From Dyella sp. M7H15-1 (lineage in GTDB: Bacteria; Pseudomonadota; Gammaproteobacteria; Xanthomonadales; Rhodanobacteraceae), in assembly GCF_004114615.1 (NCBI RefSeq), contig NZ_CP035300.1, positions 620,001 through 684,000 on the forward strand: DNA of 64,000 bases, written 5' to 3'. A model generated the notes under the pieces. It ran no database searches, had not been told where the DNA came from, and saw only the letters and a program-made list of their open reading frames with translations. This document shows, piece by piece, positions 1-64,000 of the stretch. Position 1 is the stretch's first letter. Each line of letters begins with the position of its first letter. The translations under genes were made by a program, and so were the position numbers.

Positions 1-42
1 ACGCGATGGGTCAAGGGCCTTTTCTTAATTTACGGAATCAAC

Positions 43-1716
43 ATGACTGAAAGTTTTGCCGAGCTGTTTGAACAGAGCCAACAGGCCATCTCCAAACTGA
101 AGCCGGGCGCCATCGTCACTGGCATCGTGGTGGAAATTCGCAACGATGTCGTTGTGATCAACGCGGGCCTCAAGAGCGAAGGCATCGTCCCGATCGAGCA
201 GTTCAAAGACGAGAAGGGTGAGTTGGAAGTGCAGGTAGGCGATGAGGTGAAGGTTGCCCTCGACGCCCTGGAAGACGGTTTCGGCGAGACCAAGCTCTCC
301 CGCGAGAAGGCCAAGCGTTCCATGGTGTGGGACGACCTCGAGCAGGCCTTCGACAAGGAAGAGACCATCACCGGCATGATCTCCGGCAAGGTCAAGGGCG
401 GCTTCACCGTCGACATCAAGGATGTCCGCGCGTTCCTGCCGGGCTCGCTGGTCGATGTGCGTCCGGTGCGCGATCCGGTGTACCTGGAAGGCAAGGCCCT
501 CGAATTCAAGATCATCAAGCTGGACCGCAAGCGCAACAATGTCGTGGTCAGCCGCCGTGCTGTCGTCGAGACCGAATTCTCCGAGGAGCGCGAGAAGCTG
601 CTGGAACGCCTGACCGAAGGCGCGGTGGTGAAGGGCACGGTCAAGAACCTCACCGACTACGGCGCGTTCGTGGACCTGGGCGGCATCGACGGCCTGCTGC
701 ACATCACCGACATGGCGTGGAAGCGCGTGCGTCATCCGTCCGAAGTGGTCAATGTGGGCGATGAGCTCGATGTGCGCGTGCTGAAGTACGACCGCGAGCG
801 CAACCGCGTATCGTTGGGTCTGAAGCAGCTGGGCGACGACCCATGGGTCGCCATCTCACGTCGCTACCCGGTCGGCAGCCGTTTGTTCGGCAAAGTTTCC
901 AACGTCACTGATTACGGCTGCTTTGTTGAGATCGAACCGGGCGTCGAAGGTCTGGTTCACGTTTCCGAAATGGATTGGACCAACAAAAATGTCAATCCGG
1001 CCAAGGTCGTGCAGGTTGGCGATGAGACCGAAGTGATGGTGCTGGACGTGGATGAAGAGCGTCGTCGCATCTCGCTGGGTATCAAGCAGACCCGATCGAA
1101 CCCGTGGGAAGCTTTTGCAGCAATGCACAAGAAGAATGACAAGGTGTCCGGACAGATCAAGTCGATCACCGACTTCGGTATCTTCATCGGCCTGGACGGC
1201 GGCATCGATGGTCTGGTTCACCTGTCCGACATCTCCTGGCAGGTTTCTGGCGAAGACCTTGTGCGCAACTTCAAGAAGGGCGACGAAATCGAGGCTGTGG
1301 TGCTGGCCGTGGATCCAGAGCGTGAGCGCATTTCGCTCGGCATCAAGCAGATGGAGCAGGATCCGTTCGGTCACTTCATGGCAGTGCATCCACGCGGCGC
1401 CATCGTCAACGGTACCGTGAAGGAAGTGGATGCCAAGGGCGCGGTGATCGACTTGGGCGACGGCGTCGAAGGTTACCTGCGCGCTAGCGACATCGCCAAG
1501 GATCGCATCGACGATGCTACTCAGCATCTGAAGGTGGGCGACAAGGTCGAAGCCAAGTTCACCGGTATGGACCGTAAGGGTCGCCAGCTCTCGCTGTCGA
1601 TTCGCGCCAAGGACGAGGAAGAGCTGCAAGACGCCATGGCCGAATACTCGTCCGCGTCGAGTGGCACGACCAAGCTTGGTGATCTGCTCAAGCAGCAGCT
1701 CAACAAAACCGAGTAA
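43..1716 (+). CDS. rpsA: 30S ribosomal protein S1
   Basis: Ribosomal protein S1 binds mRNA on the 30S subunit and helps unfold and place it for initiation. The 557-residue product has the usual length. It shows the expected series of about six S1 (OB-fold) repeats, with the repeated pattern 'G.V..(I/V)TD(Y/F)G.F(V/I)....G..GL(V/L)H.(S/T)(D/E)' clearest near residues 195-230, 280-315 and 365-400. The start ATG opens the typical '[12 protein letters not shown]' N-terminus. The ihfB gene follows in the same direction after 68 bases that hold a perfect hairpin, the standard rpsA-ihfB arrangement. Identification is secure. Confidence 0.98.
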
Positions 1717-1728
1717 TGTAGTGCCTGC

Positions 1729-1755
1729 ATCGGGGCGGTGTTGCACCGCCCCGAT
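1729..1755 (+). promoter_or_regulatory. Intercistronic hairpin between rpsA and ihfB
   Basis: Perfect 12-bp GC-rich inverted repeat (ATCGGGGCGGTG, loop TTG, CACCGCCCCGAT). It is not followed by a T-run, so it is more likely an RNA-stability or attenuation structure limiting ihfB relative to rpsA than a strong intrinsic terminator. Function is inferred. Confidence 0.6.
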
Positions 1756-1784
1756 TCGTTCCACGTCACGGACATTGGGGACCC

Positions 1785-2087
1785 ATGACCAAATCCGAGC
1801 TGATTGAGGCGCTGGCCAGGCGTCAAACCCATCTTGCGTTTGGCGACGTCGAGCTGGCGGTCAAGAACGTCATCGAGCAGATGAGCCAGGCCCTGGCCAG
1901 CGGTGAGCGTATTGAGGTTCGCGGCTTTGGCAGCTTTGCCCTGCATTACCGGCCTCCGCGCATGGGCCGCAATCCCAAGACTGGCGATGCGGTTGCGTTG
2001 CCTGGCAAGCATGTTCCGCATTTCAAGCCCGGCAAGGAGCTGCGCGAACGCGTCAACATGCATCTGATGGAAATGCGGGAAGACTGA
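1785..2087 (+). CDS. ihfB: Integration host factor subunit beta
   Basis: IHF-beta pairs with IHF-alpha to bend DNA at specific sites in recombination, replication and transcription. The 100-residue product is the normal size. It carries the HU/IHF signature around residues 46-65 ([20 protein letters not shown]) and the conserved N-terminus '[14 protein letters not shown]'. It lies 68 bases after rpsA. A Tn3-family element begins 83 bases downstream, so the normal downstream neighbour is displaced by about 9.4 kb. Confidence 0.97.
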
Positions 2088-2112
2088 TCTTCATCGCTTC
2101 AACACGGTTATC

Positions 2113-2156
2113 CGACAGGCAGGTGGCTTAGGGTTGGTCTTGCCTTTCTTTTTTTC
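2113..2156 (+). terminator. Possible ihfB terminator
   Basis: A short AGGCA...TGCCT inverted repeat is followed by TTCTTTTTTT just before the tandem GGGACTC repeats and the transposon end. The stem is only five pairs with a long loop, so this is weak evidence for an intrinsic terminator. Confidence 0.3.
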
Positions 2157-2169
2157 GGGACTCGGGACT
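2157..2169. repeat. GGGACTC tandem repeat, left part of the split target array
   Basis: Nearly two copies of the heptamer GGGACTC directly abut the left transposon end. The array resumes at 11540 with four more copies. The last six bases (GGGACT, 2164-2169) equal the six bases immediately right of the transposon (11540-11545), as expected for a target duplication, although the periodic target makes this only suggestive. Confidence 0.75.
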
Positions 2170-2209
2170 GGTGTTACCTTGATTTAGGTGCAAAAAGTAA
2201 CGCTTCGCG
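2170..2209 (+). repeat. Left terminal inverted repeat of the Tn3-family element
   Basis: Forty bases starting GGTGTTACCTTGATTT. Compared with the complement of 11500-11539 I count three mismatches. This length is typical of Tn3-family ends. Confidence 0.92.
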
Positions 2210-2544
2210 ACCTTCTACATCACTTTGACTGTATTAGAAAAAGCTGTACGTCGTTTTGACGAATAGCTTTACAATCAAAGAGTTGCTGTTACCCCTTTTT
2301 GAGACCCTCATTCGCGCTCATTGGCGATAGCCCGCGATAATTTTGCTGCAAATAGTGACACTTCGGTTTTGGCGGCAGGCCGAAACGGCTGGACTGAAAC
2401 TTGGCGGTCAACGCGAGGAACGAGCGCGAGGTCGGGCTGATTTCGTGGCCTTCTTCACCGGACCCGCACGCTTGGCCTTCGTTACTGGTCCCTGGGCCCG
2501 GAGAATGGCCGGCAAGTCCCCTAACGTGGCCCACTGGCGTTCTA

Positions 2545-3389
2545 GAGCATGTCGTCATAAGATTCTGAGCCACATGACGAGGCAGCGAATTTGCACAGCG
2601 GCAAGGAAAGAGGACAGATTCTTCGCGTAGCGTGTCGCCACACCACGCCACTGTTTCAGGTACAAAAACGCATTCTCAACCAGGTGGCGATGACGATACA
2701 GGTACGTGTCGTAGTCGCGCGGCTCTTTTCGGTTTTTACGTGGCGGAATATGCGCCTGCATGCCTTGCTCATGAGCCTGCTCAACAATGGCATCACTGTC
2801 ATAACCTTTGTCGGCCATGAGATGCTCAGCAGGAATGTCTTTGATCAGTTCCGCGGCCTGCGAACAATCTGCCCGGGTACCCTCTGTAACAAGAATTCGG
2901 ACTGGCATACCATGCGCATCCACGGCCAAATGTATCTTGGTGTTGCGCCCCCTTTTGTGAGACCTATGCCCTGATTGCCGCCACGAGCTCCCGCTGCATG
3001 AGGATGAACCTTGCAGTGACTGGCATCGATCATCAGCCACTCAAAGTCCGGCTCATCCATCACACGTTCCAACAGACCTTCCCATGTGCCGTTATCGCGC
3101 CAGCGACAAAAGCGCCGATGGGTATTCTTCCAATCGCCGTACTCGGGTGGTAAATCTCGCCACGGCGCTCCGGTGCGAAGTATCCAGAACACTGCGTTGA
3201 TGAATTGCCGATTATCTTTGGCTACACGCCCCCATCGGCCCGCTTGACCCGGCAAATGGGGTTCAAGCAAACCCCATTTTTCATCGGAGATGTCATGGCG
3301 TCGATAGGCCGCAGTCACAGAGGATTCCATCCAGCAAGATTCGATGGCGGGTAGTTAACCATATTTCAACACCTCATGACGACAGGCTC
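2545..3389 (-). mobile_element. IS5-family (IS427-like) insertion sequence, copy 1
   Basis: An 845-bp element flanked by TA on both sides (2543-2544 and 3390-3391). The ends are inverted: GAGCATGTCGTCATAAGA at the left and the complement GAGCCTGTCGTCATGAGG at the right. Near-identical 845-bp copies lie at 34358-35202 and 37652-38496, which shows recent activity. This copy sits inside the Tn3-family element and disrupts tnpT. Confidence 0.95.
2555..3330 (-). CDS. IS5-family transposase, two frames joined by -1 frameshift (copy 1)
   Basis: The DDE transposase is encoded in two overlapping frames: N-terminal part 3330-2845 ('MESSVTAAYRRHDISDEKW') and C-terminal part in the frame ending at 2555. 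The second frame is -1 relative to the first, and the minus-strand heptamer A-AAA-GGG at 2956-2950 lies in the overlap, just where the homology passes from one frame to the other. Catalytic residues are visible: first D in 'LMIDASH', second D in 'MADKGYDSD', and the Y(2)R(3)E(6)K signature 'YRHRHLVENAFLYLK'. IS427-group elements are known to use such a frameshift; its use here is inferred. Confidence 0.9.
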
Positions 3390-4234
3390 TAGCGTCTCAA
3401 CGCGAGCCCGGTAAGCGGCCACGTCCTGCTGCGCCGTGGTCAGACTGGTACGGAGGGTTACGAGTTCGTGCTGATGCCGCTCCCGTTCGGTGGTGCGCTC
3501 CTTCTCCATCGCGGCCAGCCGGGTGCGCAGCCCCTTGCTCTCCTGGCGAGCGCGATCCACTTCGGCATGACCGTGATCTTCCGTTGCGCGCAGTTGCTGT
3601 GTCAGGGTCTCGCGCTCCGCGGCCGCCGTCGTTTCTTGCGCCTGGAGACGCGTAGTCACGTTGAGGAATTCGGCTTCCAGCCGTTCGTTCCGCGTTTCCA
3701 GTGCCTCGCGCTGCTGCGTTAGATCGACGAGTTGCGCCGCCTGCTGCTCGACCAGGCGTTGAATATCAGCCAGACGTGCTGCCATGGCCGTTTCAGCTTG
3801 TTGCGCCTGGGCAAGCAGCTGCTGTTGGCGCACTTCTTTCTGTTGAAGGGCCTCCCGCTCGCGATCAAGCGCAGCTCGATCGCTGGCCAGTTGCGCGCGT
3901 TCGCCGGCGACTTCGGCCTGCACGGTTTCGCGGGCCTGCTGCCAGGCCCACGCCCACCATTGTCCCGCCAGTGCTGCGATCTCAGCCGGCGCGTCGGGGA
4001 TCGTCGCTATCGCTTGGTGCGCAGTCAAGCGCGCGCCGAGCGCTTGCCACCAGAAGTCCAGCAACCGCGTGACCGTATTCGGTGAGCCGGTACCGAGGTG
4101 CGCGCGGATCCGTTCCACGGTAGGCCGCTCGCCAGCAGCGACCAGGGCATCGGCGGCGGTGTGAACCTGGGCTTCGGTGATGCCTTTGGTCATGACGGGC
4201 TTTCCTATGTGCGGCGGAGGCGGGTTTGGTGCTA

Positions 4235-4265
4235 TACAAGCGATAAGGGATCGTTATCGCAAGTA
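4235..4265. promoter_or_regulatory. Putative TnpS core recombination site (rst/IR core)
   Basis: Between the divergent tnpT and tnpS genes lie two 12-bp inverted arms, TACAAGCGATAA (4235-4246) and TTATCGCAAGTA (4254-4265), with 10 of 12 positions complementary and a 7-bp centre GGGATCG. That is the geometry of a tyrosine-recombinase crossover site, and the position matches the resolution site of Tn4651-type elements. Confidence 0.7.
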
Positions 4266-4301
4266 CGCAATTCAAATCGTTATGCATAGTACATATTACA
4301 T

Positions 4302-5444
4302 ATGAAACGAAACAGCGATTTGCGGCTTCCCGCCGTGCCTCCTATCCCCGCGCCGGAGCAACTGGCCGAGGAAGCGGCTGCGGCCGTGCGGGAAATCCTG
4401 GCCGAGGTCGCCTCGGCGAATACCACGCGCAGCTACGCGAGTGCGTTGCGCTACTGCGCGGCCTGGTATCAGGGCCGCTACGGCTAGCCATTTGCGCTGC
4501 CGCTGCCCGAAGCCGTGGTGATCCAGTTCATCGTCGACCACTTGGCCCGGCGCGGCGAGACGGCGCTCGCCTGGGAGTTGCCCTCGGCGCTCGATGCCGC
4601 CTTGGTCGAGGCGGGCCTTAAACAACAGTTGGGGCCGCTCAAACTCACCACGATCAGCCATCGCCTCGCGGTGTTGTCCAAAGCTCATCAGGCGCAACTT
4701 GTCGCCAACCCATGCGAGCAACCGGCCGTCCGCCACCTGATCGCACGCGCCCGGCGCGCGGCGGTCAAGCGCGGCGAACGCCCTACCAAGAAGACCGCCA
4801 TTACCCAAATCGAGTTGGCGGCCATGCTGACCACCTGCGACAGCTCCTTGGTCGGTTTGCGCGATCGCGCCTTGCTGCTGTTCGCGTTCGCCAGCGGCGG
4901 GCGCCGGCGCAGTGAAGTGGCTGCTGCTGACATGGCGGATTTACGTCAGGTGGGTGATCGGGCGTTCGTGTACCACTTGGGGCACAGCAAGACCCAGCAG
5001 GCCGGGCCGAGTGCCACCTCGACCCCGGACAAGCCCCTCTTGGGTCCGGCGGCCGATGCGCTGGCCGTCTGGCTCGCGGCCGCTCAGCTCACCGAGGGTC
5101 CGATTTTCCGTCGGTTGTGGCGGCACCGCGTCGGCGGTGGACTTTCGCCCGCCTCGGTCGCCGCCATTGTGCAACGCCGTGCGGCGATGGCGGGACTGGA
5201 GGGGGACTTTGGGGGACACAGCCTACGCTCAGGTTTTGTCACCGAGGGTGGCCGCCAGGGCATCGCTTTGCCGGCGCTCATGGCGATGACTGAGCACCGC
5301 GCCGTGGGCAGCGTGATCGGATACTTTCAGGCCGGCGGTGTGACTGATAACCCTGCGGCACGCTTGCTCGACGATGGCATCCTAAATCCGTCGCCCGAAT
5401 CGTCCACGCCACCGGCTCAGAACAACAGCGTGCCGCGACCTTGA
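4302..5444 (+). pseudogene. tnpS: TnpS-like tyrosine recombinase with in-frame amber codon
   Basis: TnpS is the tyrosine recombinase that resolves transposition cointegrates. An N-terminal SAM-like (core-binding) segment begins at ATG 4302 ('MKRNSDLRLPAVPPIPAPEQ') and continues in the same frame to the stop at 5444. After 61 codons the frame meets TAG (4485-4487), in the sequence GGC-TAC-GGC-TAG-CCA; a single C-to-T change from CAG would explain it. The rest encodes an intact catalytic domain: the first Arg in 'FASGGRRRSE', 'HSLRSGF', and the C-terminal His and Tyr in 'EHRAVGSVIGYFQAG'. GTG codons near 4515 could re-initiate, but that product would lack most of the N-terminal DNA-binding domain. 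Confidence 0.85.
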
Positions 5445-5515
5445 GCGCAGCTATGGTCGGTTGCCAGACACAACGAAAGCAAATTAACATCAGGCACTTG
5501 GAACGGGGAGGCAGG

Positions 5516-6553
5516 ATGCGTCATTGGATCATTGCACTGGGCATCATAATCGTCACGGGGGCTTTTCTCCCCGTGTATGGCGCTGCGCGGACGGCGCCTC
5601 AGACCCCTGGAACAATTATTCCCCAGCCAGACGCAGACATGCAGGTATTGCGCGCCATCCTTTGGCAGCAAGATGATCGCATCGATCTGGCGAAGGCCGA
5701 GATCACGCTCGATCATCTGATCGATCCATCTGTGGACCAAGCGGCGGAGTTAAAAGCGGTTGACCATTGGGCCGATCGCGTGCGGAACCGCATCCCTGCG
5801 GGCGCTACGACTTGGGCAAAGGTGATGGCGATTTACACCACCATCTACGTGCCGGGTCCTTGGAACGACGGCAAGAAGTTTGATTACAACTTTGACGACC
5901 CCTTCGGCAAAGATGTGCATACCACGATGCTTTCCAATTACCTTGCTACACGGCGAGGTAATTGCGTGTCGATGCCGATTTTCTTTGCGATCTTGGCGCA
6001 ACGAATCGGGCTGCAGGTAACTTTGGCAACCGCGCCCAATCACCTACTGGTCAAGGTGAAGCTGGATGACGGGCAATGGAAAAACATTGAGGCCACGAGC
6101 GGCAGCACGCTGACTGATCAGGAGTACATGCAGCGATTCCAGATCACGCAGACAGCCGTCGAGAATGGGCTGTATCTGCGCCCGTTGTCCATGCGGGAGG
6201 CGGTGGTGGCCATGGCGACGCCGTTCCTGGAGGATTACGCCAAGCGCCGCACACCTGAGCAGATCATGGCCATGGCCGATTTAGCCCTAAGTTACGACCC
6301 CAAAGATGTGGGGGCCTTGATGATGAAGGCGTTGGCCTACGACAAGCAGGTGACGATTCAATACCGCAGCAAGTATCCCGATCCACGCCAGTTGAGCCCT
6401 GCCCAGCAGGCGGATTACCGCGCCTTGATGGACGGCTATTTCAAGATCGCCGATCAGCTACAAGCCATGGGCTGGCACCGACGCAGTGCGAAACAGGATG
6501 CGGAATACATGCAAGCCATTCAGAAGGCTAAAACAGCCGAAAACGGAGGTTGA
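5516..6553 (+). CDS. Exported transglutaminase-like cysteine protein
   Basis: A 345-residue protein starting at ATG 5516, chosen because it places a signal peptide ('MRHWIIALGIIIVTGAFLPV', cut near residue 22) at the N-terminus and has GGGGAGG just upstream. The middle (about 100-200 of the mature protein) resembles the transglutaminase-like/SirB1 fold: a Cys in 'RRGNCVSMPIFFAILAQRIG', a His in 'ATAPNHLLVKV' and an acidic residue in 'NIEATSG', in the order expected of a Cys-His-Asp/Glu triad. The C-terminal part looks helical and repeat-like. It is the first gene of a tight three-gene set (3-base gap, then overlap) inside the transposon. The substrate is unknown; a peptidase or a crosslinker/deamidase are both possible. 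Confidence 0.75.
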   Translation: MRHWIIALGIIIVTGAFLPVYGAARTAPQTPGTIIPQPDADMQVLRAILWQQDDRIDLAKAEITLDHLIDPSVDQAAELKAVDHWADRVRNRIPAGATTWAKVMAIYTTIYVPGPWNDGKKFDYNFDDPFGKDVHTTMLSNYLATRRGNCVSMPIFFAILAQRIGLQVTLATAPNHLLVKVKLDDGQWKNIEATSGSTLTDQEYMQRFQITQTAVENGLYLRPLSMREAVVAMATPFLEDYAKRRTPEQIMAMADLALSYDPKDVGALMMKALAYDKQVTIQYRSKYPDPRQLSPAQQADYRALMDGYFKIADQLQAMGWHRRSAKQDAEYMQAIQKAKTAENGG

Positions 6554-6556
6554 ATC

Positions 6557-7123
6557 ATGGTTAAGCAGACAACTTTGGCACTGCTGGCGCTAGCAGCATC
6601 CATATCTAGCCACCAAGCCAACGCAAGTTATGCGAAAGGCAATCCACTGACTTACGTTGACCCATCGGGTAAAGTTGCTTACGTCAATGTCAGCGGCAAC
6701 AACATTACCATCGTGCTGCCCATCGTGTTTCAGGGCGGCACCTGGGATCAGCAACAGGCCATGGCCGGGGCGATCACCGACGCCTGGAATGGACAGTTTG
6801 GGCAATACAACGTGCAAACGACCGTCGTGAACGGTTCGACGCTGACCACCCCCGTCAACACCATTCAAATCGACCCGGGTCAGAGCGATGCGCTCGGGCT
6901 TTCTCGCGTGTATGGCGATGCGATGAGTGGCAAGTGGTTCGCCAAACCGACGCGCACGTGCGGTTTGGACTACGCACATGAAGCCGGCCATTTGATGGGC
7001 CTGGGCGATCATCCGGGGACGAACCAAATCATGGACGACATCACGACCACGCCGACGGTCACTGGGGATGACATCACGTCGATCATCAACTCGCCCGTCA
7101 ACATCATTACGCACGAGCACTGA
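6557..7123 (+). CDS. Exported metzincin-like metalloprotease with Rhs-core remnant
   Basis: A 188-residue product with an N-terminal signal peptide (cut near 'ANA', residue 24). It is followed at once by 'YAKGNPLTYVDPSG', which matches the conserved end of the Rhs repeat-associated core ('..KGNPLTYVDPSG') that normally precedes variable toxin tips. The rest holds 'HEAGHLMGLGDH' near residues 142-153, a zinc-binding HExxHxxGxxH metzincin signature; a Met about 10 residues further ('NQIMDD') could be the Met-turn. A clear GGAGG lies before ATG 6557, three bases after the previous stop. The fold suggests an orphan polymorphic-toxin tip turned into an exported protease. Zinc-site assignment is strong; the Rhs origin and toxicity are inferred. 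Confidence 0.75.
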   Translation: MVKQTTLALLALAASISSHQANASYAKGNPLTYVDPSGKVAYVNVSGNNITIVLPIVFQGGTWDQQQAMAGAITDAWNGQFGQYNVQTTVVNGSTLTTPVNTIQIDPGQSDALGLSRVYGDAMSGKWFAKPTRTCGLDYAHEAGHLMGLGDHPGTNQIMDDITTTPTVTGDDITSIINSPVNIITHEH

Positions 7124-7575
7124 TGAAAGCTGCCCTGATCACCTCATTGTTTTTGACGACCAGCGCCGCGTCGGCAGCACCTGTCGTGTTCAGTAAGATC
7201 TTTGATGTTTGTGCAACGCCTGTCCATGGCGTGCACTACCACATAACTGATGGCCTGGATGCCGCGTCGGGAACGGCCAAGCAAGGCGCCGCCACGGTGA
7301 GCATCTTGATCGGGCGCCATCCGGAGCTGCCACCCGGCATCAAGAACCCATTTGGTACCACCTTGCCAACTGCGATCGTTTTGCAAGGGCAGGCGCCCAA
7401 GGCGGACGGCACTGGCAACGTGAGGTTGTATGCGTATGGCGTGGGCACGGTCAGCATGGGACCCAAGCCCTTCCAGGACCAAATTCTGATCACAGTTCAG
7501 GCCGATAGCGGTGCGATCAATCTCGCCTTGCTCGACAAAGTGGGCCACGCCCTCGTACGTTGCGGGCTGAACTGA
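7123..7575 (+). CDS. Small exported protein, possible partner or immunity protein
   Basis: A 150-residue protein whose ATG overlaps the stop of the metzincin-like gene (TGATG), implying translational coupling. It has a short signal peptide ('MKAALITSLFLTTSAASA'). The mature part is all-beta-like with only two cysteines, one near the N-terminus ('FDVCATP') and one four residues from the C-terminus ('LVRCGLN'), suggesting a disulfide. I recognise no family. The position directly after a toxin-like gene and export to the same compartment make an immunity or inhibitor role plausible, but this is inference from context only. Confidence 0.7.
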   Translation: MKAALITSLFLTTSAASAAPVVFSKIFDVCATPVHGVHYHITDGLDAASGTAKQGAATVSILIGRHPELPPGIKNPFGTTLPTAIVLQGQAPKADGTGNVRLYAYGVGTVSMGPKPFQDQILITVQADSGAINLALLDKVGHALVRCGLN

Positions 7576-7771
7576 CGCAACAGAGCCTGCACGCCTATGA
7601 GCAAGGTCATCAAAGCTATCGTTTCCTGCTCGGGGATGTACTGCGGAAACGCTCGCTTTGCGTCAGCCTGCACCCCTGCTTGCTAGAGGGCACGGTTTTT
7701 TTGGCGGTTCCGGCTTAGAACTCCTTATCGGGGTAGTTACAAATAGCCAAAGACGAACACCTCGCGAATCG
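7576..7771. other. Non-coding gap inside the transposon
   Basis: Lies between convergent genes. I see no convincing gene, no clear terminator and no tandem repeat here; the T-run near 7695 has no strong stem before it. Confidence 0.5.
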
Positions 7772-8407
7772 TTATCGGCAATGCCCTGTCAGCAGCGACG
7801 TGACGTGCAACCGAAACTGGTCAGGGGTGAACGTCGTGATCGGTTCACGCTGCGGCCACACCTTCATGATGGCAGCTCGGAAATTGGCGGGCATACTGCC
7901 TTGCTCGGGACCAATGATGTAGGTCTGCGCGGTGGTGACCGCATAGTGCGGATACATTTGCCGCGCGACATCTTCGAACCGACCAGGATCGATGGCGTCT
8001 TCGGCAAACACCAACAAGGCCACGAGTGCACCGCACCGGTCGCAACGCACCTCTTCGACAGGGATGGTGCCGCCGGGCATCGAATGCTTTGCTGCCAGGG
8101 GCGGTGGTGGCGTACTGCTCGGGCCGCGAATAGACTCCAGCGCCGTCACAATCTCATGCGACAAGGGTTCCAATATCGCGCGCCGTTGGACAAACATCGC
8201 CTCGCGTTCGTCGCCGGCGATTTCGGTAACCACGCAGGTTTCGCCCGACGCGGTACCCGTAACGCACAGGCGTCCCAATTCACCCAGCTCGGCGTGCCGA
8301 AAAACGTAGGCGATGCCGCCCGGCAATGGATCACGACGAAAGGACACATTCGGTGGCAGTTTTAATCCTGCAGCCACTTCGGCGGGCGATTTGCGTTGGG
8401 TAGTCAT
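7772..8407 (-). CDS. Hypothetical protein encoded downstream of tnpA
   Basis: A 211-residue protein starting 39 bases after the tnpA stop on the same strand, so probably co-transcribed with it. No signal peptide or membrane segment. The N-terminal half is beta-rich, with a Pro-rich linker near residues 93-100 ('SSTPPPPLA'), then a single 'CDRCG' motif near 121-125 that could be half of a zinc site. I do not recognise the family. Its placement between the transposase and the passenger cassette suggests an accessory function of the transposon rather than a cargo trait, but nothing in the sequence proves this. Confidence 0.65.
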   Translation of the reverse strand: MTTQRKSPAEVAAGLKLPPNVSFRRDPLPGGIAYVFRHAELGELGRLCVTGTASGETCVVTEIAGDEREAMFVQRRAILEPLSHEIVTALESIRGPSSTPPPPLAAKHSMPGGTIPVEEVRCDRCGALVALLVFAEDAIDPGRFEDVARQMYPHYAVTTAQTYIIGPEQGSMPANFRAAIMKVWPQREPITTFTPDQFRLHVTSLLTGHCR

Positions 8408-8446
8408 GTGAAATTCCGTTCGAGCTCGTGGTTGCTTCCGACTACG

Positions 8447-11380
8447 TTAGCGCATGTTCCGCAGCACGGGCCTCACCGGCTGTAGGGTAGGCAACAACCG
8501 CGCCATATACCGCTCGATCGGGAACAGGAACAGCCCGCGAAAATTCACGAGTCGCTCTTGGATCGGCGCGATGTGGCGCAGGTTCTCAGGCACCGCCAGG
8601 GCCGCGATGTCCGCGGGCAACGTTGCGAGCGATTGCTGCATGCGCGCCGTCGTCCACGCCATGACGATGTTGCTCAACAAGGTAATAGACGAAGAGACGC
8701 TGCGCAGGCGTGCTTGATGACTCATTTGATGCCGCGGCACCTTGCCCGTTTCGAGCGCATGCTCCAGCACATGGACACGTTCCCCATGGTTGAGGGTGCG
8801 TAGAATTTCCCGACGGAAGTCGAAGAGCGTGAACCAGCGGCACAAATAGAGCGTCAGCAACAATCGACCGATCTGCACGCCAGCGTCGTACAGCTGCTCA
8901 CCGGCGGCGGCCGAACCGAAGCGAGACAGGATGTCGACCGCGCTGGCTTTCCCGACATGGGTCGAGGCCGCCATGCGGACCCATTCATCCCAGACTGGCT
9001 CCATCTTCTCGGGGTGTGCCCGGTTCTTGGCGATCACGCTGCGCAGTCCGTCGGGCACTGTCATCTCTGGGGTCACATATAATTTGTGCGCACTCGCATC
9101 ACGCAACCGAGGACACACATCTGTGCCTACCGATTTTCCCAGGGACATGCCGAATTCGGTTTGACCATGCGTATCCACCGCCAGTTGATTGATCGTGACC
9201 GCGCTTTGGCGAAGGACACCTTCCAACGCCACGCCCGCCTGGCGTTCACCGAGCACGATCGGTTGATCGTAGAAGATGCCCCAACGGTCATGGATGTGCG
9301 TGTAGATGCCAATGGACTTCTTCTTCGTGCGCGGATCACGGCGTGCCAGAGGGCTGCTCTTGACTGTTTCGCGGCTCATCATGTCTGCTGAGGCCAAATC
9401 GGCGCGCCCCCAGCTCTCGGCAATGGGATGGCTGTGCATGTACTCGAAGACGGTGGTATTGGCTTCGCGCAGGCGCTTTTCCTGGCCGATCCAACCCATG
9501 CTCTGGTTGACCGCATCGGCGGAGAGGCCCGGCATCATGCGTGCCGTATCGGCGGCGGACAACGCGGTGCCGTGCGCGAGAAGACCTGCATACACCAAGC
9601 GCAATTCATCGATCGAGCGCGGCTCGCGGCCCAGCAGTGTCCAACTGAAACGGGTGTGGCTGTCCACCTCCATCATGACGCCCGGCAGCTCTTCCGCCTC
9701 CATGCGTTCCATCAGCGCCTCCCGAAGCACCACCACGGCTTCCGGCACGTCCTCGGCCGGGAGTTTGGGAAGATGCACACCGTCTTTGTCCACGGTGACA
9801 TCGCCGGCCTGCGCGGTTTCAGTCAGGTTCTGGAGCTGCCGGGACACTTCCTCGACCAGAGGGCCGGTGAATTCTTTCGCATCGCGGGGCAACTTCAGGC
9901 GCGCGTAATGATGCGTCTTGCTCTTGGCCCATTCCGCCGGCGGAATCAGCATGCTTTCGCGACTGCGGAAGCTGAAGCTATGGGCGACATACACGCTGCC
10001 GTTCTTCAGGGCACGGCGTAGCGCAAGCAGCGTCGCCACCTCGAAGGCCTGGAGAGCACGTTGTCGATCGGTATCCGCGAGCATGTCGTCCCATACTTTG
10101 CCCAGGTGAACCGGTATCGCCTCAGGAAGCGCCGGTTTGCGTTGCAGATATATCTCACGCAACGCATCCAATGCCTGACGAACGGGGTGCGGCGCCACGC
10201 TCTCAAAGGGAAGCGCGCACAGCATTTTGAGCAGCGCGCGCGAATGGCGGTTGTTCTGGACCAGCAATTGTTCGCGGGTCAGGTGAGCCCGACTGAGTTT
10301 CTTGCCGCCACCGACCTGTTCCACGGCATGCAGGATCGCCGCACGCAGATCGTCTTCGCGAAGGGAGCGGTCGAGGGCTAGTTCACGCACTTCTTTGGCG
10401 AACGTAGTCAGCGTGCGCGCACGCGCTTCGGCGGATTGGACCACGGCGCGCATGCCGCTGCCCCAAAGATCCGCCACGTGTTGACGCGTCATGGCCAGCA
10501 CCTGATCCGTGGCTGTGCACAGCGCCGTCTGCAGGAAGCACGCAACTTCGATTGTCCGTCGCGTTTCCGCAATGCGCTGGCTGACGGATGGTGGTCGATC
10601 CGCCATCGCTTGGGCGTAATGACGCTTGATGTGATCCGACACCGAGGGAATGGCGTGTGAGGCGACGCCCAACTGTGTCAGATGCTGAACCCGCTCAAAC
10701 TGCTCCCGAATCTGGGGAAGCGATTGTCGGCGCGGTGCTTGTGAGAGCCACTCTTGAAAGGAAAGGCCGGAACGATGGGATTCGGCACAAGCTTGCATCC
10801 AGGTGTCCAGCACGTCAGCAGGAACATCATTGCGAAGCATCTCGCCAAGTTCATCTTCCGCAAGGGTCAACGCCACATCAATGGCGCTCTTCAAGGGACG
10901 CTCACCTTCGATGAGGATGCCGTGCTCGTACAGCCACGTTTTGACGTGCGCAATCAGACGATGACGATCAAACTCAGACAGCACTTCGACACGCAGGTGG
11001 CGTACCAGAGCGCGACGCTGGTGTTCGGACATGCGAACGAAACCGAGTGTCTCGATCGCGGTATTTTGATGCGCAAACAAGGTTGGCCGACGACGGTACA
11101 ACGATCGTAGCGATGCAATATCCGGCGTAGCGATGCCGAGCGTTTTTCCGAGATGCGTCCATAACTCGGTAGGAATCACTTTGACGGCCGCAAGGGAACT
11201 GCCCGTCATCCGGATAAAACCAATTTGCAGCGCCAAGCCAAGCCGATGTAGCGCGTCGCGCTTGGCAAGGATGGTGCGTTGCTCCTTGGGAGAGAAGGTG
11301 AAGAAGGCGTTGAGCTCGAACTGGTTCAGTTCCTTGGGGATGGACCGCAACCCAAGATAAGGCTTCTGCCAGTACTGCAT
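8447..11380 (-). CDS. tnpA: Tn3-family transposase TnpA
   Basis: The replicative transposase binds the roughly 40-bp ends and forms cointegrates. At 977 residues it is full length for Tn3-family TnpA (about 950-1020). It has the N-terminal DNA-binding region ('LNQFELNAFFTFSPKEQ') and the C-terminal DDE catalytic region, with the characteristic stretches 'ESWGRADLASADMM', 'WGIFYDQPIVLGERQAG' and 'AVDTHGQTEFGMSLGK', and 'HGERVHVLEHALETG' near the end. No internal stop. It is transcribed leftward from near the right inverted repeat; the 119 bases before it hold the promoter region. It looks functional. Confidence 0.95.
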   Translation of the reverse strand: MQYWQKPYLGLRSIPKELNQFELNAFFTFSPKEQRTILAKRDALHRLGLALQIGFIRMTGSSLAAVKVIPTELWTHLGKTLGIATPDIASLRSLYRRRPTLFAHQNTAIETLGFVRMSEHQRRALVRHLRVEVLSEFDRHRLIAHVKTWLYEHGILIEGERPLKSAIDVALTLAEDELGEMLRNDVPADVLDTWMQACAESHRSGLSFQEWLSQAPRRQSLPQIREQFERVQHLTQLGVASHAIPSVSDHIKRHYAQAMADRPPSVSQRIAETRRTIEVACFLQTALCTATDQVLAMTRQHVADLWGSGMRAVVQSAEARARTLTTFAKEVRELALDRSLREDDLRAAILHAVEQVGGGKKLSRAHLTREQLLVQNNRHSRALLKMLCALPFESVAPHPVRQALDALREIYLQRKPALPEAIPVHLGKVWDDMLADTDRQRALQAFEVATLLALRRALKNGSVYVAHSFSFRSRESMLIPPAEWAKSKTHHYARLKLPRDAKEFTGPLVEEVSRQLQNLTETAQAGDVTVDKDGVHLPKLPAEDVPEAVVVLREALMERMEAEELPGVMMEVDSHTRFSWTLLGREPRSIDELRLVYAGLLAHGTALSAADTARMMPGLSADAVNQSMGWIGQEKRLREANTTVFEYMHSHPIAESWGRADLASADMMSRETVKSSPLARRDPRTKKKSIGIYTHIHDRWGIFYDQPIVLGERQAGVALEGVLRQSAVTINQLAVDTHGQTEFGMSLGKSVGTDVCPRLRDASAHKLYVTPEMTVPDGLRSVIAKNRAHPEKMEPVWDEWVRMAASTHVGKASAVDILSRFGSAAAGEQLYDAGVQIGRLLLTLYLCRWFTLFDFRREILRTLNHGERVHVLEHALETGKVPRHQMSHQARLRSVSSSITLLSNIVMAWTTARMQQSLATLPADIAALAVPENLRHIAPIQERLVNFRGLFLFPIERYMARLLPTLQPVRPVLRNMR

Positions 11381-11499
11381 GCCTGACTCCAGCTGTGAGG
11401 TAGGGAAGGCTGGAGACTAACAGCAAAGGATTGATTTTAAACAATTTATCGCTGAGATGCAGGAATTTTATCTTTGTAAATCATGAAGTTACACAGTGC

Positions 11500-11539
11500 C
11501 GCTAAGCGTTACTTTTTACACCGAAATCAAGGTAACACC
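11500..11539 (-). repeat. Right terminal inverted repeat of the Tn3-family element
   Basis: Its complement begins GGTGTTACCTTGATTTCGGT and matches the left end with about three mismatches in 40. It is followed directly by GGGACT, the presumed target duplication. Confidence 0.92.
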
Positions 11540-11678
11540 GGGACTCGGGACTCGGGACTCGGGACTCGGGAAAAGCGAAAAGGCACCTGATCTATTGTGC
11601 AAGTGCCTTTGGCTCTTTATTGAACAGACCAAGAGCGAAAACGCCTCGCACTTGCCTCAACGCGAGTCCCGAGTCCCG
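11540..11678. repeat. GGGACTC array with facing inverted copies
   Basis: Four heptamers GGGACTC plus GGG occupy 11540-11570. Two complementary copies (CGAGTCCCGAGTCCCG) lie at 11663-11678, so the segment could fold into a long hairpin. Inside it AAAGGCAC (near 11578) and GTGCCTTT (near 11604) form a second stem. It is probably an intergenic repeat element that existed between ihfB and lapA before the transposon split its left edge. Confidence 0.65.
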
Positions 11679-11746
11679 CCAACCACGCGTGAATCAAACC
11701 CCGTCTTCCCCTGTGCCCCGTTCAGCCAATCGGTTAAAGTTTCCGA

Positions 11747-12007
11747 ATGCGACTGATTGTCATGCTGCTATTGCTATTGTTCATCGCCGGGGGAGTGGTA
11801 CTCGGGGCGCTCAATGCGGACCTCGTCGGCTACGACCTTGCCTTTGCGCGCGTCCAGGTTCCGAAAGGGGGCGCCTTGCTAGCAGCGCTGGCCTTGGGTT
11901 GGATTCTTGGCGGCCTAACCGCCTGGCTTGGGGTTACCACACGACATCGGCGCGAGCGACGACGCGCTGCGAAGGCCGTGAGTGTGAAGGCGTCGAAAAA
12001 TCCATGA
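11747..12007 (+). CDS. lapA: LapA family inner-membrane protein
   Basis: A small inner-membrane protein that works with LapB in controlling lipopolysaccharide synthesis. The 86 residues show two hydrophobic segments (about 3-22 and 42-63) and a basic cytoplasmic tail ('RHRRERRRAAK'), as in LapA/DUF1049 proteins. The stop overlaps the lapB start (ATGA at 12004-12007), so the two are coupled. In related genomes it commonly follows ihfB; here the transposon lies between, so its promoter must be in the roughly 200 bases right of the element. Confidence 0.88.
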   Translation: MRLIVMLLLLLFIAGGVVLGALNADLVGYDLAFARVQVPKGGALLAALALGWILGGLTAWLGVTTRHRRERRRAAKAVSVKASKNP

Positions 12008-13179
12008 ATGCTTTCTATTTGCTGCTGGCATTGCTTATACCGGCGGCTTTTCTAAGTGGCTGGTGGACCGCCCGACGCGCAAGTGTACGCCGCTCGGGTG
12101 CGCAGGTCAGCGAACTGTCCTCCGACTATTTCCGCGGCTTGAACTATCTGTTGAACGAAGAGCAGGACAAGGCTATCGAAGTCTTCCTCAAGCTGGCCGA
12201 ATACAACCGTGACACGGTAGAAACGCACTTAGCGTTAGGCAACCTTTTTCGGCGTCGTGGTGAAGTGGATCGAGCTATCCGTCTGCATCAACATCTGATC
12301 TCCAGGCCGGGTATGTCCGAAGGCATGAAGACCGTTGCCTTGTTGGAGTTGGGCGAAGATTATATGCGCGCGGGCCTGCTCGATCGGGCCGAAGCCCTGT
12401 TCTCCGACCTTGTCGCGATGAATGCGCATGCACCCTCGGCGCTGCGTCATTTGATCGCGATCTACCAGCACGAGCGCGACTGGCACAAGGCGATTGAACA
12501 CGCCCGCCGCCTCGAAACGATGACGGGTGAGGAAGAAGTTACCACCATCGCGCAGTTCTATTGCGAGCTGACAGAGCAGTCGCGTCAGCATGGCGCACGT
12601 GCCGAAGCACGCGAATACCTGCAACATGCGTTCGCGTGCCAGCCCGATTGCGTGCGTGCATTCATGCTTACCGGTCGTTTGCACGCGGAAGAAGGGCAAC
12701 ATGCCGATGCTGTCGATGCTTACGAACATGCCGTTGTCGCGGATATCGCCTTTGTGCCCGAAATCCTGCCGCCATTGCTGGACAATTATACGCGCTCAGG
12801 ACAGATGGAACGGGCGGAGCATTTCCTGCGCGATATCCTTGCGCGTTATCACGGCATCTCTCCGGTGCTGGCGCTCACGCATCTGTATCAGAAGCGCGAT
12901 GGTGAAAAGCCTGCCGTCGACTTCCTTACCTCACAACTGCGACAGCGCCCTTCTGTTCGCGGTCTGATGGCCTTGATCGATGCCACGATGGACAAGATCG
13001 AAGGTGGGGCGCGGGAAAATTTCCTGATCCTTCGCGACCTCACGCACAAGCTGCTCGAAGGCCAGGCCATGTACCGCTGCAGCCATTGCGGCTTCGGTAC
13101 CAAGGCGCATCACTGGCAGTGTCCGAGCTGCAAGGGCTGGAGTACGATCAGGCCTATTCACGGTGTGGCCAATGAGTGA
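12004..13179 (+). CDS. lapB: Lipopolysaccharide assembly protein B (TPR and rubredoxin-like)
   Basis: LapB (YciM) regulates LpxC turnover through FtsH and so balances lipopolysaccharide and phospholipid synthesis. The 391-residue protein has one N-terminal membrane anchor (residues 3-21), a long array of tetratricopeptide repeats (about 45-340) and a C-terminal zinc-binding rubredoxin-like knuckle, 'CSHCGFG' followed by 'CPSCKGW'. This is the family architecture and length. ATG 12004 was chosen, although the frame is open further upstream, because it overlaps the lapA stop and places the membrane anchor at the N-terminus. Confidence 0.95.
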   Translation: MNAFYLLLALLIPAAFLSGWWTARRASVRRSGAQVSELSSDYFRGLNYLLNEEQDKAIEVFLKLAEYNRDTVETHLALGNLFRRRGEVDRAIRLHQHLISRPGMSEGMKTVALLELGEDYMRAGLLDRAEALFSDLVAMNAHAPSALRHLIAIYQHERDWHKAIEHARRLETMTGEEEVTTIAQFYCELTEQSRQHGARAEAREYLQHAFACQPDCVRAFMLTGRLHAEEGQHADAVDAYEHAVVADIAFVPEILPPLLDNYTRSGQMERAEHFLRDILARYHGISPVLALTHLYQKRDGEKPAVDFLTSQLRQRPSVRGLMALIDATMDKIEGGARENFLILRDLTHKLLEGQAMYRCSHCGFGTKAHHWQCPSCKGWSTIRPIHGVANE

Positions 13180-14218
13180 CGCCATCGTGGCCAGCTTCGC
13201 TTCGATGACGCTCACCGTTCTGTTTGCCTTCTTTATTGCGCTCGGTGTGGTACGTGCAGCGATTGCCTATGCGCATCGCCGAGGTATGCTCGATCAGCCC
13301 GGACAGCGCCGGTCGCACAAGATACCGACGCCGCGTGGTGGAGGCATTGGCATCATCGTATCGGTATTACTGACCGTGCCGGCCTGCCTGCTGTACTTGC
13401 GGCCCGCATGGCATTTTTACGTCATCATCACATTGATGTTGGCGGTTGCACTGGTCGCATGGATTGGATGGTGGGACGACCACAGCTCCTTGTCCGCACT
13501 GCCTCGCTTTGGCGTGCAAATTCTTGCGGCGGCCTTGTTTTCAGCGGCTTTGTTGATCGATGGATTGAGTTGGTTCTGGTTGCCCTTGCTGATCTTGGCC
13601 GGCGCCTGGAGTATTAATCTGCACAACTTCATGGACGGCATTGATGGCTTGCTCGCGCAGCAGGGTATCTTCGTCGCAGCAGGTCTGGCGGTATTGGCGT
13701 GGCTTGCCGGGCAGCATGCACTGGGCGGTGCGTCAGCTTGTCTTGCGGCAGCCTGCCTGGGATTTTGGTGCTACAACCGATCCCCTGCACGGATTTTTAT
13801 GGGTGACGTGGGTAGCGGCAGTATTGGGCTGCTCGTGTTTGCGCTAACCGCCATGCTTTGGCAGGTGAACTGGCTATGGCTGTGGCCAGCCCTGATCCTC
13901 AGTTCAGCTTTTGTGACGGATGCGACCCTTACCTTGCTGGCTCGCATGCTGGGTGGGCGCCGCTGGTACACGGCGCACCGCGAACATCTGTATCAATGGA
14001 TTGTGCGCAGGGGCCATACCCACACGGTGGGAGCGGGGTGGTATGTGGGGTGGAATCTGTTAGTGGCGGCACCATTGGCGGTGCTGGCCTGGGAGATACC
14101 AGGGATGGGGCTGTTGACCTGCATCGTCACCTATGCGATGGCGGCGGCAATCTGGCTGATGGCCAAGCGCCACATGCTTCGCCGAGATCGATACAAGGCT
14201 CGTCATGTCCATACGTAA
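13172..14218 (+). CDS. WecA/WbpL-like undecaprenyl-phosphate glycosyl-1-phosphate transferase
   Basis: A polytopic membrane enzyme of glycosyltransferase family 4 that loads the first sugar-1-phosphate on undecaprenyl phosphate to start O-antigen or other polysaccharide. The roughly 348 residues have about ten hydrophobic segments and the hallmark motifs 'RSHKIPTPRGGG' (about 48-59), 'NFMDGIDG' (about 153-160) and 'RIFMGDVGSGSIG' (about 205-217), plus the 'REHLYQ' His motif near 273. ATG 13172 overlaps the lapB stop by eight bases; a GTG three codons upstream is an alternative. The next gene overlaps its end by 14 bases. The sugar specificity cannot be read from the sequence. Confidence 0.9.
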   Translation: MSDAIVASFASMTLTVLFAFFIALGVVRAAIAYAHRRGMLDQPGQRRSHKIPTPRGGGIGIIVSVLLTVPACLLYLRPAWHFYVIITLMLAVALVAWIGWWDDHSSLSALPRFGVQILAAALFSAALLIDGLSWFWLPLLILAGAWSINLHNFMDGIDGLLAQQGIFVAAGLAVLAWLAGQHALGGASACLAAACLGFWCYNRSPARIFMGDVGSGSIGLLVFALTAMLWQVNWLWLWPALILSSAFVTDATLTLLARMLGGRRWYTAHREHLYQWIVRRGHTHTVGAGWYVGWNLLVAAPLAVLAWEIPGMGLLTCIVTYAMAAAIWLMAKRHMLRRDRYKARHVHT

Positions 14219-16100
14219 GTGGGTCGGCATAGTTCATCCGCGAGTCGCAGTCGTTGCGCACGATCTGCTGATCACAGCGTTGGCTTGGTGGGTTGCGAAA
14301 GAGCTGCGTTACGCTTTGGATCCGCAACTGCTGGTGACATTCGAGTCGTTCGAGTTTCCGATCGTGTTGCTGGTACAGGGGCTGGTCTACGCATGGACCG
14401 GACTCTACAAAGGCGTGTGGCGTTTTGCCAGCTTGCCGGATCTCTGGAATATCTTGCGCGCGGCGGTTGTCGGTACCGTAGCGATTGGTGTTGCGCTGTT
14501 CCTCTACGGTCGTCTTGAGGGCGTGCCGCGTTCGATCCTGTTGCTGTATCCGTTTGTGCTGGCGCTGTTCCTGGGTACGCCGCGACTGGCCTACCGCTTC
14601 TGGAAAGATAGTCGCATCGATCTTTTCATGAGCACGAAAACCCAACGCGTGCTGATCGTTGGTGCGGATCGCGCAGGCGAAGCACTGGCTCGCGACCTGC
14701 ATCGCGACAGTCGCTACATGGTGGTGGGCTTCGTCGACAATGAACGATCCTTGCGCGGTGCCCGTATCAACGGCAAGCCGGTGCTTGGGACGCTGGACCA
14801 ACTTCCTGACGTGGCCAAGGAGGCAGCCGTCCAGATGCTGTTGATTGCATTGCCTAGTGCAAGCGCACGGGAAATGCGTCAGGTGGTGGAGCTTTGCGAC
14901 CGCACCGGGCTGCCTTATCGCACCGTACCCAAGCTTGAAGATGTCGTCGCCGGTCGTGCACAGTTCAATCAGATCAAGGAAGTGTCGATCGAGGATCTGC
15001 TGGGACGCGATGCTGTCGAACTCGACTGGACCAAAATTCGCGAAACGCTCACCGGTCGCCGTGTGCTGATCACGGGCGGTGGCGGTTCCATTGGTTCGGA
15101 ACTTTGTCGACAGGTAGCCCGGCTTGGCGTGCATGCACTCACCATCGTGGAGTCGTGCGAGTTTAATCTCTATCAAATTTCGCAGGAATTGCGCGCGGCT
15201 TATCCGGAACTGCTGCTCAACAGCGTGCTGGCGGATGCGGGTGATCCCATTGCCATGCGCCGCCTGTTCACCGATGTGATGCCACAGGTGGTATTCCATG
15301 CGGCGGCCTACAAACACGTGCCGATGCTGCAAGGGCAATTGCGCACGGCGGTTCGCAACAACGTGCTGGTCACGCGCACCGTGGCTGATCTTGCCAGCGA
15401 AGCGCGCGTTGAATGCTTCGTACTGATTTCCACCGACAAGGCTGTCAATCCCACCAGCGTCATGGGGGCTTGCAAGCGCATTGCGGAAATCTGGTGTCAG
15501 AATCTCAACGCACATTCGAGTACCCATTTCATCACGGTGCGATTCGGCAACGTGCTGGATTCGGCCGGTTCGGTGGTGCCGCTGTTCCGTCAGCAGATCC
15601 ATGCGGGTGGTCCGGTCACGGTCACACACCCAGAAATCTCACGCTACTTCATGACTATTCCCGAGGCCACGCAATTGATCCTGCAGGCCGCGGCGCTAGG
15701 CAAGGGGGGCGAGATCTTCGCGCTGGACATGGGGGAGCCGGTCAAGATCCGCGATCTGGCCGAACAGATGATCCGCCTGGCGGGCAAAAAGCCGGGTACG
15801 GAGATTCCGATCATCTACACAGGCCTGCGTTCCGGCGAGAAGCTATTTGAAGAGTTGTTCCATCCGCTAGAAAACTACAGTGCGACGACACACAACAAAA
15901 TTTTCCTAGCGCAGCATCGGCCGGTGTCATGGGAGTTGCTGCAGGCTCAGATGGTAAAGGCCGCTGATGCCGTACGCGGCTACGATGAAGAAGAACTCCG
16001 GAACTGTGTATCCAGCCTGCTTCCATCATTCTGCTGGAGCGATGTTGCCCTGCCAGGCAATGTGGTCCCGCTTCGCCGCAACGACATTGGAGAGAAGTGA
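14205..16100 (+). CDS. WbpM/CapD-type nucleotide-sugar 4,6-dehydratase, membrane-bound
   Basis: A 631-residue member of the WbpM/FlmA/CapD family, which makes 4-keto-6-deoxy UDP-N-acetylhexosamine for surface polysaccharides. The N-terminus has about four membrane segments (up to residue 120), then a first Rossmann-like domain ('RVLIVGADRAGEALARDLHR', about 146-165) and the catalytic short-chain dehydrogenase domain with 'VLITGGGGSIGSELCRQ' (about 287-303) and 'LISTDKAVNPTSVMG' (about 407-421). Length is normal. It overlaps the WecA-like gene and is followed without a gap by galU, so the block forms one polysaccharide operon. Confidence 0.93.
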   Translation: MSIRKWVGIVHPRVAVVAHDLLITALAWWVAKELRYALDPQLLVTFESFEFPIVLLVQGLVYAWTGLYKGVWRFASLPDLWNILRAAVVGTVAIGVALFLYGRLEGVPRSILLLYPFVLALFLGTPRLAYRFWKDSRIDLFMSTKTQRVLIVGADRAGEALARDLHRDSRYMVVGFVDNERSLRGARINGKPVLGTLDQLPDVAKEAAVQMLLIALPSASAREMRQVVELCDRTGLPYRTVPKLEDVVAGRAQFNQIKEVSIEDLLGRDAVELDWTKIRETLTGRRVLITGGGGSIGSELCRQVARLGVHALTIVESCEFNLYQISQELRAAYPELLLNSVLADAGDPIAMRRLFTDVMPQVVFHAAAYKHVPMLQGQLRTAVRNNVLVTRTVADLASEARVECFVLISTDKAVNPTSVMGACKRIAEIWCQNLNAHSSTHFITVRFGNVLDSAGSVVPLFRQQIHAGGPVTVTHPEISRYFMTIPEATQLILQAAALGKGGEIFALDMGEPVKIRDLAEQMIRLAGKKPGTEIPIIYTGLRSGEKLFEELFHPLENYSATTHNKIFLAQHRPVSWELLQAQMVKAADAVRGYDEEELRNCVSSLLPSFCWSDVALPGNVVPLRRNDIGEK

Positions 16101-16973
16101 GTGAGTAAGCCATTGCGCAAGGTAGTGTTCCCCGTAGCAGGCCTCGGCACGCGTTTTCTGCCTGCCACCAAGGTCGTTGCTAAGGAAATGCTGCCGGTTC
16201 TGGACAAGCCCCTGATCCAGTACGCTGTCGACGAAGCCGTTGACGCCGGCGCTGACACGCTTATATTCGTTACCAACCGCTACAAGCACGCCATTGCGGA
16301 TTACTTTGACAAGGCTTACGAGCTGGAAGCCAAACTGCAGGAGAAGGGCAAGGACGAACTGCTAGCCCTGGTGCAGGGTACGCTTCCCCGGCACGTGCGC
16401 GCGATCTTCGTTACCCAGCCGGAAGCGCTTGGCCTGGGGCACGCTGTGTTATGCGCTAAACCCGTCGTGGGCGACGAGCCGTTCGGCGTCATTCTTCCCG
16501 ACGACCTGATCTGGCATCGCGGCAAGGGCGCCCTGCGCCAGATGGCGGAGCTGAGTGAGACCGAGCAGGCGGGCGTGATTGCGGTGGAGGAAGTGCCGCA
16601 CGACCAAACCGATAAGTACGGCATCGTCGATGCCGAGTCGGTCAACGAGCGCAGTGCGCGAATCCGCTTCATGGTGGAAAAGCCCAAACCGGCGGATGCA
16701 CCGTCCAACCTGGCCGTCGTCGGCCGTTACGTGCTGCCTGGCCGCATCTTTCAGTTGCTGGAGCAGACCAAACCCGGTGCAGGTGGGGAAATCCAGCTTA
16801 CTGACGCCATCGAAGCGCTGTTGACCGAGCAGGGCAAGGTACTGGCCTATCGCTTTGAAGGTACGCGTTTCGATTGTGGCAACAAGGCCGGCCTGGTGCG
16901 AGCCACCATGCATATGGCCATGCAGGATCCTGCCTTGGCTAAGGTTGTTCGCGAAGTTGCCAGTACGCTCTGA
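16101..16973 (+). CDS. galU: UTP-glucose-1-phosphate uridylyltransferase
   Basis: Makes UDP-glucose from UTP and glucose-1-phosphate, a precursor of lipopolysaccharide core and exopolysaccharides. The 290 residues begin at GTG 16101, directly after the preceding TGA, and carry the nucleotidyltransferase signature 'GLGTRFLPATKVVAKEMLPV' (about 13-32). Also visible are 'FGVILPDDLI' and the C-terminal 'FDCGNKAGLVRA' typical of bacterial GalU. Confidence 0.97.
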   Translation: MSKPLRKVVFPVAGLGTRFLPATKVVAKEMLPVLDKPLIQYAVDEAVDAGADTLIFVTNRYKHAIADYFDKAYELEAKLQEKGKDELLALVQGTLPRHVRAIFVTQPEALGLGHAVLCAKPVVGDEPFGVILPDDLIWHRGKGALRQMAELSETEQAGVIAVEEVPHDQTDKYGIVDAESVNERSARIRFMVEKPKPADAPSNLAVVGRYVLPGRIFQLLEQTKPGAGGEIQLTDAIEALLTEQGKVLAYRFEGTRFDCGNKAGLVRATMHMAMQDPALAKVVREVASTL

Positions 16974-16996
16974 CCGGATATAGGGAAGCCAAAGGC

Positions 16997-18286
16997 ATGA
17001 AGCAGCCACTGGTTCCTTCTTATTACCGCGCTACCGCCACGCCCTATGAACCTTACGCGCCATTGCAGGGGCGCGAGGATGCGCGCGTTGCCATTATCGG
17101 TGGCGGTTTTGCAGGATTGAACACGGCACTGGGCCTGGCCGAGCGTGGCGTGCGCGACGTGGTAGTGCTGGAACGCGAGCAGATTGGCTTTGGCGCTTCG
17201 GGTCGCAATGGCGGCTTTGTCTTTGGTGGCTATTCACTGGGCGAGGAAGTCTTGCGCAGCCAGCTTGGCGAACAGCGTGCGAGGCAGCTCTTTGAGCTGA
17301 CCGCCACCGCCGTTCAGCGCATACGTGAAAGGGTTGCGCACTACGTGATTCCCTGCGATGTAGTGGATCAAGGTGTTATCTGGGCCAACTGGTTTCGCGA
17401 TCCGGAAGTGTTGCGCAAGCGTCAACGGCTTTTGGCTGACCATTACGGCGTGTACTGGGATTGGTTGCCGCAGGAAGAGCTACGTGAGTTGATACGCAGC
17501 GAGCGCTATAGCGATGGCCTTTACGAGCGCAATGCCCTGCATTTGCACCCGCTCAATTACACCATCGGTCTTGCCACTGCTGCTAAAGGGCAGGGCGTGC
17601 GCATTCATGAAAATAGTGATGTATGGCGATTGCGGCGAGAAAACCGTCACTGGTCCATCAGTACACCGCAAGGAGAGCTGCAGGCTGAGCATGTGGTGCT
17701 GGCTTGTGGTGGCTACCTGGCCGGATTACGCCGGCAAATCGATCGTGCGATATTGCCGATTGCCACCTACGTTATGGTGACAGAGCCCCTGGGCGAAAGG
17801 CTGGACGATTGTCTGCAGACGCGTGCTGCCATCTACGATACGCGATTTGCGTTCGACTACTACCGCTCGTTGCCCGACAAGCGTTTGTTGTGGGGCGGGC
17901 GAATTTCGATCCGCAATCGTTCGCCAACCGTGGTGCAGCGCATTTTGACACGCGATCTGTTGCGCGTCTTTCCGGCCTTGAAGGGTATTGGCGTCGAATA
18001 CGCATGGTCGGGCATGATGAGTTATGCTCGTCATCAAATGCCGCAAATCGGCAGCAGTGATGACGGCTTGTGGTGGGCGCAAGCTTTCGGCGGGCATGGT
18101 TTAGCACCGACGTGTGTTGCGGGTGAGCTGCTCGCCGCCGCTATCGCAGAGGATGATCAGGGCTGGAAGCAATTTTCCAAATACGGTCTGGCCCACACCT
18201 ACAAACCTTTTGGCTTTATCGGCGCACAATCCCATTATTGGTGGGCGGAATTCAACGATTGGTTCAAGACGAGTCTAGAAGGATGA
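16997..18286 (+). CDS. FAD-dependent amine/amino-acid oxidase family protein
   Basis: A 429-residue DAO-fold oxidoreductase resembling gamma-glutamylputrescine oxidase (PuuB). The dinucleotide-binding motif '[21 protein letters not shown]' near residue 30 is followed by '[17 protein letters not shown]', typical of glycine oxidase/PuuB-like enzymes, and '[19 protein letters not shown]' near the C-terminus closes the FAD site. No signal peptide. It precedes the CsaA-like gene with an ATGA overlap. No other polyamine genes are nearby, so the substrate is unassigned. Confidence 0.88.
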
Positions 18287-18630
18287 GCGAGCAAACCGTT
18301 GCAGAAATTAGTTGGGACGAATTTCAGAAAGTGTTGATTGTGGCAGGTACCGTTACGCGCGTGGAACCTTTCCCCGAGGCGCGCAAGCCGGCCTGGAAAG
18401 TCTGGGCTGATTTTGGACCTTACGGCGAGCGAAAGACCAGTGCACAGATTGCTGCGTTGTATACGCCGGAATCCCTGGTCGGTCGGCAGATTGTTGGCGT
18501 CATCAATTTTCCGGAAAAACAGATCGGCCCATTCTGCTCACAATTCCTGCTTACCGGTTTTCATACCGATCAGGGTGTGGTGATTACTGCCGTCGAACGC
18601 GCGGTACCGAATGGCGCAAGGCTAGCCTGA
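18283..18630 (+). CDS. csaA: CsaA-like tRNA-binding domain protein
   Basis: A 115-residue stand-alone OB-fold tRNA-binding domain as in CsaA, a small dimeric protein with export-chaperone activity reported in Bacillus. Features are '[23 protein letters not shown]' at 13-35 and '[24 protein letters not shown]' at 66-89. ATG 18283 overlaps the stop of the oxidase gene. It is followed by a bidirectional terminator. Its role in this organism is not shown by context. Confidence 0.88.
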
Positions 18631-18649
18631 CATGGCAGGCATTTCAGAC

Positions 18650-18676
18650 AAAAAAGCCGGCCAAAGGCCGGCTTTT
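18650..18676. terminator. Bidirectional intrinsic terminator
   Basis: AAAAAGCCGGCC (18651-18662), loop AAA, GGCCGGCTTTT (18666-18676): a strong stem with A-run before and T-run after. It can end transcription from the csaA side (+) and from the tRNA-Pro gene (-). Confidence 0.9.
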
Positions 18677-18687
18677 CATGAAACATT

Positions 18688-18764
18688 TGGTCGGGGTGAC
18701 ATGATTCGAACATGCGACTTCTACGTCCCGAACGTAGCGCTCTACCAGGCTGAGCTACACCCCG
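18688..18764 (-). tRNA. tRNA-Pro (anticodon CGG)
   Basis: On the minus strand a complete cloverleaf reads from CGGGGTGTAGC to an encoded CCA end. The acceptor CGGGGTG pairs with CACCCCG, the D-arm is GCTCAGCCTGGTAGAGC, and the anticodon stem CTACG/CGTAG encloses the loop TTCGGGA, giving anticodon CGG (proline, codon CCG). The T-arm contains GTTCGAATC. Length is 77 with CCA. Confidence 0.96.
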
Positions 18765-18929
18765 TGGGAGCCGAGTATCTTATCGAGGCCTGCTGGCCTT
18801 GGCAACAGATTCCGAATGGTTCTGCGGGTGGGAATTCTTGCCAGGTTGCGAGGCGGGTTGGGTGAGTGCATCTGTTACGCTATAGGGCTGCCGTCGAACG
18901 GCTCTTCCCTACGTTTAGCAGAGGATTCC

Positions 18930-20303
18930 ATGGCGCTTACCCAGGCCCGTACCATGCCCGGCGTGCTCGAGTTGCTGCCGCTCGACCAGATTGCTTTCCA
19001 GCGCATGCTCGACGTGATCCGTCGCCATTACGAGCGCTTCGGTTTCCTGCCAATAGAGACGCCGGTGATGGAGTTTTCGGACGTGCTGCTGACTAAGACT
19101 GGCGGCGAGACGGAGCGTCAAGTGTATTTCGTGCAATCCACTGGCGCGCTGGAGCAGGGTGAGAAGCCGGAACTGGCCTTGCGCTTCGACCTCACTGTGC
19201 CGCTGGCCCGCTACGTGGCCGAGCACGAGCATGATCTAAGCTTCCCGTTCCGCCGCTACCAGATGCAGCGCGTGTATCGTGGCGAGCGCGCCCAACGTGG
19301 TCGTTTCCGCGAGTTCTACCAATGCGATATCGACGTGATCGGCAAGGATAGCCTGTCGATCCGTTACGACGCCGAGCTGCCGGCGGTGATCTACAGCGTG
19401 TTCCGCGAGCTGAACATGGGTGCGTTCACCATCCAGCTTAACAATCGCAAGCTCATGCGTGGTTATTTCGAGAGCCTGGGCGTGACCAATCCGGAGCAAC
19501 AGACGCTGGTGCTGCGCGAGGTGGACAAGCTGGATAAGCGCGGCGCCGATTACGTGCGCGAGACGCTGACTGGCGAGGTTTTTGGCATGAGCACCGAAGC
19601 TGCGCAAAAGGTACTCGATGTCGTGCAGGTGCGCTCGACGTCGTTGCAGGATGCCTATAACAAACTCGACGCACTGGGTGCGGGCCCGGAGGCGATGGAG
19701 CAGGGGCGTACCGAGCTGAAGGAAGTGCTGGGCCTGATCCATGCGTTTGGTGTGCCGGAAACGCATTACGTGCTGAATCTGTCGATCGCCCGTGGCCTGG
19801 ATTACTACACCGGCACCGTTTACGAGACCACGCTGAATGACCATCCGCAGATCGGTTCGATCTGCTCTGGTGGCCGTTACGAGAACCTGGCCGGCCAGTA
19901 CACCAAGTCGCATCTGCCGGGCGTAGGCATTTCCATCGGCCTGACGCGGCTTTACTGGCAGTTGCGCGATGCGGGCCTGGTCAGCACGGCGCACAGCACC
20001 GTGGATGTGCTGATCACCCAGATGGATGCGGCGCAGTTGCCCGCGTATCTGACGCTGGCCGGCGAACTGCGTGCGGCGGGCATCGCCACCGAGGTAGTGC
20101 TGGATGGCGGCAAGCTGGGCAAGCAGTTCAAGTATGCCGATCGCGCGGGCATCCGTTTTGTCATCGTGCTGGGTGAGGACGAGCTGGCCAAGGACGTGGT
20201 GACGGTAAAGGATCTGCGTCGCGAAGATCAGTTTGAAGTGTCGCGCAGCGAGTTGATCAAGACACTACGTGTTGAGCTCGCGCAGGCGGAGATTGGTGGT
20301 TGA
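18930..20303 (+). CDS. hisS: Histidyl-tRNA synthetase
   Basis: Charges tRNA-His. The 457-residue class II synthetase shows motif 2 around '[21 protein letters not shown]', the histidine-specific '[13 protein letters not shown]' and '[10 protein letters not shown]', motif 3 '[11 protein letters not shown]', and a C-terminal anticodon-binding domain ('[21 protein letters not shown]'). ATG 18930 was chosen over upstream in-frame starts because it gives the expected N-terminus '[17 protein letters not shown]'. It is slightly longer than the 424-residue E. coli enzyme, as in other members of this lineage. Confidence 0.96.
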
Positions 20304-20401
20304 ACACATATGGAAGGTGGCATTTGGAAGCTGGCATTGATCGAAATCGGCAACCTCGGCTCGCTCGATCCTTGGGATAATGGGTTGGATTGAAGCATGG
20401 C

Positions 20402-20419
20402 TTCCCGCTCACGCGGGAA
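20402..20419. repeat. REP-like palindrome
   Basis: TTCCCGCTCACGCGGGAA followed by TGACGAC in the hisS-hutH gap. It resembles the extragenic palindromes at 30922-30971, 41703-41730 and 48271-48308. Confidence 0.6.
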
Positions 20420-20449
20420 TGACGACATCAAGAACATGTTGGAGATTTT

Positions 20450-22339
20450 GTGAGTCAGACCATTCTGCTGGACGGCAACAGCCTCAGCCGTCAACAACTC
20501 GTTGCCGTAGCACGCCAGGGTTACGGTGTTCGCCTCGATCCCGAACAACTCAAGTGTGTGCAGCGCGCGGCGGATTTCCTGGCCGACAAGGTAAGTTGCG
20601 GTGAGCCGATCTACGGCGTGACCACCGGTTTCGGCAGCAATGCAGACAAGTTGCTGGGTGCCTATCGCCTGCGTGACGAATTGCTGGGCGGCAATCCGCA
20701 CAAGCCTGAGGGCACGTTGCTGGAAGAGCTGCAGCACAATCTGATCACCACTCATGCTGTGTGCGTGGGCAAGCCGTTCTCCACGGAAGTGGTGCGCGCG
20801 ATGCTGGTGATTCGCATCAATACGTTGATGCGCGGCCATTCCGGCATTCGTGTTGCCACGCTGGAAGCGCTGACGGCGCTGCTCAATAACGACGTCATTC
20901 CCGTCGTGCCGGAGAAGGGCTCGGTGGGGGCGAGCGGCGACCTGGCGCCGCTATCGCACCTTGCCATTGTGTTGTTGGGTGGTGGTGAAGCGTTCTACAG
21001 GGGCGAGCGTTTGCCGGGCGCGGAAGCGCTCAAACGTGCAGGCTTGCAACCGATCCGGCTTTCCTTCAAAGAAGGCCTGGCACTCAATAACGGTACCGCG
21101 CAGATGCTGGCTACGGCGGTGCTTGCGCTGGATACGCTGGAATATCTGCTCGGCGTGGCCGATCTGGCTGCTTCGATGACGCTGGATGCTTTTGCCGGCC
21201 GTAGCGGGGCTTTGCGTCCGGAAGTGCATGCACTGCGTCCGCATCCTGGTCAGGTGCAAACAGCCGAGCACGTGCGCGCGCTGCTGACGCAATCGACGCT
21301 AGTGGATATTCCTTATCACCTAGTACCGCGCTTTAAGCAATGGAGCGCCGAGGCGTGGAGCACGCCGGAAGACCAGACATTGAGTTTCGACATTAGCTGG
21401 GACTGGGTACCGACCAACCAGCGTCACGGCCGCGAAGCGTTCTACAGTCGCTTCCTGCCATTCAAGGGCGGCAAGAAGCATCAGCCACAGGATGCCTATT
21501 GTTTGCGCTGCATGCCGCAGGTGCACGGTGCCGTACGCGATGCCTGGGTACAGGCCTGCCGGGTGATCGACATCGAACTCAATGCCGTCACCGACAATCC
21601 GCTGATCTTCCCGGACAACACCGATGCGCTGAATATCGAAGAGCAGGTGATTTCCGCTGGGCACTTCCACGGCATGCCGCTGGCGCTAGCGATGAGCTAC
21701 GTGAAGGCGGCTATTCCGGTGTTGGCGTCGATTTCCGAACGTCGTCTCAACAAGCTGGTTGATCCGACGACCAATGACGGCTTGCCGGCGTTTCTCACCG
21801 GCAACGAAGACGGCACCGATTCCGGTTTCATGATTGTGCAGTACACCGCGGCGGCGCTGGTGAATGATCTGGCTACCCGCGCGCATCCAGCTAGTGTGTA
21901 TTCGGTGCCGACCAGTGCGAATGCGGAAGATCACGTTTCGATGGGCGCCAACGAAGCGCGTCATGTGCTGGAGATGGTCGAAGATCTCAGTCATGTGCTG
22001 GCGTTGGAACTGTATACCGCTGCGCAGGCGCTGGATTATCGCCAGGAAATGCTCAACGCGGCGCGTCGTCTTGCGGCACGTGGTGACTGGCAGGCGCTGG
22101 CATCCAAAGTGGCCAATGCACCGCGTGAAGACAATGCGCATTACGCGCAATTCGTCGAAGAAGTGAAGCAGCTCACAGCGGCGCTGGCCGAGGTGGGTGA
22201 TTTCCATGCGGGCGAAGCGGTGCGCAAGGCGCATGATGCATTGCGCAGGCAGATCCGCTTCATGCATCGCGACCGTGCGATGGATGGCGATGTGCGCACG
22301 GTGTGCGAGCTAGTGCAGAAGCGCCTATTCGTTGGCTGA
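20450..22339 (+). CDS. hutH: Histidine ammonia-lyase-like enzyme with an internal insertion
   Basis: Family enzymes eliminate ammonia from histidine (or Phe/Tyr) using the self-formed MIO cofactor. The MIO triad Ala-Ser-Gly is at residues 161-163 ('GSVGASGDLAPLSH'), the Tyr loop 'YGVTTGFG' at 55-62, and the HAL-type 'SVPTSANAEDHVSMG' in the C-terminal half. At 629 residues it is over 100 longer than typical HutH (about 510). An insertion of about 60 residues at 285-345 ('IPYHLVPRFKQWSAEAWSTP' onwards) lies just before the conserved 'DAYCLRCMPQVHG'; the rest of the excess is C-terminal. GTG 20450 is the likely start. No hutU, hutI or hutG is adjacent, so histidine degradation is not established; a histidine- or tyrosine-lyase in a different pathway is possible. 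Confidence 0.8.
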   Translation: MSQTILLDGNSLSRQQLVAVARQGYGVRLDPEQLKCVQRAADFLADKVSCGEPIYGVTTGFGSNADKLLGAYRLRDELLGGNPHKPEGTLLEELQHNLITTHAVCVGKPFSTEVVRAMLVIRINTLMRGHSGIRVATLEALTALLNNDVIPVVPEKGSVGASGDLAPLSHLAIVLLGGGEAFYRGERLPGAEALKRAGLQPIRLSFKEGLALNNGTAQMLATAVLALDTLEYLLGVADLAASMTLDAFAGRSGALRPEVHALRPHPGQVQTAEHVRALLTQSTLVDIPYHLVPRFKQWSAEAWSTPEDQTLSFDISWDWVPTNQRHGREAFYSRFLPFKGGKKHQPQDAYCLRCMPQVHGAVRDAWVQACRVIDIELNAVTDNPLIFPDNTDALNIEEQVISAGHFHGMPLALAMSYVKAAIPVLASISERRLNKLVDPTTNDGLPAFLTGNEDGTDSGFMIVQYTAAALVNDLATRAHPASVYSVPTSANAEDHVSMGANEARHVLEMVEDLSHVLALELYTAAQALDYRQEMLNAARRLAARGDWQALASKVANAPREDNAHYAQFVEEVKQLTAALAEVGDFHAGEAVRKAHDALRRQIRFMHRDRAMDGDVRTVCELVQKRLFVG

Positions 22340-22442
22340 GGTAGTTGATCACCTCGAAGGGTTTGCCATGTTGCTCAAGCAGAGCCAAGGCGCTGCGCGA
22401 TTTCGAGCAGCGACTGTTGTGATAAATGCGAATCATCGCCGC

Positions 22443-23837
22443 TTAGCGATTGCCTGAACGGTTGCCACCACCGTGAGGGCGACCACCGCCCCCATGCGGA
22501 CGATTACCGCGGCCTTGCGGGCGAGCGCCACCGCTGCCTTGGCTGGGGCGACCACCGCCCTGACCGGGACGGCCGCCACCGCGAGTATTGCGGTTGGTAT
22601 TGCTGCCGGTACCGAAGCCGCTATAAGGATTCGCGTTGCCAGCACCGCTGCCACTGCTACCACCACGGCGATTGCCATAGGCATTCGCACCGCTACTGCT
22701 GCGGCTGCTTTCACGGCTTTCACCCGCAAACCAGGTGCGTGCGGGTGGCAGTTCCTGTCCCGGACCGATGCCGCGCTTCTTTTTGTGAGGTTTGGCACCA
22801 TGATCGGGCCGGTCGACATTCCCGTTCACTTCGCGATTCGGATTGCGGCGACGCTGCTGTTTGCCGTGTACGGGTTCTTCGCGGATACGATCGAAAGCGC
22901 GCAGTTCGCGGGCTTCGTCGTGATAGCCACCGCTCCACGCTGCGCCAGCGCCTTTTTCAGGACGATATTCGGTGACATTGCGCGGCGCTCGGCGCTGATG
23001 CAGCACCGGACTCAGCGTAAGCACCGGTTGCGGTGCGCCAAGGCCGGCGACCTGGCGCAGTTCTTTCACTGATTCTTCATGGAGTGTTTCGCAATCGCCA
23101 CGACGCAGCATGCGCGGCAGTTCGATATTGCCGTAGCGGATACGTTTCAGGCGACTGACCAGGAAGCCCTGCGAGTCCCACAGGCGGCGGACTTCGCGGT
23201 TACGGCCTTCGCGGATCACTACGCGGAACCAGCTATGGCTGCCGCCGCGGCTGATGATGGCGATCTCGTCGAAGCGGGCCGGGCCGTCTTCTAGCTCCAC
23301 GCCGGCCTTGAGTTTTTCGATGATTTCATCCGGCACTTCACCGTGCACGCGGCAAAGGTATTCGCGTTCCAGGCCGCTACGCGGATGCATCAGCGCGTTG
23401 GCGAGTTCGCCGTCGGTGGTCAGCAGCAGCAGGCCGGTGGTGTTGATGTCTAGGCGGCCCACGGCAACCCAACGTGCGCCTTTGAGTCGCGGCAACTGTT
23501 CGAACACGGTCGGTCGGCCTTCGGGATCTTCACGCGTGGTGACCACGCCCTCGGGCTTGTGATAGACCAGTACTTCGGCGTTGTCGCGGTTGTCGGTGGC
23601 AACGACGAACTGTTTGCCATCAAGTACCACGCGGTCGCCGGCGTGGACGCTGGCGCCAATGTTGGCGGCGGCGCCGTTCACTTCGACTTCGCCTGCCTGG
23701 ATGCGTTGCTCCAGCATGCGGCGCGAGCCGAGGCCGGCGTTGGCGAGCACCTTGTGCAGGCGTTCTTCGATCAGGGGGGTGTTTTCAGGCGGCGCGGCGC
23801 GCTTGAGGCTCAATACGGATTTTTGTGGCGCATTCAT
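22443..23837 (-). CDS. rluB: 23S rRNA pseudouridine synthase B with long Gly/Arg/Asn-rich tail
   Basis: RluB makes pseudouridine 2605 in 23S rRNA. The N-terminus has an S4 RNA-binding domain ('EERLHKVLANAGLGSRRMLEQRI', about 24-46) and the RsuA/RluB catalytic domain with 'VGRLDINTTGLLLLTTDGEL' (about 146-165) carrying the catalytic Asp. After about residue 280 the protein becomes a long low-complexity tail rich in Arg, Gly, Asn and Ser (e.g. 'GRPGQGGGRPSQGSGGARPQ'), probably disordered and RNA-binding. Its start overlaps the scpB stop (minus-strand ATGA), forming an scpA-scpB-rluB operon. Confidence 0.93.
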   Translation of the reverse strand: MNAPQKSVLSLKRAAPPENTPLIEERLHKVLANAGLGSRRMLEQRIQAGEVEVNGAAANIGASVHAGDRVVLDGKQFVVATDNRDNAEVLVYHKPEGVVTTREDPEGRPTVFEQLPRLKGARWVAVGRLDINTTGLLLLTTDGELANALMHPRSGLEREYLCRVHGEVPDEIIEKLKAGVELEDGPARFDEIAIISRGGSHSWFRVVIREGRNREVRRLWDSQGFLVSRLKRIRYGNIELPRMLRRGDCETLHEESVKELRQVAGLGAPQPVLTLSPVLHQRRAPRNVTEYRPEKGAGAAWSGGYHDEARELRAFDRIREEPVHGKQQRRRNPNREVNGNVDRPDHGAKPHKKKRGIGPGQELPPARTWFAGESRESSRSSSGANAYGNRRGGSSGSGAGNANPYSGFGTGSNTNRNTRGGGRPGQGGGRPSQGSGGARPQGRGNRPHGGGGRPHGGGNRSGNR

Positions 23838-24721
23838 GCGCGGTACTCCTCGGTGTTTTGCTCGGCGGAGCCTTCGTCGGCATCCGCGTGGTCCGCTGCC
23901 TCGTCGACAGTGGCGTGGTGTTGAGTGCCGTTGTCCGCTTTGGCAGCGATGGCGTCATGTCTGGATTCAGTATCGTCCGTGTGGTGCTGCGGTTCCGGCA
24001 TTTCGTGTATTTCGTCGGCGGACTGTTCGCTGGCTGGTTCTTCCGAAACGGGTTCTTCGTGAGCAGCCTGCTCTTCGTGTTCTTGTGCCTCGACGGAAAT
24101 GTTGCCTTCGGCCTCTTCGGCATCCGGATCGATCGGCAGATCCTTGATGATGCGTGGCGGGAAGGGGGCGTTATCCAGCCGGAGCTGGGGGTCTTCCATG
24201 TCGCGGATTTCGGAAAGCGGCGGTAGTTCGTCCAGCGACTTCAGGTTGAAGTAGTCGAGGAACATGCGCGTAGTGCCGTACAGCGCCGGCTTGCCGGGCA
24301 CATCGCGGTGTCCTAACACACGGACCCACTCGCGTTCTTCCAATGTCTTGATGATATTGGACGAGACCACGACGCCGCGAATCTGTTCAATTTCCGGGCG
24401 GGTGATTGGCTGGCGGTAGGCGATTAGTGCCAGTGTTTCGAGCAGAGCGCGGGAGTAGCGGCTCGGCTTTTCGCTCCACATTCGCGATACCCACGGGTGC
24501 ACGCCCTGGCGTACCTGGTAGCGGAAGCCGGAGCCGACTTCCTTCAGTTCGATGCCACGCCCCTGGCTGTCGTCGGCCAGCATCTCTAGTGCCATGGCGA
24601 TCTGGGCTCGATCGACTTCGTTTTCATCGACGAATAGCTCGCTGAGCTGAGCCACCGTTAGGGGTTGGTTGGCCGCTAGCAGGGCTGCTTCGATAATCGC
24701 TTTGAGTTGCTCGATCTGCAT
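23834..24721 (-). CDS. scpB: Segregation and condensation protein B
   Basis: ScpB is the kleisin-interacting winged-helix subunit of the bacterial SMC condensin. The 295 residues have two winged-helix domains in the first 190 ('IIEAALLAANQPLTVAQLSE' and 'LETLALIAYRQPITRPEIEQ') followed by an acidic, Glu/Asp/His-rich tail that is probably unstructured. It lies between scpA (51-base gap) and rluB (overlap). Confidence 0.95.
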   Translation of the reverse strand: MQIEQLKAIIEAALLAANQPLTVAQLSELFVDENEVDRAQIAMALEMLADDSQGRGIELKEVGSGFRYQVRQGVHPWVSRMWSEKPSRYSRALLETLALIAYRQPITRPEIEQIRGVVVSSNIIKTLEEREWVRVLGHRDVPGKPALYGTTRMFLDYFNLKSLDELPPLSEIRDMEDPQLRLDNAPFPPRIIKDLPIDPDAEEAEGNISVEAQEHEEQAAHEEPVSEEPASEQSADEIHEMPEPQHHTDDTESRHDAIAAKADNGTQHHATVDEAADHADADEGSAEQNTEEYRA

Positions 24722-24772
24722 AGCCTTGGGATTAAGTATCGATCACGGTTGCACACCCCTGTCAGGTGCTGG

Positions 24773-25699
24773 TCATTCGGTGCCGGACGCGGCGTTCTGT
24801 TCTTCAAAAGCATCGTCGTCAGCGGCGACTTCGGCCTCTTCACGCGCCGAGCTGGTATTGGCCTTGATGTAAATCGGCGCCAGCGGCTCTTCCTGCACGA
24901 TATTGACCAGGAGCTCCTTGGCCAGCTCCAGCACGGCTAGGAAGGTGACTACCACGCCCAGGCGTCCTTCGCTGATGTCAAACAGGCTTTCAAAACGGTG
25001 GAACTGGGTGTCGTCCAGGCGACTAAGCAGTTCGCCCATACGCTGGCGCACACTCAGTGCCTCGCGCTTGATGGCGTGATGCCCGAACAATTCGGCCCGA
25101 TGCAACACATCCTTAAGGGCCAGCAGCATTTCCTTCAAGTCCAGCGGCGGCGGCAGCTTGATCACGTTGCGCTCGCCTACATCGGCCTGCACGGCTACCG
25201 TATCACGCTCCAAGCGGGGGAGGGCGTCGATATCCTCGGCAGCCTTCTTGAAGCGCTCGTATTCCTGCAGGCGGCGTACCAGTTCGGCTCGCGGATCTTC
25301 TTCCTGGCTTTCTTCCGAGGGCGGCCTGGGCAGCAACAGGCGCGATTTGATCTCGCCCAGGATCGCCGCCATCAGCAGGTATTCCGCAGCCAGCTCCAGG
25401 CGCATCACATCGCGCATCATGTCGATATATTCCATGTACTGCCGGGTAATTTCGGCAATCGGGATATCGAGAATGTCTAGGTTCTGCCGGCGAATCAGGT
25501 ACAGCAGCAGATCGAGTGGTCCTTCGAAGGCCTCCAGGAACACTTCCAGTGCATCCGGGGGGATATACAGGTCCTGAGGCATTTGCAGGATCGGTTCGCC
25601 GCGCACGACGGCAAGCGGCATTTCCTGCTGTTGAGGTACCCCTGCAAACGCATCTTGCGCTGCTTGTACAGGTTGAGACTCGGTTGGCTCAGTGCTCAT
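24773..25699 (-). CDS. scpA: Segregation and condensation protein A
   Basis: The kleisin subunit linking SMC heads. The 308 residues contain 'FEGPLDLLLYLIRRQNLDILDIPIAEITRQY' (about 53-83), the diagnostic ScpA N-terminal segment (shown as positions, helical SMC-binding), and a C-terminal winged helix ('GVVVTFLAVLELAKEL', about 255-270). The first 35 residues are Gln-rich and variable. It heads the minus-strand scpA-scpB-rluB operon. Confidence 0.95.
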   Translation of the reverse strand: MSTEPTESQPVQAAQDAFAGVPQQQEMPLAVVRGEPILQMPQDLYIPPDALEVFLEAFEGPLDLLLYLIRRQNLDILDIPIAEITRQYMEYIDMMRDVMRLELAAEYLLMAAILGEIKSRLLLPRPPSEESQEEDPRAELVRRLQEYERFKKAAEDIDALPRLERDTVAVQADVGERNVIKLPPPLDLKEMLLALKDVLHRAELFGHHAIKREALSVRQRMGELLSRLDDTQFHRFESLFDISEGRLGVVVTFLAVLELAKELLVNIVQEEPLAPIYIKANTSSAREEAEVAADDDAFEEQNAASGTE

Positions 25700-26341
25700 T
25701 AATGCATGTCATTAGTCCACCCTGGCGGGCTGGCGTTCGCTCTGTTGACGATCAAAACCCTCTACGATGCATGATCGAAGAAAGGTTCATGCCTAGAATG
25801 CCTTCGGTTGCACAGGCACCCTTAATGAAGCCAATCACTTCGCGAGATGCCCAGCCAGGGCATTCGGCGTCCCCACAAACAACAAACCTGATAAAGCCAC
25901 TTAAAGTGTGGTTTCGGTCAGGTGGGCGGCCGCTGGATGCCGAATTGAAATCACTGAATAACGATCAGGCTGAAACTAAGCGCAACGCTACTGGCGTCGT
26001 CCGCGATTCGTAAAGTCGGCTAAGTACATCGGGTGGAGGCCATCCCAACCAGGGCTCCCGGTGGCCATCCATGCATAGATCCACACGCGGGTTACAGATT
26101 AACGGCAGTATGGCGGCATGTCCAGTCAGTGCTTCAGCTTCCGTAAGGGCGTGTGAAGCCCGTCTGAAATACACCGGGTAGGTGCCTGCAAGGCGGTTGT
26201 AGCAGTGGTATATGGCTTGCTTCATTATATGGCTATTCGGAGTATCGGCCGATGATGGTTGGTGCTGACGGGCACAGGCTTCGTTGCTAGCGGAACGGAT
26301 CTGGGCGTGTGGCGGGAAAGCTGTGCGGGGAGATGAAGAGC
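25700..26341. other. Mostly non-coding stretch between scpA and the PilZ gene
   Basis: Holds the divergent upstream region of scpA, one small possible gene (25789-26013) and about 300 bases in which I see no supported gene. An imperfect inverted repeat (AAAGCCACTT/AAGTGTGGTTT near 25895-25915) lies inside the small frame. Confidence 0.5.
25789..26013 (+). CDS. Small hypothetical protein (uncertain)
   Basis: A 74-residue frame starting at ATG 25789 with AAGAAAGG three bases upstream. The product is polar and basic with no signal peptide or membrane segment and matches nothing I recognise. It is listed because of the good ribosome binding site; it may be spurious. Confidence 0.25.
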   Translation: MPRMPSVAQAPLMKPITSRDAQPGHSASPQTTNLIKPLKVWFRSGGRPLDAELKSLNNDQAETKRNATGVVRDS

Positions 26342-26710
26342 ATGACAATGGGTAACGGTGCCATGGACGGTTCCGACAAAGAACATCTGCGCCCGGCACG
26401 CATGCGCATCAAAACCACGGTGTTGATAAGCCATAGCGACGAGTCGCATACGACTGATCTGATCGATATCTCGGCCACGGGCGTGTTGCTGCGCCGGCCG
26501 CGCGAGTGGGGCGGCAAGGCCGGTGAGAGCTGGATGCTGGACATGATCTTCGGCAGTGATCTGCATATCAACCTCGAAGCGAAGGTGGCTCGCGTATCCG
26601 AAAGACACATAGGTTTTGCCTACACACGCATTCCGGAAGACAAGCAGGTACCACTGTGGAATCTACTGGGCGGCTATGCGGATATTCTGGAGATGTGGCA
26701 CGACGAGTGA
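26342..26710 (+). CDS. PilZ-domain protein
   Basis: A c-di-GMP-binding PilZ domain of about 120 residues. The two ligand motifs are present: 'RPARMRIKTT' (RxxxR) and 'DLIDISATGVLLRR' (D/NxSxxG), with the expected spacing. ATG 26342 is nine bases after GGGAG; ATG codons at 26333 and 26348 are alternatives. It is monocistronic by position. A role in motility or biofilm signalling follows from the family only. Confidence 0.82.
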   Translation: MTMGNGAMDGSDKEHLRPARMRIKTTVLISHSDESHTTDLIDISATGVLLRRPREWGGKAGESWMLDMIFGSDLHINLEAKVARVSERHIGFAYTRIPEDKQVPLWNLLGGYADILEMWHDE

Positions 26711-26842
26711 CGAAGATTGGGATGCAAACCCTTACCTGATCACGCTTGCTTTGGTAATGATCTCCATCTCACTCGCCGGGTGAGTCAAAGATCACTCGCA
26801 AACCCAAAGGCCATGCGCAATGTGCGTTAGGAGGTCACGGAA

Positions 26843-27583
26843 TCAGGCCTTATTCAGCGTTGCCTTAATGCGTTTATTATGTTGCAGGTTCACCCAGCCA
26901 TCCGCCGTGCGTACCTGCAGCGGCTGGAAGCGCCGCTTGTAATCCATCTTCGGATGATCTTCGATCCAGAAACCCAGGTATACCCAGGGAATACCTCGCC
27001 GTCGTGCTAGTTCCACTTGCTGCAGGATGGCGAACGTGCCCAGACTGCGTTCCTGCTCATCCGGTTCGTAAAAGGTATAGACGGCTGAAATGCCGGTGGC
27101 GCAAATGTCGGTAACCGCCACTGCAAGCAAACGTTCGCCCAGGTGCAATTCCAGGAACACCGTGGGGCTCCACGGTGCGGTTAGAAAGCGGCGAAAATCG
27201 CTGGCTTCGGCTTCGTCCATGCCGCCACCGGGATGGCGTGTGCGCAGATAGCGCGAGTACAGCGCATGGCGCTCGCTGTTGTAGCCGGCCATGTGCTCGG
27301 TAAAGGTCAGGTCGGCATTGCGTCTCAGGCAGCGGCGCTGCGAACGGTCTGGCTTGAAGTGGGCCACGTCGATGCGGCAAGGCGTGCAGGCATGGCAATG
27401 GGGGCAATGCGGAAAATACAGATGCCCGCCCGCACGGCGAAAACCGTGATCCAGCGCGGCGCCATACAGGTGATCCAACTGTGGGGCAGCCGGATCGATC
27501 ACCAAGTTCTGCGCTGTGCGCCCGGCAAAATAGCCGCAGGTGTGCGGCAGGGTCTGAAACAGGCGGACGTGATCGGAGCGCAT
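26843..27583 (-). CDS. bpt: Aspartate/glutamate leucyltransferase
   Basis: Bpt transfers leucine from Leu-tRNA to N-terminal Asp or Glu, marking proteins for ClpS/ClpAP (N-degron pathway). The 246 residues contain the conserved cysteines and context of the family ('CGYFAGRTAQNLVIDP', 'FPHCPHCHACTPCRIDV') and the acyltransferase fold motif 'IPWVYLGFWIEDHPKMDYK' near the C-terminus. Length matches the family. Confidence 0.94.
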   Translation of the reverse strand: MRSDHVRLFQTLPHTCGYFAGRTAQNLVIDPAAPQLDHLYGAALDHGFRRAGGHLYFPHCPHCHACTPCRIDVAHFKPDRSQRRCLRRNADLTFTEHMAGYNSERHALYSRYLRTRHPGGGMDEAEASDFRRFLTAPWSPTVFLELHLGERLLAVAVTDICATGISAVYTFYEPDEQERSLGTFAILQQVELARRRGIPWVYLGFWIEDHPKMDYKRRFQPLQVRTADGWVNLQHNKRIKATLNKA

Positions 27584-27626
27584 GGAGCGATTCTATGACT
27601 GCCGCAGGGCGCTGTGGCAAGCGTCT

Positions 27627-28025
27627 TTAAAAGAAGTGCAAGTAATGCAGCGCCAGCACCGTGAACACGCCTAGGATCGCTAGTAAAACAATGCGGCGCG
27701 CCCTGGCTACCATGTGCTCCCGGCGAACATACATAGACTGCACCGGGTTGCGTTCCGCCTTCAGCTCTTCGCCATGGCGGATCACCGGCTCAATGCCGAG
27801 TTGGCGCAGCAACTCGCGTCCTTTGGTGTAATCGTCCGCCCGGGTGATCCACACCTGCGGCCAGCTATCGCGATTTTCGCTGCGTTGTGCGTAGCTGAAA
27901 CGCTGGTAGCTGGGACGGTTCCAGTTGGAACGATGGGTGATCGTGGTCTCGACGCCGTTTTCGGCCATATAGGCCACAATACGGTCGATGTTTTCCTGGC
28001 GGGGCGAGGTATAGAGCAGACGCAT
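27627..28025 (-). CDS. DUF2007-like protein with C-terminal membrane anchor
   Basis: A 132-residue protein with an N-terminal alpha/beta domain ('MRLLYTSPRQENIDRIVAYM') resembling the putative signal-transducing DUF2007 fold, and one hydrophobic segment at the C-terminus (about 112-130, 'IVLLAILGVFTVLALHYLHF'). Xanthomonads carry similar proteins next to bpt and tesB annotated only as 'pathogenicity-like'. It lies 43 bases downstream of bpt's start region on the same strand. Function unknown. Confidence 0.75.
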   Translation of the reverse strand: MRLLYTSPRQENIDRIVAYMAENGVETTITHRSNWNRPSYQRFSYAQRSENRDSWPQVWITRADDYTKGRELLRQLGIEPVIRHGEELKAERNPVQSMYVRREHMVARARRIVLLAILGVFTVLALHYLHFF

Positions 28026-28043
28026 GGGGACAGTTTAATGGCC

Positions 28044-28907
28044 TTAATTACCACAGAGGCGGATCAAGCCTTCCTGCGCCGTTGAAGCCACTAAGCGGCC
28101 GTCGCGGCTGAAAATTTGCCCCCGCGCCAAGCCGCGCGCACCCTGCGCCGTGGGGCTGTCGAAGGAGTACAGCAGCCACTCGTCCACCCTGAACGGGCGG
28201 TGGAACCACAGCGCGTGATCCAGGCTGGCCATCTGGATGTTGTGGGTGAGATAGGAAATGCCGTGCGGCAACGTGGCGGTGCCGATCAGGTGGTAGTCCG
28301 AGGCATAGGCCAGCAGGGCGCGATGCAGGATCGCCGAATCGTCGACCGGCGCCGTGATGTGAAACCAGATGTGCTGGATGGGCGGACGCTTGGACGGGTG
28401 GATCTCGTCACGCGGCCATACTTGGCGGAACTCGAAGGGGCCATCGCTACCCAGCCAGCGCTGCAGTTTCACCGGCAGGCGGGCCAGTTCTTCGGGCGGC
28501 ACCCGGATGGAGTCCAGATCTTCCGGTGCAGGCACTTCCGGCATTGAGGATTGGTGCTCCACGCCTTTCTCCGGCACTTGGAACGAGATGGCGCCACTGA
28601 GGATCGGCTGGCCATGCTGGATCGCAACGACGCGACGAGCCGAGAACGAGCCACCGTCACGCGCCCGCTCGACATTGTAGACAATGGGCGCATCGATATC
28701 GCCCGCGCGCAGGAAGTAGGCGTGTAGCGAATGCGCCTCACGCGACGGATCAACCGTCTGTTGTGCCGCCGATAAGGCCTGTCCCAGGACTTGCCCGCCA
28801 AACACGAAGCGCGTGCCGATATCCCGGCTCTGGCCGCGAAAGAGGTTGTCTTCCAGCCGTTCGAGCTGCAACAGCTCCACCAGTTCCTTGACGTGCGCGT
28901 CTCGCAT
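28044..28907 (-). CDS. tesB: Acyl-CoA thioesterase II
   Basis: TesB hydrolyses acyl-CoA thioesters. The 287 residues form the expected double hot-dog fold; visible family stretches are 'FRGQSRDIGTRFVFGGQVLGQAL', 'LHAYFLRAGDID' and the C-terminal 'HALWFHRPFRVDEWLLY' with 'GQIFSRDGRLVASTAQEGLIR'. ATG 28907 is chosen because it gives the normal N-terminus 'MRDAHVKELVELLQLERLE'; the frame is open ten codons further. Confidence 0.94.
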   Translation of the reverse strand: MRDAHVKELVELLQLERLEDNLFRGQSRDIGTRFVFGGQVLGQALSAAQQTVDPSREAHSLHAYFLRAGDIDAPIVYNVERARDGGSFSARRVVAIQHGQPILSGAISFQVPEKGVEHQSSMPEVPAPEDLDSIRVPPEELARLPVKLQRWLGSDGPFEFRQVWPRDEIHPSKRPPIQHIWFHITAPVDDSAILHRALLAYASDYHLIGTATLPHGISYLTHNIQMASLDHALWFHRPFRVDEWLLYSFDSPTAQGARGLARGQIFSRDGRLVASTAQEGLIRLCGN

Positions 28908-28937
28908 GCGGCTAACCCCTGAACAGAATGGGCACAA

Positions 28938-29546
28938 TTATAGTGGTGGTACTTGATCCGCACTGACCCTCACCAGGCCACTGCCCTCCAGCACCTCGGT
29001 CCACGGAAATAGCGGGCCCGGGTCGAGCTTGCGCGGCACTTCCTTGCCGGGATCGTCACTGGCAGGGATGCGCGCCGTATCCAGATCCTCATGACCTGCG
29101 ATCTCGTACAGGTTGGGGAAATTCGCCCGCAGTTGCACCAGCAGCGCCCGCAACGAAGCGATCTGCGCAGCGGTGTAAGGTTCGGTCATGCTTTGCTGGC
29201 GCGAATCGAACCAGTTCGGGTAACGCCCCTGGTTGACCAGCTCAATGCCGATCGATTGTGGGTTGTAGCCGCGCACATGGTTGGCCACGTGCGTGCCTGG
29301 CACATAGCGATACACCGCGCCGTCGCGATCGATGTAGTAATGACCGCTGTTGCCGGCGCCACTCTCGTACAACACCCGCGCGCCGTATTCCCGGGCCGTG
29401 GCCAGGTCAGGCAGTTCAGTGCAGTGGATCACCACCAGCGTGACGATGCTCGCTGGCCGCTCGGGCAGCTTGGTGACATAGGGTAGGAATTGATCGTGGA
29501 TGGTCAGCATGGGCATGACAGCAGTTTTGCATAACGACATAGCCAT
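28938..29546 (-). CDS. N-acetylmuramoyl-L-alanine amidase (AmpD/amidase_2 fold)
   Basis: A zinc amidase that cleaves the amide between N-acetylmuramic acid and L-alanine. Zinc ligands are visible as the His in 'LVVIHCTELPD' and the His in 'IAGHEDLDTARIP'; 'NSGHYYIDRDGAVYRYVPGT' and 'NPQSIGIELVNQGRYP' are typical of the fold. The annotated 202-residue frame has internal ATGs at residues 11 and 13 that may be the true start, giving a cytoplasmic AmpD-like protein of about 190 residues. No convincing signal peptide. Confidence 0.88.
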   Translation of the reverse strand: MAMSLCKTAVMPMLTIHDQFLPYVTKLPERPASIVTLVVIHCTELPDLATAREYGARVLYESGAGNSGHYYIDRDGAVYRYVPGTHVANHVRGYNPQSIGIELVNQGRYPNWFDSRQQSMTEPYTAAQIASLRALLVQLRANFPNLYEIAGHEDLDTARIPASDDPGKEVPRKLDPGPLFPWTEVLEGSGLVRVSADQVPPL

Positions 29547-29662
29547 GATTCGTCTCCTTTAATGGCTCCTCACGTTTCCTTTATCGGTTTATTGCTTTAT
29601 TGAAAAAGTACATGCTGGCGTAGTCCGGTCAACGGATCAACACAAGAGGGTAGACCTTAGGT

Positions 29663-30904
29663 ATGTTCAATCGTCCCGCCACTGAAGCCCGTAGATTCCG
29701 CCTGGCTTTTCCACTCTTAGCATTAGCCTCCGCTTTGGCAAGTCCGGCCGCCTTTGCGGCTAACCCCGAAGATGGCCAAGTCTCCTCGCCAGAGGCCAAA
29801 ATCATTCAATCGATCGTGGACCAGGTCATCCCGCAGTACCATCTCAAGGGCATCATCGTTCAGGTAAGGCGCAACGGCAAAGATCTCTATCTTAAGGCCG
29901 CGGGAGAATCAATGCCCGGCGTGCTTGTGACCACGAACATGCACTTCCGCAATGGTTCCATGGTCTTTACCTACATCAGCACCATGTTGCTTGAGCTCAT
30001 CGATCAGCATCCGCAAACGCTGAGTCTTAATGACAAGCTCTCTAAGTTCTTCCCCGAAATTCCCGGTTCCAGCGACGTCACGTTGAAAAATCTTCTGAAC
30101 ATGACGTCGGGTTACCAGGATTACGTGGGTATACCCGAGGTGTTCAACGGGATAAATGCGGACCCCCTCCGTCAATGGACTCCTGAGGAATTGATTGAGA
30201 TTGGCGTCACCCCGGAGCGATGGTTCAATCCCGGAGAAAACTGGGCTTACTCCCACACCAACTACCTTATCCTGGGACGCGTGCTGGAGAAGATCACCGG
30301 CATGCCTCTCGATCGGGCTATGCAGAAATATATTTTCGAACCCATGGGGCTACGAGAAACCAAGAGCATCGACACTGCGCAGATTCCCGGTCCCGTGATG
30401 CATTCCTTCACCTCAGAGCGGCGAGGGGCGCTGCAGATTCCCGCAGATATCCCCTTCTATGAAGAGTCGACATTTTGGAATCCTTCCTGGACCACTGCGA
30501 AAGGAGCTATACAGATCACCGACATCAACGACATGAGCAGGTCGATGGAGATCGTCGGCAACGGAGCTCTGCTCTCTCCCACTTCCTACCTGGAGCAGGT
30601 AAGCCCTAACTTAGTCGGCTTCGGCCACCCACAAGACGGCTGCCCACATTGCACAGAAAACACGTATGCCCGCAACTATGGTCTGGGAGTCATCAATCTC
30701 GGTCCCTGGATCACGCAAACCAAGAACTTTGCCGGGAATGGCTCTACGGTAGGTTATCTCCCTGCCGCGCGGCTAACCATCGCCGTGGTCATCACTTACA
30801 CAGCGGGAGCCTTTGACGAGCAGGGCAACAGTACGGAAGCCAGCCAGCCGATCTTCGTATCGCTGGCAAATGCGCTGGCGCCTAACATCTTTTCACCGCA
30901 CTGA
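29663..30904 (+). CDS. Exported beta-lactamase-fold (class C/serine hydrolase) protein with altered catalytic motifs
   Basis: A 413-residue protein with a signal peptide cut after 'SPAAFA' (about residue 32) and the overall layout of class C beta-lactamase-like hydrolases. The nucleophile motif SxxK reads S99-M-V-F102 ('HFRNGSMVFTYIST'), so the Lys general base is replaced by Phe. The second motif, normally Y-S-N, reads Y196-S197-H198 ('NWAYSHTNYLILG'). A Gly-rich third motif is present as 'FAGNGSTVGYLPA'. The fold looks intact and the frame open, so it may be a non-hydrolytic binding protein or use other chemistry. It is divergent from the amidase gene, which is suggestive of a cell-wall context. 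Confidence 0.82.
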   Translation: MFNRPATEARRFRLAFPLLALASALASPAAFAANPEDGQVSSPEAKIIQSIVDQVIPQYHLKGIIVQVRRNGKDLYLKAAGESMPGVLVTTNMHFRNGSMVFTYISTMLLELIDQHPQTLSLNDKLSKFFPEIPGSSDVTLKNLLNMTSGYQDYVGIPEVFNGINADPLRQWTPEELIEIGVTPERWFNPGENWAYSHTNYLILGRVLEKITGMPLDRAMQKYIFEPMGLRETKSIDTAQIPGPVMHSFTSERRGALQIPADIPFYEESTFWNPSWTTAKGAIQITDINDMSRSMEIVGNGALLSPTSYLEQVSPNLVGFGHPQDGCPHCTENTYARNYGLGVINLGPWITQTKNFAGNGSTVGYLPAARLTIAVVITYTAGAFDEQGNSTEASQPIFVSLANALAPNIFSPH

Positions 30905-30921
30905 AGCCTATTTGGAGTGTT

Positions 30922-30971
30922 CGCTTTTTCGCTCGTTGTCCCGGCCTGCGTCGGGATGACGGGCAAAAGCG
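30922..30971. repeat. REP-like nested palindrome / possible bidirectional terminator
   Basis: CGCTTTT at 30922 pairs with AAAAGCG at 30965-30971, enclosing GTTGTCCCG...CGGGATGAC. The T- and A-flanked stem could end transcription of the upstream gene; the core matches the extragenic palindromes elsewhere in this window. Confidence 0.55.
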
Positions 30972-31064
30972 TGTGACATTGTCCAACCGCGAAACCTTGC
31001 AGACCTTAAGCGCATTAATAGGGCTATCATTCGCGCTCTGTTGTCGCACACATGGAGCGCCGTC

Positions 31065-31592
31065 ATGCCCGGGCACGTCATACTCTCCCACGGTTCGGAT
31101 GCCGGCCCGGATGCCACCAAGGTCAGCGTGCTAGCGAAAGTCGCCGAATCGATGGGTTGGAGCACGGAGCGCCCGGACTACCGGGCGGACGATGCGTTGG
31201 GCCATGCGGATTCGGTCACGCCGCGCATGACACGCCTGCACGACCGGATTGCCGCGTGCGATGCGCCGCCGGTGCTGGTGGGATCAAGCATGGGGGCCTT
31301 CGTGTCGGGACTGGCATCGTTGGAGCAGCCAGTGGCGGGTCTGTTTTTACTGGCCACCCCGTCGATGATCCCGGGCACCGACTACGCCTTTGACTTGCAT
31401 GAGGACGTGCCGAGCTTACTCGTTCACGGTTGGCAAGACGACGTCTGTCCGCTGGACGATGTCTACGAATTCGCACGCCGTCGCTATCTGCCCCTGCTGG
31501 TGCTGGATGATGACCATCGCCTGGGCGCTCATATTGATGAACTCAGCCGGCAATTCGGCTTTTTCCTGGAACAGCTGGCGAAGCGCGCTTGA
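31065..31592 (+). CDS. Small alpha/beta-hydrolase
   Basis: A 175-residue hydrolase of the short YqiA/dienelactone-hydrolase-like type. The nucleophile elbow is 'VGSSMGAFVSG' (Ser near 77), the acid lies in 'VHGWQDDVCP', and the His in 'VLDDDHRLG'. ATG 31065 gives the N-terminus 'MPGHVILSHGSDAGPDATK'. Its stop overlaps the TTG start of rlmKL, implying coupling. Substrate unknown. Confidence 0.85.
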   Translation: MPGHVILSHGSDAGPDATKVSVLAKVAESMGWSTERPDYRADDALGHADSVTPRMTRLHDRIAACDAPPVLVGSSMGAFVSGLASLEQPVAGLFLLATPSMIPGTDYAFDLHEDVPSLLVHGWQDDVCPLDDVYEFARRRYLPLLVLDDDHRLGAHIDELSRQFGFFLEQLAKRA

Positions 31593-33775
31593 GCCCTTTT
31601 TTTGCGACCTGCCCCAAGGGACTCGAATATCTGCTGCGCGATGAATTGATCGCGATGGGCGGCAATGACGTGCACGAAGCGCTTGCCGGGGTGCGCTTTT
31701 ACGGCACGCTGGAAACGGCGTATCGCGCTTGTCTGTGGTCGCGGCTTGCCAGCCGTATCTTGTTGCCGATTGCAGAATTCGACGCAGCCTCTGACGAGGC
31801 GCTTTACGCCGGTGTGCAGTCCGTTGACTGGTCGCAACACTTAGCGCCGCACGCCACATTAGCGGTGGATGCCAACACCACGCAGAGCAAAATCGCACAC
31901 AGCCACTTCCTTGCGCAGCGCGTGAAGGACGCCGTGGTGGATCAGTTCCGGCAGCATGGGCAGGAGCGCCCGGGGGTGGATACGGAAGAGCCGGATGTGC
32001 GCATCAATCTACGCTTGCGGCGTGACCGTGCCACGCTGTCGATCGATCTGGCCGGTGCACCCTTGCATCGCCGCGGCTGGCGTGAACAGCAAGGCGAGGC
32101 GCCGCTCAAGGAAAACCTTGCCGCGGCGATGTTGTTGCGCGCGGGCTGGCCAGACATCTACGCGCAGGGCGGCGCCTTGCTCGATCCGATGTGCGGATCG
32201 GGCACCTTATTAATCGAAGGCGCGCTGATGGTGGCTGACGTAGCGCCGGGTTTGCGTCGCACTTATTACGGCTTCCTCGGCTGGAAGCAGCACAATATTC
32301 TGCTCTGGCGCAGCCTGCTCGATGAAGCACGCAAGCGCGCCGAAGCCGGTTTGCCGACCTTACGCGCCTGCTTCTTCGGTTCGGATGCCGATCCACGCAT
32401 GGTGCAGACTGCCAAGCGCAATGCGCAGGAAGCGGGTGTTGCAGGGTTCTTTACGCTGGATCGTCATGATGTGCAGCACGTCGCCCCACCGCCGGGTGTG
32501 GCAAGCGGATTGGTAATCACCAATCCTCCGTATGGCGAGCGCCTGGGTGATCGCGAAAGCATGCCCAAGCTGTATCGCATGCTGGGTGAAATCCTGCGTG
32601 ATCGCTTTACCTGCTGGCGTGCGGTTATTCTTGCCGGCGATGTGGAGTTGGGTCGCGCTACCACTCTGCGCCCCGAGAAGAAATACGCGCTCTACAACGG
32701 CGCGCTCGAAACCGTATTGCTGATTTTCGAGTTGCACCCGCGTGCTGAATCACCGCGCGAAAAGTCGCCGCTATCGCCTGGCGCGGAAATGTTGAAGAAC
32801 CGGCTGGACAAGAATGTCCGCCATCTGCGCAAGCGGCTGGAACGCGAAGGCATCCACGCCTGGCGTGCCTATGATCAGGATCTACCTGAGTATGCGGCAG
32901 CCATTGACGTCTATACCGACACCTCCGGCGCCACGCATTTGCATATCCAGGAATATCGTGCGCCTGCCAGCGTGTCGCCTGAACGGGCGCGCACGCGTGT
33001 GCGTGAGATTGCGCGGGTGGTCGGTGAAGCATTCAATACGCCACGCGCGCGCATTGCGCTGAAAACGCGCGAGCGCGGCAAGGGTGGCTCCAAGTACGGC
33101 CAGTTCGACCAACGTGGTGAATGCATCGAAGTGGAAGAGGGTGGTTTGAAGTTCCTGGTGAATCTCCACGATTACCTGGATACCGGCCTGTTCCTCGATC
33201 ATCGCTTAGTACGTGCAAAATTGCGCGAGCTGGCCGTCGGCAAACACTTCCTCAACCTGTTTGCCTATACCGCTACCGCCAGCGTTTACGCGGCGGCAGG
33301 CGGCGCGCGCGATACCACCAGCGTCGACCTGTCCGGCACCTATCTTGAGTGGGCGTCGCGCAATCTTGCGCTGAATGGTTTCACGGGCGACAAGCATCGA
33401 TTGGTGCAAGCGGATGCGGCGAGCTTTCTCAAGCACTCGCGAGAGCGCTATGGCCTGATCTATGTCGATCCGCCCACGTTCTCCAATTCCAAGCGTGCCG
33501 ATGATTTCGACGTACAGCGCGACCACGTGAAACTGTTGCTGGCTTGCGCTGATCGCCTCACCAGTGATGGTGTCATCGTGTTTTCCAACAACTTCCGTCG
33601 CTTTGAACTTGATCGCGCCGCACTGGAAGAACGGTTCACCATCGAGAACTGGGGCACTGGCAGTATCCCGTTCGATTTCTCGCGCCGAGCGAACATCCAC
33701 GACTGCTGGTTTCTGCGATTAAAGGCAGCTGAGGGCCAGCTAAATCCCTGGGAAGGCGCCCGTGTAAAGAAATGA
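31589..33775 (+). CDS. rlmL: Bifunctional 23S rRNA methyltransferase RlmKL
   Basis: Methylates G2445 (N2) and G2069 (N7) of 23S rRNA. The 728-residue fused protein has an N-terminal THUMP region, the RlmL methyltransferase with 'LLDPMCGSGTLLIEGAL' (about 200) and 'VITNPPYGERLG' (about 309), then the RlmK domain with 'GKHFLNLFAYTATASVYAAA' (about 550) and 'YGLIYVDPPTFSNSKR' (about 625). The start is TTG 31589, overlapping the previous stop; 'MSPFFATCPKGLEYLLRDEL' is the normal family N-terminus, so the rare start codon is likely real. Confidence 0.95.
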   Translation: MSPFFATCPKGLEYLLRDELIAMGGNDVHEALAGVRFYGTLETAYRACLWSRLASRILLPIAEFDAASDEALYAGVQSVDWSQHLAPHATLAVDANTTQSKIAHSHFLAQRVKDAVVDQFRQHGQERPGVDTEEPDVRINLRLRRDRATLSIDLAGAPLHRRGWREQQGEAPLKENLAAAMLLRAGWPDIYAQGGALLDPMCGSGTLLIEGALMVADVAPGLRRTYYGFLGWKQHNILLWRSLLDEARKRAEAGLPTLRACFFGSDADPRMVQTAKRNAQEAGVAGFFTLDRHDVQHVAPPPGVASGLVITNPPYGERLGDRESMPKLYRMLGEILRDRFTCWRAVILAGDVELGRATTLRPEKKYALYNGALETVLLIFELHPRAESPREKSPLSPGAEMLKNRLDKNVRHLRKRLEREGIHAWRAYDQDLPEYAAAIDVYTDTSGATHLHIQEYRAPASVSPERARTRVREIARVVGEAFNTPRARIALKTRERGKGGSKYGQFDQRGECIEVEEGGLKFLVNLHDYLDTGLFLDHRLVRAKLRELAVGKHFLNLFAYTATASVYAAAGGARDTTSVDLSGTYLEWASRNLALNGFTGDKHRLVQADAASFLKHSRERYGLIYVDPPTFSNSKRADDFDVQRDHVKLLLACADRLTSDGVIVFSNNFRRFELDRAALEERFTIENWGTGSIPFDFSRRANIHDCWFLRLKAAEGQLNPWEGARVKK

Positions 33776-33839
33776 AATCCTTCAGTACAGATTAAGCGCG
33801 CGAGAACAACCATAACCTTCATGTTGACGGAGGTGTGTC

Positions 33840-34238
33840 ATGTTCAAACGTAGTGTCGGCAAGTTCGTTGCGATCGGCCTGGCTCTTGCCACGGCCGTAG
33901 CTTTGCCGGTCGGTGTATCCGCCCACGGCAGGTATGGTCCTGGTCCGGGTTGGCACGGTGGTTATTATCACCATGGTGGTTATTATCACGGTGGCTGTTG
34001 CTACCGTGGCGGTTACTGGAGTGGAGGTCGCTGGATTGCTGGCGCCATCGTTGGCGGTGCCGTGGCTGGCCTGGTGGCCGGCGCCGTGGCGGGTCCGCCG
34101 GTGTATTACGCGCCGCCGCCCGGCGTGGTCTACGCCCCGGGCACCGTGGTCTACCAGACCGCGCCGCCGCCGGTCGTGACCACCACGGTGGTGACCTCGG
34201 ATCCCTACCAGACCCGTTACATCGGTCCGGCTTACTGA
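33840..34238 (+). CDS. Exported Gly/Tyr/His-rich protein
   Basis: A 132-residue protein with a signal peptide ('MFKRSVGKFVAIGLALATAV', cut after 'VSAHG'), then a Gly-Tyr-His-rich stretch with two adjacent Cys ('GGCCYRGGYW', about 51-60), a hydrophobic Gly/Ala zipper (about 67-85, 'AGAIVGGAVAGLVAGAVAG') and a Pro/Val/Tyr-rich C-terminus. Such proteins are common envelope proteins of unknown role in this lineage. Good GGAGG upstream. Followed by a very strong terminator. Confidence 0.75.
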   Translation: MFKRSVGKFVAIGLALATAVALPVGVSAHGRYGPGPGWHGGYYHHGGYYHGGCCYRGGYWSGGRWIAGAIVGGAVAGLVAGAVAGPPVYYAPPPGVVYAPGTVVYQTAPPPVVTTTVVTSDPYQTRYIGPAY

Positions 34239-34253
34239 GTCGGCTAGTCGCAA

Positions 34254-34303
34254 GTGCATAAAGAAAAGAGCCCGGCCTGTGCTGGGCTCTTTTCTTTATG
34301 CAC
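34254..34303 (+). terminator. Strong intrinsic terminator (perfect 20-bp stem)
   Basis: GTGCATAAAGAAAAGAGCCC (34254-34273), 10-base loop, GGGCTCTTTTCTTTATGCAC (34284-34303). The perfect stem contains A-rich and T-rich flanks, so it should stop transcription in both directions. Confidence 0.93.
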
Positions 34304-34357
34304 TTGATCAACGGTGCGTGACATCCTGATCCCGCTTCCACTTACGACGCGAAGCTA

Positions 34358-35202
34358 GAGCATGTCGTCATAAGATTATGAGCCACATGACGAGGCAGCG
34401 AATTTGCACAGCGGCAAGGAAAGAGGGCAGATTCTTCGCGTAGCGTGTCGCCACACCACGCCACTGTTTCAGGTACAAAAACGCATTCTCAACCAGGTGG
34501 CGATGACGATACAGGTACGTGTCGTAGTCGCGCGGCTCTTTTCGGTTTTTACGTGGCGGAATATGCGCCTGCATGCCTTGCTCATGAGCCTGCTCAACAA
34601 TGGCATCACTGTCATAACCTTTGTCGGCCATGAGATGCTCAGCAGGAATGTCTTTGATCAGTTCCGCAGCCTGCGAACAATCTGCCCGGGTACCCTCTGT
34701 AACAAGAATTCGGACTGGCATACCATGCGCATCCACGGCCAAATGTATCTTGGTGTTGCGCCCCCTTTTGTGAGACCTATGCCCTGATTGCCGCCACGAG
34801 CTCCCGCTGCATGAGGATGAACCTTGCAGTGGCTGGCATCGATCATCAGCCACTCAAAGTCCGGCTCATCCATCACACGTTCCAACAGACCTTCCCATGT
34901 GCCGTTATCGCGCCAGCGACAAAAGCGCCGATGGGTATTCTTCCAATCGCCGTACTCGGGTGGTAAATCTCGCCACGGCGCTCCGGTGCGAAGTATCCAG
35001 AACACTGCGTTGATGAATTGCCGATTATCTTTGGCTACACGCCCCCATCGGCCCGCTTGACCCGGCAAATGGGGTTCAAGCAAACTCCATTTTTCATCGG
35101 AGATGTCATGGCGTCGATAGGCCGCAGTCACAGAGGATTCCATCCAGCAAGATTCGATGGCGGGTAGTTAACCATATTTCAACACCTCATGACGACAGGC
35201 TC
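34358..35202 (-). mobile_element. IS5-family insertion sequence, copy 2
   Basis: 845 bp, flanked by TA (34356-34357 and 35203-35204), nearly identical to the copies at 2545 and 37652, with only scattered base changes. Same orientation as copy 3; the two bracket egtB-egtD. Confidence 0.95.
34368..35143 (-). CDS. IS5-family transposase, two frames (copy 2)
   Basis: Same two-frame structure as copy 1: N-terminal frame 35143-34658, C-terminal frame ending at 34368, with the A-AAA-GGG heptamer in the overlap. Differences from copy 1 include Leu for Gly in 'DEKWSLLEP' (here Ser), Pro for Ser in 'KNLPSFLAAV' and a terminal 'LIIL'. All DDE motifs are kept. Confidence 0.9.
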
Positions 35203-35427
35203 TAGTCTCAGGGATGCAGGAAGAGAGCAAATCGATCAAGGACTCTTGCCCGGCTGCTGAGTGGTCGTACTGTGTACTTGGCCTTGGATCGCAACAGCCA
35301 CATTCTTGCCATCTGCCTATTACATAATATGAACGATGCTTGCGGCATGGTGAAGACCTATGATCGTTTGCTTGTTCATGCTCCACAAGATGTACCGCCA
35401 TCTTCCCGCTCGATTCGTAGCTGTGTC

Positions 35428-36684
35428 ATGAATGCTTCAACGTGGGTAGTACGCACGGAAAATCACCTTGCGCGCTTCGTGCGTATTCGTCGGCAGACGC
35501 AGGCGCTCTGTGCCGGGCTGACGGCGGAAGACCTAATGGTGCAGTCGATGCCCGATGCCAGTCCCGGCAAATGGCATCTGGCGCACACCACCTGGTTCTT
35601 CGAGCAGTTCGTGCTGGGACACGATCCCACCTATCGCTCGCCGAATCCCGCTTGGTATTACCTGCTTAACTCCTACTACGAATCGGTAGGGCCGATGCAT
35701 GCACGTCCGCAACGTGGCGTGCTGTCTCGACCCACGTTGGATGAAGTTCGCCATTACCGCGCACGCATCGACGAAGCAGTGGGTGAGTTGTTGGTGCACG
35801 GTATCGATGACACCTTGGCTGCACGTATCGAACTGGGCCTGCATCACGAGCAGCAACACCAGGAATTGCTGCTTACCGATATCAAGCATGCATTCTCGTG
35901 TAACGCCCTGCATCCGGTTTATCGGAAACAGGCACATGAGCAAGTCAGCCACGCATCCCTGCCGATGCGCTTCCTGCAGGGCAGGGAAGGTCCGGTCGAG
36001 ATCGGGCATCGCCAAAGCGATGGCTTTGCGTATGACAACGAAACACCACGTCATCGCACCTGGCTATCTGCGCATGCGCTCGCCAACCGCCTGGTGACCA
36101 ATAGCGAATACCTTGCATTTGTGCGTGAAGGCGGTTATCGCAAGGCTGGCCTGTGGTTGTCCGACGGCTGGGCCACCGTGCAGCGTGAAGGCTGGCAACG
36201 GCCGCTATACTGGCAGGAGGATCTTTCCAGCGAGTTCACGCTGTCAGGTATCCGTGCGCTGGATCCGCAGGCGCCGGTATGCCACATCAGCTACTTCGAG
36301 GCGGATGCATTCGCACGCTGGACCGGTGCACGCTTACCTACCGAGGCCGAATGGGAAAACGCCGCGGCAAATGTGCAGGCAATCGGCAATTTTCAGGAAA
36401 ACCAGCACTTTCACCCCATCGCCGCACCGCACGGTGACGGCTTGCTGCAAATGTATGGCGATGTATGGGAGTGGACGGCATCTCCCTATGTGAGCTACCC
36501 AGGTTTCAAACCCCTGCCGGGTGCGCTCGGTGAATACAACGGCAAGTTCATGAACGGGCAATGGGTGCTGCGCGGTGGCTCGTGTGCAACGCCTCAGAAT
36601 CACATCCGGGCCAGTTACCGCAACTTTTTTCCGCCCCATGCCCGTTGGCAGTTCTCGGGCATTCGATTGGGACAGGACCGATGA
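35428..36684 (+). CDS. egtB: Ergothioneine biosynthesis sulfoxide synthase EgtB
   Basis: EgtB is a non-haem iron enzyme that oxidatively joins a thiol (Cys or gamma-Glu-Cys) to trimethylhistidine. The 418 residues have a DinB-like N-terminal domain with the iron-binding His of 'KWHLAHTTWFFEQF' and 'LGLHHEQQHQELL' (about 135-147), and a C-terminal formylglycine-generating-enzyme-like domain ending 'RGGSCATPQNHIRASYRNFF' and 'FSGIRLG'. ATG 35428 gives a normal-length enzyme; further in-frame ATGs exist upstream toward the IS. The egtD start overlaps its stop. Its promoter must lie in the 225 bases between IS copy 2 and the gene, or read out of the IS. Confidence 0.94.
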   Translation: MNASTWVVRTENHLARFVRIRRQTQALCAGLTAEDLMVQSMPDASPGKWHLAHTTWFFEQFVLGHDPTYRSPNPAWYYLLNSYYESVGPMHARPQRGVLSRPTLDEVRHYRARIDEAVGELLVHGIDDTLAARIELGLHHEQQHQELLLTDIKHAFSCNALHPVYRKQAHEQVSHASLPMRFLQGREGPVEIGHRQSDGFAYDNETPRHRTWLSAHALANRLVTNSEYLAFVREGGYRKAGLWLSDGWATVQREGWQRPLYWQEDLSSEFTLSGIRALDPQAPVCHISYFEADAFARWTGARLPTEAEWENAAANVQAIGNFQENQHFHPIAAPHGDGLLQMYGDVWEWTASPYVSYPGFKPLPGALGEYNGKFMNGQWVLRGGSCATPQNHIRASYRNFFPPHARWQFSGIRLGQDR

Positions 36685-37652
36685 ATGTTCAAGCTTATGC
36701 TGTACGTGACGAACAACGCCCACCCGATAACCTTCTGCTGCAAGTCATACAACGTGGCCTGCGTTCACAACCCAAACGTTTGCCATCCTGGCTGTTCTAC
36801 GATGAACAAGGTTCGGCCCTGTTCGAACAAATCTGCGAACAGCCCGAGTACTACCTGACACGCGCCGAAATCGCATTGCTTGGCGCGCACGCTGGCGAGA
36901 TTGCCAAAGTGCTTGGCCCGGATGTGCGCCTGGTCGAATACGGCAGCGGCCATGCGATCAAGACACGATTGCTGCTGGAGCATCTCGCCACGCCGGTAGC
37001 GTGGGTGCCGATCGAGCTTTCGTCGGCGCCATTGCGGCTGAGCATGCAACGTATGGAGCAACATTTTCCCGAACTTCCCATTCAGCCATTGACCGTGGAT
37101 TTCACCCGATCGTTAAGGTTGCCGGTTTCGCCGCGTGTTCCGCGTCGCACGGTGGTGTATTTCCCCGGTTCCACCATCGGCAACTTTGATGATCGCGAAG
37201 CCGCGCAATTGCTGCGCAAGATGCGCGGCGAGATGGGTGACAATGGTGGCATCCTGATCGGTGTGGACCTGAAAAAAGACAAGGCTATTATCGAAGCTGC
37301 CTACAACGATCGCGCGGGTGTCACCGCGCAATTCACGCTCAACATGCTGGCGCGCCTCAATCGCGAGCTGGGTTGCAATTTCGAACTGGGTGGATTCTGT
37401 CACCGCGCGCATTACAACGCGATGGCTGGCCGCATCGAAACACATATTCTCAGTCGTCACGAACAGCGTGTGTGCGTGGGACGTTTGCAGGTCTTGTTCC
37501 GCGAAGATGAGGCGATGCTGGTGGAATACAGTTACAAGTATTCGCTGGAGGATTTTGCTGCGCTGGCAGCCACCGCCGGGCTAGTGGTGCAGCATGTCTG
37601 GTTTGATCCAGACCAGATGTTCAGTCTGCAGTACCTCGCTCGTGCGAACTAG
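36681..37652 (+). CDS. egtD: Histidine N-alpha-trimethyltransferase EgtD
   Basis: Makes hercynine from histidine with three S-adenosylmethionine, the first step of ergothioneine synthesis. The 323 residues carry the family N-terminus ('PSWLFYDEQGSALFEQICEQ', 'PEYYLTRAE'), the SAM-binding 'LVEYGSGHAIKTRLLLEHL' and 'VYFPGSTIGNF'. ATG 36681 overlaps the egtB stop (ATGA). The stop codon TAG (37650-37652) is made of the target dinucleotide TA plus the first base of IS copy 3; removal of the IS restores TAA, so the protein is unchanged. Confidence 0.94.
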   Translation: MNVQAYAVRDEQRPPDNLLLQVIQRGLRSQPKRLPSWLFYDEQGSALFEQICEQPEYYLTRAEIALLGAHAGEIAKVLGPDVRLVEYGSGHAIKTRLLLEHLATPVAWVPIELSSAPLRLSMQRMEQHFPELPIQPLTVDFTRSLRLPVSPRVPRRTVVYFPGSTIGNFDDREAAQLLRKMRGEMGDNGGILIGVDLKKDKAIIEAAYNDRAGVTAQFTLNMLARLNRELGCNFELGGFCHRAHYNAMAGRIETHILSRHEQRVCVGRLQVLFREDEAMLVEYSYKYSLEDFAALAATAGLVVQHVWFDPDQMFSLQYLARAN

Positions 37653-38496
37653 AGCATGTCGTCATAAGATTCTGAGCCACATGACGAGGCAGCGAATTTG
37701 CACAGCGGCAAGGAAAGAGGACAGATTCTTCGCGTAGCGTGTCGCCACACCACGCCACTGTTTCAGGTACAAAAACGCATTCTCAACCAGGTGGCGATGA
37801 CGATACAGGTACGTGTCGTAGTCGCGCGGCTCTTTTCGGTTTTTACGTGGCGGAATATGCGCCTGCATGCCTTGCTCATGAGCCTGCTCAACAATGGCAT
37901 CACTGTCATAACCTTTGTCGGCCATGAGATGCTCAGCAGGAATGTCTTTGATCAGTTCCGCAGCCTGCGAACAATCTGCCCGGGTACCCTCTGTAACAAG
38001 AATTCGGACTGGCATACCATGCGCATCCACGGCCAAATGTATCTTGGTGTTGCGCCCCCTTTTGTGAGACCTATGCCCTGATTGCCGCCACGAGCTCCCG
38101 CTGCATGAGGATGAACCTTGCAGTGACTGGCATCGATCATCAGCCACTCAAAGTCCGGCTCATCCATCACACGTTCCAACAGACCTTCCCATGTGCCGTT
38201 ATCGCGCCAGCGACAAAAGCGCCGATGGGTATTCTTCCAATCGCCGTACTCGGGTGGTAAATCTCGCCACGGCGCTCCGGTGCGAAGTATCCAGAACACT
38301 GCGTTGATGAATTGCCGATTATCTTTGGCTACACGCCCCCATCGGCCCGCTTGACCCGGCAAATGGGGTTCAAGCAAACCCCATTTTTCATCGGAGATGT
38401 CATGGCGTCGATAGGCCGCAGTCACAGAGGATTCCATCCAGCAAGATTCCATGGCGGGTAGTTAACCATATTTCAACACCTCATGACGACAGGCTC
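37652..38496 (-). mobile_element. IS5-family insertion sequence, copy 3
   Basis: 845 bp, flanked by TA (37650-37651 and 38497-38498). It sits in the stop codon of egtD and is oriented like copy 2. Confidence 0.95.
37662..38437 (-). CDS. IS5-family transposase, two frames (copy 3)
   Basis: N-terminal frame from ATG 38437 ('MESSVTAAYRRHDISDEKWG') to 37952, C-terminal frame ending at 37662, with the same -1 heptamer in the overlap. A base change (CGATGG to CCATGG near 38452) creates an upstream in-frame ATG adding five residues (to 38452) not available in copies 1 and 2. Confidence 0.9.
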
Positions 38497-38941
38497 TAAT
38501 CATTGATCTTGCTTTGCGAGTCACAGATACCCGATAAGCCCGCTCATGAAATTAATAAATATTCCATCAAGGCTTAACGCTATGTTTGCCTGGCATGCAG
38601 TAAGAAATACAACCTAAATTGCATCGCCCCATGCCAGACCGGGAGCTACCCCGGTCAATAACTATCCCTCAGCGCGAGCCCGAGCACGATCGCAAGCACA
38701 AGCACAAGCATCGTGTTCCACCGACGCTAGGCTGTTGTGAATGAGCGTTTCTTGCATGGAGCAGTGACAAGGCTTCACCTGAAGAAAGCGGTGTGTCGTA
38801 AGGGGCGGCCACCGTCATGTGGCGTGCATCGCGCCACGAACGATCGGCCATCCAACCACCTATAACGAGCCCCCGAATCGGCTCGGGGGGTGATGTTGTC
38901 ACCAATACCATCGCAAGTTTACCCGTGGGAGGGTACGGTTT
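38497..38941. other. Non-coding region before the GloVer-repeat gene
   Basis: 445 bases with no supported gene. It contains a short repeat AAGCACAAGCACAAGC near 38696-38711 and a GC-rich hairpin near 38866-38890 (CCCCCGA...TCGGGGG) about 50 bases before the start codon, which may act in the leader of the downstream mRNA. No riboswitch consensus recognised. Confidence 0.5.
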
Positions 38942-41575
38942 ATGAAACGTCATGCTTTGGTTCAACCGCGCTGGCTCGCGCTGTGTGTGATGAATGCGTT
39001 GTGTCTGGGCGTAGCGCCGCTCGCGCTGGCCCAATCCACCCCGCCAGTGCCCTACACCTTAACCTGGATTCCGAATCTGACCGGCACCAGCGCCGGTTCG
39101 GCTGCTGGCGTGAACAACGCCGTCCAAGCCATCGGCAGTCTGCGCAACGCCTCCGGCACGTATGCCGCGTTCCTGTTCAACAATGGCGCCCCCGCACCGC
39201 TCGAACTGACGCCCTTGTCGGGCACGCTCTCCAGCGTGGCGGCGGGGATCAACAGCGCCAGCACCGCGGTGGGCACGCGCACGTTATCCGTCGCGGTGTC
39301 ACGCAAGTCTTCGTGCACGATCACGCATGCGTTTGTCTATACCAGCCAAATGGTGGACATAGGCACGTTGAACAACAGTCAGCCGTGCAATCTCAGTGCC
39401 GGCTTTGCCATCAATAGCCAAGGACAAGTGATCGGCTCGAGTTCGACCGGCACCAATGTGCATCCGTTTTTGATCAGCGCACCGTACACCCCCGGCACCA
39501 TGCAAGACCTCGGCACCCTCAATGGCCCCTCCGGATTACTGAGCCAAGCATCGGCCTTTGGCATCAATAGCAGTGGACAAGTGGTGGGTACCAGCCTGGC
39601 CGGCGGTACGAAAACCCCGGCCGCGCACGCGTTTCTGACCTCCGCCCCGTATGCCGCGGCGAATATGCAGGATTTAGGCGCCTTGGGCAGCGGCAGTGTG
39701 GCGGTGGCGTACGGCGTCAACGACAGCGGTGCGGTGGTGGGCGTCAGTGCCTTGAAGGGTTTGCAGGGATCGCACGCGTTTCTCACCGTATCGCCGTATG
39801 GCGCCGCCCAGCGACAGGATTTGTATACGCTCGCCGGCCAGGCCGCGACGGTATCCAGTACCGCGTATGCGATCAACAATGCCAACCAGATTGTCGGCGC
39901 CAGCTCCTGGAGTACCAGCAACCCGAATGCGCAGCATGCGTTTGTGTACCAGAACGGCGCGATGACGGACCTTAACACGCTGATGCCCGCGAGCCAGCTC
40001 AACGGCGGTGTCTTGACCACCGCTTACGCGATCGACAGCAACGGCGATATCAGCGGGACCGGCACGCTCGCCAACGGGGTGACGGAAGGGTTTATCGCCG
40101 CACCGTTTGAAATCACCAGCATCAGTCCCAACAGTGGCGCAGCCAATACCAGCAATCTCCCCGCCGTCACCCTGACCGGCGATGGCTTTGTCGGGGCGAC
40201 CAGCGTGAACGTGACCCTGGGTAGCAGCAGCACGTCGGTCACCAACTTCAGCGTGAGCAACAACGGCACCCAGATCAGCTTCGTCCCGCCGGCGGAGCCG
40301 GCCGGTAGCTATGCCGTGACGGTGTCCAATGCATCAGTCACCACCAACGCGGTGACGTACACGTATGTGATGCCCACGCCCCTCGAGCAGGTGCTCTATG
40401 CGTTTAAGGGCGCCCCCAACGATGGCGCCAACCCTTATGGCGGACTGATCCGAGGCGCGAGCGGCAATCTGTATGGCACGACTGCTGGCGGCGGTGACAG
40501 CAACGACGGCACGGTGTTTGAACTCGTCTGCCAAAGCAATGGCGTGGGAGGATGTAGCGCTTACACGGAAACCGTGCTCTATCAGTTCCAAGGGACGGCA
40601 GCAGGGGATGGCGCCCTGCCTGCTGCTGGACTGATCCGGGACGGGAGCGGCAATCTGTATGGCACGACCAGTGGCGGCGGTGACAACAACAACGACGGCA
40701 CGGTGTTTGAACTCGTCTGCCAAAGCAATGGTGCGGGGGGATGTAGCGGTTACACGGAAACCGTGCTCTATCAGTTCCAAGGGGGGAATGATGGCTCCGA
40801 ACCCAGTGTCGGATTGTTTCAAGACGAACAGGGCAATCTCTACGGCACCACATACTTCGGTGGTGCCAGTGGTTTCGGTACGGTTTTCAAACTCGCTCCC
40901 AATGGCTCGGGAGGAGGGTACACGGAAAGCGTGATCTATACGTTTACGGGAGGGAGCGATGGCCGCAATCCCTATGGGCAGCTCATCCAAGACGCGAGCG
41001 GTAATCTAGATGGCACCACATACTACGGTGGTGCTAGCGATGACGGTACGGTTTTCAGACTCGCTCCTGATGGTTTGGGAGGGTACACGGAAAACGTGCT
41101 CTATGCGTTTAAGGGAGGGGCCGATGGAAGCGGCCCCATAGCGGGACTCGTCGGAGGTATTGTTGCGAGCAGCAATCTCTATGGCACCACATACCAAGGT
41201 GGTGCTAGTAACGCCGGCACGGTTTTCGAACTCGCGCCCAATGGCTCGGGAGGGTACACGGAAAGCGTGCTCTATGCGTTTACGGGAGGCAGCGATGGAA
41301 GCGCCCCCATAGCGGGACTCATCCAGGACGCGAGCGGCAATCTATATAGCACGACCGTCTTTGGTGGCGCCTACGGCCAAGGCACGGTTTTCAAACTCAC
41401 TCCCAATGGCTTTGGTGGGTACACGGAAAATGTGCTCTATGCGTTTACGGGTGGGAACGATGGCGGCAATCCCTATGCAGGAGCACTCATCCAGGACGGG
41501 ATTGGCAATCTGTATGGCACGACAGTTTATGGTGGCACCTACAACGACGGCACGGTTTTTAAGATCACACCCTGA
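38942..41575 (+). CDS. Large exported repeat protein (HAF and GloVer repeats)
   Basis: An 877-residue protein with a signal peptide (cut after 'APLALAQ', residue 30). Residues about 35-385 hold repeats of the extracellular HAF type ('AFGINSSGQVVGTS', 'YGVNDSGAVVGVS', 'AYAINNANQIVGAS'). An IPT/TIG Ig-like domain follows ('ITSISPNSGAANTSNLPAVT', about 393-480). The rest is seven tandem repeats of about 55-60 residues with the core 'GNLYGTT..GG....GTVF.L', the GloVer repeat. No C-terminal membrane anchor or sorting motif is visible after the last repeat ('GTVFKITP'). Beta-propeller-like folding and a secreted or surface role are inferred. Transcribed away from IS copy 3. Confidence 0.88.
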   Translation: MKRHALVQPRWLALCVMNALCLGVAPLALAQSTPPVPYTLTWIPNLTGTSAGSAAGVNNAVQAIGSLRNASGTYAAFLFNNGAPAPLELTPLSGTLSSVAAGINSASTAVGTRTLSVAVSRKSSCTITHAFVYTSQMVDIGTLNNSQPCNLSAGFAINSQGQVIGSSSTGTNVHPFLISAPYTPGTMQDLGTLNGPSGLLSQASAFGINSSGQVVGTSLAGGTKTPAAHAFLTSAPYAAANMQDLGALGSGSVAVAYGVNDSGAVVGVSALKGLQGSHAFLTVSPYGAAQRQDLYTLAGQAATVSSTAYAINNANQIVGASSWSTSNPNAQHAFVYQNGAMTDLNTLMPASQLNGGVLTTAYAIDSNGDISGTGTLANGVTEGFIAAPFEITSISPNSGAANTSNLPAVTLTGDGFVGATSVNVTLGSSSTSVTNFSVSNNGTQISFVPPAEPAGSYAVTVSNASVTTNAVTYTYVMPTPLEQVLYAFKGAPNDGANPYGGLIRGASGNLYGTTAGGGDSNDGTVFELVCQSNGVGGCSAYTETVLYQFQGTAAGDGALPAAGLIRDGSGNLYGTTSGGGDNNNDGTVFELVCQSNGAGGCSGYTETVLYQFQGGNDGSEPSVGLFQDEQGNLYGTTYFGGASGFGTVFKLAPNGSGGGYTESVIYTFTGGSDGRNPYGQLIQDASGNLDGTTYYGGASDDGTVFRLAPDGLGGYTENVLYAFKGGADGSGPIAGLVGGIVASSNLYGTTYQGGASNAGTVFELAPNGSGGYTESVLYAFTGGSDGSAPIAGLIQDASGNLYSTTVFGGAYGQGTVFKLTPNGFGGYTENVLYAFTGGNDGGNPYAGALIQDGIGNLYGTTVYGGTYNDGTVFKITP

Positions 41576-41656
41576 GGTCATTTGAGCTAAGGCGTTGCCT
41601 TACCCGGTTGGGCGCACGACTGACGAGGCATCCCTCCTCCACCCGGAGCGAGGGAC

Positions 41657-41761
41657 AATGCTCCGAACTTAAAGGCCGAACGAACACCGGGGATTCCATG
41701 CTCGTCATCCCAGCTTTCGCTGGGATGACGGCACATTGAAATGACGTTTAAGTTCCGAGTT
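41657..41761. repeat. MITE-like inverted-repeat element enclosing a REP palindrome
   Basis: CAATGCTCCGAACTTAAAG at 41657 and TTTAAGTTCCGAG near 41749-41761 form imperfect inverted ends. The same end sequence bounds the 179-bp element at 60703-60881. Inside lies the perfect palindrome CGTCATCCCAGC-TTTC-GCTGGGATGACG (41703-41730). Confidence 0.55.
41703..41730. repeat. REP-like palindrome
   Basis: Perfect 12-bp arms CGTCATCCCAGC/GCTGGGATGACG with a TTTC loop between two convergent genes. Related in core sequence (GTCATCCC/GGGATGAC) to 30922-30971. Confidence 0.7.
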
Positions 41762-41812
41762 AGGTTGCCCTTGGAGGAGGCCGATAGATAGATCGCGGGG
41801 TACCTTAAGTGG

Positions 41813-45265
<3,453 letters not shown>

Positions 45266-45381
45266 GGGGCGCTAGGCGGGGCGCGGGTTGCCGACGTGGA
45301 ACCAGCAAGTGTAGCGCGTTGGGGGTGGGGGACCCATCATGCCGTCATGGTTGCGATAACCCGCCTATTGTCGTAGACCAG

Positions 45382-45541
45382 CTCCCTCTCCCCGTCGGGG
45401 AGAGGGTTGGGGTGAGGGGTCAACCTCGCGCAATGTTTGGTTGCTCTATGGATGATTCGAAGAGCAAAACGTGCTCGCATAGGTTGAGCTTTCCGCAAGC
45501 CCCACCCCTCACCCTAGCCCTCTCCCACAGGGGAGAGGGAC
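45382..45541. repeat. Paired intergenic inverted repeats (CCCTCTCCC type)
   Basis: Two hairpins, CCCTCTCCCCGTCGGGGAGAGGG (about 45383-45405) and CCCTCTCCCACAGGGGAGAGGG (about 45518-45539), face each other. The segments beside them (GGTTGGGGTGAGGGG and CCCCTCACCCTAGCC) are complementary too, so the whole 160 bases can fold. This is a well-known style of intergenic repeat in xanthomonads. Function unknown. Confidence 0.7.
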
Positions 45542-45546
45542 AGAGT

Positions 45547-46164
45547 TCATAGCTTCAAGCTGATCTGTGCGGTACCCGGTTCGCCTGGCACCCTTTGGGC
45601 GACAAAACCCCATTCACGGCACAGGTCAAGCATCGGGCGGTTTTCCATCAGCACATAGCCCCACAATTCATCGAGGCCGCGACGACGGCATTCGTCGACT
45701 AGTTGCCGCATCAGCCTTGCGCCAAGGCCGACACGCGTCCATTCGCGTTCCACCAGTACCGAGAATTCGGCGCTGTTGGCGACCATGTCGACAAAGATGC
45801 GACCTACACCACGCAGCTCGACGGGCTTTACCGTTTCGTCCATCAGTACATAGGCGGCTTCCAGCTCCGGGTCGATCTCGCACAGGCGCTGCGCCATCGA
45901 GATCGGCAGTTCCGCCATCGCATGCATGAAGCGGCGGCGCACGTCCTGTGGCGACAGGCGCTTGAAGCAGCGCTGCACGGCAGCGACGTCGTCCGGTTCG
46001 ATAGCACGCATCACCAGTTCGCGGCCATCGGCGGTATGCACCACCTCGCCCTTGGGTGTGGTGATGATGCGGGGATAGGCGAAACGCTTGCTGCTGCGCG
46101 GTGGCGGCAGGGCGTGTCGAGAGTGGGATCCAAAATCGCGAGCAGGGGTCATAAATATGCCCAT
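45547..46164 (-). CDS. GNAT-family N-acetyltransferase
   Basis: A 205-residue protein. After about 40 variable residues comes a GNAT domain with 'LVMRAIEPDDVAAVQRCFKR', the acetyl-CoA pyrophosphate-binding stretch 'REWTRVGLGARLMRQLVDEC' (R-x-x-G-x-G/A variant RVGLGA) and 'YVLMENRPMLDLCREWGF'. It resembles the stand-alone GNAT domain related to protein acetyltransferase Pat. Substrate unknown; regulation of acyl-CoA synthetases is one possibility from the family. Confidence 0.85.
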   Translation of the reverse strand: MGIFMTPARDFGSHSRHALPPPRSSKRFAYPRIITTPKGEVVHTADGRELVMRAIEPDDVAAVQRCFKRLSPQDVRRRFMHAMAELPISMAQRLCEIDPELEAAYVLMDETVKPVELRGVGRIFVDMVANSAEFSVLVEREWTRVGLGARLMRQLVDECRRRGLDELWGYVLMENRPMLDLCREWGFVAQRVPGEPGTAQISLKL

Positions 46165-46253
46165 ACTTTAGCGTATTGTTTGCGCTGCAGCATGAATGAA
46201 TCGGAATGATTCAGTCTGGTACTGCCTGTCAGGGCAGCGTCTATCGCTCGAGA

Positions 46254-47192
46254 TTAACGGCCTCGCTTTGATGGCGATAGCCGATTCTTCTGCATGGAAT
46301 GGGCTGCGTCAGCCGCTTCGCCGTCCTGCACCAGCCAATCCAGCCGCCATTTGGCTGCGCGTTCCTGCGACAGCAGACGGGCCATCGCCTGCAAGGGTTC
46401 GCGCAGCCCCTGATCGAGATTCCACGGCGCATTGAGGATGACCATGCCTGATCCGTTCAAGCGCAGCGGCGAATCATCCGAATGCACCAGCAATTCCGCG
46501 CGCAAGACACGTCTGGCTCCACAGTGCTGCAACCCGCGCAGGAACGGTTGTACCTGGCTGCGCAGCTTGATCGGATACCAGATCGCGTAGATGCCGGTGG
46601 GCCAGCGTTGCAAGGCAGCTTTCAATGCGGCTTCGATCAGGCGGTATTCCGTTTCCTGCGCTTCGTAAGGTGGATCGATCAGCACCAATCCGCGTTTTTC
46701 CTTCGGTGGCAACAAAGCTTTCAGTGCTTCATAACCGTTGCGGTTATGCACATGCACGCGATGATCGTGGTGGAACAGTTCGCGCAGCAAGCGGGTTTCT
46801 TCGGGGTGCAATTCGCACAGATAAGCACTATCGATGTCGCGCATGGCCCGGGCGGCTTGCAAGGGCGAACCTGGATAAAGCTTCAGGCCGTGTTCGTTGC
46901 CGGGCAGCACAAGGATGGCATCGAGCCAATGGCGAAGCAGCGGCGGCAAGGTTTGCTGGGGCGTGTCGCCGTGTCGCAGGTCCGGAAACAACAAACGCGC
47001 GATGCCATCGCGGTATTCGCCGGTCTTGTCGGCCTCTTCGTTATCCAGTGCATAGCAACCGCTGCCGGCATGCGTGTCGATCAGTGCAAAAGGTGTTTCT
47101 TTTGCCTGCAACGCCTGGATCAGCGCAAACAGCACGCTGTGCTTGAGGACGTCGGCGAAATTGCCTGCGTGATAGGCGTGGCGATAATTCAT
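46254..47192 (-). CDS. rlmJ: 23S rRNA (adenine-2030 N6)-methyltransferase
   Basis: RlmJ methylates A2030 of 23S rRNA. The 312 residues start with the conserved 'MNYRHAYHAGNFADVLKH' and contain 'LIDTHAGSGCY' (SAM site) and the N6-methyltransferase motif 'LVLIDPPYEAQ' (about 165-175). Slightly longer than the 280-residue E. coli protein through its C-terminus. Confidence 0.95.
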   Translation of the reverse strand: MNYRHAYHAGNFADVLKHSVLFALIQALQAKETPFALIDTHAGSGCYALDNEEADKTGEYRDGIARLLFPDLRHGDTPQQTLPPLLRHWLDAILVLPGNEHGLKLYPGSPLQAARAMRDIDSAYLCELHPEETRLLRELFHHDHRVHVHNRNGYEALKALLPPKEKRGLVLIDPPYEAQETEYRLIEAALKAALQRWPTGIYAIWYPIKLRSQVQPFLRGLQHCGARRVLRAELLVHSDDSPLRLNGSGMVILNAPWNLDQGLREPLQAMARLLSQERAAKWRLDWLVQDGEAADAAHSMQKNRLSPSKRGR

Positions 47193-47271
47193 GGCGGTCG
47201 TGGCAAATTGGGGGCTTAAGGCAACGCTGAATGTTATAGCTTCGTTGGGTAACCCAACGAATGGGGTAGCA

Positions 47272-48213
47272 TCAATCGAGATGGTGGCTCTCGGCTGTAC
47301 CTAGCAATTCCGGCTGGATGGCTACCTCATCCTTACGATGCAGCAGTGGATACGCAAACACCGCCGCCAGAATCACCACCACGCCTGCGTAGAACCAGCC
47401 ATCGAGCTGGCGTTGTTCGCCCAGCAACAGCATGGCCAGCACGATCGCGTAGACTGGCTCCAGGTTGGTGATCATCTGCATGGCAAAGGCGCTGACATGG
47501 CGCAATGCCACCAGTGCCAGGCTGAACGGCAACAGGGTGCAGCCGAATGCGAGCAGGATCAGCAGCAGGGCATCGTGCGTATCCGGTAGTGGGTAGGCGG
47601 GTCCGGCATGCGGCAACAGCGGTGCCAGCAAGCTAAGAAAGATGGCGCCTGTACCCAGTTCGATGCAGGTTACGGTCAATGGCTCGCCGTGTTCCACCAG
47701 GCGCTTGTTGAGCGAACCGAACAGCGCTACGAACAAAGCCGATAGCACGCCAACCGCAATACCCAAGCGCATATGGCTCGGCACGCCACCTGCCACCATG
47801 GCCACGCCCGGAACCACGGCAATAGCCATCAAAACTTCGCGCAGATCGAAGCGGCGGCGTGTCAGCCATGGCTCGACGAACGCAAGGAACGCCGGCCCTA
47901 ATGCCATACACGTTGCACCCACCGAGGCATTGGCGAGTTTGATAGCGGCATAGAAAGTCAACCAGTGCAGCGACACCAGCACGCCGATGCAGGCATAGGC
48001 CAGTCGCAGACGCACCGTCATGGCACGCAAACCGCGCCACACGCGCGGCAGCAACAGCAGGGCGCCGGTCACCAGCAACATGCGCCACCACACCAGCGAC
48101 AGGGCGGGCAGGGTGATCAGTTTGCCAAGGATGGCGGTGACGCCCCAGAGCAGCACGCAAAAATGGATTTGCAGGCGGGCTTTGTTGACGGACTGCATGA
48201 GGATGCGGATCAA
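47272..48213 (-). CDS. EamA/DMT-family membrane transporter
   Basis: A 313-residue protein with about ten hydrophobic helices arranged as two EamA repeats (e.g. 'FCVLLWGVTAILGKLITLPA' and 'ALVALRHVSAFAMQMITNLE', the latter followed by 'PVYAIVLAMLLLGEQRQ'), the pattern of drug/metabolite exporters. An internal ATG at residue 6-7 may be the true start. Substrate unknown. Confidence 0.88.
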   Translation of the reverse strand: MIRILMQSVNKARLQIHFCVLLWGVTAILGKLITLPALSLVWWRMLLVTGALLLLPRVWRGLRAMTVRLRLAYACIGVLVSLHWLTFYAAIKLANASVGATCMALGPAFLAFVEPWLTRRRFDLREVLMAIAVVPGVAMVAGGVPSHMRLGIAVGVLSALFVALFGSLNKRLVEHGEPLTVTCIELGTGAIFLSLLAPLLPHAGPAYPLPDTHDALLLILLAFGCTLLPFSLALVALRHVSAFAMQMITNLEPVYAIVLAMLLLGEQRQLDGWFYAGVVVILAAVFAYPLLHRKDEVAIQPELLGTAESHHLD

Positions 48214-48270
48214 GGGGGACGGCGGCCATTCTAGCTGGCGAATGCGGATAGGTAATGGCGCATCGCCTTG

Positions 48271-48308
48271 TTGCCCGTCGTCCCGGCGTAGGCCGGGTCG
48301 ACGGGCAA
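48271..48308. repeat. REP-like palindrome
   Basis: TTGCCCGTCG...CGACGGGCAA with inner CCCGGC/GCCGGG, between two minus-strand genes. Related to the other GTCGTCCCGG-type palindromes in the window. Confidence 0.65.
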
Positions 48309-48331
48309 GGGATGTAAGTCACGTTTGCGGT

Positions 48332-50446
48332 TTACTTCTTAACCCCTGCCGGCGGCTTGGCATGGCGAAGATCCGTCAATACCCGTTGGCAGGTATTCGC
48401 ATGGTCGTTATGGCTCGGCGCTGTCAGTGCCAGCAGTGCTGCGGGTGGCGCTAGTACACCTAGCGCCACGGCGCCGCCGCCACGCAACAACAGCGGCCCA
48501 GCGTGCACGCCGACATCCGGATGCTTCATGGTGCCTTTTACATAAAGCGGCGAGCGCAGCGAGAAGATGCGCATGCCCTTGGTGTGTGGCGTGACATTCA
48601 GATCCAGTTGCTCGCTGGCGAAGTTGATGGTGCCATCGACATAGATGGTTGCGTCGCTGGTATCGAACACGAACAGGCGGCTGGTGAACAGGCCGTCGGT
48701 GCCGGCGAGATCGGCCGCAGCACAATTGATCTGCACGGTCTTGTCGCCGAACAACTTGCCGATCACTACGTTGGCGACATTCAAACCTGCTGTTTCGAGC
48801 AAGGTCTTGCTGATTGCGCCATCGTTCATCAGCAGCTTCAATTCGCCGTTTGCATCACCCATCAAGGCGGCAATGGAATTGCCGTGGGCAGTGAGTGTGG
48901 CATCGCCGTTGATTTCACCGAAGCTGGTGCTCATCGGCTGGAAGGTCGGGAACAACTGTTTGAGTTGCAAATGGCGGGCGCGCAGATCGGCTGCCACCCG
49001 CAGCGGTTGCGCACCACCATCGACGTGGATGTGGCTGTCGATCGTGCCGCCGGCCACACCCATATGCAGCGGATCGAGTTGCAGCAGGCCGTTGTCCAGA
49101 ACCACATGTGTGTCGAGTACGTCCAGCGGCACGGAAACGGGGTGTTCGATGTGTGCCGCGGAGAAAGTGACATCCGCATCCAGAGTGCGTAGGCGATCAG
49201 TGCGGAAAGGTTCGATCGGCAGCACCTTGTCGGTAGGTTGCAGGGTGGTATCGCCACGCTGCTGTTTCTGCGCCTGGCTATCGGCGCCGATCAACGGTGC
49301 AAGGTCGACAAAGCGCAGTTGTTGTGAATGCACATCGCCCGTGAGCTTGGGACGATCACCACCGGTCATCACTTGCACATTGCCGCCCAGGTCGCTGCCG
49401 CCGACACGCCCGCGGAAATCGCGATAGGCGAAATGGCTGCCATGGGCGTGCAGTTCGGCCGAAAGGTGGCCCTCTGTTGCATAGGGCGGCGTTTCGGGCA
49501 GTGCAATGCCAATAATCGGATACAGCTTCGCCATGCTGGTGCCGGCAAACCACAGGCGCAGGTCCAGTGCACCCAGGTGCAGCGGATCGGTAAAGGTGCC
49601 CACCAAGGCGATCTTGCTGTCGCCAATATGCACACGCGCCTGCATGGGGAAGGGCTGGTCGGTTTGCTGCAACGCAAGCACCGCACCGCTCTTGCCGGCG
49701 CCAGTCACCGGCGTGCCTTGGTAATGCCCATTCACCGTCCACGCGAACTGATAGCGGGTGCTGTGGGCATTGGGCGAGGTATTGGGTTTGGTCTTGTCCG
49801 CGTTCACGACTTTGCCGACATCGTGACCCATATCCGCACGTGCGTCCGTAGTGGCTTGCGCCACGATCTGATCGTACAGAATGGCTTGCTGCAATGGCGT
49901 GATCGTCACTTGCAGGTGCAGCCGGTGGGCGGTGTCATCGAGTGTGATCTGCCCCTTGTCGAAACCGATAGCGCCGATATCAACGCGCCAGCTCGATGGC
50001 GTCGAGCTTTGGGGCAGGGTGAACAGCCAATTGGCCTGCCCATGATCATCGCGTTCAAGATCGAGCTGCGGATTCACCAGTTGTATCGACGACACATACA
50101 CGTGGTGCAACAGCAACGGCAGTGGCGAGACGCGAATCATCAAGGCATCAAGCTGTGCGAATTGCGGCTGTTTGGTCCATGACGGATTGCCGATGCGGAT
50201 ATCACGTGCCGTAAACGTGGGCCAGGGCATCCATCCACGCCATCCGCTTGCAGATGGTTCACGCTGCCAGACCGCTGTCAGGTCGCCCTGGATCACAAAC
50301 GGACGACCTATGGCTGAACTCACTTGTTCATTAATGGCGGGTTTAAGCCGATTCCAGTCGAACAACGCCATCACCAGGATCAGCGCCGTCACCAACACCA
50401 GCAGCACGCCTGCGACCCAGGTCAGTATTTTATGGCTGCGCTTCAT
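48332..50446 (-). CDS. AsmA-family protein
   Basis: A roughly 704-residue AsmA-like protein with one N-terminal membrane helix ('ILTWVAGVLLVLVTALILVM', about 7-26) followed by 'DWNRLKPAINEQVSSAIGRP', the standard AsmA start, and a long beta-rich periplasmic part. The C-terminal AsmA domain has 'EINGDATLTAHGNSIAALMG' and 'SRLFVFDTSDATIYVDGTIN'. Relatives are bridge-like proteins linked to lipid transport between membranes. ATG 50446 places the helix at the N-terminus; the frame is open 30 codons further. Confidence 0.9.
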   Translation of the reverse strand: MKRSHKILTWVAGVLLVLVTALILVMALFDWNRLKPAINEQVSSAIGRPFVIQGDLTAVWQREPSASGWRGWMPWPTFTARDIRIGNPSWTKQPQFAQLDALMIRVSPLPLLLHHVYVSSIQLVNPQLDLERDDHGQANWLFTLPQSSTPSSWRVDIGAIGFDKGQITLDDTAHRLHLQVTITPLQQAILYDQIVAQATTDARADMGHDVGKVVNADKTKPNTSPNAHSTRYQFAWTVNGHYQGTPVTGAGKSGAVLALQQTDQPFPMQARVHIGDSKIALVGTFTDPLHLGALDLRLWFAGTSMAKLYPIIGIALPETPPYATEGHLSAELHAHGSHFAYRDFRGRVGGSDLGGNVQVMTGGDRPKLTGDVHSQQLRFVDLAPLIGADSQAQKQQRGDTTLQPTDKVLPIEPFRTDRLRTLDADVTFSAAHIEHPVSVPLDVLDTHVVLDNGLLQLDPLHMGVAGGTIDSHIHVDGGAQPLRVAADLRARHLQLKQLFPTFQPMSTSFGEINGDATLTAHGNSIAALMGDANGELKLLMNDGAISKTLLETAGLNVANVVIGKLFGDKTVQINCAAADLAGTDGLFTSRLFVFDTSDATIYVDGTINFASEQLDLNVTPHTKGMRIFSLRSPLYVKGTMKHPDVGVHAGPLLLRGGGAVALGVLAPPAALLALTAPSHNDHANTCQRVLTDLRHAKPPAGVKK

Positions 50447-50716
50447 CACTCCCGGTCTCTCGCTACCTGACCGGCTGTCGAGCAGTCGGCATGCCGTCAA
50501 CATTACTACGATATGGGCGATGATAGAGGTCGACATTTACGCGCAGGCCATGAGTGACATGTTCTGCGGTTACCTTGAATGTCTGCAGCATGATTGTCAG
50601 CAACTCGCTGGCAGATTGTCATACAGCCATATGCCTTGCGTCCAACCGAGCGTGGTGGTAAATGTTGAAACGCGCGGCGATTGACGCCGCTGCATCCCCT
50701 ACAAGATAGGTGGCCC

Positions 50717-51181
50717 ATGTTCAAGAAACGTCTTTTGCTAGTTGCGCTGATGACGGTCTCCTTCATGGGTTACGCACAATCCCCCACATCGACAGCGCCG
50801 GCGCACCCGCTCACACCGGAAGAGCAGCGCCAGAATCAGCAAATGGAGCAGGCAGCGTTACAGATTGCCCACATGGTCGATCAGCATCAGGTTGCCCAGA
50901 TATGGGATGGCGCTTCGTCGGTTACCAAGCAGATCATCACCCGCGATGCCTTTGTGAAGGGCGTGGAGGCTGACCGCAAAACCGTGGGCGTACTCGAAGC
51001 ACGCAAGCTAGCCTCGCTGACCTACAACCAGTCCGATGGCAGGAAGCTGCCCCCGGGACTGTTCGCCAACGTGGTCTTTGCCACACGCTTTGCCAATGAG
51101 AAGCAGCCGGTGCGCGAGCTGGTTTCCTTTCACCTGGACAATGATCACGTATGGCGCGTTACCGGCTACTCCTTGCGGTGA
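50717..51181 (+). CDS. Exported DUF4019-like protein
   Basis: A 154-residue protein with a signal peptide ('MFKKRLLLVALMTVSFMGYA', cut near residue 20), a Gln-rich linker and a domain ending 'RELVSFHLDNDHVWRVTGYS', which resembles the DUF4019 family of small exported proteins. Start ATG 50717 with AAGATAGG upstream. Function unknown. Confidence 0.78.
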   Translation: MFKKRLLLVALMTVSFMGYAQSPTSTAPAHPLTPEEQRQNQQMEQAALQIAHMVDQHQVAQIWDGASSVTKQIITRDAFVKGVEADRKTVGVLEARKLASLTYNQSDGRKLPPGLFANVVFATRFANEKQPVRELVSFHLDNDHVWRVTGYSLR

Positions 51182-51221
51182 TGGGATCGTTTCGCCAGGG
51201 TAAGCACTGAAAGGAAAGCCC

Positions 51222-52055
51222 ATGCTTGACGAGTCAGCATTGCAGTCCATGAACGTACTGTGGGCGACGCCTTGTTACGTCTCGGCGGTGTCCATGCACT
51301 ACGTCACCAGTATGTTCAATCTGACCCATGAATCCATGCGTTTGGGTCTAAGGTCTTCGTTGAACATGCGCGCGGAAAGCCTGGTGACCCGCGGCAGGAA
51401 CGAGATCGTCAAATTCTTCCTGATGCATCCGGAATACACGCACTTGTTCTGGATCGATGCGGACCTGGCGTTCCAGCCCTCGGCCGCCATCCGCCTGCTA
51501 CTCTCCGATTACGACGTGGCTGCGGGGATCTACCCCCTCAAACGCTTCAACTGGCCTGCGCAGGGCGTGCCAGCGGGTACCACGCAGGAAGCCTTCAACA
51601 CGCTCTACACGGACTACCCTTTCAACGCGGTAGGTCATGGTGCGGCGCCGCTGCAGAAGTACATGAAGGACGACGGCTTTGTCGAGGTCGCGGAAGCGCC
51701 GACTGGTTTCATGGCGATCAAACGCCACGTCTTCACCAAGCTGATGCAGCGCTATCCGGAGCTGAATTACGTTCCGGACGGACCACGCAACAACCCGGAA
51801 CAACCATATTACTGGCTATTCTTCGATTGCATGGTCGATCCGGACACGCGCCGCTATCTCTCCGAAGACTACGCCTTCTGCCGTCGCTGGCGGGATATAG
51901 GTGGCATAGTGCATGCCGATATGCACTCCAACCTGGGACATCTCGGGCAGCATCTGTTCCAGGGCAATCTGGCGGAAAGTATTCGCTTGCGGAATGGGCC
52001 TTTGCAGTCGACGGGCGAAGCGTCGGAGCAAGGCGGAGAGACAACATCGGTTTGA
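51222..52055 (+). CDS. Glycosyltransferase-like protein (GT-A fold)
   Basis: A 277-residue soluble protein. 'RNEIVKFFLMHPEYTHLFWIDADLAF' (about 59-84) has the nucleotide-sugar/metal DxD element 'IDADL' of GT-A enzymes, and 'SEDYAFCRRWRDIGG' in the C-terminal half is like the ED motif of such enzymes. 'LFFDCMVDPDTRRYLSEDYA' supports this. A sulfotransferase-like gene follows 46 bases downstream in the same direction, suggesting that both modify the same glycan or protein. Acceptor unknown. Confidence 0.75.
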   Translation: MLDESALQSMNVLWATPCYVSAVSMHYVTSMFNLTHESMRLGLRSSLNMRAESLVTRGRNEIVKFFLMHPEYTHLFWIDADLAFQPSAAIRLLLSDYDVAAGIYPLKRFNWPAQGVPAGTTQEAFNTLYTDYPFNAVGHGAAPLQKYMKDDGFVEVAEAPTGFMAIKRHVFTKLMQRYPELNYVPDGPRNNPEQPYYWLFFDCMVDPDTRRYLSEDYAFCRRWRDIGGIVHADMHSNLGHLGQHLFQGNLAESIRLRNGPLQSTGEASEQGGETTSV

Positions 52056-52101
52056 TTGAACATTCAAGCGCACTACTGCCTGGTATGTATTTTTCTGGCT
52101 G

Positions 52102-52944
52102 ATGACAAAAACCATTCTGAGGTTGCAGATGCCATGCAAGATCCATTTCATTTCCGGCTTGCCGCGTTCCGGTTCGACGCTTCTGACGGCGTTGCTTCGG
52201 CAGAATCCACGCTTCCACGCCAGCATGAGCGGCCCGCTCGGCGGTTTGTTCGGAACGATGCTGGTGGAGATGAGTCAGCGTAACGAGTCGGCCGTGTTCA
52301 TCAGTGATGCCCAGCGTCAGAGCCTGCTGAGCGGTCTGTTCGAGAATTACTATAGGCCGGAAACCGACGCCGAAGTGATTTTCGACACCCACCGTTCCTG
52401 GACCACGCGGCTGCCGGCGCTCAAGCAACTGATGCCGCACAGTCGCATCATTGCCTGCGTGCGTGATATCCATTGGACCATCGACAGCATTGAACGGCTG
52501 GTGCGCAAGAATGCTTTTAGCCCATCGAGCATCTTCAGCTACACCGCCGGTGGCACGGTGTATTCGCGTGCCAATGGCCTGGCTGGCGTCGACGGCATGG
52601 TGGGCTACGCTTACGACGCCTTGAAGGAAGCCTTTTTTGGCGAAGACACCGAGCGGTTGATGCTGGTTCAGTACGACACGCTAGCGCGTGAGCCGGCAAA
52701 GGTGCTGGCGGCGATTTACGATTTCATCGGCGAGTCGCACTTCCAGCACGATTTCGACAACGTGCACTACAACGCACGCGAGTTTGATCTACGCGCCGGG
52801 ACACCCGGGCTGCACGACGTGCGCAAACGTGTCGAGCCGGTACAGCGTACGTCCATCGTTCCGCCGGATCTGGTTCGGCGCTTTGAAAACGACAGTTTCT
52901 GGAAGCATCCGGAAAACAATGTGCGTGGTGTGCGGATTGTTTAG
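52102..52944 (+). CDS. Sulfotransferase-family protein
   Basis: A 280-residue P-loop protein with 'FISGLPRSGSTLLTALLRQN' (about 16-35), the 5'-phosphosulfate-binding loop of PAPS-dependent sulfotransferases, and 'RIIACVRDIHWTIDSIERLV' (about 115-134), matching the 3'-phosphate-binding segment. The annotated ATG at 52102 and one at 52129 ('MPCKIHFISG') are both possible. Predicted to sulfate a carbohydrate or protein; coupled by position to the GT-like gene. Confidence 0.83.
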   Translation: MTKTILRLQMPCKIHFISGLPRSGSTLLTALLRQNPRFHASMSGPLGGLFGTMLVEMSQRNESAVFISDAQRQSLLSGLFENYYRPETDAEVIFDTHRSWTTRLPALKQLMPHSRIIACVRDIHWTIDSIERLVRKNAFSPSSIFSYTAGGTVYSRANGLAGVDGMVGYAYDALKEAFFGEDTERLMLVQYDTLAREPAKVLAAIYDFIGESHFQHDFDNVHYNAREFDLRAGTPGLHDVRKRVEPVQRTSIVPPDLVRRFENDSFWKHPENNVRGVRIV

Positions 52945-52972
52945 GCGGCTTTGATTTATTGAGTTGGCATCC

Positions 52973-55535
52973 TCAAAAGCGCTTGGTGAATCCAACGCTC
53001 AGCGCGTTGTCGTGCAAGCGGCTGCCGAAGAATCCTTGATAATCGGCATACAGGCTCCAGGATGCACTGGCTTGCGTCGTGATGCGCGCGCTGGCCATGC
53101 CCATGCCCCGCCCTTGTGCCGCGCTCGGCAGATCGAACAGGGTGCCATCCTGGGCGGTGACCTGCACGATCGGTGTCACCGCATTGTGCGTGTCGTAACG
53201 GTAACCCAGGTTTACTTCGGGTACGTAGGTCACGCCGTGTGCCACAAAGCTATGTTCGAGGGCCATGACCGCATAGGGTTGCAGGGTGGTATAGCGGCTG
53301 CGTGTTCCATCGACCGGAAAGCTTGATGCTTCTGGGTTCGTGCTATTCAGTGCTTCACCGAAACCGTCCAGCGTCTGCTGCTGATACAGCACGCCTACCT
53401 TCGGTGTGAGCTGCCACTGCGCAAGCTGCACAGGCCAGGCCGCTTGCAAGGCGGCGGAGAGCATATGGCCGCCTGGCGCGGAAGTGGCCGTGCCGATGCC
53501 AGTAATGCGATTGAAGTGGTAATCGCTGTGCATCGTGTCGACGACGGCCGACAGCACTGTCGGGCCCGCATCGGCATAGGCGTAGAGGCCGCCATGCACG
53601 TTGTCTGCACGACCATTGCCGCCCAGCTTGTCGCTACCGTTGACCTGTCCCACGCCCGCCTGCAAGCCGACGTGGACGAGATCGCTGACGGCATAGTCGG
53701 CGCCGCCCAGCAAGCCGAAGGTCGTGCTGTTCAATCCGTTGGCGCCGTCGAGCGATATATTGGAACCGGTATATTGCACCCATGCGCCGTTACCGCACGC
53801 GCTGCTGACATTTTGCATGGCCGGCGCATGGTCGGCCTTGCATTGCACATCGTGCGACATCAGCGCAACGTCGAGCACCGAACCCATATCCTGCTGACCG
53901 GCAAGATTGATGCTGCGCATCAGGTTGCCGAACAGACTGCTGTCGAGCGGTATCACCCATCCCCGCGTCGCTGATCCTTGCGTCCCTGATTCCTGCATCA
54001 GGACCAGTTCGGCCGCGGTCGCGCTGTAGTTGATTTGAGAGTCGAGCGATCCCGGCACGGTACCGGTGACCGTGCTGAACGTGCCGCTGAGCGACCCAGC
54101 CTGCACCAGGGGGAACTTGCTGGTGGCGTAGGTGCCAGGCGCGAAGATCAGATCGAGTGTACCGGCGAGGCTCGCATGGCCGCTGACCTTCAGCATCGAG
54201 AACTGCGTCGGCGTGACGTCCAGTTGCAGTGTGCCATCTGCGCTCTGGGTGTAATTGCCCCGGATGGTCAGCGTGCCCATCGACCCGCCGGACCACACGA
54301 TGCCGTCGCTGGTGACGTCGCCCACGATGGTGCCGTGACCGCGCAGCGTGCCACGGTTTTGCACATCCACCGCGCCTTCGATGGATGCGCCGGGGGTATT
54401 GTTTCCGTGATTGCCTGCAGACTTGTCGAATCGCCTTGCAGCGTACCTGCGCTGATCAGCGTGCTACCGCTATAGGTGTTGCTGCCGCTGAGGGTCAGCG
54501 TGCCCGTACCGGCCTTGATCACCTCCCCGTCGCCACCGATCACGCCGGCATAAGTGCCCGTGGTGGTCTGATCGAAATCCACGCGATGGCGTGCCGAGGC
54601 CATTGCTAACGAACGTCAGGTCGCCATCGAAAGCATTGCTGGCGCCGGTCAACTCACCTTGCTGGATAGTCCAATCGATGCCGGCGTTGCCCGTGCCGGT
54701 CAGCGTCCAGTTGTCGCTACCGGTTTTGATGTTGTAGGCGAAACCCTGGATCAATCCGGCATTGAGTGAAGCGTTGGTGCTGCCGGCCAGCACCAGCAAG
54801 TCGCCGTCGTTGGTGTCGCCGCTGGTGCTCACGATATGGCCGATAAAGGTGGCGCCCGGTTCGAGCACCAGCTCGTTGCCGCCACCGGAAAACAGCACTG
54901 AATCGGCCTGCACGCTGGTGCTGCCGCCGTCAATCGCCCCGTCGGTGACGACGACGACCCCGCCCCATGCCAGCACACCGGCACCGGGGTCGGTAGCGGC
55001 AGTCGCATCGCCGCCGACGCCACCCGTGCCGCCGACGATCATCGTGGTCAACCCGACGACCGGTGCTGAATTGCCATTGTTGATGAACACGCCGGCACCG
55101 CCGCTAACGGAAGTGTTGACGCCGCTTGATCCGGTCGCGCCCACGGCGCCGACATCTAAAGACGCCGTCTGCGCCGGCGCCACCGTTACCGTTGCCCGCC
55201 GTGCTCCCAGGGCTCTCGGAGCTGTTGGGATTGAACACGGTCGCATCGCCGCCCGTGCCATTGCCCGAACCACCATCGTTGTTGCGGCCGGTATGCCCGC
55301 CCACACCACCTGGTGCGCCACATCCGGATGAATTGGTCGACGTGCAGGTTTGACTCCATGCAGGCGCGCTCGCACACGCCAATGTCAAGACGGCGATCGC
55401 CAAGGCAAGCGGATGGCGGCGAGGTGTGCGCGTTGCACAGATGGCGGAAGACGAACCTCCCGCGTGGGTGAGTTCGGAGGCCACTTGCACGATAGCCAGC
55501 GACCGATTCCACACGAGTCGATAGACACGGTTCAT
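52973..55535 (-). pseudogene. Autotransporter (type Va) with frameshifts
   Basis: Pieces of one autotransporter lie in order in different frames. 55535-55104 has an extended signal peptide region ('MNRVYRLVWNRSLAIVQVAS') and the start of a Gly/Asn-rich passenger. The passenger continues in the frame 55375-54470 and then in 54603-54268 ('GTLTLSGSNTYSGSTLISAG', a passenger-associated repeat). 54370-52973 holds the autotransporter beta-barrel, ending in 'LSVGFTKRF' with the C-terminal Phe required by the BAM complex. At least three frameshifts (near 55150-55180, 54590-54605 and 54370-54400) prevent a single product. They could be true decay or sequencing errors in GC-rich tracts. Confidence 0.83.
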
Positions 55536-55783
55536 GCGATGTTTCCCCTGTCATGCGCCGTGCCGCAGGAGCGGGATGCGATCGCGGCATCAAACGGGCG
55601 GCTGAATGCCGCCGATGAAAACCCTTATGGGCGATGCTCTTGCGCATATAACATTCACCAATGCACGTGCACAACTTGCCAAGTTGGCCCGTACGTTGGC
55701 GCTATCCTGACCGATGTCGCACGAGGCATCAATCACTTTTCGCGCAAACAGCCTCGGGCGCGCGTTGTATCCCCTGTATTCGG
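55536..55783. other. Non-coding gap before the duplicated island
   Basis: About 250 bases with the upstream region of the autotransporter remnant. It contains a small palindrome ACTTGCCAAGT near 55672. I see no supported gene. Confidence 0.5.
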
Positions 55784-55826
55784 ATCTGGGCGTCAATCTT
55801 GGCGATCACGCAGTTCAAATGACTGA

Positions 55827-57731
55827 TTATTTCCCCATGAAAGTATCTTTCGCCATGCTGCCCAAAAGTTTCATTGCATATTCAGTCATTTCTGTCCTGG
55901 TTATTTCTACATTATGAAGATCGTCAGAGAACATCTTTTTCATCAATTCATAGGCTTTCATGGCGACGCTAATTCCGTTTTTTTGTATATTCCAAATGCC
56001 CGACATGCTAGGCATATCGTTGGTAGTTACAATTCTAGCTACATCGAGACAATACGTAGCAAGTGTCTCCTTGATGGCTTTGTCTTTCTCCTTTCTAGTC
56101 AATGATGGACTGGCTTCGAGCCCGTTAATCATGCCTATGACTGCAGTTCTATACATCTGACCACGTGGAATAGCGGCGATTGTCTCAGGGCTTCCGCCCA
56201 ACATATGAAATGCATCAAGAGCAATGATTAGATGATCAGGTTGCTGCTTCTTCCCAGCTATGCGTTGGATTTTAAAATCATCACCTGCAATAGTGGCTTT
56301 GTGATTGTTTATAGGTTCTAATATTTTTTCTTCCGCTTTTTTCTCATCGTCACTTAATGAGTAAGATAATGAATGAACACCCAATTCATGTGCCACCATG
56401 CCTATAATAGATCCCATTCCCTGGGCAAATTGGGTTGCGCTTACATTTATTTGAATAACGTTACCTATTCGTGATGTAAAAGCACTTTCCTTCATGCGGT
56501 CATTATGAATATTGATGCGAATCGTTGGCTGCGTCGGGCTTTTCATGGCATTGATAGCGCCTAGCAAGCAGTATCCAAAAATTTCTAACTTTTCCGGGTT
56601 GATTTGTTTACCATTTTGTGTAGTGTGAAAGCTTATATCTGTAGACTTGAAATGCTGCGGAGTAATGTCCTTGGAAAATTTTAGAGAACGCATCTTAGGA
56701 TAGTCAGGAAGACTTTTCGCAAAATTTTCACGGCGATGCATGAGCTCCTTTGCAAGGATAAAAGCCGTTGTTCCGTTCTCACGCAAAGAAGAATGCATGC
56801 ACGCGTTGATGGAATCATTTAACTGTTCATCTGTCCATTTTTTGATGCCATGATGAGCGAACTTCTCGCGTATAACCTTATTTACTTCGGCTTGTGAGGG
56901 TCGGGGAAGTGAAAGGACCCTATCAATATTAGGATTGATGAGTGACGCGTATGTTTCACAATTTTCATCCGTGGCATATGCGGCAAAGTCTATCGCTGTA
57001 TAGATATCCGCCCCGTCTTTGCTAAGAAATCCGTGAAGGAGAAAATGTTTTTGTTTCATAGTGGTGAAATCTTTCTCCGACAATTGCCCATCAAAGGGAG
57101 GTGCCCAAGTATTTAGCCTATCCATCAACATGGTATCGGTCGTCAATTTGTGCGCCGGCGTTGATTGGTTTTTGTTTTCGCACCACACATTGTGTAAGGT
57201 TAATTCTTTTTTTTCTACGGTTTCTTGCGTTGGCGTGCAATCCGTCGTTTGTCGCGTAGGGGTTGCCTGTTGGATGTCAGATGGATCATCATTCGATGAC
57301 GTTAATGTCTCTTTGTTTTCGAAGACTGGATCATCATTTTTATTCAAGACATAGTATGATATGAGTTTGTTGGTTGAGATGGACTCTCTTAATTCTTGAA
57401 TATTAAAATTTCCAACAAAATGTCCAACAAGCGGCACTTTACCCTGCGCATCCTCTCCTTTCGCATGACTAACATACACATCTCCATTACTTTCCCACAA
57501 ACAATAACGATGTCCATCGAGATGAAAATGGATCTCTGAACCATCGCTTGATGTGAGGATGTTCTCCATTACATTTTTGATATCTTCAGGATGGCTGAAT
57601 TCGATAAAGGCATGACCTGGACTTTTAAATATCTCATAAATGAGATCTCCGGCATATTTTAGGTCGTGTTCATGCGTCTCATTCAAAGCTGAAATGGATG
57701 GAATATAATGATTACTTGTGCGAATTTCCAT
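55827..57731 (-). CDS. Large AT-rich-island protein, paralogue A (unknown function)
   Basis: A 634-residue, signal-less protein in DNA clearly more AT-rich than its surroundings. N-terminal 100 residues are a compact domain ('HFHLDGHRYCLWESNGDVYV'), followed by a variable Thr/Gln-rich linker (about 125-180) and a conserved C-terminal half. 'VAHELGVHSLSYSL' (His 448) resembles a metallopeptidase helix but has the spacing HExxxH rather than HExxH; the M49 family uses HExxGH, so zinc binding is possible but unproven. Nearly the same protein is encoded at 58688-60604. Composition, duplication and lack of known domains suggest a horizontally gained effector or toxin. The start at 57731 is not supported by a strong ribosome site. 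Confidence 0.72.
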   Translation of the reverse strand: MEIRTSNHYIPSISALNETHEHDLKYAGDLIYEIFKSPGHAFIEFSHPEDIKNVMENILTSSDGSEIHFHLDGHRYCLWESNGDVYVSHAKGEDAQGKVPLVGHFVGNFNIQELRESISTNKLISYYVLNKNDDPVFENKETLTSSNDDPSDIQQATPTRQTTDCTPTQETVEKKELTLHNVWCENKNQSTPAHKLTTDTMLMDRLNTWAPPFDGQLSEKDFTTMKQKHFLLHGFLSKDGADIYTAIDFAAYATDENCETYASLINPNIDRVLSLPRPSQAEVNKVIREKFAHHGIKKWTDEQLNDSINACMHSSLRENGTTAFILAKELMHRRENFAKSLPDYPKMRSLKFSKDITPQHFKSTDISFHTTQNGKQINPEKLEIFGYCLLGAINAMKSPTQPTIRINIHNDRMKESAFTSRIGNVIQINVSATQFAQGMGSIIGMVAHELGVHSLSYSLSDDEKKAEEKILEPINNHKATIAGDDFKIQRIAGKKQQPDHLIIALDAFHMLGGSPETIAAIPRGQMYRTAVIGMINGLEASPSLTRKEKDKAIKETLATYCLDVARIVTTNDMPSMSGIWNIQKNGISVAMKAYELMKKMFSDDLHNVEITRTEMTEYAMKLLGSMAKDTFMGK

Positions 57732-57952
57732 GATTATATTTTAAAAATGATGATGAGAAGTGACGGGATGATGAGAAGTGATGGATTGGCTAGACATAGG
57801 CAGTGGGATAGGGCATTACAATGTTGTCTGACAGTCCATCATGGTTAAAGGAAATCTTTTCAGCCAATAATTTTCGGTCGGCGCACGTATCTAACCAATA
57901 CTTTAAGGTGACCGCCCTGAGTTAAATATCAGGGAAATACCGTATTTCACAA

Positions 57953-58093
57953 CGCTAAGCTGAACTTGAACGTCACCTATTTGACGAACCGCAAGGGCGA
58001 TTACCCAGTGTCGGTGGCGCGGCTTCTAGCATCTACAACACCCATTCGATCGCGCCGCGACAATATTTCCTTAGGTGCTCGCCCAAATTTTGA
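57953..58093 (+). pseudogene. C-terminal remnant of a TonB-dependent receptor (unit A)
   Basis: One frame reads 'KLNLNVTYLTNRKG', then the next frame continues 'AASSIYNTHSIAPRQYFLRC' and ends in Phe-stop at 58091-58093. This is the usual C-terminal strand pattern of xanthomonad TonB-dependent receptors, with one frameshift and no upstream barrel. Confidence 0.6.
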
Positions 58094-58170
58094 CGGCCGC
58101 TTTCTCATTATCGATAGTGCTGGCGACCCGCTAGCACGTTATGCTTTCTGCTACGGAGTTGAGATATGCG

Positions 58171-58644
58171 TTACGGAGACGGTCGCTGATGTCATGCCCA
58201 ACAGAATCGCCGACAACACCGAGCGAAAGGCGGTCGTGGCATAGCTGCGGTTGATTCTGCGCTTTTCCGGAAAATGGGCCTCTTTGTGAGCCTTGGCCGT
58301 GACTAACGCATGCAGGTTGTCACACATGACTTTGGCGTCCAGATCCTGTATCACGGCCAGTTGCGACAGACCCGAGACATGTTCCAGATGGAGGCGATGT
58401 TTGAGGCGTTTGAACGCTTCTTCGATACGCCAGCGCGGGTGATACAAATCGCCAAAGGCCTTGGCTGGAAACAGGCTCCGATCAAAGAGCGTGGTCATGA
58501 GCACACGCACGCGACCGGCCGAAGCGACATGGCGCACCCCGCGCACTTTCATGGGTGTGGCAGTGACATTCATAGTCTGCGACATCCTTGGGATTGGGTG
58601 GTTGACTCAAATCAACGCGTTGCGCTTAACTTGCGTAGATTGGA
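58171..58644 (-). mobile_element. Remnant of an IS4-type transposase gene between the duplicated units
   Basis: A frame at 58585-58151 encodes the end of an IS4-type DDE transposase: 'YHPRWRIEEAFKRLKHRLHL' carries the Y(2)R(3)E(6)K signature, preceded by 'VLMTTLFDRSLFPAKAFGDL'. The first two catalytic Asp regions are missing. The remnant lies exactly between units A and B, so it may mark the junction of the duplication. Confidence 0.75.
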
Positions 58645-58687
58645 ATCTGGGCGTCAACCTTGGCGATCACGCAGTTCAAATGACTGA

Positions 58688-60604
58688 TTATTGCCCTATG
58701 AAAGTATCTTTCGCCATGCTGCCCAAAAGTTTCATTGCATATTCAGCCATTTCTGTCCTGGTTATTCCTACATTATGAAGATCGTCAGGGAACATCTTTT
58801 TCATCAATTGATATGCTTCCATGGCGACACTAGTTCCGCTTTTTTTTAGATTCCAAATGCCAGTCATGTCCAATGTATCGTTGGTAACTACAATTCTAGC
58901 TACATCGAGACAATACGTAGCAAGTGTCTCCTTGATGGCTTCGTCTTTCTCCTTTCTAGTCAACGATGGACTAGCGTTGAGCCCGTTAATCATGCTTATG
59001 ACTGCAGTTCTATACATCTGACCACGTGGAATAGCGGCGATTGTCTCAGGGCTTCCGCCTAACATATGAAATGCATCAAGAGCAATGATTAGATGATCAG
59101 GTTGCTGCTTCTTCCCAGCTACGCGTTGGATTTTAAAATCATCACCTGCAATAGTGGCTTTGTGATTTTTTATAGGTTCTAGTAGATTTTTTTCAGCGTC
59201 TTGCTGTGCTTCACTTAATGAGTAATCTAATGAATGAACACCCAATTCATGTGCAACCATGCCTATAATCGATCCCATTCCCTCGTAAATATGGGTTTCG
59301 CTTACATTTATTTGAATAACGTTACCTATTTGTGATGTAAAAGCACTTTCCTTCATGCGGCCATCATGAATATTGATGCGAATCGTTGGCTGCGTTGGGC
59401 TTTGCATGGCATTGATGGCGCTTAGCAAACATAATCCAATAGTTTCTAATTTTTCCGAGTTAACTTCTTTGCCACTTTGTGTGATGTGAAAGCTTATACC
59501 TGTACACTTGATAGATTGCGGAGTAATGTCCTTGGAAAATTTTAGAGAACGCATCTTAGGATAGTCAGGAAGACTTTTTGCAAAATTTTCACGGCGATGC
59601 ATGAGCTCCTTTGCAAGGATAAAAGCCGTTGTTCCGTTCTCACGTAAAGAAGAGTGCATACACGCGTCGAGGTAATTATTTAACTGTTCATCTGTCCATT
59701 TTTTGATGCCAGGATGAGCGAACTCCTCGCGCATGACCTTATTTACTTCGGCTTGTGATGGCCGTGGAAGTGACAGGACTCTATCAATATTAGGATTGAT
59801 GAGTGACGCATATGTTTCACAATTTTCATCCGTGGCATATCTTGCAAAGTCTATCGCTGCATGGATATCTGCCCCGTCTTTGCTAATAAATGCGTGAAGG
59901 AGCAAACATTTTTGTTTTATAGTGGAGAAATATTTCTCCGACAATTGCCCATCATGGGGAGGTGCCCAAGTATTTAGCTTATTCATCAACGTTGTATCAG
60001 TAACCAATTTGTGCGCTGGCGTTGATTGGTTTTCGCACGCATCGTGTAAGGACTGCTCTTTTGCCTCTATGGTTTCTTGCTTGGGCACGCAATCCGTCGT
60101 TTGTCGCATAGGGATTGCTTGTTGGATGTCTGGACATGAATATTTATGATTGTCTATTATGCAAGATGGGTCATAATCTGATGGCGTTAATGCCTCTTCG
60201 TTTTCGAAGAGTGGATCATCATTTTTACTCAAGCGATAGTACGCTATGAGAGGGTCGGTTAAGATGGACATTCTTAATTCTTGAATATTAAAACGTCCAA
60301 CGTGCAGTGCCTTCTCTTGCGAATCCTCCCTTTGCGCATGGCTAACATACACGTTGCCATTACTTTCCCACAAACAATAACGATGCCCATCGAGCTGAAA
60401 ATGGATATCTGAATCATTGCTTGACCTTAGGATGTCCTTCATTAAAATTTTGACATCTTCGGGATGCTTGGATGTGGCCATGACATGGCCCGGACTTTTA
60501 GATATCTCATAAATGAGATCGCTGACTTTGTCTAATTTGTGTTCATGCGACTTATTCGAAGCCGAAGTGGGTGGTATATGATGATTATATGCACGAATTT
60601 CCAT
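58688..60604 (-). CDS. Large AT-rich-island protein, paralogue B (unknown function)
   Basis: A 638-residue paralogue of the 55827-57731 product, same strand. The C-terminal 400 residues are almost unchanged, including 'VAHELGVHSLDYSL', 'HLIIALDAFHMLGGSPETIA' and 'LTRKEKDEAIKETLATYCLD'. The N-terminal domain and the linker (about 100-190) differ more, with several insertions and deletions. Both frames remain open, so selection has probably kept both. No signal peptide or membrane helix. Function unknown; a translocated effector or intracellular toxin are possibilities from composition and context only. Confidence 0.72.
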   Translation of the reverse strand: MEIRAYNHHIPPTSASNKSHEHKLDKVSDLIYEISKSPGHVMATSKHPEDVKILMKDILRSSNDSDIHFQLDGHRYCLWESNGNVYVSHAQREDSQEKALHVGRFNIQELRMSILTDPLIAYYRLSKNDDPLFENEEALTPSDYDPSCIIDNHKYSCPDIQQAIPMRQTTDCVPKQETIEAKEQSLHDACENQSTPAHKLVTDTTLMNKLNTWAPPHDGQLSEKYFSTIKQKCLLLHAFISKDGADIHAAIDFARYATDENCETYASLINPNIDRVLSLPRPSQAEVNKVMREEFAHPGIKKWTDEQLNNYLDACMHSSLRENGTTAFILAKELMHRRENFAKSLPDYPKMRSLKFSKDITPQSIKCTGISFHITQSGKEVNSEKLETIGLCLLSAINAMQSPTQPTIRINIHDGRMKESAFTSQIGNVIQINVSETHIYEGMGSIIGMVAHELGVHSLDYSLSEAQQDAEKNLLEPIKNHKATIAGDDFKIQRVAGKKQQPDHLIIALDAFHMLGGSPETIAAIPRGQMYRTAVISMINGLNASPSLTRKEKDEAIKETLATYCLDVARIVVTNDTLDMTGIWNLKKSGTSVAMEAYQLMKKMFPDDLHNVGITRTEMAEYAMKLLGSMAKDTFIGQ

Positions 60605-60702
60605 GGTTTATATTTTAAATACGACTATCGTTAATATATGAGATTATTTGAAATTGAAATTACAATGATGAAAGGCAGCGGATTAGCTAGACAGAAATAG
60701 TG

Positions 60703-60881
60703 CAATGCTCCGAACTTAAAGTTCATGCTTGTGCCATTTCGGAGCGCAAAGCGAATCATCCCGCGACTTTTAGCACGAAGGCACTAGTTCCATCTTTCGC
60801 TGAGGCGCTTTACAACAGCGAAGCTGGTCAATGACGAAAGATAATCTTCGGTGACTGGTCGTTCTTAAGTTCGGAGCATTG
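60703..60881. mobile_element. 179-bp MITE with 9-bp target duplication
   Basis: Inverted ends CAATGCTCCGAACTTAA (60703) and TTAAGTTCGGAGCATTG (ending 60881), with no coding capacity. Flanks are GAAATAGTG (60694-60702) and GAAATGGTG (60882-60890), an imperfect 9-bp duplication. Unit A lacks the insert at the matching place, which gives a near-empty site. Confidence 0.82.
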
Positions 60882-61040
60882 GAAATGGTGGGATATAGAG
60901 CATTATAATGTTGTTTGACAGTCCATCATGGTTAAAGGAAATCTTTTCCGCCGATAATTTTCGGTCGGCGCACGTATCTAACCAATACTTTAAAGTGACC
61001 GCCTTGAGTTAAATATCAGGGGAATACCCCATTTCACGGC

Positions 61041-61180
61041 GCTAAGCTGAACCTGAACGTCACCCATTTGACGAACCGCAAGGGCGATTACCCAGTGTCG
61101 GTGGCGCGGCTTCTAGCATCTACAACACCCATTCGATCGCGCCGCGACAATATTTCCTTAGGTGCTCGACCCAATTCTGA
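61041..61180 (+). pseudogene. C-terminal remnant of a TonB-dependent receptor (unit B)
   Basis: Same remnant as in unit A: 'KLNLNVTHLTNRKG', frameshift, 'AASSIYNTHSIAPRQYFLRC' and the ending '...STQF' before a stop at 61178-61180. It indicates that a receptor gene once stood upstream of the glpQ-like gene. Confidence 0.6.
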
Positions 61181-61251
61181 CGGCCGCTTCTCATTATCGA
61201 TAGTGCTGGCGACCCGCCAGCACGTTATGCTTTCTGCTACGGAGTTGAGAT

Positions 61252-62361
61252 ATGCGGTACGTCCCTTTATGGATTACAGTCGTGTTGGCGCTGGGATCCA
61301 TGACGACACAAGCGATGGAAAAACCCCTGGCTTCCAAGGTGCTGGTCATCGGCCATCGCGGTGCGAGCGCAATGCGCCCCGAACATACGCTGGCCTCGTA
61401 CGGCAAGGCGATCGCGGATGGTGCCGACTATATTGAACCGGATCTGGTGATGACCAAGGATGGCGTGATGGTGGCACGCCACGAGAACGAGATCAGTGGT
61501 ACTACCGACGTGGCCGATCATCCGGAATTCGCCGCACGGAAGATCACCAAGACCATCGACGGCAAGACCGTCACTGGCTGGTTCACCGAGGACTTCACGC
61601 TGGCCGAATTGAAGACCTTGCGTGCGCGCGAACGGTTGCCGCAGTTACGCGGCACCCGGTATGACGGCGAGTTCCAGATTCCCACGCTGGACGAAATCAT
61701 CGACTTCGTCGCTGCCGAATCAGCGGTGGTCGGTCGGCCCGTTGGCATCATTCCGGAAATCAAGCACGGCACGTACTTCCAAAAGCTTGGCCTGCCGATG
61801 GAGGACAAGCTGCTCGCCACAGTAGCTGCGCATAGCTACACGCGCAGTGCGCCGGTCGAGATCCAGTCGTTCGAGATCGCTAATCTCAAGTATTTGCACG
61901 CCAAGCTGGGCGGCGTACAAGCTCGTCGTGAGCACCCGAATATGCGCCTGTTGCAGTTGATCGAGGACGAGGCGAAAGCACAGCCTTATGATGTGGTCGT
62001 GTCCGGCGGCATGCTTACCTATGGTGACATGATGACACCGGCTGGATTGCGCGAGATTGCCAACTATGCCGATGCCGTCGGCCCATCGACGCGCTCGATC
62101 ATTCCGTTGCGTGCCAATGGCACGCTAGGAAAGCCTACGACCTTGGTACACGATGCGCATGCTGCGGGGTTGGAGCTTCATCCCTACACTTTCCGTCCAG
62201 AGAATAAGTTCATCGCGAAGAATTTCTGGCACGGTAGTGACCCGAAAACCTTCAACGAATCCGGTTCGATCGCAGAGATTCGCGCTTATCTGAACACCGG
62301 CATCGATGCGTTCTTCACCGACGATCCCGCGGTTGGTCGCGAGGCGTTGGATAAGCGCTGA
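61252..62361 (+). CDS. glpQ: Exported glycerophosphodiester phosphodiesterase
   Basis: Hydrolyses deacylated phospholipid headgroup diesters to glycerol-3-phosphate and an alcohol. The 369 residues have a signal peptide (cut near 'TTQA', residue 20) and the GDPD signature 'VIGHRGASAMRPEHTLASY' (about 32-50; catalytic His) with 'YIEPDLVMTKDGVMVARHE' (second His and acidic metal ligands) and 'IPEIKHGTYF'. Length and export match periplasmic GlpQ. Its upstream region is duplicated at the end of unit A, where it leads to no gene. Confidence 0.92.
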   Translation: MRYVPLWITVVLALGSMTTQAMEKPLASKVLVIGHRGASAMRPEHTLASYGKAIADGADYIEPDLVMTKDGVMVARHENEISGTTDVADHPEFAARKITKTIDGKTVTGWFTEDFTLAELKTLRARERLPQLRGTRYDGEFQIPTLDEIIDFVAAESAVVGRPVGIIPEIKHGTYFQKLGLPMEDKLLATVAAHSYTRSAPVEIQSFEIANLKYLHAKLGGVQARREHPNMRLLQLIEDEAKAQPYDVVVSGGMLTYGDMMTPAGLREIANYADAVGPSTRSIIPLRANGTLGKPTTLVHDAHAAGLELHPYTFRPENKFIAKNFWHGSDPKTFNESGSIAEIRAYLNTGIDAFFTDDPAVGREALDKR

Positions 62362-62500
62362 TCAATGCTGCAAAAAGTGCTGCTGGAGAATAACGACTCA
62401 AAATGGATACGCGCTCGACAGCGTAGGCTGCTCAAATCAGGCACCTTCTGGCATAGATATAGAAAGTGGACTCACAAGTGGAGCCGGGTAAGATGTGCTC

Positions 62501-62713
62501 ATGCTCCCCAAAACCATCCCCATCAAGCAGTACCCAGAACTGCGCTTGGCCGCCCGGCATCTCCCCGAGAATGCCCGCGTGACACCAGCGGAGGCGCTGG
62601 CCTTGTACGAGCGTGGGTGGCGCGGGATCGATCGGCAGCACATGCAGCCCACCGAACAAGCGCTCCTCAACCGCCTCATCAAGGAAGTGGGACATGGCGT
62701 CTTTAACGGTTAA
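62501..62713 (+). CDS. Small protein upstream of the AbiE-like toxin, probable antitoxin
   Basis: A 70-residue protein ('MLPKTIPIKQYPELRLAARH') with a helix-rich C-terminus ('TPAEALALYERGWRGIDRQH', 'EQALLNRLIKEVGHGVFNG'). It overlaps the next gene by 20 bases, a coupling typical of toxin-antitoxin pairs. It is shorter than the classical AbiEi antitoxin and has no recognisable winged helix. Assignment rests on position. Confidence 0.65.
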   Translation: MLPKTIPIKQYPELRLAARHLPENARVTPAEALALYERGWRGIDRQHMQPTEQALLNRLIKEVGHGVFNG

Positions 62714-63431
62714 CCGGGCGCACCACCAACGCATCATGACCGCGCTGCGCGCGTTCGACCCCGAGGTGCTGATCAGGTGCTCGTGCTACTTCGCCGGCGG
62801 AACCGCGATTGCGCTTCTGGCCGGCGAGCATCGCGAGTCGGTGGACATCGACTTCCTTTGCACCACCCGCGATGGTATGCGCCAACTGCGCACCACGGTG
62901 ACGAGCAACAGCCTCGGCGATCTGCTTCGCGCCGAGGCACAACTCCCCCTGATGCGAGAGGTCATGGCCGACCGCTACGGTGTGCGCACCGTTGTGTGGG
63001 TGGACGGCGCTCCGATCAAACTTGAACTCGTCCACGAAGATCGCATCGATGTGACCGGTGGGATGATCGATACACTACCCGTGCCGGTATTGAGTCGCAC
63101 GGACCTCTACGCCGAAAAACTCCTGGCCAACACCGATCGTGGAACCGATCAGGCCGTGCTCTATCGAGACATGATCGATCTGACAGTCATGATCAACGCC
63201 TGGGGCCCGATACCCACGGCAGCATGGCAGAAAGCGCGCGGGGCGTATGGTCAAAAAATCGACCAGGCGTTCGAGGTGGTACAAGCATTCCTACGTGCTC
63301 ACCCGGAGAAATGGAAGGAGGCGTGTCAGCGCATGCATATCGACATGGACTGGCAATACAAAATTGGCCAAGCGATCGGCATTCCACGGCATGCGTACCG
63401 CAAGGATCCGGAATCCGGTCGCTCGATCTGA
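62694..63431 (+). CDS. AbiEii/AbiGii-type nucleotidyltransferase toxin
   Basis: A 245-residue protein with the minimal-nucleotidyltransferase motif 'YFAGGTAIALL' followed by 'ESVDIDFLC' (GG...DxD, about 32-56), 'PIKLELVHEDRI' and 'LSRTDLYAEKLLANTDRGTD' with 'YRDMIDLTVM', the conserved blocks of the AbiEii/COG2253 family. Related toxins modify tRNA or act in phage abortive infection. ATG 62694 lies inside the preceding small gene. No membrane segment. Confidence 0.82.
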   Translation: MASLTVNRAHHQRIMTALRAFDPEVLIRCSCYFAGGTAIALLAGEHRESVDIDFLCTTRDGMRQLRTTVTSNSLGDLLRAEAQLPLMREVMADRYGVRTVVWVDGAPIKLELVHEDRIDVTGGMIDTLPVPVLSRTDLYAEKLLANTDRGTDQAVLYRDMIDLTVMINAWGPIPTAAWQKARGAYGQKIDQAFEVVQAFLRAHPEKWKEACQRMHIDMDWQYKIGQAIGIPRHAYRKDPESGRSI

Positions 63432-63620
63432 TCCGAATGGACGGCCCAGCGGCTCGTCCTAAACAGCTACATGTGGCCCGGTGGGATTAAGGCAACGCTG
63501 AAGCTGCGCGAGAGATCGTCAGTGCCGGCGAAGGGAATGAATAAGGTTTCGAAGCGTGAAGCATATGCCGCCGTGATTCACAAAAATTTAGGTCGCTAGA
63601 AAGTTCAACAGAGTCCAACC
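63432..63620. other. Short non-coding gap
   Basis: No supported gene. It contains the 16-base string TTAAGGCAACGCTGAA (63487-63502), which also occurs at 47216-47231 and, inverted, at 26853-26868. Confidence 0.5.
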
Positions 63621-64000
63621 ATGCCCAAAACTTACGACCAGGCGTATTTCGACAAGTGGTATCGCGATCCCAAGCATGCCGTCACCTCCACGGCGACCCT
63701 GAAGCGCAAGGTCGCGATGGTGGTGGCGCAGGCTGAGTATTACCTGGGCCGGCCGGTCCGCAACGTGCTGGATATCGGCTGCGGAGAGGGTGTATGGCGC
63801 GCACCATTGCGTGCGCTGCGGCCGGATATCCATTACCGCGGACTGGATTCCAGCGAATATGTGGTGAGGCGCTTTGGGCACAGCCGCAATATCGGCCTTG
63901 CGCGCTTCAGCCAATTGGCCCAACTGCGTTTCGATGCGCGTTTCGATGTGATCGTGTGCACGGATGTATTGCATTACCTGAAGCCAGTGGAGATCAGGGC
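63621..64000 (+). CDS. SAM-dependent methyltransferase (partial, cut by window end)
   Basis: An open frame from ATG 63621 to the window edge. The product ('MPKTYDQAYFDKWYRDPKHA') shows class I methyltransferase motifs: 'VRNVLDIGCGEGVWRAPLRA' (SAM-binding, about 49-68), 'YRGLDSSEYVV' and 'FDVIVCTDVLHYLKP'. The opposite-strand frame here is a shadow. The C-terminus and the substrate cannot be judged. Confidence 0.85.
   Translation, partial: MPKTYDQAYFDKWYRDPKHAVTSTATLKRKVAMVVAQAEYYLGRPVRNVLDIGCGEGVWRAPLRALRPDIHYRGLDSSEYVVRRFGHSRNIGLARFSQLAQLRFDARFDVIVCTDVLHYLKPVEIR

What the first reader, a model, noticed from the sequence alone, without database searches (positions are those of the whole stretch)
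5516..7575. Transposon-borne cassette: exported transglutaminase-like protein, orphan Rhs-tip metzincin and a two-Cys partner
Seen: three tightly coupled genes (3-base gap, then TGATG overlap), each with a signal peptide, form the only passenger set of the Tn3-family element. The middle protein begins right after its signal peptide with 'YAKGNPLTYVDPSG', the end of an Rhs core, and carries an HExxHxxGxxH zinc site. Known: Rhs proteins end in variable toxin tips, including metallopeptidases, followed by immunity genes. Inferred: an Rhs tip lost its carrier, gained a Sec signal and now travels with a candidate inhibitor (third gene) and a second enzyme (first gene) as a mobile antagonism or wall-modifying module. 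This is the best candidate for an undescribed system here.
Basis: partly seen in the sequence, partly recalled or inferred. Interest (0 to 1): 0.82.

Follow-up and report, generated by a model that had tools for sequence, protein, structure and literature searches.

The report
Transposon-borne exported Rhs toxin-tip module
A jumping DNA element carries three linked genes that look like a small secreted protein-cutting toxin, its antidote and a dedicated helper enzyme, and the same helper-plus-toxin layout recurs with many different toxin parts in other bacteria.

Summary
The three genes are real and sit inside a 9.4-kb Tn3-family element. Gene 2 is an exported metzincin that begins with the last 15 residues of an Rhs core; relatives are the C-terminal tip of a full-length Rhs protein or parts of exported mini-Rhs proteins. 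Gene 3 homologues follow gene-2 homologues in other genomes. The main new result is gene 1, a transglutaminase-like protein with an invariant Cys-His-Glu triad: it is the constant part. In 34 of 39 gene-1 loci read (Gamma- and Alphaproteobacteria) an exported ORF made of signal peptide, Rhs core end ('stub' or mini-Rhs) and tip lies within 1 kb; 30 tips fall into 19 BLASTP groups. The module is a passenger of two different Tn3 elements, probably three. In three alphaproteobacterial-type genomes it lies near type II secretion genes, and two rhizobial carrier proteins leave the Rhs core where the stub begins, as if one Rhs toxin were split over two genes. Function is untested. Best reading: a mobile, secreted antibacterial toxin-immunity module with a dedicated processing or joining enzyme. 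Nearest studied system: the T2SS-dependent Rhs bacteriocin Bcn-A of Xanthomonas. New variant of a known kind.

The parts
2170..2209 (.). left terminal inverted repeat of the Tn3-family element
   Evidence: 40 nt, 93% complementary to 11500-11539; GGGACT outside both repeats
2555..3330 (-). two overlapping IS-transposase-like ORFs inside the element (named by eye, not tested)
3366..4193 (-). KfrA_N protein, in the position of tnpT (the name tnpT is recalled)
   Evidence: Pfam PF11740 1.9e-25
4302..5444 (+). tyrosine recombinase (tnpS-like), frame interrupted by TAG at 4485-4487
   Evidence: Pfam Phage_integrase 5.5e-10 for the C-terminal piece
5516..6553 (+). gene 1: exported transglutaminase-like protein, 345 aa, triad C150-H176-E192
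   Evidence: Pfam 4.1e-11; triad invariant in 16 of 16 aligned relatives
6557..7123 (+). gene 2: leader, 15-residue Rhs core stub, metzincin tip, 188 aa
6626..6670 (+). Rhs core stub SYAKGNPLTYVDPSG (residues 24-38 of gene 2)
   Evidence: (31 stub ORFs)
6977..7009 (+). zinc-binding motif HEAGHLMGLGD (residues 141-151)
7123..7575 (+). gene 3: exported partner, 150 aa, C30 and C147
   Evidence: C30, D46 and C147 invariant in 12 aligned partners; model pLDDT 88
7772..8407 (-). 211-aa ORF of unknown family, further passenger
   Evidence: no match in Pfam or NCBIfam, none in the loci searched
8447..11380 (-). Tn3 transposase
   Evidence: NCBIfam 3.7e-200, Pfam 3e-82
11500..11539 (.). right terminal inverted repeat

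Best explanation
The cassette is a transposon-borne copy of a conserved exported polymorphic-toxin module. Shown: gene 1 (transglutaminase-like) is the constant gene; near it sits a small protein with a leader, the end of an Rhs core and an interchangeable tip (here a metzincin), usually followed by a further small gene. Inferred: gene 2 is exported by Sec and probably leaves the cell through the type II secretion system; its metzincin tip cuts envelope proteins of competing bacteria; gene 3 protects the producer in its own periplasm; gene 1 acts in the periplasm on the Rhs stub (cleaving it, or joining it to a partner protein) in place of the autoprotease of a complete Rhs cage; the Tn3 element spreads the set as a ready-made weapon with its immunity.
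Confidence: 0.72

Rival explanations
1. A displaced Rhs tip with its immunity gene, kept only as an orphan cassette, recombination reservoir or spare immunity, without an export function of its own.
For: Orphan rhs genes lacking the delivery part are described (start of the abstract of PMC7043789 in the listing). L038 and L052 show metzincin tips inside broken Rhs arrays, and L037 a tip cut off next to a transposase-like ORF. The stub could persist as DNA homology for tip exchange.
Against: A leader stands directly before the stub in the 31 ORFs listed from gene-1 loci; tight linkage with gene 1 across classes (34 of 39 loci); intact frames with a conserved zinc motif.
Confidence: 0.13
2. A maintenance module of the transposon: exported toxin and inhibitor keep the Tn3 element in the genome, as toxin-antitoxin pairs are thought to do in other Tn3 elements (recalled).
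For: The module lies between recombinase and transposase genes in the window, and is carried by a second, different Tn3 element in Mesorhizobium.
Against: Of 39 gene-1 loci only three are in Tn3 surroundings; nothing marks gene 3 as unstable; the decayed copy L110 lost genes 2 and 3 without visible cost.
Confidence: 0.08
3. A self-directed envelope module: gene 2 and gene 1 process the cell's own envelope or exoproteins and gene 3 regulates the protease.
For: All three have leaders; exported metzincins can be plain exoproteases (recalled).
Against: Interchange of 19 tip groups in the same slot, with nuclease-like (GIY-YIG, below its cut-off) and Imm33-partnered members, does not fit one housekeeping role; the module is rare (4 of 369 genomes of the class sample).
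Confidence: 0.07

Closest known systems
Bcn-A locus of Xanthomonas perforans (PMC7259588; abstract, passages and sections 19 and 21 read)
   Different: Has a 1,398-aa Rhs protein and two more small ORFs; the word transglutaminase does not occur in the main text held; its sequences were not compared here.
Polymorphic toxin systems with Rhs tips (PMC3482391; passages read)
   Same: Variable C-terminal toxin parts behind a conserved part, neighbouring immunity genes, metallopeptidase tips; a Sec/T2SS class is tabulated.
   Different: There, transglutaminase domains lie inside the toxin after the leader and have lost triad residues; here it is a separate gene with the triad kept, and the Rhs repeats are absent from the tip protein.
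T6SS Rhs effectors such as RhsA (PMC8765631; passages read)
   Same: The stub corresponds to the core end with PxxxxDPxG and the aspartate dyad.
   Different: No cage, PAAR or T6SS part in gene 2; the first aspartate is missing here.
Bacterial teneurin-like proteins (PMC13018210; abstract and sections 8, 9 read)
   Same: Exported YD-shell proteins with toxic tips and a downstream immunity gene; one tip was toxic only with a signal peptide.
   Different: Single giant proteins; no separate tip gene or transglutaminase-like gene described in the parts read.
Snapalysin (PDB 4hx3, 1kuh)
   Different: No Rhs stub; sequence match only at E 0.029 with the profile.

Membership tests
Metzincin metallopeptidases | HExxHxxGxxH/D motif and a Met-turn | tested here: met
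   HEAGHLMGLGD at residues 141-151 and an IMD at 158-160; the motif and a later Met recur in most relatives, L052 and L147 deviate
Metzincin metallopeptidases | fold | tested here: met
Full-length Rhs toxins | YD-repeat cage in the same protein | tested here: not met
   gene 2 has only 15 core residues
Full-length Rhs toxins | core-end PxxxxDPxG before the tip | tested here: met
   NPLTYVDPSG
Full-length Rhs toxins | both aspartates of the autoprotease dyad | tested here: not met
   first one absent in gene 2; both present in 28 of 31 stub ORFs
Polymorphic toxin systems | variable tips joined to a conserved region | tested here: met
   30 tips in 19 BLASTP groups behind the stub
Polymorphic toxin systems | neighbouring gene neutralises the tip | not testable with these tools
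   a downstream ORF was listed for 30 of 31 tips, one is Imm33-like; no assay
T6SS Rhs effectors | PAAR or other T6SS-loading N-terminal domain | tested here: not met
   leader directly before the stub; no Pfam match for gene 2 at E <= 1
Transglut_core2 family | Pfam PF13369 above cut-off and Cys-His-acid triad | tested here: met
   43 bits against 23.5; C150, H176, E192 invariant in 16 of 16
Tn3-family transposons | Tn3 transposase and terminal inverted repeats around the module | tested here: met
Tsi3-like periplasmic immunity proteins | fold match of gene 3 clearly above unrelated folds | tested here: inconclusive
T2SS-secreted Rhs bacteriocins (Bcn-A type) | secretion through the T2SS | not testable with these tools
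   own genome has GspD; gsp genes near 3 of 13 alphaproteobacterial-type gene-1 loci

The most novel reading that the evidence does not exclude
A split-Rhs secretion system: a large exported Rhs carrier that leaves the Rhs core at the GRF(I/V)xxD position, and a set of interchangeable small exported stub-tip proteins that supply the missing core end, autoprotease segment, cut site and toxin. A dedicated transglutaminase-like enzyme joins or matures the two parts in the periplasm before export through a type II secretion system. Transposon-borne copies such as the window's travel without the carrier and either use a resident one or act alone.
Probability: 0.3. Interest if true: 0.9.

Novelty: new variant of a known kind. 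Interest (0 to 1): 0.75.

Why it matters
If right, Rhs toxins need not be single giant proteins: the toxic tip can be a small, separately encoded, Sec-exported protein with its own enzyme partner, probably released by the type II system. That would point to a role for bacterial Transglut_core2 proteins, whose function is called unknown (PMC10318531, passage), would give a reason why the small exported ORF4 is essential for Bcn-A, and would show transposons moving complete toxin-immunity-enzyme sets between bacteria.

Tried and rejected
A guessed DNA pattern for an Rhs core end found nothing in the own genome. The search for related loci with gene 2 alone found no relative in genome contigs; tblastn of genes 2 and 3 in the plasmid collection found none. 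Gene 2 alone has no Pfam family at E <= 1 and no PDB sequence match better than E 0.56. A profile comparison of two partner groups was inconclusive. A truncated Rhs carrier in the own genome was not found: all 18 core matches listed run to model positions 75-76. The listed rows for 27 gene-1 genomes show no clear truncated carrier either (the list was cut; one match of positions 1-57 in G1154). Terminal repeats of the L099 element were not found at the settings used. The one promoter-like match before gene 1 is not above chance. Beyond the rows shown by VIA-align no family is excluded.

Rows dropped before counts. The gene-1 count of 39 leaves out G543 (L144, E 7.5e-22, SirB1-like) and seven weak family hits (E 6.6e-8 to 6.7e-6: G219, G224, G226, G228, G229, G230, G231); four of these seven were fetched (L111-L114), look leaderless and have no stub-like ORF within 2.5 kb, three were not fetched. 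Plasmid hits H3 (second Mesorhizobium copy) and H5 (unannotated) were not read. L115-L118 are named copies of loci already counted. Of the 24 gene-2 genomes, wider stretches were fetched for most, not all, of the weak ones. In one search two false pattern matches and one carrier end were dropped to reach 31 stub ORFs; L122 was dropped from the 30 tips. In one search one protein was entered twice by oversight. Literature claims of absence rest, in an open-licence library only.

Full report
Where it lies. The window is part of a complete 3.52-Mb genome. One relative placed in the same genus by the search tool is Dyella psychrodurans (its contig G079:C1 has the length and place of L115), so the host is a Dyella-like bacterium. 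The three genes lie in an element bounded by 40-nt inverted repeats at 2170-2209 and 11500-11539, with a Tn3 transposase, a KfrA_N protein and a tyrosine recombinase whose frame holds an in-frame TAG. A decayed relative of the element's left part lies at about 784-790 kb of the same genome: KfrA_N protein 90%, recombinase 91-99%, gene 1 reduced to a fragment (94% over 33 residues).

Is gene 2 really an Rhs tip? Of 233 genomes of the family, 24 (own included) match gene 2 at E <= 0.01, many weakly. Among the loci fetched, one relative is the C-terminal tip of a 1846-aa Rhs protein followed by a 146-aa ORF with a leader (L039). Seven are mini-Rhs proteins in frames of 287-368 aa, each followed by a small partner ORF (L040-L044, L046, L047; L042 is cut by a contig end). 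Others lie in Rhs tip arrays (L038, L052). The order gene 1, gene 2, gene 3 is kept in L034, L035 and L036 at 39-44%, 49-54% and 36-38% identity (gene 1 of L034 is split over two frames). Gene 3 was sought in 147 family genomes; 8 match at E <= 0.01, own included.

Gene 1 is the constant part. Gene 1 alone matches 20 of 233 family genomes at E <= 1e-5, seven of them weakly. The alignment of relatives at E <= 1e-20 matches 4 of 369 genomes (class sample), 10 of 299 (order), 4 of 349 (phylum) and 8 of 247 (family of G1074); the own genome is counted in the first three, and some genomes recur. So it is rare and patchy. I read 39 gene-1 loci. In 34, an ORF with leader, Rhs core end and tip lies within 1 kb: directly downstream on the same strand in 27, upstream in L101, L104, L105, L106, L120 and L164, divergent in L103. 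L101 and L103 are mini-Rhs proteins with a longer core. The five without are L107, L153 (gene 1 broken), L162 and L165 (contig ends) and L167 (weak relative). These counts are curated by eye. A strict pattern, written after seeing examples, found the stub within 1 kb of gene 1 in 18 of 31 loci and at no place in 285.2 kb of flank beyond 3 kb. In 27 gene-1 genomes the listed Rhs_assc_core matches that begin at model positions 40-43 number 17; 14 adjoin gene 1, and the other three are all in G1154 (list cut at its end).

The slot is polymorphic. Thirty tips make 19 BLASTP groups. Four of 31 stub ORFs have a Pfam tip match at E <= 0.01: TseH, NlpC/P60, Peptidase_C14 and TreTu_C, the last two weak; one more tip, L166, resembles GIY-YIG just below that model's cut-off. 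The window and D. psychrodurans have gene 1 at 72% identity but different tips, and these three ORFs share the short stub. Partner ORFs include leader-bearing soluble, multi-span membrane and, in alphaproteobacterial loci, leaderless proteins (mechanical ORFs); the Roseinatronobacter one is Imm33-like. This is what toxin tips with matched immunity would show, though no neutralisation was tested.

The stub. In full Rhs proteins the core end carries an aspartate dyad and is cut after PxxxxDPxG W/L/F (RhsA D1324 and D1346; PMC8765631, passages). The stub spans this segment: 28 of 31 stub ORFs have an aspartate 18-32 residues before the DPxG aspartate; the window and the two D. psychrodurans ORFs do not. 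In Neorhizobium and Rhizobium lentis the large carrier next to gene 1 leaves the core at ARYYDPAFGRF(I/V)PKDD, where the stub of the neighbouring small ORF begins (the Neorhizobium carrier has a further unrelated tail). A full Rhs gene on the same Neorhizobium plasmid shows both halves in one protein. This is the basis of the split-Rhs reading. It rests on two carriers, and none was seen in the own genome.

Export route. The Neorhizobium plasmid has a T2SS gene set between a full Rhs gene and the carrier, gene 1, stub-tip and partner. G1246 has gene 1 at the end of a run of T2SS genes. G1154 has a secretin gene next to gene 1 and, on another contig, T2SS-like genes near a stub-tip ORF. Rhizobium lentis has no annotated T2SS within 20 kb. 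The own genome has a GspD above cut-off. Bcn-A of Xanthomonas is an Rhs bacteriocin that needs a small signal-peptide protein and the T2SS secretin (PMC7259588). T2SS export of gene 2 is therefore the best guess, not a result.

Mobility. Two elements clearly carry the module as Tn3 passengers: the window's, and that of a Mesorhizobium plasmid, where 61-nt repeats (95%) bound resolvase (its end overlaps the left repeat), TnpA, gene 1, a stub ORF with a broken tip and a further ORF. In Dyella sp. ASV21 (L099) the module lies between a Tn3-type transposase with tyrosine recombinase and a KfrA_N gene, but no terminal repeats were found. The transposases are only 21-22% identical to the window's, which fits separate captures.

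Verdict. The finding is real, more than chance, and larger than described. The parts belong to known kinds (Rhs tips, metzincins, immunity genes, Tn3), but the combination with a dedicated transglutaminase-like gene and a separately exported stub-tip was not found in the papers searched (open-licence library only).

Noticed in passing
window 4302-5444: The tnpS-like recombinase frame has an in-frame TAG at 4485-4487, so cointegrate resolution by this copy may be impaired.
   Followed up: no
L110 (own genome, about 784-790 kb): Decayed relative of the same Tn3 element's left part, with a gene 1 fragment (94% over 33 residues).
   Followed up: partly
window 7772-8407 (-): 211-aa ORF inside the element without Pfam or NCBIfam match and without relatives in the loci searched.
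   Followed up: partly
own genome 583-597, 1156-1165, 2265-2276, 2506-2516 kb (L064-L068): Eighteen Rhs core matches in one 3.5-Mb genome (one is gene 2 itself), with Rhs frames of up to about 1,800 aa.
   Followed up: partly
L040, L041, L043, L044, L046, L047: Exported mini-Rhs proteins (leader, about 110 residues of core, metzincin tip) each followed by a small partner, with no gene 1 found beside them; frames of 300-400 aa with core matches are frequent in the list.
   Followed up: partly
L173, L174, L175 (G1154): Several stub-tip plus partner pairs on small contigs, one of them near T2SS-like genes and an Rhs fragment: a possible tip array.
   Followed up: partly
L045 10148-10759 and L099 6092-6688: Tips with G-H-x-A and N-(C/D)-C-like patterns that look LRAT- or NlpC-like by eye, 34% identical to each other.
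   Followed up: no
window 2150-2169, 11540-11578, 11659-11678: CGGGACT repeats stand on both sides of the element, so it may have inserted into a short repeat.
   Followed up: no
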